A DNA stretch of 33,982 bases from a virus. A model generated the notes under the pieces. It worked only from the letters and a program-made list of their open reading frames with translations. It did no database searches and was not told the origin of the DNA. The position numbers were made by a program, and so were the translations under genes. The first letter of the stretch is position 1; each line of letters starts with the position of its first letter. The stretch is from positions 1 to 33,982 of the IMG/VR virus record IMGVR_UViG_3300042154_000160. One strand, given 5' to 3'. This document shows, piece after piece, positions 1-33,982 of this stretch.

Positions 1-256
1 CGTTCATATTCTTCCTTACCGGCCATCTCTCTGGCCTTAATTTGCATCTCGTTTTGTTGCTTTACAGTCTCAAATTCAGCTTTCATCTGCGCTATTTGCA
101 TGTCTGCCTGCGTCTTGGCCTGCTGCATTTGCATGTCAAACTCAGCACGGGCTTGCGCCATTTGCATCTCTGCTTGCAGCTTCATCTGGTCTGACTGCAC
201 TTGCGCTTGCGTCTTCATTTGCTCAGACTGCGCCAGGGCTTGCATCTTGATTTGCT
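1..256. repeat. Terminal overlap of a circular contig (copy 1)
   Basis: Bases 1-256 match 33727-33982. Bases 130-256 are identical (127 bases). Bases 1-129 differ at eight positions: 48, 57, 63, 81, 108, 111, 117 and 129. All eight fall on third codon positions of the portal reading frame and are synonymous. An exact 127-base overlap is what a de Bruijn assembler with k=127 leaves on a circular molecule; the divergent 129 bases look like a second allele of the same gene. I read this as a closed genome of about 33,726 bp, not a genuine terminal repeat. Confidence 0.85.
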
Positions 257-2021
257 CCGGATCGGGCGCTGGCTGTTGCTGAGCCGCTTGGTCTGCCTTG
301 TCTTGCAGCGCCTTCATAGCCCGTTCAACAGCCGATTCCAGCCCCCTGCCAGCCTTAAACCGGCGCACTAGAAACAGCAGCATTTCTGAGGCCATTGGCA
401 GCGTTTCAGGCGCAGAGCCTACCATTGGCATGGCCTCACGCAAGAACAGCCCAATAGCCTGAACAGCCTCTTGTGCGCCCTGTTTCTCTGCCTGCTCGTC
501 AATCTGAGCCAAGCTGTCAGCCTCGACTGCAATGTGGAAGTCGCGGATCGTGCTGTTTGACAGCATCTGGATCGCAGCTTGCAGCATTTGCGGGTCTTGA
601 CCATCTGGCGTATTCATTACGCCCGACATTTCAACAATCAGCTCAGGCGGGTAAAACTTACAGATAACTTGCGCTTTGAGCTTAAAGATGTCTGTGGCAA
701 ACCGAGCCACTTCGCCCTGGCTGCTTCTTAGTCGCAGTGAGCCAAAGTTAGCCTTGAGCTGCTGTGCGCCCAAAGTCTCTTGCGCCTTAGATGCGCCGCG
801 CAGAATATCCGAAATGCCCATGATTTCGTAGATAGACTGCTTGACTTGCTCCCGCGCCGCATACAACTCGCGCAGCGTGATGATGATCTGCGAGGTGTCC
901 ATCATGTCGATAGCACCCTTCAGTCCACCCTTCTCGCTCATTGCCGCCCAGCTTGTCACAGGGAACATCTTGTTGTCAATGCCCTCTGTAAACAGGCGAC
1001 CCAGCTCCTTAAACTCAGCGTTAAACACACCAACCACCTTGCAGGCTTTGGTCAGCATGTAGATGCGCTGCGTCAGGTTGTCTAGCTCTTGCGCTTGGTC
1101 TTCGTATTCGCAGTAGTCAGGAACAGGGATCATCGTCCCCGTGGTTGTCGTAGCAATCAGGGGTTTAGGACAAGGAAAAAAGCCTTCTAGCTCAAGCGGA
1201 TCATCACGCTCATCAAGGGACAAGGGATAACCCTTAGCAACCCAGCACACCTTAAAAGTGCGCTTGTTCCAGATTTCAAAAACCTTGGCCTTTTTCTCAA
1301 AGGTGGTCTTGACTGTCTGCTGGTTCTTGCCATCGTCATCAGTGTTCTGGTCAGTCAGGCCGACATTCTTAAACACATCGCCAAAACGCTCCACACCCTC
1401 ATCGCGGGTCATGTAGACGGCACGGGCTACCCACCAAACCTCATCCCATGTACGGGCTGGGCTGTGCAGAAAGTCGCTCCAATAAACATAATCCACAGGG
1501 CTGTGGGCAGCGTCAATCGACTCGCCCGACTCTTGAACATTGGAGACTTGCGGTTCTTCAGCTTCCCCAAGCTCGACTTCGACTTCGGGCGCTGGCTGGC
1601 CTACGATTACAGGCTCGTAACGAATCCAAACTGTGCCTCGACCTGGCAACAGCCGGTCTTGCACAGCGTTGACCATTGCGCTGTCAAAGTCGTTAAATTG
1701 GGTTGTTTCATACTCGATCACGCGCTCCAGCATGGTGGAGGCCAAGCGTCCTACAGGGTCTTGATCCATGTATCGGCGTGATACTTCAGGCTTGGCTTGC
1801 CGCCCATACAGGGCAGGCATGAGCACTTGAATGTTTGACCACAGGATGTTGAACTTCATCCTTGGCATCTCTACCGCATCGCGCTCATCGCGGTAGCGCT
1901 TGATGATCTTATGGCCTCGCCTGTCCCACTTGTCAAAGACCTTTTCAGCGTTTGCTATCTGGTCGTGCCAATACGGGCCAGGGTCTTCGCCCTCGTAAGC
2001 GCCGGTGTCTTCGTATGCCAT
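1..2021 (-). CDS. Portal protein, N-terminal part (runs off the left edge)
   Basis: The frame opens with ATG at 2021 and stays open to base 1; it continues in frame at the right end to the stop at 33441. Counted across the join at base 256/33982 the protein is about 768 residues. It begins MAYEDTGAYEGEDPGPYWHD. The large portal size and the C-terminal helical tail resemble P22-type portals, the dodecameric ring at the packaging vertex through which DNA enters and leaves the capsid. After about residue 585 it becomes a long Gln/Met/Ala/Lys-rich coiled coil, like the barrel of P22 gp1. The ATG overlaps the TGA of the upstream small gene (ATGA), and it follows TerL in the usual terminase-portal order. 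It is the longest minus-strand frame here but is cut by the contig end, so it is easily missed. Confidence 0.85.
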   Translation of the reverse strand, partial: MAYEDTGAYEGEDPGPYWHDQIANAEKVFDKWDRRGHKIIKRYRDERDAVEMPRMKFNILWSNIQVLMPALYGRQAKPEVSRRYMDQDPVGRLASTMLERVIEYETTQFNDFDSAMVNAVQDRLLPGRGTVWIRYEPVIVGQPAPEVEVELGEAEEPQVSNVQESGESIDAAHSPVDYVYWSDFLHSPARTWDEVWWVARAVYMTRDEGVERFGDVFKNVGLTDQNTDDDGKNQQTVKTTFEKKAKVFEIWNKRTFKVCWVAKGYPLSLDERDDPLELEGFFPCPKPLIATTTTGTMIPVPDYCEYEDQAQELDNLTQRIYMLTKACKVVGVFNAEFKELGRLFTEGIDNKMFPVTSWAAMSEKGGLKGAIDMMDTSQIIITLRELYAAREQVKQSIYEIMGISDILRGASKAQETLGAQQLKANFGSLRLRSSQGEVARFATDIFKLKAQVICKFYPPELIVEMSGVMNTPDGQDPQMLQAAIQMLSNSTIRDFHIAVEADSLAQIDEQAEKQGAQEAVQAIGLFLREAMPMVGSAPETLPMASEMLLFLVRRFKAGRGLESAVERAMKALQDKADQAAQQQPAPDPEQIKMQALAQSEQMKTQAQVQSDQMKLQAEMQMAQARAEFDMQMQQAKTQADMQIAQMKAEFETVKQQNEMQIKAREMAGKEEYE

Positions 2022-2299
2022 CAGAAGCCAGCAGCAAAGAAGAACGTTACATTAAGCGCAGTGCCAGCAATAGTTGCATGCAGGCTTGTGCCGACATTGG
2101 CTGGGAATGGATGGAATCCAATTGTGGGAGTGATCGTGCCACTCATTACAGTGCCGCCTGACCCGCCATCTTTAAGCACCAATGTGCCTATTGTGGTGCT
2201 GTTGACATAGAACCCAATGAGCTGGCATGGGCCTGTGGTCACTGCGCCTGTTTCGGTGATGTTTTTGTATGCACCGCATTCTGCTACTGGCTGGCTCAT
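2021..2299 (-). CDS. Small beta-rich protein between TerL and portal
   Basis: This 92-residue protein begins MSQPVAECGAYKNITETG and is rich in Gly, Thr, Val and Ile with hardly any charge, a composition typical of small all-beta virion proteins. ATG at 2299 overlaps the TerL stop (ATGA) and its own stop overlaps the portal start, so the three genes are translationally coupled. No enzyme motif is visible. Position and composition suggest a minor head, decoration or adhesin-like component; that is inference. I do not recognise a named family. Confidence 0.75.
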   Translation of the reverse strand: MSQPVAECGAYKNITETGAVTTGPCQLIGFYVNSTTIGTLVLKDGGSGGTVMSGTITPTIGFHPFPANVGTSLHATIAGTALNVTFFFAAGF

Positions 2300-3612
2300 A
2301 TTCGCTCCTGTTTGTGAGTAGTCTCAAAGTCCCACATCTCATCGAGAGTAATGGTTTGCAGGGTTTTGCCTTTAGGTGGCGCTTGGTCTTTGTTCTCTTG
2401 CCGGTAGGCCACTGCTAACATTCTAAACGCATCTGCTGGATGTGAGCACCAGTCATGACGGGGATTTTGCCTAAAAGTCTTCTTATCCTCATCATATTCC
2501 CTTTGGTACTGTCTGAGTGCCTCCAGCCCCTCATCGCAAGAAGGGTCAAAATAGCACTTGGGCAAGATCAAACGCACCGCTTGAATGCCGTCTTGAATGC
2601 CAATGTCAGGCACGATTGCCAGCTTTTCCATACCCAAGTGCGCTGCCAGTTGCTCAACAATCGATTTGCCGCCTGATGCCAGCGTCTTGGCCCTAGCGTC
2701 ATGGGGCAAATAGTGCTTGGTGTAGCGGTAGCCCTTGCCAATGACCATAATCGCAATTTCTTCAATGCTTGCGCCTGAGACTGCGTAGTAGTCCATGACC
2801 CTGATCTCGCCCCTGACCACCTGATAGAACCAGACCGCCGTGTCATCCCGATAACCCAAATCCCATGCGGTAAACACTGGCGATTCAGGATCAAAGGGTA
2901 AATCCCTAATTCGGCCTTCCGCATCAGCTAGCCGCATCTCTTGGCCGTAGTAAGCGCCCAAAATAGCAGCATCAAAGCTGCACTCATATTCTTGGTCGTA
3001 TTGGTCTTGGCTGACCTGTTCCCGTGCATCCTTCAGCTCAGAGTCAGGCAGCAGCTTGGATATTGAGGCTGGCAGGCGGGTCAAAAACCAGCCTGGCGTT
3101 GATTGGCTGACTTTGTAAATGTCATGGAACTGGTTTTTGCCTTTGGGAGTGCCGCCAAACACCGCCCAGCCTAGCCGGTCTGACAGTGTTGGCCGTATGA
3201 CATTGCCCCAAACGCTGGGTCTGAAGTCGCCATATTCGTCAAGATAAACCCCATTAAAGCCCAGCCCCCGCATGGCATCAGCGTTGTCAGCGCCAAACAG
3301 CATGATCTTTGACCCGTTGACCAGCTCTACCAGCAAGTCAGCTTCGTTGGTGTTTTTGGTGATTGGGCCTGCGTAATGCTTGAGGTAGTCCCATGCCACC
3401 CGCTTGGCCTGACTACGGAACGGGGCAATGTAGGCGTATTGAGCCATCCTGTTGCCTTCAGTAATTGCCCGTTTGATGATGTCGTTGATGGCTGCGACTG
3501 TCTTGCCAGCCCTTCGGTGAGCCACTAAACAGGCCCATCGCTCCGTTCTATGGTGGAACGGCATGAATGCGTCCCGTGGGCTGTAAGGAAGGACTACTTC
3601 CCGTTTGCCCAT
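2296..3612 (-). CDS. terL: Terminase large subunit (ATPase-nuclease)
   Basis: The 438-residue DNA packaging motor pumps genomic DNA into the prohead through the portal and cuts concatemers. Visible motifs in order: Walker A HRRAGKT (32-38), Walker B GVYLDEYG (121-128) with the catalytic Glu after Asp, the coupling-type segment GGTPKGKN (153-160), then the RNase H-like nuclease with first Asp in FTAWDLGYRDD (near 251), PHDA (303-306) and HPADAFR (391-397). The length is normal for the family. ATG at 3612 overlaps the TerS end by 19 bases; the stop overlaps the next start. The packaging type (headful or cos) cannot be decided from the sequence alone. Confidence 0.95.
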   Translation of the reverse strand: MGKREVVLPYSPRDAFMPFHHRTERWACLVAHRRAGKTVAAINDIIKRAITEGNRMAQYAYIAPFRSQAKRVAWDYLKHYAGPITKNTNEADLLVELVNGSKIMLFGADNADAMRGLGFNGVYLDEYGDFRPSVWGNVIRPTLSDRLGWAVFGGTPKGKNQFHDIYKVSQSTPGWFLTRLPASISKLLPDSELKDAREQVSQDQYDQEYECSFDAAILGAYYGQEMRLADAEGRIRDLPFDPESPVFTAWDLGYRDDTAVWFYQVVRGEIRVMDYYAVSGASIEEIAIMVIGKGYRYTKHYLPHDARAKTLASGGKSIVEQLAAHLGMEKLAIVPDIGIQDGIQAVRLILPKCYFDPSCDEGLEALRQYQREYDEDKKTFRQNPRHDWCSHPADAFRMLAVAYRQENKDQAPPKGKTLQTITLDEMWDFETTHKQERI

Positions 3613-3914
3613 GTGACCACCATTTCAATTGGGCCGTCATCTGCGCCAGTGTGCTCTGTCCTTGCCAGCTTAGGGACATGGTACTCAATCACAGACTGAA
3701 ACAGCTCAAAAGCCTTGGCTGGGTTTGGCTTAACATCATTGGCTGGATCGCCGTTAGCGACTGCATCAAGCCATTGGGCTAGTCTAGGTGCGTTATCGTC
3801 AACAAACAGCGCTATGGCCTCTCTAGCCTGTGCTGTGACCTTGTTTGGCGTTCCCGCTACTCGCCCACCGGCTTTTTTCCTACTATTGGCTACTTTAGTT
3901 ATGTCTGTAGTCAT
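3594..3914 (-). CDS. terS: Terminase small subunit-like protein
   Basis: This 106-residue protein lies immediately upstream of TerL and overlaps it by 19 bases. The N-terminus is basic and Gly-rich (SRKKAGGRVAGTPNK), followed by predicted helices (AREAIALFVDDNAPRLAQWL, AFELFQSVIEYHVPKLAR) and a short tail. The basic start plus helical body and the position match small terminases, which recognise the packaging site and load TerL. The ATG at 3914 overlaps the stop of the ADP-ribosyltransferase gene (ATGA). The assignment rests on position and composition more than on a diagnostic motif. Confidence 0.75.
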   Translation of the reverse strand: MTTDITKVANSRKKAGGRVAGTPNKVTAQAREAIALFVDDNAPRLAQWLDAVANGDPANDVKPNPAKAFELFQSVIEYHVPKLARTEHTGADDGPIEMVVTWANGK

Positions 3915-5215
3915 TTGGCACTCTTTTCTGCATTGCGCTCCAGAATTGTTAAGTTCTTTTCCTCGCCAGGGAAAGTAACAAAGTTGCGTGTGCCTCTGCC
4001 CTCGGCGCGTGATGCTTCGTCAAGGTACTTGATTCCAGGGATGCCAGCTTGACGCAATGCCTCAGACACTTGGGCAGCAGAAGTCGGTGAATTGCCACCA
4101 AGATAGCCAATGACCCTGCCAGCACCACCCTCAGCCTCACCAAACTCTGCAATCCGATCCAGCCATTTTTTTCTAAAATTCTCTGGCGTTGCACCCTTTA
4201 CTTGCAATCCAATTGGCACACCATCAGGTGAAACATAGGACATAAAACCACCTTCAGGCGCAACTCGCAACTTCAATCCCATTGCCTCTGGAGTCAATGC
4301 CTTCATTATTTCTGGCTGCTTACTCAGTGGCTTATCGTAATCTAGCATCTTAGGAATCATTGCATCTGGTAGGTCTACTTTGTAAAGGCTGCCTTCATTC
4401 ATTGATCCTTTGTTTCCAATGCTTTTTAAGAATTCTGACGCAGATTTACGGCGTGAGGCTATTGCATCTGCTGCTAATCCAAAATCACCATTGTTATTTT
4501 TAAGCGCGTGTAACATCACATCAACATCACCTCTGTCAAAGCCATAATCAATTAACTTTGCTTTGTTTATGACAGTGCCATTAGGACTAAGAAATGTATT
4601 TTTTGACAATGTTTTTGCATAACCACCAGCCACTGCTGGATTTTCAGCCGTATAAATTCCAAACCCATAAGCCTGCGCTCCCTCACCAGTGCCAATTTTG
4701 GACGCATCAAACTCGCCAAGTGGGTTGCGCTCTGTTGGCGGCAATGTGTGTGGTGTGCCGTGGTAGACATCAAGGGTGGGCATCAAACCGCGCCGCATCA
4801 GGAAATCTTCAGCCATGTTTGAGGCTGTCGGACCAAGCGCTTGAACCCCTGCTTTTGCCGCCCTAACTGCTGGCGCTGGGTTTAACGGGACAAACGATGC
4901 CGCTTGGCCTGCTACTTCACCAGCTTTGGATGTTGGCTTCAATGGCAGCGTTTTAAGGAATTGCTCTGTATCAGGGTACTTGTCTTGGCCCATCACGCCC
5001 TGCATGGCTAATTGAACAGCCCTAACAGGCGTAAAAGCGCTGGGTTGGTTAACAACATCGCCAAACATCCCCAACAGGCCAGCCGTGCGCCCTCGCATCA
5101 CATCTACGGGCAAATTGGCAGCGTCTTGCGGGTTGCCGGTGTTGCCCCTGAAAGCCTTGGGGTACATGCCAAACGCTGGGCTTAACGCTTGGGCAAGTTC
5201 TTGCTCCGTTGCCAT
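3911..5215 (-). CDS. Putative virion protein with ADP-ribosyltransferase (ART-PolyVal-like) domain
   Basis: The 434-residue protein has two parts. Residues 1-145 are Ala/Gly/Pro-rich like phage internal virion proteins and start MATEQELAQALSP, nearly the same start as the neighbouring 252-aa protein. Residues about 148-430 look like the ADP-ribosyltransferase domain known from polyvalent and phage proteins: YHGT (151-154) supplies the conserved His, GFGIYTAENPAVAGGYA (184-200) the Tyr strand, and GIKYLDEAS (394-402) sits where the third acidic motif is expected. Such enzymes transfer ADP-ribose from NAD+ to a target. The middle of the domain (about 4200-4650) is visibly A/T-richer than its flanks, which suggests a swapped-in module. 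It lies between another virion-type gene and TerS. Delivery with the genome, as for T4 Alt, is inference. Confidence 0.75.
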   Translation of the reverse strand: MATEQELAQALSPAFGMYPKAFRGNTGNPQDAANLPVDVMRGRTAGLLGMFGDVVNQPSAFTPVRAVQLAMQGVMGQDKYPDTEQFLKTLPLKPTSKAGEVAGQAASFVPLNPAPAVRAAKAGVQALGPTASNMAEDFLMRRGLMPTLDVYHGTPHTLPPTERNPLGEFDASKIGTGEGAQAYGFGIYTAENPAVAGGYAKTLSKNTFLSPNGTVINKAKLIDYGFDRGDVDVMLHALKNNNGDFGLAADAIASRRKSASEFLKSIGNKGSMNEGSLYKVDLPDAMIPKMLDYDKPLSKQPEIMKALTPEAMGLKLRVAPEGGFMSYVSPDGVPIGLQVKGATPENFRKKWLDRIAEFGEAEGGAGRVIGYLGGNSPTSAAQVSEALRQAGIPGIKYLDEASRAEGRGTRNFVTFPGEEKNLTILERNAEKSAK

Positions 5216-5216
5216 T

Positions 5217-5975
5217 TCAACTCCTTGGCGTGTATTTGCCTGCGTTAATCTTGCCTAACATGCCTTCGCCGTATTTTCTGACTGCTGCTTTTTTAATGAC
5301 AAATTCACCGCCCTGTAAAGCGCCATAGCCATCATCTGGGCCTTGTGGGTCTGGGCCAGTAAGCTGGTTTTTGTTAACCCTGCCGCCCTTAGCGTATTGC
5401 CCTTCACCAAAGCTGCTGCTACCAGCGCTATCACTGTAGCCACCATAACCGCCGCCGTCTCCACCAGTGTTTTGGTCTGCAACACTTTGGGCTTGCGCTG
5501 CTGATGTATCTGCGTTAAGCGCATCCTGCATTGATTGCATAGACTGAGCGTTTTGGGCTGGCGCGTTCATGTCGGCAATTTCACTGGCACGGAAACCCTC
5601 TTTTGCACCTTGGTAGGCTGTCGGGTCTACACCCCTAGAGACTAAACCTTGTTCACTGACAAAGTTGGGAGCAGCTAAATTTTGGATCTGCCCCATTGAT
5701 GTTAGGCCAAACGCTTGCTGACCCAATTGAGTTATGCCTGCCATTGTGGGGTTTGCAGCGTAATAACCCGCCTTGTCTGCATTGGAAAGAGCCGACCAGC
5801 CTGGGTTTGGATCAGCATACCCGCCGCCGCCTTCTGGTGTTTCAGGCAAACCATAGCTAATTAACTTTGTGGTGTTGCCAAGCAAAGACGGCTGGCTTTG
5901 ACCCATAGGCAAGTTTTTTAAATAGCTTGGATCGTATGGGTTTAACGCTAATGCAAGTTGTTGTTCAGTCGCCAT
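5217..5975 (-). CDS. Probable minor virion protein with C-terminal GGEFVIKK motif
   Basis: The 252-residue protein begins MATEQQLALALNP, sharing 10 of its first 13 residues with the next gene. The middle is Ala/Gln/Ser/Gly-rich with a Gly-Ser-Tyr stretch near 170-195. The C-terminus carries AKGGRVNKNQLTGPDPQGPDDGYGALQ in pieces, then GGEFVIKKAAVRKYGEGML; this type of ending recurs in phage structural and internal proteins of unknown role. No catalytic motif is present. The stop is one base before the ATG of the ART gene, and the start overlaps the glycosyltransferase end by 11 bases. A role in the virion or in DNA ejection is likely but inferred. Confidence 0.7.
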   Translation of the reverse strand: MATEQQLALALNPYDPSYLKNLPMGQSQPSLLGNTTKLISYGLPETPEGGGGYADPNPGWSALSNADKAGYYAANPTMAGITQLGQQAFGLTSMGQIQNLAAPNFVSEQGLVSRGVDPTAYQGAKEGFRASEIADMNAPAQNAQSMQSMQDALNADTSAAQAQSVADQNTGGDGGGYGGYSDSAGSSSFGEGQYAKGGRVNKNQLTGPDPQGPDDGYGALQGGEFVIKKAAVRKYGEGMLGKINAGKYTPRS

Positions 5976-6645
5976 CTTGCTCTTTCATGTTGATGAGGCC
6001 GTTTAGCATTCTGCTTTTAGTGCTGTGCCAAGGCTTGCTGTGGTCGCAGTCTTTGTAGTGGAAAAACTCCGGTATGCCCAGAGTGTAGTGCGCTATCTTG
6101 GCATTGGGGTTGTCTTGCTCACCCACCAGCACATTCCATTGTTTAGGCAGCTCACCAATTAGGGAGTCGGGCAGCCAGGTAAACCGATGCAAGTCACTGC
6201 CGCTGTGGTCATCAATGTAGTCTGGGGTTAACACATTGTTCCGAGGATGCTCACAATTCCACAGGATCAGGCTTGACCAGTTCTTTCTAGGGTAGTCCTC
6301 GTTCTTGGCCTCCATAGGCGTGTTAATGTACTTTTTGGGGTGCTTGGTCTTGTAGTCGTGTTTAACGACCTGTACGGCTTTTGTGGGGTCAAATAGCTTG
6401 TTCAGCTCATCTATGTCGCCCAGCATCAGCATATCTGAGGCATCCATGAAGATTGCCTTGCCCTTAAACCCTGTGAAGTACGGAACTAAGAATCTTTGAT
6501 AAATGAAGGCGTTTGTGCCGTCCCGCTGTTTGCCGTAGAAAGGCGTGATCGCTACTGGCTCTTTGGTTCGTTCAATCAGGCTTTGACAAAACACATGAAA
6601 GCCAACAGCCTCCCTTGGGTCGTAGCCTGCAAAGATGCGGATCAT
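5965..6645 (-). CDS. GT8-like glycosyltransferase
   Basis: The 226-residue protein begins MIRIFAGYDPREAVGFHVF, the opening beta strand and loop of a GT-A nucleotide-sugar fold. FIYQRFLVPYFTGFKGKAIFMDASDMLML (residues 48-76, read in two parts) ends with the DxD-like metal-binding segment DASD at 68-71, as in GT8-type enzymes that transfer a hexose from a UDP-sugar. Later IAHYTLGIPEFFHYKDCDHSKPW resembles the C-terminal His-containing GT8 end. ATG at 6645 overlaps the upstream stop (ATGA). The acceptor is unknown: a virion protein, modified DNA or host glycan are all possible. The phage carries two further glycan-type genes at 26539-29332. Confidence 0.8.
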   Translation of the reverse strand: MIRIFAGYDPREAVGFHVFCQSLIERTKEPVAITPFYGKQRDGTNAFIYQRFLVPYFTGFKGKAIFMDASDMLMLGDIDELNKLFDPTKAVQVVKHDYKTKHPKKYINTPMEAKNEDYPRKNWSSLILWNCEHPRNNVLTPDYIDDHSGSDLHRFTWLPDSLIGELPKQWNVLVGEQDNPNAKIAHYTLGIPEFFHYKDCDHSKPWHSTKSRMLNGLINMKEQDGD

Positions 6646-7007
6646 TTCAGTGTTAACTTGTACAGTGTCGAGTCGATCAGCGCAGCGATCTCATCAATGA
6701 TGTTCTGTAGCTGGCTGTCATCTGGCATTGCTTTTCTGTTTTTCTCTACATAGTCGCAAATGCTCTCAAGGTAGCGCACAGGGTCTTTAGCGTTGTGGAA
6801 GTTCTCTGGGAAAGTCTTGATCTTCTGGTACGCCCCAGAGTAAGCCTCTGCAAAGTTGTCCACCAGCTCAATGATTTCTGTGTAGTAGCCACCTAAAGCC
6901 ATGTGAACAGCAAAGGAGTCTGTGGATAAGTGCATGAAATGTGTGACTGTCCCACTGTGCAGCAGAGTGGAAATGAAGTCAGCAACATCTTTATCTTGAG
7001 CAGCCAT
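6642..7007 (-). CDS. DUF5856-like helical phage protein
   Basis: I place the start at ATG 7007 because AGGAG at 7020-7016 sits 8 bases upstream; a longer frame from 7082 has no such site and would run into the structured gap. The 121-residue protein begins MAAQDKDVADFISTLLHSGT and has VTHFMHLSTDSFAVHMALGGYY and IIELVDNFAEAYSGAYQKI, a spacing of His and acidic residues along helices that resembles the DUF5856 phage family and loosely Dps/ferritin-like bundles. Its function is unknown. The stop overlaps the glycosyltransferase start. It is the first gene after the non-coding gap, so it may start a transcript or be controlled by the upstream RNA structure. Confidence 0.7.
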   Translation of the reverse strand: MAAQDKDVADFISTLLHSGTVTHFMHLSTDSFAVHMALGGYYTEIIELVDNFAEAYSGAYQKIKTFPENFHNAKDPVRYLESICDYVEKNRKAMPDDSQLQNIIDEIAALIDSTLYKLTLK

Positions 7008-7082
7008 GATGAATTCTCCTTGTTTTATTTTAGCATTTCCCATAGGACAAGCCAAGCGGATGATATCCCCGACTTCAGCCAT

Positions 7083-7402
7083 CTTATTCAGACTACTGCA
7101 CCCATAAGGTCTAGGTTAGATTTCCAGAGCGCCCTCATATCGTTGGGCTAGCCGTCACATCACCACGTTTGCTCTGTTCCTGTGATACCCCTAGCAAGTT
7201 CACGCGCTGGCTTGTCAGTAAGCGCATCGCTTCACTCGATAGCCACCGCGACATGGGTGCATTGTTTCGTCATCAGCAATCGGCACTGGACGCAGAAAAG
7301 CCACTTTCTACTGCGTTCTGATGCGGCAACATCAGCCCCTTACGGGTAACGCATGAGAAAGTGGCCTCATGGTGTCCGGTGTTGCCGCACTTGACAAGAG
7401 CA
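7083..7402 (-). ncRNA. Candidate large structured non-coding RNA
   Basis: This is the only gene-free stretch of about 300 bases in the genome. It holds perfect inverted repeats: 7300-7309 with 7356-7365 (10 bp), nested 7312-7317 with 7348-7353, hairpin 7318-7323 with 7330-7335, and 7337-7339 with 7344-7346 whose minus-strand loop is GTAA, a GNRA tetraloop. The apical loop region 7322-7331 is also perfectly complementary over 10 bases to 7380-7389, allowing a pseudoknot or an alternative fold. Further in, 7097-7105 pairs with 7253-7261 (9 bp) around a nested 7208-7212/7241-7245 and 7226-7229/7237-7240 stem. The GNRA loop and the direction of the neighbours favour the minus strand. The family is unknown to me. 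Confidence 0.65.
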
Positions 7403-7714
7403 TCATACATCAGCCGGTAAAGGAATGTCAACAGGCCAAACAGATCGCAAAGAATTAACAGTCTTGCTGTGGGCTTTCTGCCACTTTTCCATTCTTTCTT
7501 CTTTGCTTAACTTTGATCCTTGGTCAATCTCATAGTGGCATCTAAGGCACAGGGCAGCGACCAGGTTGTCATCAGCCTTAATGCCCCTGCCTTTGTGACC
7601 GCCCCAATTGGTGTGGGCAGCTTGCACCATCTCACCAGACCCGCAAGATTGGCAGTCCAGACCGACCACCAGCTTTAGCAGCTTCTTGCTTCTGATGTAC
7701 TTGTGCTTTATCAC
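7403..7714 (-). CDS. HNH nuclease of YbcO/Ref-like type
   Basis: The 103-residue protein has a zinc-finger HNH core: CQSCGSG (first Cys pair), VQAAHTNWGGHKGRGIKADD (catalytic His region) and NLVAALCLRCHYEIDQGSK (second Cys pair with His). This arrangement is that of small phage recombination nucleases such as YbcO and Ref. The start is GTG at 7714, overlapping the upstream TGA (GTGA). Sitting in the same operon as RusA, it probably processes recombination intermediates. The structured gap begins directly after its stop. Confidence 0.8.
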   Translation of the reverse strand: MIKHKYIRSKKLLKLVVGLDCQSCGSGEMVQAAHTNWGGHKGRGIKADDNLVAALCLRCHYEIDQGSKLSKEERMEKWQKAHSKTVNSLRSVWPVDIPLPADV

Positions 7715-8040
7715 CTGTGCGCCCCGTCCTGTGTTCGATTGGTGGCCTCACGGCTGCGCCAGATTTCAATGTCAAGCCTTGCTGCCTCAATCTCCCATTT
7801 AAGGGTTTCTTCCTTTTCTACAGCCAGCGCCAAACCTTTGATGAGCTGCACATATTCAGGGTCAGCATAAGCCTCACGCTCCTGTGCGTTTGCAGCCTCT
7901 ACACCAGACTTTAAAGAGTCCTTCATCAGCATTGCCTTTTTAGACTTGCGAAACTCCTCAAGGTAGACCCGCTGGGCTTTGGCCTCGCCGTAGAGTGGTG
8001 CTCGATCCCTGATTGACTGTGCTGCGTCTTCGGGAATCAA
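7711..8040 (-). CDS. Conserved-looking helical phage protein, unknown function
   Basis: The 109-residue protein is highly charged and almost entirely helical (LYGEAKAQRVYLEEFRKSKK, IKGLALAVEKEETLKWEIEA). The start is TTG at 8040, which overlaps the previous stop as TTGA and is preceded by GAGG seven bases upstream, so a non-ATG start is plausible. The last codons overlap the HNH start. It lies between an unknown 209-aa protein and the HNH nuclease in the leftward recombination cluster. Coiled-coil character suggests a structural or accessory nucleic-acid role; nothing more specific can be said. Confidence 0.7.
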   Translation of the reverse strand: MIPEDAAQSIRDRAPLYGEAKAQRVYLEEFRKSKKAMLMKDSLKSGVEAANAQEREAYADPEYVQLIKGLALAVEKEETLKWEIEAARLDIEIWRSREATNRTQDGAHR

Positions 8041-8666
8041 GTCTTTTCCTCAATCGTGTAAAACCAATCATCACCGGCTGACCACTTGCGTGTGCCGTCT
8101 ACAGTCCACAAGTTTTTAGCAGCTTGGAAGTCAGGAAACTTTGTCTCAGCAGGGATCAAGCTCTGGTCGTACCATAGGCATCTGTTATTGGGCTGGCAGG
8201 CAAATTGGCCGCAGTCTAGCTTGATCCAGTTAAACGACTTGTGTTCTTCAGCTTGCTCTGTAAAGCCTGTGTCAACTTCCATGCCGTCAGCGCAGAAGTC
8301 CACTGTGAACATGTACTGCCCAAAGTGCCACTTCTTATCTTTGCCAAGAAACTTAACACCCAAATTGCGTAGCCCGATCTTTTCCACAATGGTGAACTTG
8401 TAGCCCATGCAGTCCCACAACTGGAGTGTGTCAATAGGCAGGTTGCCAGCGTCTGCATGCCACACATACGCATGGATGGGCAGCTTGTCGTACAAAGCGC
8501 CGTAGGCCGGTAACAGCGACTCAATGCGAAACACCTGGCCGCGCAGGGCTTTTAAGCTGACCCAGATGGCAGGCTCTAGCTCCCCGTGGCCCTTAGCGAA
8601 GTTGTACAAAAATTCACGCTTAACAAAACACTTAACAGGCGGCAGTGATGCCACGATATAGCTCAT
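8037..8666 (-). CDS. Hypothetical phage protein (209 aa)
   Basis: A well-formed frame beginning MSYIVASLPPVKCFVKREFL with many aromatic residues (Trp, Tyr, Phe) and several Cys (DCMGYKF, DFCADG, LDCGQFACQPNNRCLWY). It appears to be a compact mixed alpha/beta domain. The Cys near residues 151-163 might bind a metal, but no known motif is satisfied. It overlaps RusA upstream (ATGA) and the 109-aa gene downstream. I do not recognise the family; context places it in the leftward recombination/early block. Confidence 0.7.
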   Translation of the reverse strand: MSYIVASLPPVKCFVKREFLYNFAKGHGELEPAIWVSLKALRGQVFRIESLLPAYGALYDKLPIHAYVWHADAGNLPIDTLQLWDCMGYKFTIVEKIGLRNLGVKFLGKDKKWHFGQYMFTVDFCADGMEVDTGFTEQAEEHKSFNWIKLDCGQFACQPNNRCLWYDQSLIPAETKFPDFQAAKNLWTVDGTRKWSAGDDWFYTIEEKT

Positions 8667-9079
8667 TGAATCTCCTTTATTCCAACATCAACACCCGCAT
8701 TAGCTGCAAAAACCTTAGTTACATGGGCATCCACGATTTGCGTGTCATCCATGTAAACAATCCCGTTCATGGCATCACAGATAGATTTCGCCACATTGTC
8801 CCAATCAGGCTTCTTTGTTGGGCGCTCCAGACCGCTTAAACAGGCTTCTGTGCGCTTTTTGGAGTACGACTTAGGCACTGCCAGCTTAATGTAGATATAA
8901 ACCGCCACAGCGCCTTGTAACGGGGCTAAATCAACCATTGCAATGTTGGCGTGAAACCTGACCAAATCTTCGTAACTGGTGGTCTTTTTGTCCGTGTAGG
9001 TCTGCACAAAGTTGCCGCGCCGTGCAAATTTAGGCCGTCCCTTGCCGTGGGGATCGCCTGGCACTTCAAATGTGACCAC
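8663..9079 (-). CDS. rusA: RusA-like Holliday junction resolvase
   Basis: This 138-residue endonuclease cleaves four-way DNA junctions. Diagnostic features: the N-terminal strand and basic loop VPGDPHGKGRPKFARRG (6-22), the family signature KKPDWDNVAKSICDAMNG (89-106) carrying Asp92 and Asp94, and IVYMDDTQIVDAHVTK (107-122) with the further acidic cluster at 111-112. Its length is close to the family norm. The start is GTG at 9079, preceded by AGG. It overlaps the neighbouring genes on both sides. With ERF and YqaJ on the opposite strand it completes an annealing-type recombination set that would resolve branched replicating DNA before packaging. Confidence 0.93.
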   Translation of the reverse strand: MVTFEVPGDPHGKGRPKFARRGNFVQTYTDKKTTSYEDLVRFHANIAMVDLAPLQGAVAVYIYIKLAVPKSYSKKRTEACLSGLERPTKKPDWDNVAKSICDAMNGIVYMDDTQIVDAHVTKVFAANAGVDVGIKEIQ

Positions 9080-9254
9080 GTTGCCTGTTCATTTCATCGC
9101 GCAATTCATCAAACGCCGACTGCCCACGAATCCGCGCTATGTCGTATGACACCTTGCGCCACCACAAATGGGCTGCGTTTGCCCCCGACTCTCTGGCCTT
9201 CTGCCTGTGCCGTTTGATCCATTCCCTCGCCTCGCACTCCAGCATGTGGTTCAT
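9066..9254 (-). CDS. Small basic helical protein
   Basis: The ATG at 9254 follows AGGGGA with good spacing and gives 62 residues beginning MNHMLECEAREWIKRHRQKA. The protein is short, basic and helical, of a type often found just before rusA in phages; no function is known. It overlaps RusA by 14 bases. It also overlaps the end of the upstream 82-aa frame by about 146 bases in a different frame, which is unusually long for this genome. Confidence 0.65.
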   Translation of the reverse strand: MNHMLECEAREWIKRHRQKARESGANAAHLWWRKVSYDIARIRGQSAFDELRDEMNRQRGHI

Positions 9255-9357
9255 CAATGTCCCCTGTCAATACCAGTGCCTGATTAATGATGTGCAACGG
9301 GTAGCGTTTACCCTCCCGAGCCTTGTCCAAAATCTGAGTAGCTGTGAAATGGTTCAT
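9109..9357 (-). CDS. Small phage protein; C-terminal half overlaps the next gene
   Basis: The ATG at 9357 overlaps the repressor stop (AATGA), supporting translation. The first 36 residues, MNHFTATQILDKAREGK and RYPLHIINQALVLTGDIDE, look like a compact conserved helical domain. After that the sequence (EPHAGVRGEGMDQTAQAEGQ) becomes low-quality and lies entirely over the next gene in another frame. Either the protein really carries this tail, or a base change or indel removed an earlier stop. The function is unknown. Confidence 0.55.
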   Translation of the reverse strand: MNHFTATQILDKAREGKRYPLHIINQALVLTGDIDEPHAGVRGEGMDQTAQAEGQRVGGKRSPFVVAQGVIRHSADSWAVGV

Positions 9358-9533
9358 TTAAACCACTCCGGTTGCATGACCTGTAGCTGGTAGAGCCTGC
9401 CATTGGGCAGCTTTTTCCAGTGCGTCACAGCAGCCCTAGACACCCCCAGCAGCCGCGCCAGCTTTGCCTTGCTGCCAGCCTTGGCAATGGCGTTGTGCAG
9501 CGCCGCCTGTTGTTGTTCAGTGATTAATTTCAT
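9354..9533 (-). CDS. Cro/YdaS-like helix-turn-helix repressor (59 aa)
   Basis: A 59-codon gene translated here by eye: MKLITEQQQAALHNAIAKAG, then SKAKLARLLGVSRAAVTHWK, then KLPNGRLYQLQVMQPEWFK. The central AKLARLLGVSRAAVTHWKK (about 23-41) is a textbook helix-turn-helix of the Cro/YdaS type. It is the first gene of the leftward block and faces the early operon across a 163-base control region. A promoter -10 box ends seven bases before its ATG with no Shine-Dalgarno between, so its message is probably leaderless, as for lambda cI from PRM. It most likely represses one or both divergent promoters. No larger CI partner is present. Confidence 0.88.
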   Translation of the reverse strand: MKLITEQQQAALHNAIAKAGSKAKLARLLGVSRAAVTHWKKLPNGRLYQLQVMQPEWFK

Positions 9534-9540
9534 CCCGCTG

Positions 9541-9562
9541 ATTGTATAGATTTCTAAGCAAT
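9541..9562. promoter_or_regulatory. Candidate operator dyad
   Basis: ATTGTATAG, four bases, then CTAAGCAAT forms an imperfect 22-base palindrome (seven of nine positions pair) of the size bound by a Cro-like dimer. The half-site CTAnnCAAT occurs again at 9642-9650 as CTATACAAT. The dyad covers the -10 and spacer of the leftward promoter, which suggests autorepression. Confidence 0.5.
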
Positions 9563-9568
9563 GTGCAA
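9541..9568 (-). promoter_or_regulatory. Leftward promoter for the repressor
   Basis: On the minus strand TTGCAC (9568-9563), 16 bases, then TACAAT (9546-9541). The -10 box is followed by CAGCGGG and then the ATG at 9533, so transcription would start at or next to the start codon, giving a leaderless message. Confidence 0.5.
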
Positions 9569-9622
9569 TAGCTAATGCCTATAGGAATTGCCAAGCCTAT
9601 AAAAATATTTGTGGCAAAAGAC

Positions 9623-9650
9623 TTTACATCTGTTAATTTATCTATACAAT
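9623..9650 (+). promoter_or_regulatory. Rightward early promoter
   Basis: TTTACA (9623-9628), 16 bases, then TACAAT (9645-9650). Eleven bases including this -10 box (9640-9650) are repeated exactly, in the opposite direction, at the leftward -10 box (9541-9551), so one regulator could bind both. The predicted start near 9657 is directly before the hairpin at 9661. Confidence 0.5.
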
Positions 9651-9660
9651 CCATAGCAAT

Positions 9661-9684
9661 CCCACTACTTCGGTGGGTCTTTTT
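9661..9684 (+). terminator. Terminator-like hairpin in the early leader
   Basis: CCCAC (9661-9665), loop TACTTCG, GTGGG (9673-9677), then TCTTTTT. It has the form of an intrinsic terminator but lies between the predicted early promoter and the first early gene. The T-tract runs straight into the ribosome binding site GGAG (9685-9688) of the gene at 9697. Confidence 0.6.
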
Positions 9685-9696
9685 GGAGCAAACGAC

Positions 9697-9852
9697 ATGA
9701 ACAAATATTTCACAAACAAAGAATTCCGCATTGGTTTTGATGCAGCAGCATTGTGTGAGTCTTGCGACAAATCTAAATCTAAGGATTGGATTGAGGGCTG
9801 GAACTATTACCAAGACAAAATTACTGCAAGCGAAACAGCTTGCTGGTTTTGA
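9697..9852 (+). CDS. First early gene, 51-aa protein
   Basis: This small protein begins MNKYFTNKEFRIGFDAAALC, followed by ESCDKSKSKDWIEGWNYYQD and ends TACWF. GGAG eight bases before the ATG supports translation. It has a CESC pair and acidic/aromatic WIEGW. No family is recognised; as the first gene behind the early promoter it could act in host takeover or regulation (inference). It is followed by a 64-base gap with another terminator-like hairpin. Confidence 0.65.
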   Translation: MNKYFTNKEFRIGFDAAALCESCDKSKSKDWIEGWNYYQDKITASETACWF

Positions 9853-9876
9853 GAGTAGTTAACCAATCAACCAAAC

Positions 9877-9896
9877 GGGGCTACGGCCCTATTTTT
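9877..9896 (+). terminator. Second terminator-like hairpin before an early gene
   Basis: GGGGC (9877-9881), loop TACG, GCCCT (9886-9890), then ATTTTT. Just downstream is TTTTTGGAGCAA (9903-9914), identical over 12 bases to 9680-9691 before the first early gene, followed by ATG at 9917. Confidence 0.6.
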
Positions 9897-9916
9897 AACA
9901 AGTTTTTGGAGCAAGT

Positions 9917-10132
9917 ATGAACATTCACTTTGACGAAATTATTGAAGGCTTCCGCTTTACCGGCCTTGCCGAGCTAGAGCCTGCTGAGCCAGCCACAGAC
10001 ATTGACCCCGCCTGGCCTGCCATCGTTACAGTCTACGCCCTGCATCTGGACGAATCGCACAAAGACTGCCTTGAGATCATCAACCCCGCTATTGTGCAGC
10101 GCATCGAACAGATGATTTTGGAGGGTCTATGA
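9917..10132 (+). CDS. Small acidic early protein (71 aa)
   Basis: Begins MNIHFDEIIEGFRFTGLAEL; acidic, with a Pro/Glu-rich middle and a helical C-terminus ending VQRIEQMILEGL. GGAG lies 5 bases before the ATG within the repeated TTTTTGGAGCAA block. Its stop overlaps the next ATG. I do not recognise a family. Being second in the early operon, behind its own hairpin, it could be expressed differently from the first gene. Confidence 0.65.
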   Translation: MNIHFDEIIEGFRFTGLAELEPAEPATDIDPAWPAIVTVYALHLDESHKDCLEIINPAIVQRIEQMILEGL

Positions 10133-10230
10133 ACCCATCAGACCGCGCAGATGCTGCGCTTGACTTCTTGCTTGCCCTCATTATTGGCGTTGCACTGGCC
10201 GCTGTTCTGTTCTTCTGGTGGTCATCATGA
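10129..10230 (+). CDS. 33-aa single-pass membrane microprotein
   Basis: The ATG overlaps the preceding stop (ATGA) and GGAGGG lies just upstream. The peptide is MNPSDRADAALDFLLALIIG followed by VALAAVLFFWWSS: a short soluble start and one strong transmembrane segment ending in FFWW. Its stop TGA overlaps the next ATG as well. The tight coupling on both sides argues that it is a real gene. It may be a small inner-membrane protein of unknown role. Confidence 0.6.
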   Translation: MNPSDRADAALDFLLALIIGVALAAVLFFWWSS

Positions 10231-10421
10231 ATGCCGAGCAAATCATCCAAGCTGCTGAAAGCGGCAGCAAGTGCAGCGCTGACCCGCTTGTCAGGTGCGC
10301 TTACCAAGTGGGCTTTTTACGGCATAGCGTACATGAGCTGTGCCAAGTCATTGAAGACCAGCGCCGCCATCTACAAATTGCCACTGAAGAATTGCAGCTT
10401 TTGCAACAAGAATTAACTTGA
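10227..10421 (+). CDS. Small helical protein upstream of ERF
   Basis: ATG at 10227 overlaps the stop of the membrane microprotein, giving 64 residues beginning MNAEQIIQAAESGSKCSADP. The C-terminal half (LCQVIEDQRRHLQIATEELQ LLQQ) is a predicted coiled coil. It directly precedes the recombination genes. The function is unknown. Confidence 0.65.
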   Translation: MNAEQIIQAAESGSKCSADPLVRCAYQVGFLRHSVHELCQVIEDQRRHLQIATEELQLLQQELT

Positions 10422-10429
10422 AAGAAACC

Positions 10430-10987
10430 ATGAAAAACATTGCAACCGCCTTAGTACAGGCACAAAAGGCTTTTGGCCCAGCCCTCAAAAGCGCCACAAA
10501 CCCGCACTTCCGTAGCAAGTACGCAGACCTTGCCGCTTGCGTTGATGCTGTTATGAGCAGCCTTAACGCCGCTGGCATAGCCCTGATCCAAAAATGCTAC
10601 GACTGCGACAACGGGGTGATGGTGGAAACAGTCTTTGTCCACGAATCTGGTGAAACGCTGGAGTGCGGCATTCTCCATGTGCCAGCAAGCAAGCAAGACC
10701 CACAAGGCTACGGCAGCGCACTCACATACGCAAGGCGCTACAGCCTCATGGCAGCTTGCGGCATCGCACCCGAGGATGATGATGGCAATGCCGGTAGCCG
10801 CCGCACCGAGATCAGGACAGTGGACGGGCTAACAGACCATATCAGCGCCATTAATGCAGCCGCTGATGAGCCAGCGTTAATCAAGGCTTTTAAAGAAGGC
10901 TACGCTGCTTGCAAGGGTGATGAAGCCTGGCAAAACACAATCATCAAGGCCAAGGATGCCATGAAAAAGAAATTGGGAGCAGTCTAA
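10430..10987 (+). CDS. erf: ERF-family single-strand annealing protein
   Basis: This 185-residue recombinase anneals complementary single strands and works with the exonuclease encoded next. Family features: ALVQAQKAFGPALKSATNPH (7-26), FRSKYADLAACVDAV (27-41), and the signature GYGSALTYARRYSLMAACGI (93-112) followed by APEDDDGN. The C-terminal segment is a variable helical tail ending AMKKKLGAV. I chose ATG at 10430 over the TTG at 10418, which overlaps the upstream stop; either is possible. The TAA overlaps the YqaJ ATG (TAATG). Confidence 0.92.
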   Translation: MKNIATALVQAQKAFGPALKSATNPHFRSKYADLAACVDAVMSSLNAAGIALIQKCYDCDNGVMVETVFVHESGETLECGILHVPASKQDPQGYGSALTYARRYSLMAACGIAPEDDDGNAGSRRTEIRTVDGLTDHISAINAAADEPALIKAFKEGYAACKGDEAWQNTIIKAKDAMKKKLGAV

Positions 10988-11592
10988 TGGATCAGCGCAC
11001 ACCCGAATGGTTTGCCGCCCGATTGGGCAAGGTAACCGCCAGCCGCATCAGCGACATCATTAGCAAAACTCAGTCAGGCTATTCAGCCAGCCGCGCCAAC
11101 TACATGGCGCTGTTGATATGCGAAAGGCTGACCGGCGCTGCTGCCGAGTCGTACAGCAATGCTGCAATGCAGCACGGCACAGACACTGAGCCAATGGCGT
11201 TGTCTGCGTATGAGGCCGCACAAGGCGTTTTGGTGCAAGCTGAAGGCTTTGTCACCCATCCGTCAATTGAGCAGTCTGGGGCTTCTCCTGATGGCTTGGT
11301 GGGCGACTCTGGATTGATTGAGATTAAGTGTCCTAACACTGCCACCCACTTGGATACCTTGCTGGGCAAAAAGATGCCGACAAAGCACCGGCCACAAGTC
11401 CAGTGGCAGATGGCCTGCACTGGACGGCACTGGTGCGATTTTGTCAGCTATGACCCGCGACTGCCAGAGCGACTGCAAATGTTTGTGGTGCGCGAGGTCT
11501 ACGATCCTGTCTATGTGGCAGGGCTGGAAACTGAAGTGGTTAAATTTCTTGGCGAGATGGAAAGCAAAATTAAGGAACTTGAAAAATTATGA
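10987..11592 (+). CDS. YqaJ-type viral recombinase exonuclease
   Basis: This 201-residue 5'-3' exonuclease of the PD-(D/E)XK fold resects double-strand ends for the ERF annealer. Motifs: RTPEWFAARLGKVTASRIS (4-22), MQHGTDTEPMALSAYE (61-76), GASPDGLVGD (98-107), IEIKCPNT (111-118) with the catalytic Glu and Lys, and QVQWQMACTG (137-146). The length is typical. It overlaps ERF at TAATG and the SSB-like gene by four bases, so the three are probably made together. Confidence 0.93.
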   Translation: MDQRTPEWFAARLGKVTASRISDIISKTQSGYSASRANYMALLICERLTGAAAESYSNAAMQHGTDTEPMALSAYEAAQGVLVQAEGFVTHPSIEQSGASPDGLVGDSGLIEIKCPNTATHLDTLLGKKMPTKHRPQVQWQMACTGRHWCDFVSYDPRLPERLQMFVVREVYDPVYVAGLETEVVKFLGEMESKIKELEKL

Positions 11593-11855
11593 AATACGAC
11601 ATTAAATTTGCCGCCCGTGAGTACGAAGTGCAAGGGCAAAAAAAGACTTACTGGACTACGCACGGCACTGTTTGGGCTGAGAATGGCAAGATGAAAATTA
11701 AGCTGGACAGCGTTCCCACCCCGTTTGACGGATGGTTTCAATGCTTTGAGCAAAAGACAGATGCGCCAGCTTCATTCTCTGCGCCGCCTGTTGCCCGTCC
11801 TGTTCGCACTGACAGCGGTTTTGATGACATGAAAGACGATATACCTTTTAATTAG
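11589..11855 (+). CDS. Putative single-stranded DNA-binding protein
   Basis: The 88-residue protein has a beta-rich N-terminal half (MKYDIKFAAREYEVQGQKKT, then YWTTHGTVWAENGKMKIKLD) compatible with an OB fold, a Pro/Ala linker, and an acidic tail ending DDMKDDIPFN. That tail resembles the DDIPF peptide with which SSB proteins bind partners. It follows the annealer and the exonuclease directly. SSB-like function is inferred from the tail, fold character and context. Confidence 0.7.
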   Translation: MKYDIKFAAREYEVQGQKKTYWTTHGTVWAENGKMKIKLDSVPTPFDGWFQCFEQKTDAPASFSAPPVARPVRTDSGFDDMKDDIPFN

Positions 11856-11863
11856 AACGGGTC

Positions 11864-11869
11864 TATAAT
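11864..11869 (+). promoter_or_regulatory. Possible internal -10 box
   Basis: A perfect TATAAT lies in the 42-base gap before the HNH gene. No convincing -35 box is seen at 16-18 bases upstream, so this is weak. It could give the HNH gene its own transcript. Confidence 0.25.
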
Positions 11870-11897
11870 GGTTGCTCCAAAGTCACTGGGGTTCAAC

Positions 11898-12362
11898 ATG
11901 ATTCGTTCTAAAGAGTGTTTTAAGTGCAAAGCCGTTAGGCCATTGGAGGAGTTTTACAAGCACCCCCAAATGCCTGACGGCCATGTCAACAAATGCAAGG
12001 AGTGCAACAAAAATGATGTCACAGCCAATAGAAGTAAAAATCTACAAAAAATTCGTGCTTATGATCGTGAAAGAGCAAAAAGCCCTGAAAGGGCAAAAGC
12101 AGCTCAAGCTATTGCAAAAGCATGGAGACAAGTCGACAGTCGCCGCACTAGAGCACATAACGCAGTCACCAGAGCCGTTAGGAAAGGCACTCTTGTTCGT
12201 TGCCCGTGTGTTCGATGCGGAGAAGTTAAATCTCTGGCTCATCATGAAGATTACGACAAGCCTTTGGATGTTGTTTGGCTTTGCCAACCATGCCACAAGA
12301 CCCGTCATAAGGAATTAATTTTTGGGGCAGCGCTGTGCTTCCCGCAGTTGCCTGGCGCGTAA
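11898..12362 (+). CDS. HNH/endonuclease VII-like zinc-finger nuclease
   Basis: The 154-residue protein has two zinc-binding knuckles: CFKCKAVRPLEEFYKHPQ with CKECNKND near the N-terminus, and CPCVRCGEVKSLAHHEDYDK with VVWLCQPCHKTRHKEL toward the C-terminus, the latter being the HNH active site. I chose ATG at 11898, preceded by GGGG; a longer frame from 11868 overlaps the TATAAT. The gene is separated by small gaps on both sides while nearly all neighbours overlap, and parts are A-richer. Both facts suggest a mobile, homing-type insertion in the recombination operon. Confidence 0.8.
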   Translation: MIRSKECFKCKAVRPLEEFYKHPQMPDGHVNKCKECNKNDVTANRSKNLQKIRAYDRERAKSPERAKAAQAIAKAWRQVDSRRTRAHNAVTRAVRKGTLVRCPCVRCGEVKSLAHHEDYDKPLDVVWLCQPCHKTRHKELIFGAALCFPQLPGA

Positions 12363-12387
12363 GCCCCCTTCTTTTTTAAGGCACATC

Positions 12388-12699
12388 ATGGACTACAAAG
12401 ACTTTTTCAAAAACATCATTCCAGCGGGTCAGTTTGGACGGGCGCGTACCAGTGACCCAGCAACATCACATGAGGCGGCAGCATCCATCACAGATGTCAG
12501 CTCTCACTACGCTCAAATCTTGGAAGCGCTTTCTACAATTGGGCCTTTGGGCAAGGATGGCATCTCGTTTTACTCACGGCTTGACCCTAACCAGATTGCT
12601 AGGCGTTTGAACGAAATGCAGAAACTTGGCCTGATCCGTCTAACCGGCAAAACAGTGAAGTCAAATTCCAATCGCCAAGAAAGAGAGTGGACACTGTGA
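12388..12699 (+). CDS. Winged-helix DNA-binding protein
   Basis: ATG at 12388 with AAGG upstream gives 103 residues beginning MDYKDFFKNIIPAGQFGRAR. RTSDPATSHEAAASI leads to a helical section, then GISFYSRLDPNQIARRLNEM QKLGLIRLTGK has the helix-turn-helix-wing pattern. The end is basic (KSNSNRQEREWTL). Such phage proteins bind DNA, sometimes as replication or transcription regulators. In the absence of any recognised replication initiator here it is a candidate, but that is inference. Confidence 0.7.
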   Translation: MDYKDFFKNIIPAGQFGRARTSDPATSHEAAASITDVSSHYAQILEALSTIGPLGKDGISFYSRLDPNQIARRLNEMQKLGLIRLTGKTVKSNSNRQEREWTL

Positions 12700-12881
12700 A
12701 ATTGCCCAAATTGCTTGAAGTTTTTAAGGTGCTGACCCCAGCCCAAGCTGTTGCGTTAGAGCTTAAAGAGGCAGAATTTGCTTTGCTACGGGCTGAAACT
12801 GGCGTTGAATACGCGCAAGCGCTGGTGGTCTACAACCGCAACCGAATTAAGCGCCTTAAAGCCTATACGGAGGCCACATGA
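12696..12881 (+). CDS. Small helical protein
   Basis: GTG at 12696 overlaps the preceding TGA (GTGA); an in-frame GTG at 12687 is the alternative. The 61-residue product is helical and amphipathic (VALELKEAEFALLRAETGVE, YAQALVVYNRNRIKRLKAYT), probably coiled coil. The stop overlaps the next ATG. No function is recognised. Confidence 0.6.
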   Translation: MKLPKLLEVFKVLTPAQAVALELKEAEFALLRAETGVEYAQALVVYNRNRIKRLKAYTEAT

Positions 12882-13075
12882 CTACAGAAACAGGTGGGGC
12901 AGCGTTTCCCACAAGGCATAACGGCACAGGCATGACCAAACGCGACTTTTTTGCGGCATCTTTTATCAGCTCTGGTACTGTGTTTAAGCAGGTATCTTCA
13001 GGCCGCACGCCGGATGAGGTGGCCGCGCAAGCATACGCATTGGCAGACGCCATGCTGAAAGCGAGGCAAGCATGA
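12878..13075 (+). CDS. Small phage protein of the TGGxAFP type
   Basis: The 65-residue protein begins MTTETGGAAFPTRHNGTGMT, then KRDFFAASFISSGTVFKQVS, and ends AAQAYALADAMLKARQA. This layout (TGGxAFP, GMTxRDxFA, AYxxADAML) recurs in small phage proteins of unknown function. It is coupled to both neighbours by overlapping start and stop codons. Confidence 0.7.
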   Translation: MTTETGGAAFPTRHNGTGMTKRDFFAASFISSGTVFKQVSSGRTPDEVAAQAYALADAMLKARQA

Positions 13076-13284
13076 ATTGCTGTGATGGGCCTTGCCACCA
13101 AGGGGCAGACTGCCCTGTTCGCAAGGTTAAGCCTTGGCCTGCCGTCCCTGCCGACATTGAGCCGGTGTCAGAAGTGTGGCAAACAGTGGGCAGCGTTGTC
13201 GTTGGCTTTGTGCTGGTGGCGCTGATGGTAGTCTGTTTGCTGCTGTTCTTTACAGGGCTTTGGATATGGAGTTTGCTGATATGA
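13072..13284 (+). CDS. Small Cys-rich single-pass membrane protein
   Basis: The 70-residue product starts MNCCDGPCHQGADCPVRKVK, with five Cys in the first 14 residues, and has one strong transmembrane segment VGSVVVGFVLVALMVVCLLL FF. The clustered Cys could bind a metal. It overlaps the genes on both sides. Function unknown. Confidence 0.65.
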   Translation: MNCCDGPCHQGADCPVRKVKPWPAVPADIEPVSEVWQTVGSVVVGFVLVALMVVCLLLFFTGLWIWSLLI

Positions 13285-13511
13285 CACAAGAAGACATCAA
13301 CATGAGCAAACTTACACGGGATCAAGCCGCAATCATTGGCCTCTACACGGGCGTCTCAGCAGGGCCTTTTGAGGACGTACAAAAACTTGCTGAAGACTTG
13401 CTTAAGCGACCAGTGTTCACGCATGAACTTGCAAATCAAAATTTGTGCGAAAAGCTTAAAGAGCTTGTCAAACCTCAATTCATTCAGCTTTGCGCGGAGA
13501 AGAACACATGA
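13281..13511 (+). CDS. Conserved-type small phage protein
   Basis: ATG at 13281 overlaps the preceding TGA and follows GGAG nine bases upstream; the product is 76 residues. The core LTRDQAAIIGLYTGVSAGPF, then DVQKLAEDLLKRPVFTHELA, matches a pattern common in small phage proteins (acidic start, YTG, RPVFTHE). Its role is unknown. The frame is also open further upstream, to 13176, but that part overlaps the membrane protein gene. Confidence 0.7.
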   Translation: MTQEDINMSKLTRDQAAIIGLYTGVSAGPFEDVQKLAEDLLKRPVFTHELANQNLCEKLKELVKPQFIQLCAEKNT

Positions 13512-13666
13512 TTGACGATGACGATGACGACGACACACAGGTCTACAAGCGCCCGTGGGTCGGGCTGACGGATGAGGAGTTTCATGATTTGCAGATAAAA
13601 CACATTGATGACCCGTGGGCCAACTTTAAAGCCATTGAAGACAAGTTACGGGAGAAAAACGCTTGA
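13508..13666 (+). CDS. 52-aa protein with Asp-rich start
   Basis: Begins MIDDDDDDDTQVYKRPWVGL, followed by TDEEFHDLQIKHIDDPWANF and a basic end KLREKNA. The segment RPWVGLTDEEF resembles small phage proteins of unknown role. The ATG overlaps the preceding TGA and the stop overlaps the following TTG start (TTGA). Confidence 0.65.
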   Translation: MIDDDDDDDTQVYKRPWVGLTDEEFHDLQIKHIDDPWANFKAIEDKLREKNA

Positions 13667-13866
13667 ATTGCCCAATTTGTGAAGGTAAAGTTTGGAGCAC
13701 TGTGGAAGACACAAGAGCCAAAGAAGGCTTTACACTACGCCGCCGACAGTGCGGCAATGGACACAAATTCACAACGGAAGAACATGTCAAACTTCAGAAC
13801 GTGGTCGCAAGAAAGCCTAGCGGAGTTCGCGCAGCAAGCAAACGAAAAGATGATCCAGCAGAATGA
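13663..13866 (+). CDS. NrdR-like zinc-ribbon protein
   Basis: The 67-residue protein begins MNCPICEGKVWSTVEDTRAK and continues EGFTLRRRQCGNGHKFTTEE. CPIC, then C and H in RRRQCGNGHKFTT, reproduces the zinc ribbon of the NrdR repressor N-terminus, without the ATP-cone domain. It may bind nucleic acid. The start is TTG at 13663 within TTGA. Its second half is overlapped by another frame from 13784. Confidence 0.7.
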   Translation: MNCPICEGKVWSTVEDTRAKEGFTLRRRQCGNGHKFTTEEHVKLQNVVARKPSGVRAASKRKDDPAE

Positions 13867-13957
13867 CCGGATTGAACATCTTCAGTGCGACCTGAAAGAC
13901 GCTATTGCTGCCTACCGCAAACTTATGCGAAAGGGCGAGTCCCCGCCCGATCAATAA
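13784..13957 (+). CDS. Last early gene, 57-aa helical protein
   Basis: ATG at 13784 follows GGAAG and yields MSNFRTWSQESLAEFAQQAN, then EKMIQQNDRIEHLQCDLKDA and IAAYRKLMRKGESPPDQ, a clear amphipathic coiled coil. It overlaps the zinc-ribbon gene by 83 bases in a different frame and the endolysin 3' end by 35 bases on the opposite strand. Confidence 0.6.
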   Translation: MSNFRTWSQESLAEFAQQANEKMIQQNDRIEHLQCDLKDAIAAYRKLMRKGESPPDQ

Positions 13958-14333
13958 TTAGCGCTTGTCTGCGAGGCTTGTCACTGATGCTGATGTGTGT
14001 CCATGCGTCAAACTCACGGATGATCTGATCGTAAGGCAAGCCAGCCGCAATGATTGCCCTCACCACAGCGTCAGGGGTCATGCCTGGCACTTTAAAGTCA
14101 GCAGCGCAACCCGTCCGGTGCTGGCTTGTGTCTTTGCTACCTACAGAGTCGTTGACTTGCTTTGACCGGAAAGCGCTGTTAATCATGATTGGCTTGCCGT
14201 CTAGCGCTTCTTTGACCCGTTCCAAAAACTCAGCCAGCTTTTGCAGATTGGCAGTCTCAGCCTCGTTTGGCGTGTTGTCAAACTGCCTGTGGCTAGTGGC
14301 CGTCAGCTCTGCCAGCGTAAAGTGCGGAGTCAT
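13923..14333 (-). CDS. Endolysin, peptidase M15-type
   Basis: The 136-residue zinc peptidase is expected to cut peptide cross-links of peptidoglycan at the end of infection. It starts MTPHFTLAELTATSHRQFDN; NSAFRS (52-57) precedes the metal site SQHRTGCAADF (70-80, His72 and Asp79), and WTHIS (111-115) gives the second zinc His (113). The length matches the small M15_3 subfamily. There is no signal peptide, so release needs the holin encoded upstream at 14783-15280. It is the last gene of the leftward block; its end overlaps the last early gene. Confidence 0.93.
   Translation of the reverse strand: MTPHFTLAELTATSHRQFDNTPNEAETANLQKLAEFLERVKEALDGKPIMINSAFRSKQVNDSVGSKDTSQHRTGCAADFKVPGMTPDAVVRAIIAAGLPYDQIIREFDAWTHISISDKPRRQALIIDRAGTRPFA
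13933..13948 (-). terminator. Weak terminator-like hairpin at the convergent end
   Basis: GGGCG (13933-13937), six-base loop, CGCCC (13944-13948). On the minus strand it is followed by TTTCGCATAAG, a poor T-tract. It spans the end of the endolysin gene where the two transcription units meet. Confidence 0.35.
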
Positions 14334-14617
14334 TTCTTATTCCTTGCAGATATCGCCTTTGCTGTTTGTCTAGCATCTTCCTTGGAAGAAGCACCCCATG
14401 CCTTTAGCGATAAAGCTAAACGGGTGGGTTCTCCGTTCTTTTCCATAGGACCAGGCATTGCGCCCATACGGGCTAAAAAGGATGCTCTGCGAGGGTTGTC
14501 GCCGCTTTTCACCGGAGGCTTGAGGTTCATGCCATCTGCCTTTGCCGAGGCGCGGCCCTTGGCGTTTAAACCGCCTTCAGGGTTCTTACCTTCCTTGCGT
14601 TGCCAAGCCGCACTCAT
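14330..14617 (-). CDS. Small basic phage protein (DUF6321-like)
   Basis: The 95-residue protein begins MSAAWQRKEGKNPEGGLNAK and contains SAKADGMNLKPPVKSGDNPR followed by RASFLARMGAMPG. The pattern AWQRKEGKNPxGGLN ... GxNLKPPV ... NPRRxSFxxRM recurs in small basic phage proteins of unknown function. The stop overlaps the endolysin ATG. It lies in the lysis region but is soluble and basic, so a DNA- or virion-associated role is as likely as lysis. Confidence 0.75.
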   Translation of the reverse strand: MSAAWQRKEGKNPEGGLNAKGRASAKADGMNLKPPVKSGDNPRRASFLARMGAMPGPMEKNGEPTRLALSLKAWGASSKEDARQTAKAISARNKK

Positions 14618-14772
14618 TTCTTTTTCTCAGGCTTTGCAGTCTTGGCAGCTTGCTTGAAGTCTTTGGCAGTTGGTGCGCCCTCAGTGCCAGGCTTTCGCAT
14701 TGTCTCGCCAGAACCTGCGGCAATTCTTGCCCTTTTGTCTTGGATATTTTTGTAAAGTCCATCTAATTTCAT
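14614..14772 (-). CDS. 52-aa basic protein with GSGETMRKPG motif
   Basis: I place the start at ATG 14772 because GGAG lies five bases upstream; the frame is open further but would overlap the holin gene. The product MKLDGLYKNIQDKRARIAAG, SGETMRKPGTEGAPTAKDFK, QAAKTAKPEKKK belongs to a recognisable type of very small basic phage protein with the central GSGExMRKPG. Function unknown. Its end overlaps the next gene. Confidence 0.75.
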   Translation of the reverse strand: MKLDGLYKNIQDKRARIAAGSGETMRKPGTEGAPTAKDFKQAAKTAKPEKKK

Positions 14773-14782
14773 GTCATCTCCT

Positions 14783-15280
14783 TCATTTAATTGCAGGGGC
14801 TTTAGAAAGCAAATCTGTCTTAGCTTGTGAGCCAGCAGATGAGCCAAAATAGTAAGCAATGATGCCTGTCCAAGCAGTGCCAAGTGACCCCAGCATCATC
14901 AGAATCGCTGGGTTGCCGCTATCAACCTTGCCAAACAGCATCATGCCAAGGATACCAAAAAAGCCAACAGTGACAATTGCAGCCAGCGCAGGCGGCACGA
15001 TTGATCTTGTTGCTGCTTGCATGTCACGCGCAGACTTGCGATCTTCTACGGACAGCTTTTCAAAGTTTAGGCCAAGCTCTTGCGCTTGCTTTTGCAGCTC
15101 AATCTCCGCAATCTTGACTTGAGCAATTTGCTCTGCTGACAGCTTGTTGTTGGAGATCAGGTCGCCCACCTTGTCAGGGTCAACACCGATGGCCTTAGAG
15201 ATGGCAGACACAGCCATCCCAGCCAGTGGCCCTCCAAGCGCCGTGGCAATTGTGGGCGCAATTTGTTTTAGCCAATCCAT
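14783..15280 (-). CDS. Holin, 3TM type
   Basis: The 165-residue membrane protein has a weak hydrophobic N-terminal segment (IATALGGPLAGMAVSAISKA, about 11-30), a charged central helix (QVKIAEIELQKQAQELGLNF), and two strong transmembrane segments near 93-117 and 124-148. This arrangement matches the phage/GTA 3TM holin family, which permeabilises the inner membrane to release the endolysin. It lies two short genes before the M15 endolysin. Its ATG overlaps the upstream TAA (TAATG). Confidence 0.82.
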   Translation of the reverse strand: MDWLKQIAPTIATALGGPLAGMAVSAISKAIGVDPDKVGDLISNNKLSAEQIAQVKIAEIELQKQAQELGLNFEKLSVEDRKSARDMQAATRSIVPPALAAIVTVGFFGILGMMLFGKVDSGNPAILMMLGSLGTAWTGIIAYYFGSSAGSQAKTDLLSKAPAIK

Positions 15281-15888
15281 TATTGTTTACTCCTAGATAG
15301 CATTGTTGCTGCAATTTGTAACATGGCGCGGGTGCTATCCATGTCTGCTGGCTCTGCTGCCCAGCCGACTGTGATCTGTCCCACAAACCGGCCAGGCTCA
15401 GGAGGCACTGAAATGCGGCATGTGTAGGCTACACCCCGTGCAATATACCAAAGCCCCATTTCACTTTGTGCAGAACGATATTCTCCACATGGAATCTCGT
15501 TTGCCATCAGCTTCACTACATCACTGTTGTTGGCAGCGTTCTGGGTAAACAGGCCAACATCCAGCCCGTCATTGGTCTTGTCCCTGCCGTTTTTGCCATA
15601 AGCGCGATACAAGACGCGAGTGCCAAACATACTGTTGACTTTGAAGACCGCCACCACCAGCGCACCAGACTGCTTAAACAGATGCGCTGCTGCGTCCTCA
15701 ACTCTATCTTCTGCAATGGACGGAATCTTTTTAGACTCCTTGTAAGCGCCAATCAGCAGCTCTTGGTTTTGGTAGACAAAGTACCCGCTAAAGGTAAGCA
15801 CTGCCATCAGCACCATTGCAAACAAACGGAACGGGCTGGACACATAGGCCAGCACCTTGTCAACCATGCTTAAATGTTCAGCGCTCAT
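15280..15888 (-). CDS. N-terminally membrane-anchored protein in the lysis region
   Basis: The 202-residue protein has one transmembrane segment near 22-42 (FAMVLMAVLTFSGYFVYQNQ) and a soluble, probably periplasmic, C-terminal domain with a Cys pair (IPCGEY, AYTCRIS). Its position beside the holin would suit a lysis accessory such as an inner-membrane spanin, but it lacks the long coiled coil typical of Rz. I do not recognise the family. Confidence 0.7.
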   Translation of the reverse strand: MSAEHLSMVDKVLAYVSSPFRLFAMVLMAVLTFSGYFVYQNQELLIGAYKESKKIPSIAEDRVEDAAAHLFKQSGALVVAVFKVNSMFGTRVLYRAYGKNGRDKTNDGLDVGLFTQNAANNSDVVKLMANEIPCGEYRSAQSEMGLWYIARGVAYTCRISVPPEPGRFVGQITVGWAAEPADMDSTRAMLQIAATMLSRSKQ

Positions 15889-16352
15889 CTTTGTTGCCCA
15901 AGGATGCCAAGGGTGAAATAAAGGATAGCGCCAAGCAAGCCAAAAAAGACAAGCGCCATTAGCGTCAGTTCAATTGCCTCATCCATTTCTGCTTTGCGCT
16001 TGGCCGCTGCTTCACGCTCACGCCGTGCATCATGGGCAGACTCGACATCCATTGCCGCCGCCCTAGACTTGATCTTGTTCCACACATCGATTTTCCCGCT
16101 TTGCATAAACACGAGCTGTAGCTCATCCTCAAACCGCTTTGCCTGATCTAGCGCCATCTCAATTTGAATAGCCGTACCCATTGATGACTTGGATTTTTTG
16201 GCTTGAACGACAGCTTTGGTTGCCGTGGATTTGGCATCAAAATACTTGCCCAGCACAGGGCCAAGGCTAGACACATCGTCAACAGTCTTGCTGACTTTCT
16301 TGATGAGAGCAACCGCTGCCTGTATGCCTGCTAGGGCCGTGAGTGGATCAAT
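15885..16352 (-). CDS. C-tail-anchored membrane protein, probable ATT start
   Basis: From ATT at 16352 the product is 155 residues: (M)DPLTALAGIQAAVALIKKV, then SKTVDDVSSLGPVLGKYFDA, a Lys/Ala-rich section, a charged coiled coil (AHDARREREAAAKRKAEMDE) and a C-terminal transmembrane segment LTLMALVFFGLLGAILYFTL. No ATG, GTG or TTG precedes GTG 16274, which has no ribosome site and would remove the natural-looking start. GGGAG at 16367-16363 lies 7-10 bases before two consecutive ATT codons, and ATTGA overlaps the previous stop. It sits next to the holin; a lysis or membrane role is likely. Confidence 0.6.
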   Translation of the reverse strand: MDPLTALAGIQAAVALIKKVSKTVDDVSSLGPVLGKYFDAKSTATKAVVQAKKSKSSMGTAIQIEMALDQAKRFEDELQLVFMQSGKIDVWNKIKSRAAAMDVESAHDARREREAAAKRKAEMDEAIELTLMALVFFGLLGAILYFTLGILGQQR

Positions 16353-16473
16353 AATTTTTCTTCTCCCGCCACTTTAAGCACCAGACTAGCAGCCGGTCAG
16401 GTGTCCATGTCCACTTAATGCACTCAAAAACGGGCGATTGCGCCGCTGGCGGTGGTGGCGGCAGCGCTTCCAT
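16348..16473 (-). CDS. 41-aa proline-rich small protein
   Basis: ATG at 16473 gives MEALPPPPPAAQSPVFECIK followed by WTWTPDRLLVWCLKWREKKN Y. The polyproline start, two Cys and repeated Trp are distinctive. The gene begins eight bases after the previous stop and its TGA overlaps the ATT start of the next. No strong ribosome site is seen, so coupling to the upstream gene is assumed. Function unknown. Confidence 0.5.
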   Translation of the reverse strand: MEALPPPPPAAQSPVFECIKWTWTPDRLLVWCLKWREKKNY

Positions 16474-16480
16474 GACTACA

Positions 16481-16678
16481 TCACAGCATCTTTTGGATGA
16501 GTTGAGCAGCAAAGCCTGGCCCAAGCAGCGTGACAGCAATCAGCGCATATAAGATGTATTCAATGCGAGACATCCGTTTGCTGCCCGACTCAAACGATTT
16601 TTGGATCGCCTCGTAGCGCAGCGCACAGACTTCCTCATGCGTTGCTAGCTTGGCGTCTGTGGCGTCTATCTGGTTCAT
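16481..16678 (-). CDS. Small membrane protein, holin-like size
   Basis: The 65-residue protein begins MNQIDATDAKLATHEEVCAL with a helical charged half (RYEAIQKSFESGSKRMSRIE), then one transmembrane segment YILYALIAVTLLGPGFAAQL. Short proteins with an N-terminal coiled coil and a single hydrophobic helix include class III holins and haemolysin XhlA-like proteins. With a 3TM holin nearby it may be a second holin or antiholin (inference). ATG overlaps the upstream stop. Confidence 0.65.
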   Translation of the reverse strand: MNQIDATDAKLATHEEVCALRYEAIQKSFESGSKRMSRIEYILYALIAVTLLGPGFAAQLIQKML

Positions 16679-16884
16679 GCTGCCGCTGCTTGCAGTGGGG
16701 TCAAATCTTCATCAGTCCAGTAGTCCTTCGCCAGCATGATGACGAGGTGGTCTTGGTTGCGCTTGAGCGTGTCTGCCCAGTCCTCGTTGCTCATGTCTTC
16801 AGGCTGTCCTGCGTTGATGAGGGCTACGCTGTCGAGGGCGGCAGAGTAGTGGCGTGCGATTTCTTCGGGGGTGATGGTGTTCAT
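16675..16884 (-). CDS. 69-aa acidic protein next to the fibre gene
   Basis: ATG at 16884 is preceded by AAAGGA and gives MNTITPEEIARHYSAALDSV, then ALINAGQPEDMSNEDWADTL, ending DEDLTPLQAAAA. It is acidic and helical. Small acidic genes directly after a fibre gene often help fibre folding, but no specific family is recognised. Confidence 0.65.
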   Translation of the reverse strand: MNTITPEEIARHYSAALDSVALINAGQPEDMSNEDWADTLKRNQDHLVIMLAKDYWTDEDLTPLQAAAA

Positions 16885-16898
16885 GTGGATTCCTTTGT

Positions 16899-18797
16899 TT
16901 AGCAAGCCATCAACACACACGGCACACAGAACGAGCCGTCTGCGTAGGTGCAAGTGACATGGGTTGAAGTTACCTTGGCAACAGTCTTAGATCGCACGAT
17001 GTCATCACCCTGTGGTTTGGCTGTGCCGTCACCAGCAGACATGAGCAAATCACCACGGGCAACAGTTGTGCCTTGAGCAATACGGATAATCATGTCACCC
17101 GTCATCGCCATGTTGATCTCGTCCACGTTGTGGTCTTCATCGTGATCCCAGTTGACGAACACACCCGCAACATTGGCATCGCCTTCAACGTCAGACACTT
17201 TGACTTTGTTTAACTGCTCGTTGTCTACAGGGTTGCCATCAGCGTTCGTGTAGACATTCATCGCGTCCAAGTTAGACAGCACAGTGCCTTTAACCAGCGA
17301 TTCGTCTTTGGCTGTAGTGGTCTGCGCCCAGCGTGACAAGTGACCGCCGTTGTAGGAAACAGTTGTGCCTGATACGGAGATTGTGCCTTCTGTTACATTG
17401 TCTTGACGAAACTCAATTAATGTGCCATCAGTTGTAATCCTATTAATATATATTCCCACTCCGTTAAAAGTAAAAATCGAAGCGTCAGTTTGCCTAAGCT
17501 CTACGCCGGCATTAGCAATAGAACCACTTGTTTTCCCAATTAAGAAACTACCGCTGCTATCAAAAATACCCCGTGGATTCCCATCCCCATCAGACAGCAC
17601 GATGTGGTTGCTGGCAGTGCGAATGTCGAGGCCACCTTGGTTGCCGGAGTACGGGCCAAGAATTGTGTTTTTAGAACCAGTGGTAACCAATGCGCCTGAT
17701 GCGCTTGCTGTTGCTGAAACACCAATAAAAGTATTTGATACGCCTGTAGTCAAACTGTAACCAGCAGAGTGACCTATACAAGTGTTGTATGCGCTACCAC
17801 TTACAGCAGATGTATATCCTGCTTGTTGTCCAACGAATGTATTTCCAGCACCAGTGACATTTGTATACCCCGCCTGATAACCCACAGCGGTGTTGTTGCC
17901 GCCGGTAGTGTTGGCGTTGAGTGAACCTTCTCCAACTGCGGTATTTGACCCGCCTGTGGTGTTTGACGATATGGAGTTAAGACCAACAGCGGTATTTGAG
18001 CCGCCCGTGGTGTTTAAGCGAAGCGCTTGTTGACCAATCGCGGTGTTCAATGTGCCAGATGTATTTGTTGTAAGTGCTAGTGCGCCAACGGCAGTGTTGT
18101 TGCTTGCAGTGCTAGCAAGTAACGCTTGATAACCCACGGCAGTACTGTTGCTGGTGGTGGTGTTTGCAGCCAAAGCACTTGCGCCTACCGCCGTATTAGT
18201 CGCCCCTGTCGTATTCGCCGCCAAAGCACTAGCACCCACCGCAGTGTTGGTAGCCACAGCACCCGCGCCCTTGCCCACTGTAAGACCAGAGATAGTTGCG
18301 TCACCAGATATTGTTGGTGTAGTAATCGTAGGGCTAGTAGCCAATACATTGTTACCCGTGCCGGTGTTAGTCACGCTAACCAGACCCTTGGACGCATCAG
18401 TCGCCACGGCGCTAGATGCCGTCAAGCTGGAGAAGATCGGCTGTGCGCTATAAGTCGCCACACCACCCACAGCAAGAGTGCTTTGAAGGGTCACAGCACC
18501 CGCCACATTAGCTGTAGTACCAACAAACAAAGCCTTAGCTACACCAGCCCCGCCAGCAGTGATGATCGAGCCTGTGGTCGTGCTTGTGGAGTCTGTGACT
18601 AGGGTAGAGCTAATTCCCTGTGCAAAGGGAATTCGTGCCGTTGCCGCCGTTTGCCCGTCCTTGGTGATGGCCGTGCTAAGACCCGTTGCCAAGTCAGCAG
18701 TCAGCGCATTAAACGCCGTACTGGAAATGACTGTGCCAGTGACTACCGGCTGACCAGCAGTGTTGATGTTAAATGTGCCAGAACCATTGTAGCTCAC
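16899..18797 (-). CDS. Tail fibre with YadA-like NTAVG repeats
   Basis: GGAGG at 18810-18806 sits eight bases before GTG at 18797, so I start there (632 residues, MSYNGSGTFNINTAGQPVVT); an upstream GTG at 18806 overlaps the ribosome site. Residues 1-60 resemble a common phage fibre N-terminus. Residues about 184-383 carry roughly eleven repeats of the NTAVGxxALxxNTT type, expected to form a trimeric beta-roll like the YadA head. The C-terminal part (VKVSDVEGDANVAGVFVNWD, DDIVRSKTVAKV, ending DGSFCVPCVLMAC) may be an autoprocessing or chaperone domain, which I cannot confirm. The protein probably recognises the host surface. Confidence 0.85.
   Translation of the reverse strand: MSYNGSGTFNINTAGQPVVTGTVISSTAFNALTADLATGLSTAITKDGQTAATARIPFAQGISSTLVTDSTSTTTGSIITAGGAGVAKALFVGTTANVAGAVTLQSTLAVGGVATYSAQPIFSSLTASSAVATDASKGLVSVTNTGTGNNVLATSPTITTPTISGDATISGLTVGKGAGAVATNTAVGASALAANTTGATNTAVGASALAANTTTSNSTAVGYQALLASTASNNTAVGALALTTNTSGTLNTAIGQQALRLNTTGGSNTAVGLNSISSNTTGGSNTAVGEGSLNANTTGGNNTAVGYQAGYTNVTGAGNTFVGQQAGYTSAVSGSAYNTCIGHSAGYSLTTGVSNTFIGVSATASASGALVTTGSKNTILGPYSGNQGGLDIRTASNHIVLSDGDGNPRGIFDSSGSFLIGKTSGSIANAGVELRQTDASIFTFNGVGIYINRITTDGTLIEFRQDNVTEGTISVSGTTVSYNGGHLSRWAQTTTAKDESLVKGTVLSNLDAMNVYTNADGNPVDNEQLNKVKVSDVEGDANVAGVFVNWDHDEDHNVDEINMAMTGDMIIRIAQGTTVARGDLLMSAGDGTAKPQGDDIVRSKTVAKVTSTHVTCTYADGSFCVPCVLMAC
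17649..18248 (-). repeat. In-gene repeat array coding NTAVG units
   Basis: About eleven imperfect units of 14-19 codons. Examples of unit openings are NTAVGASALAANTT, STAVGYQALLAS, NTAIGQQALRLNTT, NTAVGEGSLNANTT, NTFVGQQAGYTS and NTCIGHSAGYSLTT. The first two units are the most alike, which suggests recent duplication; the last ones diverge. Such arrays let fibre length change by recombination. Confidence 0.8.
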
Positions 18798-18841
18798 GAT
18801 AACCACCTCCGTGAAAAAAGCATAAGCAGGGTATAACTCAT
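18794..18841 (-). CDS. 15-codon leader peptide coupled to the fibre gene
   Basis: ATG at 18841 with AAGGA six bases upstream encodes MSYTLLMLFSRRWLS; its TGA overlaps the fibre GTG as GTGA. It fills the only gap between the ejection gene and the fibre gene and contains the fibre Shine-Dalgarno. Ribosomes finishing it would be delivered to the fibre start. It is short, so coding status is uncertain. Confidence 0.4.
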   Translation of the reverse strand: MSYTLLMLFSRRWLS

Positions 18842-18855
18842 TTTGTGTCCTTCAT

Positions 18856-20514
18856 TTATGGCCTGTTAGGAAGCATGTTGTTTAACTCAATTCGGGCTGG
18901 CTGGTTTGATTGAGCCGCCAACAAAGCCGCAAGTTTTGCCTGTTGTGCAGTCATGGGCAATTGTTTGGTTATGTCAGTCACAGGCTGTTTTGCTTTGTTC
19001 AAAGCGTTTGCCATTTGCCCATACTTGTACGCAGCTTCTCCGACCAGGCGAGGTGAAGACGCAGCAAGATCAATAGCCGCCAAAGCAGGGCCACCCGTTG
19101 CATAAGCTAAAAACGCTTCAGGCCCAGCCGTGGCTCTTTGCAGGCCGCGAGGCGTAAATTCATTCATCGCCTGACCAGCAAGTGCTGGCATCATTTCATT
19201 GCCGCCCATTGCTTCCAATTGTTTTGCCAGCTCTAACCGCTGCCCGTAATTGGTGTTCACATTGTTTCGCATCAACGACTGCAATTTCCGCATGGCCGTA
19301 TCCGCAGATGCTTTGTTGCCCAAAGACAAGGCGCGTTCAATCTCTTTGATCTGGTCAGTGGCCTCAGAATAATTCTTCATCACTTTAGAATATTCTGGCG
19401 CTTGTGTGCTGATCTGATTTTTTACGGCATCGTAGACTTGTTTACCCGCAGAAAAGGCAGTCTTTTCTTCCATGCCCAGTTTGCCAAAATCTTCCCACAG
19501 ACTCTGTTTTAAATTGTCCATGCCTTCAGGCGTGTGAAACTCAGCCGGATCAGATTTCTTCCAATCACTGACTTTGGCTTTGATGTCATTCAAAACAGTA
19601 GCGGCAGTTTTGTCTTTAATCTTGCCTTTAAAGTACGCCAAACTTTCAGCGTCTTTGATGGCCTTGTCGATGCCAGCAAAATCAAGAACAGATTTGTCGT
19701 TCTTAATGTTGACCATGCCGGAACGATAATCCTTTTGCTTGTCCAAGTTCATCTTGGCAAGGTTTGTTTTGGCATCGTCTAACACTTGCGTGATCGGCAC
19801 TTGACCGCGCATGTTTTCTACAAATGTGGTGTTGCCTTCTCTGCCAGCTTTTACAGCTTGCGTGATCGGCTCTGTACCAACACCAGTTTTAAGACTCAAG
19901 CCCTGCTTGGTCAATGCGCTAGCAAGGTCGTAAGCAATGCCTGGCGCTTTAACCATTGCATTGATCGGGTTAGTCACATTGGATGCAGTTGATAGCTTGT
20001 CTGCCACACTGGAAATAGCTGAGCCTACTCTGCCAGGCCCAGCGACTGCGCTAGCACCCCGCGCCAAACCAGCACCACCAGCAAGCAATGTAGACAGATC
20101 GCCAGCAACCCCAACAGGGTCAGTAGCTATAGTGTTTTTGATGCCCTCAAGAGTGCCGTAGCGCTCTTTGTACACGCCACCCATAGCATTGGCCGTCTTG
20201 ACTGCCCGTTGCGCTGCCTCTGGATTAGTCTCAAACTGGTTGATAAAGTCTGTGACAGGTTTTGGCAAAACATTTTGCAAGCCGCCAGCCGCAACATCCA
20301 TCAAGCCAGAAATTGTTTGCACGGGGCTTGTGACCGCCTCATACAGCCCAGAAACCATGCGCCCCGCACTGGCCGGTGTGTTTACAACAGCTTGCCCCAA
20401 CATCTCGCCGTAGCCCATTGGCTTATTAGGCGCTTGCTGTACAACATCAAAGCCGCCGCCAGATGGCTGGGCAGCAGGGGTAACGGAGACTACATCCCAC
20501 GGGTTTGTTGCCAT
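18856..20514 (-). CDS. Probable internal virion / ejection protein (552 aa)
   Basis: ATG at 20514 overlaps the upstream stop (TGATG); the longer frame from GTG 20553 is unlikely. The product begins MATNPWDVVSVTPAAQPSGG, a start typical of phage internal proteins (NPWDVV). A Gly/Ala-rich hydrophobic zone (STLLAGGAGLARGASAVAGP) is followed by a long Lys/Asp-rich helical body and another Ala/Gly-rich stretch near the end. Large helical proteins with amphipathic Ala/Gly patches beside the tail genes are usually ejected with DNA to form the trans-envelope channel. No enzymatic motif is seen. Confidence 0.75.
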   Translation of the reverse strand: MATNPWDVVSVTPAAQPSGGGFDVVQQAPNKPMGYGEMLGQAVVNTPASAGRMVSGLYEAVTSPVQTISGLMDVAAGGLQNVLPKPVTDFINQFETNPEAAQRAVKTANAMGGVYKERYGTLEGIKNTIATDPVGVAGDLSTLLAGGAGLARGASAVAGPGRVGSAISSVADKLSTASNVTNPINAMVKAPGIAYDLASALTKQGLSLKTGVGTEPITQAVKAGREGNTTFVENMRGQVPITQVLDDAKTNLAKMNLDKQKDYRSGMVNIKNDKSVLDFAGIDKAIKDAESLAYFKGKIKDKTAATVLNDIKAKVSDWKKSDPAEFHTPEGMDNLKQSLWEDFGKLGMEEKTAFSAGKQVYDAVKNQISTQAPEYSKVMKNYSEATDQIKEIERALSLGNKASADTAMRKLQSLMRNNVNTNYGQRLELAKQLEAMGGNEMMPALAGQAMNEFTPRGLQRATAGPEAFLAYATGGPALAAIDLAASSPRLVGEAAYKYGQMANALNKAKQPVTDITKQLPMTAQQAKLAALLAAQSNQPARIELNNMLPNRP

Positions 20515-22031
20515 CATTTCACCTGTACTGGTTTGCCTTGACGCAGCGTCCACGATTGACCATTTTTAAAAGTTGTTGTTTGGCCTTCTTTTAAAGCGCT
20601 GATTGGTGGTGTTTCTGCTGGTTTTGGAGCCAAATTAGGAATTGGTTTGTATCCTTGATCTTCACTGTAAATTGAATTTGTTGCGTTCATGATGTCTTGG
20701 ATTTCAGCTTTCATGCCTGCAAGTTTTGTTTTAATTGTGTTAGCGTCATCTGTTGGTTGTGGCAAAAATGGCTTTAACCGCCCAAATTCGCTTGCTGTAA
20801 CCGCTGCACCACTAAGATCATGAACTTTTGTTGCTGCCAATTCCGTCAAAGCTGCTCGCAATGCCGTACCTTCTTTATCAAAACGATTAAGAATAATGCC
20901 AGGCGTTATTCCTTTTAAAATTCCAGTGGCATCTGGCGTTTTTACCAGCAAATTATCAATTCTGTCCAACTTGTTTAACACTATTTGGTTTTGCGTCATT
21001 GCCGTGTTAACAGTTGGCGGTACATCTTTTAATTTAGCCGCAGGAGGTGTAAATCCTTCCATAACCGCAGGCGCACCACCAGCACGACCAGGCTGGATAA
21101 ACACAGGCTTACCACTAGCATCAACAGCCGCCACAGGCGATCCGTAGGTAATGTTGGCTGGTGGTCGCGCATCTATTTTTTGTTGCCGCAAAAATTTATC
21201 AATGCCTAAAGGTATTCTTCCAGCTTTTGTTTCTTGGGTAACATATTCATCGTAAACACCAAGATCGCCCGTTCTACCGGCCTTAGCAACAGGTGGTGTG
21301 CGTAGAACACTAAAATCTGTGCCGCCGCTTGCCATAAATGCTTTGACGCTTTCAGGCGTGTACTGGCTTGGGTTAATGCTTCCAAAATTAGCTTTTGCTG
21401 CCGGCTGATAAATTGGCTTTAAAGTTACAGGGTCAAACAAAACATCGTCTTTGCCCAACTTGATCGGCTCTTTAGGCTTCATTTGCGCCAAGAGCTGCGC
21501 CATGTACTGCTGCTGCCCCGCAGGGGTCTTCATTGCCCCAAAGCCTTCTGCTGTAAGCCTTCCCGCCGAGGCAGGGATTGCTGGTGCGCCAGGCGTGACC
21601 CCAAAGTTACCAGCGCCAGGCTGACCGGCAGGAATGATCCCGCCCTCGTAATCAGTCTCTGGCATCATTTGCATGCGAGGATTTTCAGCAATATCACGCT
21701 GATCCACATTTGCCGTAAATGTTGACGGGCCTTCAGGCACTGCCGCTGTTGGGGTCAGTCCTTTTAGCAATGCACCAAAATCAGCAGAAGTGTCAGCCCT
21801 AGCTGTATCCGCTAAAGTCTTTTCTCGCTCCTCTGCTTTGCCGCGCATTCTTGTTGCTGAATAGGCTTGCAGCATTTTTGCCAAACCAGCGTAAGGGCTA
21901 ATTGGTACGCCAGCCATTGTTGGCATTTCTAATGGGCTTAATGCTTGTTGCTGCAAAGCCTCTGCCAAACGCATTTTCCGCGCAATCGCTGCCGACTCCG
22001 CTGTGTATGGTGAAAGATTGATATCAGGCAT
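20514..22031 (-). CDS. Probable internal virion protein (505 aa)
   Basis: Begins MPDINLSPYTAESAAIARKM, then RLAEALQQQALSPLEMPTMA, GVPISPYAGLAKMLQAYSAT: a layout (helical start, ALSP, PISPxAGLAKML.AY) that recurs in phage internal proteins. The rest is Pro/Ala/Gly-rich, probably partly disordered, with a helical region (TVNTAMTQNQIVLNKLDRID). The stop overlaps the next gene and the start overlaps the S74 gene. It probably belongs to the DNA-ejection set with its two neighbours. Confidence 0.75.
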   Translation of the reverse strand: MPDINLSPYTAESAAIARKMRLAEALQQQALSPLEMPTMAGVPISPYAGLAKMLQAYSATRMRGKAEEREKTLADTARADTSADFGALLKGLTPTAAVPEGPSTFTANVDQRDIAENPRMQMMPETDYEGGIIPAGQPGAGNFGVTPGAPAIPASAGRLTAEGFGAMKTPAGQQQYMAQLLAQMKPKEPIKLGKDDVLFDPVTLKPIYQPAAKANFGSINPSQYTPESVKAFMASGGTDFSVLRTPPVAKAGRTGDLGVYDEYVTQETKAGRIPLGIDKFLRQQKIDARPPANITYGSPVAAVDASGKPVFIQPGRAGGAPAVMEGFTPPAAKLKDVPPTVNTAMTQNQIVLNKLDRIDNLLVKTPDATGILKGITPGIILNRFDKEGTALRAALTELAATKVHDLSGAAVTASEFGRLKPFLPQPTDDANTIKTKLAGMKAEIQDIMNATNSIYSEDQGYKPIPNLAPKPAETPPISALKEGQTTTFKNGQSWTLRQGKPVQVK

Positions 22032-23097
22032 TGATCCTCCCGTAATCGACCATCATGTAGCCGCTTGGATGAATGTGAATTGCCTCTGGCATCACTTGCT
22101 CAACTTCTTGCGCCATCACGCCAATGTCGTGTTTGCCCATAATGTCGTATTCGTAAATGCCGATGCCAAGTTTGTGAGTGCCAATGCGCTTGATGTTTGA
22201 CTTCAACCGGCGATCAGAAAGACCAATGGCAGCAGACCCAAGGGAATACAAACCAGCAGTGTTGGCGTTTTGTGTCGCCACTCGTTGGTTGTATGCGTTT
22301 TGATCGTATGCACCTTGTTGCGCTGTTGCGTTAGCAATTGGCGCAGGGGCAACATTTGATCCTTGATACGCTGAAAATTGCGGGTTTTGGATTTGCGATC
22401 CAGACATAAGCGCAGTGATCTCATTAAGAGGCATCTGCCGACTTTGAATCGCTTGAGCCAGCGCCTGTTGCTGTGCTGTGTTGGCAAACTGACCGCCTTG
22501 CAGCGCTTGGTTGTAGCCCTGTGCATTTGCAGCCGTGTCCAGACCAATGCCTTGCAGCACCGCTTGAGTGCGCTGGTCAGTCTCTTGCTCTCCAAGCGCA
22601 CGAATGGCGTTGTCGTAAGCCTCAGTGCCTGGCCGCAAGCCTTGGTTCACTAAGTTAGTCTCTGCGCTTGTCCTAGCCCGAGCCAGTGAAGGCTCAAGGC
22701 GTGACATAATTGCTTCTTGTCCTGTCATGCCAGCGTTGACCGGCATTCTGGCAATGTTGCTTGTGTCTAGGCTTGTCTGTACCGCTGGGCCACCAAATGC
22801 AAAAGGCTTGTCCAACACTTGGGAGGCCATTTGCGTACCTTTTTCGCCAAGGTTTGCAAGTCCGGTCTGTACTCTTTGCTGAGCCTCAAAGGTTTGCTGC
22901 GCTTGTGGCGTTAGGGTCTGGCGTACTGTGGGAGTGTCGCCATCATAAGAGACAAGTGAAGTCCCGTAAGGCGTGTACATGTTGGGGTTAGCAAGCCTTG
23001 CAGTAGCCCGTGCCGACTCCACATTTGCCGCCCCTTGTGCTATTGCTGCGCCTGTGTAGTCAGGCGCTGGTGGCGCTGCTGGTGCTTTCTTTCCCAT
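22024..23097 (-). CDS. Ejection-type protein with C-terminal S74 chaperone domain
   Basis: ATG at 23097 follows GGGGG; the product is 357 residues. The N-terminus MGKKAPAAPPAPDYTGAAIA, then QGAANVESARATARLANPNM, and a Gln/Ala-rich helical body resemble podovirus internal/tail proteins. The last 64 residues match the peptidase S74 intramolecular chaperone: SDRRLKSNI (294-302) gives Ser294 and Lys299, the same five-residue spacing as the Ser/Lys dyad of phage endosialidases, followed by IGVMAQEVEQVMPEA. In such proteins the domain promotes trimer folding and then cuts itself off before the Ser. Confidence 0.82.
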   Translation of the reverse strand: MGKKAPAAPPAPDYTGAAIAQGAANVESARATARLANPNMYTPYGTSLVSYDGDTPTVRQTLTPQAQQTFEAQQRVQTGLANLGEKGTQMASQVLDKPFAFGGPAVQTSLDTSNIARMPVNAGMTGQEAIMSRLEPSLARARTSAETNLVNQGLRPGTEAYDNAIRALGEQETDQRTQAVLQGIGLDTAANAQGYNQALQGGQFANTAQQQALAQAIQSRQMPLNEITALMSGSQIQNPQFSAYQGSNVAPAPIANATAQQGAYDQNAYNQRVATQNANTAGLYSLGSAAIGLSDRRLKSNIKRIGTHKLGIGIYEYDIMGKHDIGVMAQEVEQVMPEAIHIHPSGYMMVDYGRINA

Positions 23098-23503
23098 ATC
23101 TACCCCCTAAATATTTGCAATCTTTTTTAGCTAGCGTGAACAAAATCAAGTCCCCATCAGCCATTCCATCTTTGACCCTAGCCTCCTCTGTGAAGCCCAT
23201 CTTCTCGACCAGAGTTATGCTTTTTGCATTTGTTGCGTCTACAGGGACAATGATTTTTTTGACATTGCAAACATTGAACGGGTAATCAAAAATTGCAGCC
23301 AAGTAGCTTGCAGTGATCCGACCCTCAATCGCAATGTGGCAAAAAATTGATTGCCCGTTCCAGTTCTCGTAAATCACGCCAGCAATAATTTCACCATCTT
23401 TTGCCAGCCCAATCGCACGGCTGCGTTCTTCAAAATATCCACCATCAAGCTGCTTGGCAGTCCAGTGACCAACCGCATGATCGGATGTTATTTCAAAGGA
23501 CAC
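23060..23503 (-). CDS. GNAT-like N-acetyltransferase
   Basis: From GTG at 23503 (GAGG six bases upstream) the product is 147 residues, starting MSFEITSDHAVGHWTAKQLD. IGLAKDGEIIAGVIYENWNG, VNVCNVKKIIVPVDATNAKS-like strands and the C-terminal NAKSITLVEKMGFTEEARVK (motif B-like end of GNAT folds) support an acetyl-CoA dependent acyltransferase. The TTG at 23515 is an alternative start. It lies between hub and ejection genes; small GNATs occur at this place in other podoviruses, but the substrate is unknown. Its end overlaps the S74 gene by 38 bases. Confidence 0.75.
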   Translation of the reverse strand: MSFEITSDHAVGHWTAKQLDGGYFEERSRAIGLAKDGEIIAGVIYENWNGQSIFCHIAIEGRITASYLAAIFDYPFNVCNVKKIIVPVDATNAKSITLVEKMGFTEEARVKDGMADGDLILFTLAKKDCKYLGGRYGKESTSSATSA

Positions 23504-25040
23504 CACCGGCCTCAAACACTAGATCGGTTGCGACCCACTGTAATTGTATTCCCTGAGTGGCAGTTTTCAACAGTGGCGCAAAGGTATAGCCGATTTCTGT
23601 TGCCCCTTCCCAGCTTGCCGTAGGTGTTAAGCCACCGCCCCAAAGTGCTGAGTCCCATAAACCCGAGTCCCACAAACCTACAATGTTGCCAAAAAAACTT
23701 AACTCTGCGCTTTGGTCAGCTAAGTTGTAATCCACATTGACATTGCCAAAAACTGATGGATTACCATCCGAAAACAAGTGATAGCGGATCATCTTGCACT
23801 GCTTTTGTGTCGCCGTGCCGTAATTCTGGAAACTTTGCAGGGCAAAACCTTCTATGTTTGAAGTGTCATCCACACTGCCGTTCCAAGCTGACGCAACAAA
23901 TCCATCGCCGCCAAAATACGGATTGTCTTGATACAACTCCCAACAATTAGCATCCCAGCCTGTAAAGTTGCACCAGCTTTTCGTAATGTTGTTCATCACA
24001 TACTGCTGTTGCTGCCCCACGGCAATCGGCACATTCATAATTAGCTGGTTTTCTTTGGGGTAGTACAGCAGTTGCCACCCAAAGTTAGCCCCATAAGTGG
24101 AGACTGCCAAACTCATGGCGTATTGGATTTTGTTGGTGATCGACACCCTTGGATCAAGCCTAGAAGATTGCAAAGACCCCGACATTGGGACTACGCCATC
24201 TTGCGTGATGATGAGCAAGTCACCGCCAAACTTGGTATAGCAGCGCCTGCCAATTGGTGCGCCGACCTTGTAAAGCCCGATCTGCGAAATACCTGATGGC
24301 GTTGTTGGATCAGTCAAGCGCCAAACAAGCACCTCGCCATTGCTGGTGATAAACGCTAAGTAGTCATCCACACCATAGCCAGCGTCCAGCGTCCATGTCA
24401 TGCCAGCCATGATGTAGCCACCCATCTGGAAGATGCTGGTCATGTCTAGCGCCACAGCCGCCCCACCAATGGCGTTCACAGGCAAATACCAAACTTTTAA
24501 GGTGTTGGTCGTTGTCAGCCAAATGCGGTTTTTAAACAGCGTGATGTTGGCAACAGTCGATGTGTCTACATTGGTGATGTCGTAAGGTGACCCATCCCCA
24601 TCAGTGTGCCAGTTTGTGCCGTCATAGGTTCTGAGCTTGTCTGCGCCGTTAACGCACATCAAATAGGATGCCGCTGGGGTTGTGATGTTTGTGTACTGGA
24701 ATTTGGAGTTTGACAGGCCAGTAACATCAGGCGAGCCAACCGCACCGCCAGAAGTGATGTTGTAGATTGACCCACTGGCAATGGCAAATAGCTTGTTGGC
24801 CGTGCCAGAGCTGTACGACATCAGCGTTTCAACTTGACCCGATATGCCAGTAGCAAACCTTGTGTAGCCGTTCCGCAAAATAACCGAGTTTGTGCCAGGC
24901 CAGAAGTTTGTCAGCGTCACCGCATCCAGAGGCTCCATCGCCCCTAAAGCATCTCTGGCGTTCCAGCCGCCAATAGGTGCAGCTACCGAGACTGTTTGAC
25001 TGCGCTGCGTAGAAGGCGCTTTAGCAAATGAGGCAAGCAT
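23493..25040 (-). CDS. Tail hub / packaged-DNA stabilisation-like protein
   Basis: ATG at 25040 overlaps the adaptor stop as TAATG; the longer frame from TTG 25076 is unlikely. The 515-residue protein starts MLASFAKAPSTQRSQTVSVA and reads PIGGWNARDALGAMEPLDAV TLTNFWPG, an opening seen in tail tube or hub proteins. The body is repeated beta strands (LFAIASGSIYNITSGG, LRTYDGTNWHT, RIWLTTTNTLKVWYLP, ITQDGVVPMSG), consistent with a propeller like P22 gp10. It probably plugs the connector and carries fibres. Function is inferred from fold character and location. Confidence 0.75.
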   Translation of the reverse strand: MLASFAKAPSTQRSQTVSVAAPIGGWNARDALGAMEPLDAVTLTNFWPGTNSVILRNGYTRFATGISGQVETLMSYSSGTANKLFAIASGSIYNITSGGAVGSPDVTGLSNSKFQYTNITTPAASYLMCVNGADKLRTYDGTNWHTDGDGSPYDITNVDTSTVANITLFKNRIWLTTTNTLKVWYLPVNAIGGAAVALDMTSIFQMGGYIMAGMTWTLDAGYGVDDYLAFITSNGEVLVWRLTDPTTPSGISQIGLYKVGAPIGRRCYTKFGGDLLIITQDGVVPMSGSLQSSRLDPRVSITNKIQYAMSLAVSTYGANFGWQLLYYPKENQLIMNVPIAVGQQQQYVMNNITKSWCNFTGWDANCWELYQDNPYFGGDGFVASAWNGSVDDTSNIEGFALQSFQNYGTATQKQCKMIRYHLFSDGNPSVFGNVNVDYNLADQSAELSFFGNIVGLWDSGLWDSALWGGGLTPTASWEGATEIGYTFAPLLKTATQGIQLQWVATDLVFEAGGVL

Positions 25041-25954
25041 TATGCGGTAGGCCAGTTGCCATCTTGAATGCTCCAAGGCCCGACCAGTGCGTTCATGCCT
25101 GCTGGCGCTAGCGACTGTGCAGCCACCGGCACATCTTGCGCCTTGGTGTAGCTCAGTGTCCTCATAAACTCGCCCAACTCAATCGCATAGTCAAGTTTTT
25201 TGGCCTTGAGAAAATAGTATTTCAGACCGGCCAGCATCAAGTCATCAGCAAAGACGCAAGTGTCTGAATCGGCTGTGTAGGCTGATTTTGTGCCTTCAGT
25301 GCCGCCAGCAGCGACAACCCAATAGCTGCCAACATACTCAAAAGCAAGGTTGTAAACGCTGGTCAGGGCTTGGAATATACGCAACTTGTCGTTGTAGATT
25401 CGGTAACGCTCCCGTGGGCCTACCGAGATGATGCCGCCTTGCAGCCATTGCCACTCTTGGCTAGTCTTTGTGCCAAGGTTGCGCCAATGGTTTGTTCTGT
25501 CCCAATTCGTGTCGGAGATCATCCGGTCAAAGCCGCCTGGCATTGGGTAGTCTTGCTTTGCAAATGTCAATGAGACAGCCGCCGTAGAAGTGCTAACCGG
25601 CGTGTTCAGGGTTAGCTGAGATGCAGAGTCAATTGTCAAAATCTCAGAGTAAGCCGCTATGCCCGTGCCAGTGACCACATTGCTGACTTGCAAGCCCGAT
25701 GTGGTGATGTTGGTGATAACGCTTGAATTGGCCGTTATATCGCCCGTAACAGTGGTTGCCGCCGTAGTCTGGAAAATGTACGCCTTGACTAAACGCTGCC
25801 ACTCATAATCACGCACCAAGTCTTTGCCAAGGCGCTGGGCCAAGGCAAGGAGCTGGACAGTCTGATTGTTAGTGCTACCGATTACCGCCGTTGGTTGAGA
25901 AAGTCCCAACTCACCGGAGACTTGATCGACTAATTGCAGCAGCGTGTAGGCCAT
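25040..25954 (-). CDS. Head-to-tail adaptor-like protein
   Basis: The 304-residue protein begins MAYTLLQLVDQVSGELGLSQ, then PTAVIGSTNNQTVQLLALAQ, RLGKDLVRDYEWQRL, a helical adaptor core as in P22 gp4-type tail accessory proteins. Residues about 63-130 form a Thr/Ser/Val-rich beta insertion (GDITANSSVITNITTSGLQV). The end returns to helices (LMLAGLKYYFLKAKKLDYAI). It would bind under the portal ring. It directly precedes the hub gene (TAATG). Confidence 0.75.
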   Translation of the reverse strand: MAYTLLQLVDQVSGELGLSQPTAVIGSTNNQTVQLLALAQRLGKDLVRDYEWQRLVKAYIFQTTAATTVTGDITANSSVITNITTSGLQVSNVVTGTGIAAYSEILTIDSASQLTLNTPVSTSTAAVSLTFAKQDYPMPGGFDRMISDTNWDRTNHWRNLGTKTSQEWQWLQGGIISVGPRERYRIYNDKLRIFQALTSVYNLAFEYVGSYWVVAAGGTEGTKSAYTADSDTCVFADDLMLAGLKYYFLKAKKLDYAIELGEFMRTLSYTKAQDVPVAAQSLAPAGMNALVGPWSIQDGNWPTA

Positions 25955-26542
25955 TTACTCCACCAGTTCTTTTTTGGGACGTCCAGCTTTTTTGGCCGTC
26001 AACTCTGCAATCATCGCACGGAGTTCAGCCATTTCAGCATCCTGAGCCTTCAATTTTTCATCAGTCTCAGCACGGATTTTGTCAAACATTTGCGAGTCTT
26101 GAGCTGCCGCAATAAACGCCCGTGCTTTGTCGCGCAGATCGTTAAAGCCCATGATTTTGTTGCCAACGATGTCCGAAAGCTGGGCAAACTGGTCAATGGT
26201 AAAGATGTTAAGCGCTTTAAATTCAGCTTTTTGAGTCTCAGAAACAGCGCTCCACACTTCGATTGGAGTGCCTGGCACTGTTTCCTCTTTCTTTTGCTCA
26301 AATCTTGCCCACTCTACGGGAAAGTCTTCAATGTCTTGCTCACGCATTGGCCGGTCAATGGTCAGGGTGTTGTCGCCTGGCACTAGCTTTTTCAAGAAAA
26401 TACGCTCTTGAAAGATCGGGCGCTTTTCTTCAGCCGTTCTAAAGTTGTTTTGCACCTGAACCGCATGGAAAAACACCGCCATCTTGCCGCGATTGCTCTC
26501 CATAAATGATTCGTCTGTCCATCCAGCCACTTCGTTTTTCAT
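25955..26542 (-). CDS. Unknown protein with C-terminal coiled coil (195 aa)
   Basis: Begins MKNEVAGWTDESFMESNRGK, then MAVFFHAVQVQNNFRTAEEK. The first 70 residues look like a beta domain (VPGDNTLTIDRPMREQDIED), followed by helices and a coiled coil AETDEKLKAQDAEMAELRAM with a basic end KKAGRPKKELVE resembling an AT-hook. It ends one base before the adaptor start and begins within the stop of the DUF115 gene. It may be a head-completion or scaffold-like protein; no family is recognised. Confidence 0.65.
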   Translation of the reverse strand: MKNEVAGWTDESFMESNRGKMAVFFHAVQVQNNFRTAEEKRPIFQERIFLKKLVPGDNTLTIDRPMREQDIEDFPVEWARFEQKKEETVPGTPIEVWSAVSETQKAEFKALNIFTIDQFAQLSDIVGNKIMGFNDLRDKARAFIAAAQDSQMFDKIRAETDEKLKAQDAEMAELRAMIAELTAKKAGRPKKELVE

Positions 26543-27273
26543 GCCATTTCCTTTAGTTGTAGCGCGGTTTCTTGCATTAAACCATCGCCAAAAAATGCAA
26601 GCTCTGCATCCTGAGTCTTGATGAATTGCTCCATCTCGATTGCCGCTTCAAGCATTTGCCGTGTGGTCTGGAACACCCTGTCCCCAGCCTTGACAAATAT
26701 TTTATCTTGATTTTTCCCCAAATGTGGCCCTGCATGCCGGTCTGTTAAGTAGCTGCAATCCATGCCGTGAAACTTAAACCGCCGATACCCAAGCGCCGCC
26801 ATCACTTCCATTGCCCTCATGCCTACAGTCGAGCCACCGGAAATCATGCTGTTTAAGCCTTCTGGATGGTTTGCCGCTACCCATGCAACAGTGTCTAGGT
26901 CGTTGCCGTTAATCAAGTGCCACAGACGCACGTTATAGCCCTTCAGGGCTTCCCACCAGCTTGGATGACACACAGTAGCCATCAGGTACGTTGTGGCCTT
27001 CTGTGGCCTTTTAAGCATTCTGGCCTTGTGCTCTCTGGGATCGCAGTCAACATGAAAATCTGGCACGATGCCGCGCTCGACAAGGTAGTCATGCGCTCCT
27101 GACACTGTAACAATTGGTCGCCTGATCTGCTGCCATGTGTCAGCTAGGCTTGGCCCGTAGCAAACAATTGATGCCCATTTATCGTTAAATTTGGTCTTTT
27201 TCTTAAGCATTTGCCCATGCGCCTGCGACATTTGGGCATGACGCTCTGCGTTGCTCAAGACTCCTTGTAGCAT
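26539..27273 (-). CDS. DUF115 / MptE-like protein
   Basis: The 244-residue protein has the DUF115 Rossmann-like pattern: ASIVCYGPSLADTWQQI, then VTVSGAHDYLVERGIVPDFH, VDCDPREHKARM, and SGGSTVGMRAMEVMAALGYR with FKFHGMDCSY. DUF115 occurs in 6-hydroxymethylpterin diphosphokinase MptE and in motility-associated (MAF) glycosyltransferases that load nonulosonic acids on flagellin. It resembles the N-terminal half of the 543-aa protein encoded at 27701-29332 (GAHDYLVERGIVPDF against GAHDWLIDNGVIPDY), so the two probably arose by duplication. The substrate is unknown. Confidence 0.8.
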   Translation of the reverse strand: MLQGVLSNAERHAQMSQAHGQMLKKKTKFNDKWASIVCYGPSLADTWQQIRRPIVTVSGAHDYLVERGIVPDFHVDCDPREHKARMLKRPQKATTYLMATVCHPSWWEALKGYNVRLWHLINGNDLDTVAWVAANHPEGLNSMISGGSTVGMRAMEVMAALGYRRFKFHGMDCSYLTDRHAGPHLGKNQDKIFVKAGDRVFQTTRQMLEAAIEMEQFIKTQDAELAFFGDGLMQETALQLKEMA

Positions 27274-27857
27274 TCGACCCTCATGTCTCTGAATGGAAAA
27301 TGGTAGCGAGGCTCAAAAAATTCTATGCGCTGCATGCCCACCGACTCCAGCATCTGGCTCAGTGGAACTTGAAACCAGCCCCAATGGTGGCACATTGCCT
27401 CGTTCTTATATTTCGGGTCGCCGTACAGCGCATTTAGGGTCATAAAGGGCTGCAAAGGCTCTTTGTTCACCACACAGTTGTGGACGTAGGCAAACACCTT
27501 GTCCATGCAGGGCAGCTCTAGAATCATTTTGCCGCCAGGCTTTAGCACCCGTTTCCACTCAGTCAGCAGATCAGCGACTTCCCACTCGTAAAAATGCTCT
27601 AGAACATGAATCGCAGCCACGGCATCAGCCGAATCAGACGCAATTTCCAGCTTTCGCAGATCGCATTTAATGTCTGAGACATCCGAATAGAGATCGACAT
27701 TTATCCATCCGTCCCATTTCTTTGTTCCACATCCAAGGTTGTAGGCCGTCTCGTAGCTATCTTCCACTTGGCGCTTAGTGTTTGCGGCGAGAATTTTTCC
27801 GTCACGAAAGACTGCGCCTTCGATATGAGCCGGTTTGCTTTGTTCTTTAAAGTCCAT
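27255..27857 (-). CDS. Class I SAM-dependent methyltransferase
   Basis: The 200-residue enzyme has motif I AYNLGCGTKKWDGWINVDLY (38-57), an acidic residue after the second strand (INVDLYSDV), a motif IV-like AIHVLEHFYEWEVADLLTEW, and RVLKPGGKMILELPCMDK, the classic Methyltransf_11 layout. The ATG at 27857 makes it overlap the DUF115-GT gene by 157 bases in a different frame; GTG at 27767 would shorten the overlap to 67 bases and keep motif I. It lies between two DUF115 genes and may methylate a sugar or sugar precursor (inference). Confidence 0.85.
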   Translation of the reverse strand: MDFKEQSKPAHIEGAVFRDGKILAANTKRQVEDSYETAYNLGCGTKKWDGWINVDLYSDVSDIKCDLRKLEIASDSADAVAAIHVLEHFYEWEVADLLTEWKRVLKPGGKMILELPCMDKVFAYVHNCVVNKEPLQPFMTLNALYGDPKYKNEAMCHHWGWFQVPLSQMLESVGMQRIEFFEPRYHFPFRDMRVECYKES

Positions 27858-29332
27858 TCAATGCCGTCCTTGATGTTGCCAATGTAGATCGGGAAACCCT
27901 CTAGCGCAGGGTGAGGCTCTGCCACCACAAAGCAACCCTGTCGGATCGCCTCAATTGCTCTGTTGGCGCTCTTGTAAGTCTCTGTAGCGGGTAGCACCAC
28001 AATGTCAGCTTGTGCAAACTCTTTGAGCATGGTCTTCTTTGACCACGGAATTGACCCTGCAAAGTTGGACACCACCCGTAGGTGATAACCCGCTATCTCC
28101 GGCAAGATGCGCTCTAGGCTTGCTCTGTTTACTTGATGACCATACCACAACAGGTTAACACCCTTGCAGTGAGGCTTCTTCAACGGGTATTCAAACGGGT
28201 CGGGAATGACCACGGCATCACGCCCCAAGACCTTGATGCGCCTTGCCATTTCCTCAGTGGGGCAAGTGACCACATCAGCTAGGCGCAGCGCCTCTTGGTA
28301 GTGCATCCAATCAAAGTGGTCATCACAGAAGTCCACCACAATCCATGCGCCCCGTGCCTTGGCCCGTGCCATGTCCATCAGCTCTTGCGCTTGGGGCTTG
28401 GCAAACACCAGCGTGTCAGCCGTCAAGTCGTTTAGGCTTGCCCAATCCCCTGCCGGTATCTTTGCCCGATAGCGCCAGCTTGCCGATTTGTTGTCGCCCC
28501 AATGGATAAACGATGTGCGTGTGTTTAGCTCTTTGCGCTTGTCAATCAATCCCGCTAGCTCAAAGACATTCTGGCTGCGTTTCTTAATGATGGCCTGAAT
28601 CAGCCCATGCCCATGCCCCGTAAAGGTGGCATCTGGCAGATAGTCGTAGTAGGTCTGAAAGTGTTCAGCTTGCAGCGCCATTGCTGCGTTGCAGTAAAAC
28701 GGCTCACCCTGTGGCTCAATCCTGACTTCAATCAGCTTGTCGCCGTCTTTAAGGCCATCGCCGTTGACCCGTAGCTCTGCGCCGTCATTGCACGAATCAA
28801 AGCCAAACAGCTCAAAGTTGCGCCAGCCAAGCACATAAAACAGGGACATTGCCCTTAAACCGGAGGTTGTGCCGCCGCCAATGAGCATGCAGTTTTGTGG
28901 CCGGTCTTGGCCTTTTTTGATGTACGGATGCCAAAGCGTGACATTGTGGCCGACCAGGTTGTCAAACAGCGCTTGGTGGCACTGGCTGGCAATCATGTAG
29001 TGGACAGCCTTGTTTGGCTTGTAAAACGCTATCCGGTGTTCTTGCGGGTCGATGGCTAAAGCGTAATCAGGAATCACGCCGTTATCGATTAGCCAATCGT
29101 GCGCCCCTTTGATTGCCACAATGGGCAACCCGTCTGCCTTCATCTTTTTAATAAGCTCTAACTGCCCCCTGACACTTGGCGCACTTGCCACCAAAACGAT
29201 CTTGCCCTCTTTAGGGTCTAGCGCTTGTGTAACTTGTGGATAGCCCCGTGCAATCGCGGCATCCATGTGTCCAAAAAGTGTATCGTCATCTGAGACACAC
29301 TGACCAGTGATTTTTAGGGGTAAAAAACTCAT
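27701..29332 (-). CDS. DUF115-glycosyltransferase fusion (543 aa)
   Basis: Residues about 50-250 are a DUF115/MptE-like domain (KIVLVASAPSVRGQLELIKK, IKGAHDWLIDNGVIPDYALA, IDPQEHR, GGGTTSGLRAMSLFYVLGWR). From about 260 on there is a GT-B, GT4-like domain: NTRTSFIHWGDNKSASWRYR, TLVFAKPQAQELMDMARAK, LLWYGHQVNRASLERILPEI and ADIVVLPATETYKSANRAIE AIRQGCFVVAEPHPALEG. The latter is the nucleotide-sugar end of GT4 enzymes. Its start lies at the foot of a terminator hairpin whose 3' arm holds its ribosome site. With the methyltransferase and second DUF115 protein it forms a glycan cassette between capsid and tail genes. Confidence 0.82.
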   Translation of the reverse strand: MSFLPLKITGQCVSDDDTLFGHMDAAIARGYPQVTQALDPKEGKIVLVASAPSVRGQLELIKKMKADGLPIVAIKGAHDWLIDNGVIPDYALAIDPQEHRIAFYKPNKAVHYMIASQCHQALFDNLVGHNVTLWHPYIKKGQDRPQNCMLIGGGTTSGLRAMSLFYVLGWRNFELFGFDSCNDGAELRVNGDGLKDGDKLIEVRIEPQGEPFYCNAAMALQAEHFQTYYDYLPDATFTGHGHGLIQAIIKKRSQNVFELAGLIDKRKELNTRTSFIHWGDNKSASWRYRAKIPAGDWASLNDLTADTLVFAKPQAQELMDMARAKARGAWIVVDFCDDHFDWMHYQEALRLADVVTCPTEEMARRIKVLGRDAVVIPDPFEYPLKKPHCKGVNLLWYGHQVNRASLERILPEIAGYHLRVVSNFAGSIPWSKKTMLKEFAQADIVVLPATETYKSANRAIEAIRQGCFVVAEPHPALEGFPIYIGNIKDGIEWTLKNKANRLISKAQSFVTEKFSPQTLSAKWKIATRRPTTLDVEQRNGTDG

Positions 29333-29363
29333 TAAAAAGACCCCTCCTTTTTTAAGGGAGAGG
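29333..29363 (-). terminator. Rho-independent terminator after the capsid genes
   Basis: On the minus strand CCTCTCC(C)TT, loop AAAA, AAGGAGGGG, then TCTTTTT. It ends at the ATG of the DUF115-GT gene (29332). The 3' arm AAGGAGG is also that gene's Shine-Dalgarno, so the hairpin can both stop transcription and hide the ribosome site. Confidence 0.75.
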
Positions 29364-29371
29364 CCAATTTT

Positions 29372-29908
29372 TTACACAGGGTTAGATGGCATCAGGCCAG
29401 CGTTGTTCACCATGCAATATGGTGCGCTTGCGCTGGTGGCCGATGTGTTAGCCACAATACCTTGGATAAAGCCAGCCGACACAGTTGTATCGTCCAGTGA
29501 ACCCGCTGTTGCAGTTGTATACAACGGCACTTTAGGATTGCAACCGACCAACAGGTTAACTTGCAACAGACCATTCAGACCGACCCAGCCGTAGTAGCTA
29601 GATGCGATTGCGGTTTGTGCAAAGCCGACCATGTTGTAACCCAGCGCAGCAGCGTTGGCAGTCGTTACAGGAACAGCTCGCATAACTGGTGTTTGGCTTG
29701 CTGAATCTGCGTATGTTGACATGATGACAGCATCGTAAGCAGCAATAGTGCTTTCGGCGCGGACAAAGATGTAAACGCCGTTGTTGCTCGTGTTAACCCG
29801 TGAACCTGGCGTGACAGGAAAAAGGGAAGTAGAGCCAGCAGAGGTAGACGCATAAGTAGCCGTCAGATCAATGCCGATTTTGCCGTCTGTGACGTAATCG
29901 TTAGCCAT
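29372..29908 (-). CDS. Capsid cement/decoration-type protein
   Basis: The 178-residue protein begins MANDYVTDGKIGIDLTATYA and is rich in Ala, Thr, Ser, Gly and Val. GNRA-free strands such as GVYIFVRAESTIAAYDAVIM and NPKVPLYTTATAGSLDDTTV suggest an all-beta head-stabilising protein. It directly follows the major capsid gene with AAGGAG before its ATG and is followed by a terminator, so capsid and cement are probably the most abundant late products. The exact family is not certain. Confidence 0.75.
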   Translation of the reverse strand: MANDYVTDGKIGIDLTATYASTSAGSTSLFPVTPGSRVNTSNNGVYIFVRAESTIAAYDAVIMSTYADSASQTPVMRAVPVTTANAAALGYNMVGFAQTAIASSYYGWVGLNGLLQVNLLVGCNPKVPLYTTATAGSLDDTTVSAGFIQGIVANTSATSASAPYCMVNNAGLMPSNPV

Positions 29909-29920
29909 GATATTTGCTCC

Positions 29921-30901
29921 TTATTCAGTCATGATGCCCTGGAACTGGAGTCCAGAAGCAGTCATATTGCCAGCCCAACCGATCAAGCGCACGATTGCGT
30001 CCTGATTGGTGCTCATGCGCTCGTCACCGATTGGGACGAAATTGCGGTTTGCGTGAGGCCGGAAGAAAATGTACTTGGTGTTCAGGAAGTAGCCTGTGCC
30101 GGTAGGAATATTTCCACCGATACCGCCGTCCAGAACAACGTCTGCATTCATGTACTTGGATGCAACAAAGCCGAGTTCGGCCATCTTGCTAGAGCCAGGG
30201 AAACGCTGAATGTTTTGCAGTGAGGACATGAAGAAGCCCCACAGGTTGTTATCCAACAGGATCAAGTCAACAACGTCAGAACCGCGACTTGTCTTCGCAT
30301 ACAGGCGGTTAAAACCCGACTGAATGTTTGAGCTAGATGCAGAAGCACCAAGATCAGTAGTAAAGTCGAAAGTCTGGTTGCGCCAGAAAGACCATGTAGC
30401 GCGATCAATACCGCCGACCACACCAGTAGACGGAGATGCAACCACCATAGCTTGCAGACCAGTGATCTGCTTGCCGTTGTTGGCCGTACCATCCGAGTAA
30501 ATACCAGTGGAGATCAAGTTCTCGATAGATGCTTCGGCAACGTCCAAACGGGCATCAAACAAGTCGATGATCTGTTCTTCGCCGCTGTTTTGGAGCATTT
30601 CCAAACCATTGATCGTAACTGCCACTGCTGCCTGCTTGATCGGGAACTGAGCAGCACTAATCACATCCGCTGGGGAGATGTTCAGTGTTTCAGCGCCAGA
30701 ATAATACATGGCTGTGCTGTTGGCTTGGAATGACAATTCTTGCAGAATGGTCGAACCACCAGAGAAAGGCTTCATTTTGCCCTTCTCGCGCAGACGGGTC
30801 AGCAAGGCATTGTTCTTTGTCACGTTATCCGCAACAATGCCGGAACGACTTTCAATGGTCGTTGCCAATACGTCTGAGTAATTTGCGTTGGCGTATGCCA
30901 T
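29921..30901 (-). CDS. Major capsid protein
   Basis: The 326-residue protein begins MAYANANYSDVLATTIESRS and reads NNALLTRLREKGKMKPFSGG, ILQELSFQANSTAMYYSGAE, then FPIKQAAVAVTINGLEMLQN. These are the N-arm and E-loop features of HK97-fold capsids. Later SFWRNQTFDFTTDLGASASS, VVDLILLDNNLWGFF and the C-terminal ERMSTNQDAIVRLIGWAGNM support this. It lies between a scaffold-type and a cement-type gene. No cleaved prodomain is evident, consistent with a separate scaffold protein. Confidence 0.92.
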   Translation of the reverse strand: MAYANANYSDVLATTIESRSGIVADNVTKNNALLTRLREKGKMKPFSGGSTILQELSFQANSTAMYYSGAETLNISPADVISAAQFPIKQAAVAVTINGLEMLQNSGEEQIIDLFDARLDVAEASIENLISTGIYSDGTANNGKQITGLQAMVVASPSTGVVGGIDRATWSFWRNQTFDFTTDLGASASSSNIQSGFNRLYAKTSRGSDVVDLILLDNNLWGFFMSSLQNIQRFPGSSKMAELGFVASKYMNADVVLDGGIGGNIPTGTGYFLNTKYIFFRPHANRNFVPIGDERMSTNQDAIVRLIGWAGNMTASGLQFQGIMTE

Positions 30902-30915
30902 AAATTTACTCCTAA

Positions 30916-31944
30916 TTACCCGATTTGCCGTAGCGCATTGGCTATAACGGCTCGCCGGTCTGTCTGATTAATAGCGCCACTGATGCTAGAGCCTGGTGCT
31001 CCTCGTACCTGTACCGCCGCTGTTTTTGCTCTTTGCACTTGGTTAGCTGCCTGCGTGTTTTGTTGCTGTTGAGCATAAAACTGCTGCGCGATAGCTGGGT
31101 CAAGCCGCACTGCCGTGTCATAAGCCAGTTGCAATTTCTCGCGTTCTGACATCTGACTTGTGTCACCTAACACCTGTGGAGCTTGGAGAAGCTGCAACAT
31201 GCGATCAGAGACTGCCTCAAAGTGCATATTCGCAGGGTCGCCTGCAAACTGCTGGATAACCGAGAGTGCTCGATTTTCATTCTGTTTCTGCGCTTCATAC
31301 TGGCTCTGCGTGATGTGCTGCGTGAGCTGCTGTACTTGCTGCGCTAGTTGATTGTAATGAGTATTTTCTGGCTGTGGAGTCTCGCCATTGAAATATGAGG
31401 CCACCTGATCCAGTGGGATCTGAAATTGCTGGATCATTTGGGCAACAGCTTGTGACTTCTGCTGTGGCGTTCCCGTCCGAAGCAGCGCTGCCGTCTGCAA
31501 CAGTGGGCCAATTGCTGCCGCTGGGGTGGTGTTCTCGTTTCGCAGAATCCACTCGTAGGGTGCAAATTGCTCTGTGATCTGCCTTGCCTCTGCATCGCGG
31601 GATTTGTAGCTGGCAATGCCCTTTTCGTAGTCAGCATCACGCTGGGCAATGGCTTGCTGTAGCTCGCTTGGGGCTTTCTCCCAATGCTCTTTTAGCTCGC
31701 GCCGCAACGACTTTGGCATTTCTGCCATTTTTGGGGCTTCGGTCTTCTCAGTTGGGAATTTAGGCTCTGTAACCGGTGCTTTTGCCTCTTTGGGCGCTCT
31801 TGCCAAACGGGGCGGTTTGTCCTCCGTCTGCTTCATTGCCTCGCGGATCGTATCGGCACGGCTGGGTTCAGCCTTGACTTCTACCGCTGGCGCTTCTGGT
31901 GCTGGTGCTTCTGGTGTGTCGGGTGCGACAACTTCATTTTCCAT
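30916..31944 (-). CDS. Scaffolding-type protein
   Basis: ATG at 31944 overlaps the upstream stop (TGATG) and follows AAGGA, giving 342 residues starting MENEVVAPDTPEAPAPEAPA. The first 100 residues are Pro/Glu/Ala/Lys-rich and likely disordered, followed by Gln-rich coiled coils (YNQLAQQVQQLTQHITQSQY) and a helical, slightly basic C-terminus (VQRAKTAAVQVRGAPGSSIS, RRAVIANALRQIG). An acidic N-terminus, helical body and basic capsid-binding end directly upstream of the capsid gene define a phage scaffold, needed for prohead assembly. Confidence 0.82.
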   Translation of the reverse strand: MENEVVAPDTPEAPAPEAPAVEVKAEPSRADTIREAMKQTEDKPPRLARAPKEAKAPVTEPKFPTEKTEAPKMAEMPKSLRRELKEHWEKAPSELQQAIAQRDADYEKGIASYKSRDAEARQITEQFAPYEWILRNENTTPAAAIGPLLQTAALLRTGTPQQKSQAVAQMIQQFQIPLDQVASYFNGETPQPENTHYNQLAQQVQQLTQHITQSQYEAQKQNENRALSVIQQFAGDPANMHFEAVSDRMLQLLQAPQVLGDTSQMSEREKLQLAYDTAVRLDPAIAQQFYAQQQQNTQAANQVQRAKTAAVQVRGAPGSSISGAINQTDRRAVIANALRQIG

Positions 31945-32372
31945 CACTTCATCCTTTTCATTTGTTCCAAAGTCATCTTAATCATCTCTTTGCGCTCTGG
32001 CATTGGCCTGTTATGCAGGCGGTTTGCCATCTCCACATTCAGCCCACTCATCCGCATTGGGGCAATCGGTGAGCCTGGCCGGTCAAACTCTTGCACTGTG
32101 GCGACCTGACCCTTCAGCCGTTCCCGCTGAACTTCCTTTTTCCTGTTCCACTCTTGTTGAGCATACTTTACATCAGAATGGCCCATTTCGATGCTGTCTG
32201 TGGCTTTTAAATGTTCCCGCCACTGCTTGCGCCCTGAGATCATCACGCCATCTGGCGACCTAAAAGGCTCAATGTCGCCCATTACAGTGGTAATTGTCTC
32301 GCCTCTGTATGCGCCTGCCGTTGCCTCGTAAGGTTCGCTGCCGTCAACGGGGTAGACCCATGTGCGTTTCAT
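31944..32372 (-). CDS. Unknown protein in the head cluster (142 aa)
   Basis: Begins MKRTWVYPVDGSEPYEATAG, then AYRGETITTVMGDIEPFRSP DGVMISGRKQWREHLKATDS, followed by a basic helical end (NRKKEVQRERLKGQVATVQE, ERKEMIKMTLEQMKRMK). The first part resembles conserved phage proteins carrying a YxxDGxxxG...DGxxIxGRxxxREHLKxTG pattern. It is coupled to both neighbours. Function unknown; probably a minor head or scaffold partner. Confidence 0.7.
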   Translation of the reverse strand: MKRTWVYPVDGSEPYEATAGAYRGETITTVMGDIEPFRSPDGVMISGRKQWREHLKATDSIEMGHSDVKYAQQEWNRKKEVQRERLKGQVATVQEFDRPGSPIAPMRMSGLNVEMANRLHNRPMPERKEMIKMTLEQMKRMK

Positions 32373-32731
32373 AACATCTCCAAAATCATTGCAATATCGT
32401 CATCGTCTTGCTTGCGCCTGACCCTAGCTTCTAGGTCTTTGACCCGTTGCATCAGCGCATCATAGTTAACTTGTTTACTTAGCGCAACATCTATTGCTTG
32501 ATCGGGTGAAGATGTGATTTCTTCCCGCACTTCTGGCGGCAGGCCAAATAGGGCTTCTTTGAGCTTTTGCTTGCGCTGCGCCTCTAGCTTGCGATCTTTT
32601 GCCCACTGTGCATCACGCTTCTTTTCGTCAAAGCCAAAGTGACCACCTAATAAAACTTCAGTCGGTGCTGGCGCTACACCTACGCCAATGGTGGCAAATG
32701 GCAGCTCTGCAAATGCCGCATAGCCAAACAT
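32369..32731 (-). CDS. Small helical head-region protein (120 aa)
   Basis: Begins MFGYAAFAELPFATIGVGVA, a pattern (YG.AAFAELPFA.L) familiar from short phage proteins, then a highly charged helical section (FDEKKRDAQWAKDRKLEAQR) and a coiled-coil end (ALMQRVKDLEARVRRKQDDD). It overlaps both neighbours (TAATG upstream, ATGA downstream). Function unknown; the location suggests a minor head role. Confidence 0.7.
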   Translation of the reverse strand: MFGYAAFAELPFATIGVGVAPAPTEVLLGGHFGFDEKKRDAQWAKDRKLEAQRKQKLKEALFGLPPEVREEITSSPDQAIDVALSKQVNYDALMQRVKDLEARVRRKQDDDDIAMILEML

Positions 32732-33444
32732 TAATCACCCCACTTGGCGGCTAATCCATCTGCATAGGTTTTGTTAACTATGTCTGTGCCGCCGCTTGGC
32801 GCAGTGGAAATCGTGCCAGTTGTGGTGGTCAGTGATGTCGCAGTCACAGCTCTAGGCGTTATGCCGCCAATGACCAAGTTGTCCAAAGTACCAGCGTTGA
32901 TTGGCGCTATTTCAACCGACCCCGAGCCGCTAGGCTTCATGTGGACATGACCCGTACCAGTAGGGCTGATGTCTATTTGAGCATTTGCGCCGTTAAGGTT
33001 AGTCGATACATTCAGGGAGATGTTGTCACCACCCCCTGCGCCCATGCTCATTTGGGTCGTGCCAGCAGAGTTTTTTAAGGCCAAACCGCCTGAATTGGTG
33101 GCCTGTACTGTTGGAGATGTGACCTTTGTAAAAGTGACATCCGTGCCACTGGTGACTGCCACACTTGATGGCAGCGTGACAAACACATCCTTTGTACCAG
33201 CCGCAAGGTCAAGTTTTGCGCCTGTGGATGAGGAAATAACAGTGGTTCGCGCTAGCGTCCCGCCGTAATAAGTCCCGATCCCGACTTCCCACTGTGCGCC
33301 GCCTGCAATCGTGTAATAAGTGGTGTTGTTGTTGCCAATCACCGCAAACGACTGAAACCCCTCAACCGAGCCATCTAGGGAAATTGTCCCCGTGCCGGTT
33401 GAGGTGGTTGTTTGCCTTACCCGATCAGCAAGGGCTAAGCTCAT
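32731..33444 (-). CDS. Beta-rich appendage (fibre-like) protein (237 aa)
   Basis: Residues 1-95 (MSLALADRVRQTTTSTGTGT, ISLDGSVEGFQSFAVIGNNN, TTYYTIAGGAQWEVGIGTYY) form a domain repeatedly found at the N-terminus of phage fibres and virion appendages. The rest is Thr/Ser/Gly-rich beta structure (TNLNGANAQIDISPTGTGHV) ending TDIVNKTYADGLAAKWGD. The ATG overlaps the portal stop. It probably decorates the head or the portal vertex; an adhesin role is possible. It is short for a full receptor-binding fibre. Confidence 0.78.
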   Translation of the reverse strand: MSLALADRVRQTTTSTGTGTISLDGSVEGFQSFAVIGNNNTTYYTIAGGAQWEVGIGTYYGGTLARTTVISSSTGAKLDLAAGTKDVFVTLPSSVAVTSGTDVTFTKVTSPTVQATNSGGLALKNSAGTTQMSMGAGGGDNISLNVSTNLNGANAQIDISPTGTGHVHMKPSGSGSVEIAPINAGTLDNLVIGGITPRAVTATSLTTTTGTISTAPSGGTDIVNKTYADGLAAKWGD

Positions 33445-33982
33445 GCTGTCTCTACCCCGATCACCATGCCGTCAGCGCCCCGCACCACTTTTTTCGGTGC
33501 GTTAAGCCTTTGCATGGCATTGCCAATGTTTTGCATTGACTCGCCGTGGAGATTCGCCATCTGGTCGTGCATTATGGCAATCTTGTCCATTGCCTGCACA
33601 ATCGTGCCGCCCAACTCGTTGGTTATTTGAGCAGCCGCCGCTTCAACGACAGGTAAATCGACACCAGGATTGCTGCCAATCCTTGCAACCATAATTTTGG
33701 TCGCTGCGTCCAGCTCTGCTTTCCATCGTTCATATTCTTCCTTACCGGCCATCTCTCTGGCCTTAATTTGCATTTCGTTTTGCTGCTTAACAGTCTCAAA
33801 TTCAGCCTTCATCTGCGCTATTTGCATGTCTGCTTGAGTCTTAGCCTGCTGCATCTGCATGTCAAACTCAGCACGGGCTTGCGCCATTTGCATCTCTGCT
33901 TGCAGCTTCATCTGGTCTGACTGCACTTGCGCTTGCGTCTTCATTTGCTCAGACTGCGCCAGGGCTTGCATCTTGATTTGCT
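33441..33982 (-). CDS. Portal protein, C-terminal part (continues from the left edge)
   Basis: This is the same reading frame as the minus-strand frame at 1-2021, joined through the terminal overlap (base 33982 equals base 256). About 180 codons remain: a Gln/Met/Lys/Ala coiled coil (QMKLQAEMQMAQARAEFDMQ) with clear heptad-like spacing, then GGTIVQAMDKIAIMHDQMAN and the end RGADGMVIGVETA. The coiled coil matches the C-terminal barrel of P22-type portals. The stop overlaps the next start. Confidence 0.85.
   Translation of the reverse strand, partial: QIKMQALAQSEQMKTQAQVQSDQMKLQAEMQMAQARAEFDMQMQQAKTQADMQIAQMKAEFETVKQQNEMQIKAREMAGKEEYERWKAELDAATKIMVARIGSNPGVDLPVVEAAAAQITNELGGTIVQAMDKIAIMHDQMANLHGESMQNIGNAMQRLNAPKKVVRGADGMVIGVETA
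33727..33982. repeat. Terminal overlap of a circular contig (copy 2)
   Basis: Second copy of bases 1-256. The first 129 bases carry eight synonymous differences from the other end; the last 127 are identical. See the entry for bases 1-256. Confidence 0.85.

Follow-up and report, generated by a model that had tools for sequence, protein, structure and literature searches.

What occupies a geneless stretch in a phage genome whose genes are otherwise tightly packed on both strands? The window, by which we mean the whole phage record of 33,982 bases analysed here, contains a true gap at 7008-7402, flanked by an HNH endonuclease gene and a DUF5856 gene and without a convincing gene within. The first-pass annotation had recognized the geneless stretch but drew it too narrowly, at 7083-7402. 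The DUF5856 open reading frame had been listed from 7082, whereas an AAGGAG site together with an ATG at 7007 marks the actual gene start, which matches the start found in relatives. Here, we show using homologue alignment, pair counts and family searches that the gap holds a structured minus-strand RNA of about 351 nt (7046-7396, both ends inferred), and we regard it as near certain that this RNA represents a new family of large, pseudoknotted phage RNAs. The HNH gene (phrog_131; 7403-7714, minus strand, from a family search) lies upstream of the RNA as a non-obligatory neighbour, and the DUF5856 gene (phrog_858; 6642-7007, minus strand, from the ribosome-binding site in the sequence and family searches) lies downstream.

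Judged by sequence matches, the RNA is carried by dozens of mostly unrelated bacterial viruses. In IMG/VR it is present at 134 loci, which comprise 74 distinct full copies in 52 clusters. Searches with the flanking HNH and DUF5856 proteins recovered about 18 close relatives in which the gap is 86-98% identical. Other relatives retain both genes and have a gap of only 8-66 nt or different elements in its place, and the RNA is therefore an optional insert at the HNH-DUF5856 locus. Distant copies were found by pattern scans with conserved core words, and a profile check confirmed the RNA in every locus newly added by the last scan. The invariance of the fetch words (CTGACAAGCCAGCGCG and AACTT..GGTATC.CAGGAAC) is partly a selection effect in the copies so fetched; most covarying positions fall outside these words or at their N positions. 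In a nucleotide search at E<=1, neither the 50,697 annotated phages nor the 72,556 plasmids contained a match to the window RNA, three divergent copies had none in the annotated phages, and the five matches from an 18-mer scan of GTDB genomes were all due to chance. Among sampled bacterial genomes from the order of a Comamonadaceae genome, one of 399 contains the RNA (locus L283), and none of 369 does so in a wider class sample. A literature search, with incomplete journal coverage, returned no earlier description of the RNA. One copy carries an internal deletion (L225, 3276-3547, minus strand): its two adjoining matched parts omit about 85 bases.

What is the evidence that these copies share a fold? 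The alignment comprises 52 sequences and a single structure of 76 pairs. In an unsupervised scan of all column pairs, twelve mutually compatible helices rank at the top, above weaker or conflicting candidates, and the structure consists of these helices together with an invariant thirteenth and one short helix; the copies have 13 helices in common, several of which cross as pseudoknots. Across the 52 sequences, 96.8% of 3913 cells are paired (shuffle mean 79.7%), two-sided compensatory change occurs in 59 of 76 pairs (shuffle mean 37) and compensatory cells number 641 (shuffle mean 178). The covariation score is 0.480, compared with 0.168 for shuffles and at most 0.109 for structures slid along the alignment, in which at most 45.3% of cells are paired. 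The shuffled control does not rid the comparison of shared ancestry; the slid control retains ancestry and still collapses. The suggestion, made from the window alone, of a large structured RNA with a pseudoknot is thus borne out by compensatory changes in 52 homologues, and the covariation among homologous gaps that had been named beforehand as a check lies far above both controls. Two further pairings proposed at that stage are perfect complements in the window but are not maintained elsewhere: the 9-bp long-range stem 7097-7105/7253-7261, whose pairs are kept in 40-98% of sequences, and the proposed "switch" 7281-7285/7383-7387, whose pairs are kept in 18-80%; both can form only in part and are unsupported.

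The same alignment identifies the molecule and its strand. On the minus strand, G-U combinations at paired positions outnumber A-C combinations by 436 to 26, an excess that points to minus-strand RNA; the folding energy of the window's minus-strand RNA lies 3.2 SD below dinucleotide shuffles. This imbalance is as expected for RNA and makes it very improbable that the conserved element is a structured single-stranded DNA site such as a packaging, replication or recombination signal. Terminase genes often adjoin the element, as such a site might lead one to expect, but a promoter lies directly upstream of it and other copies are located near capsid-like or replication-type genes. We give practically no credence to a protein-coding gene or pseudogene mistaken for RNA. 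One frame across the core does stay open for at least 80 codons from stop to stop in 16 of 52 copies, yet the median is 50 codons, stops and indels differ among copies, no codon position stands out in its share of variable columns (18/31, 15/34 and 18/34) and compensatory pairing is massive. A conserved protein frame across the gap, the outcome that would have spoken for a gene, was looked for across the 52 copies and not found.

Two domains make up the fold, with all strands given here on the minus strand. In domain 1, the first ~110 nt, the 5' end of the RNA pairs with the loop of a strong hairpin ending in a U-run. This hairpin (7297-7368) is built from P2 (7357-7368/7297-7308) and P2a (7348-7353/7312-7317) and closes with a conserved U-run; two-sided change is seen in 9 of 12 pairs of P2 and in all six of P2a. 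The 10-bp stem noticed initially at 7300-7309/7356-7365 is indeed perfect and is kept in the 52 homologues. Domain 2 is the conserved core, closed by pairing of a core loop with the 3' end of the RNA. It begins with P3 (7256-7259/7244-7247) and the crossing helix PK2 (7248-7250/7228-7230), which together span 7228-7259 and show two-sided change in 7 of 7 pairs in some copies. P4 (7223-7226/7203-7206; 7203-7226 overall) is invariant and alone uninformative, and its loop pairs with the RNA 3' end: the closing helix PK3 joins the core strand 7207-7216 to the 3' strand 7046-7055, the latter placed by pair counts, with two-sided change in 8 of 10 pairs and 98.3% of cells paired. Within P5 (7200-7202/7183-7185; 7183-7202 overall), the loop strand 7190-7194 pairs with 7111-7115 to form PK4 (two-sided change in 5 of 5 pairs, 99.2% paired). 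The column-pair scan and pair counts further place P6 (7171-7176/7125-7130), P7 (7145-7148/7131-7134) and the 5' strand of PK5 (7158-7165) within 7125-7176; the 3' strand of PK5 is at 7058-7065, and 7 of its 8 pairs change on both sides. The remaining helices, at 7076-7109, are P8 (7107-7109/7101-7103) and P9 (7095-7098/7076-7079 plus 7090-7093/7081-7084), the latter with two-sided change in 6 of 8 pairs and 99.3% paired.

The pseudoknot that joins the first bases of the RNA to the apical loop (PK1) behaves differently from the core. A 10-base loop complement between 7322-7331 and 7380-7389 had been noticed in the window; it is perfect there, and its partners are kept as a hypervariable, covarying pseudoknot. 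In the 25 sequences that can be aligned in this region, PK1 is 100% paired, with two-sided change in 7 of the 8 pairs counted, and in an alignment-free test 47 of 52 copies contain a perfect 6-14 nt complement at this position beyond that of shuffled loops. The PK1 sequence differs strongly among copies while the core is conserved, which is a puzzle for a cis-acting as well as for a trans-acting RNA. Self-recognition between copies through PK1 is one possibility.

Where does the RNA begin and end, and how is it transcribed? A sigma-70-like promoter (TTGACA-18-TATGAT, 11 of 12 matches) lies at 7402-7431 on the minus strand, within the 3' end of the HNH gene, and would place the transcription start near 7396, from which we take the 5' end. 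The 3' end, about 7046, follows from the closing helix PK3, as it is here that the RNA pairs over 10 bp with the core loop, and homology among copies stops at about 7042. Relatives with unrelated upstream DNA have -10 and -35 elements at the equivalent spot, including TTGACG/TATAAT in L183 and TTTACA-17-TAAAAT in L023. Promoter scores of at least 9 out of 12 occur in 19 of 52 copies, as opposed to 3% of shuffles, with a mean of 7.3 against 4.2. An intrinsic terminator is found just upstream of the RNA in 10 of 51 copies (0.2 expected), whereas none of the 51 has one within 150 nt beyond the RNA 3' end. Because of this asymmetry, the RNA is predicted to open a transcription unit and not to be closed off from the next gene, which frequently begins only tens of bases further on. 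The RNA also has a terminator-like element of its own: in 51 of 52 copies, four or more consecutive T come after the P2 hairpin (mean MFE -36 kcal/mol), so that a hairpin with U-run sits within the first ~110 nt. In several copies (L183, L220, L227, L231, L218, L002, L012 and L023), whose RNAs are otherwise placed differently, a small zinc-ribbon-like open reading frame (CxCG...CxxCGR/CxxCKR) reaches or overlaps the RNA promoter.

Is the RNA related to a known family? Rfam 15 gave no match for the whole window at gathering score, none for 6950-7480 at E<=10, and no relevant match for seven divergent copies at E<=2, for which the one sub-threshold match was irrelevant and outside the RNA. The models for GOLLD and ROOL, HEARO, and Group I and II introns were not matched either, which leaves the kinships first proposed, with GOLLD, HEARO/omega RNA or a self-splicing relic, unsupported. 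A hammerhead motif (CTGATGACGAAAC) was considered and rejected, as the motif is lost in divergent copies and has no Rfam match. The family is new in the sense that no homologous family was found; if all large phage RNAs are taken as one kind, this RNA is a fresh addition to that loose kind. Like GOLLD and ROOL, large pseudoknotted RNAs of phages of which the GOLLD 3' part is conserved and the 5' part less so (PMC12286853), it is large, pseudoknotted and phage-borne. It differs in size, with ~350 nt compared with 659 nt for a ROOL example and often more than 800 nt for GOLLD, and in that the window contains no tRNA gene.

Structured RNAs near HNH genes also call to mind HEARO and the IscB omega RNA, and HNH genes are often found near our RNA. 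That it guides the neighbouring HNH nuclease, or is left over from a self-splicing intron, nevertheless seems hardly plausible to us, since Rfam yields no match to HEARO or introns, four copies (L012, L023, L254 and L255) have no adjacent HNH gene, related phages retain the HNH gene with a gap of only 8-66 nt, and promoter sequences lie directly upstream of the RNA. The HNH protein in the window is of the free-standing phrog_131 type with a weak DUF968 match, in agreement with the initial reading that it is not of IscB type, and it is replaceable: as other genes take its place in those four copies, we rejected it as a fixed partner.

Does the RNA have any other dedicated protein partner? The genes that follow it are TerS and TerL, an HNH gene and then terminase, or DUF5856 and then terminase; elsewhere they are a capsid-like gene preceded by a scaffold-like one, or replication-type genes preceded by a Cro-like one (names read from sequence, save where family searches were made). 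In the bacterial genome L283 the order is NinB-like gene, RNA, HNH, TerS, TerL. In L183, directly behind the RNA, we read from sequence a GIY-YIG nuclease whose C-terminal part is AP2-like, and another HNH nuclease (8-940 and 757-1250, minus strand). Each of 11 whole or nearly whole phage records has one RNA copy, and no protein family is common to all 11, the widest occurring in 7. Therefore no single phage-specific partner seems to be needed. Two other candidates were rejected, namely DUF5856, which like the HNH gene is missing beside many copies, and a 110-aa protein (7711-8040 in the window, minus strand), present in 7 of the 11 phages and not in all. The latter lacks a PHROG or Pfam match and sometimes directly adjoins the RNA.

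What, then, might the RNA do? The best explanation overall, to which we give a little better than even standing, is a new pseudoknotted RNA family acting as a cis operon leader. We prefer this reading because the RNA opens a transcription unit and none of 51 copies has a terminator within 150 nt behind it; co-orientation with that gene is weak evidence, as phage operons are mostly one-directional. Transcription would start from the RNA's own promoter, and the RNA would form the 5' leader of the following operon and act in cis on the host machinery. Domain 1 would be a gate resembling an intrinsic terminator, and the folded core would decide whether polymerase, or a ribosome at the next start site, goes on. 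We consider this mechanism a little less likely than not and propose it tentatively. Three observations speak against it: the downstream genes differ widely, which is unusual for a regulator tuned to a single gene; known attenuators fall far short of the core in size; and the terminator-like hairpin precedes the core and so lies out of its reach during a single passage of polymerase.

Given the variety of downstream genes and the size of the core, a trans-acting free RNA is nearly as likely, a serious contender although we would not bet on it. Such an "RNA moron" would be a structured, GOLLD/ROOL-like RNA with its own promoter. It would serve to take over the host or to counter its defences, either unaided (perhaps as an oligomer formed by the hypervariable pairing of 5' end and loop) or with a host protein. 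Its occurrence in unrelated phages with varied neighbours, as a single copy per phage and with no common protein, would suit this possibility, as would a hypervariable PK1 beside a conserved core and a size and pseudoknots like those of ornate phage RNAs (PMC12286853). However, a terminator behind the RNA in 0 of 51 copies, a next gene often starting within tens of bases and an intrinsic-terminator-like element inside the RNA are all difficult to reconcile with a free RNA.

If the cis leader reading holds, the closest mode of working is that of HK022 put, a phage RNA, placed behind a promoter, that needs no dedicated phage protein to act on host RNA polymerase (PMC9378689), and this precedent makes RNA-only action plausible. 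The leader would work by RNA-only antitermination as put does, but as a different and much larger RNA: put is ~70 nt with two stem-loops and two copies per genome (PMC9378689), in contrast to ~350 nt, 13 helices with pseudoknots and one copy in 11 of 11 genomes here, and the two are unrelated. More speculatively, and rather doubtfully, the RNA may be a ~350 nt RNA-only switch or antiterminator that moves among unrelated phages and controls the operon it heads via host RNA polymerase, with the hypervariable PK1 as a tag for copy specificity. The lambda pR' leader (6S RNA and tR') offers another comparison, with a promoter, a short leader, a terminator and late genes. Several copies of our RNA likewise lie at the early/late border, for example in L283. 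We know of no comparably large conserved core in the lambda leader, and the 11 carriers of our RNA that were compared have no phage protein in common that could act as Q.

To our knowledge few natural RNAs are this large and knotted, and many of these turned out to be novel types of machine or regulator. Although dozens of environmental phages carry the present RNA, Rfam has no entry for it and a nucleotide search of 50,697 annotated phage records did not recover it; the structure model is strong enough for immediate testing. Should the RNA indeed control whole operons without a phage protein, this would add a new way for phages to control host RNA polymerase.

Finally, a different element recurs in the HNH-DUF5856 gap of sister phages, in at least 120 IMG/VR contigs (among them L067, L100, L075, L104, L071, L056, L025, L135, L098 and L105). 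It consists of AACACGCATGG(G/A)GATT, then ~20-60 nt of hypervariable insert, then CAGTC(C/T)CCAGCCGTGTTGG, and a GTTGGT...ACCAAC module often comes next. Its hairpin gave no match in an Rfam search. In L056 (3879-3987) the same gap contains a tRNA-like module whose middle part is unusually long (Rfam tRNA, 39.3 bits). This module suggests that structured RNAs are exchanged for one another at the HNH-DUF5856 gap as at a hotspot.
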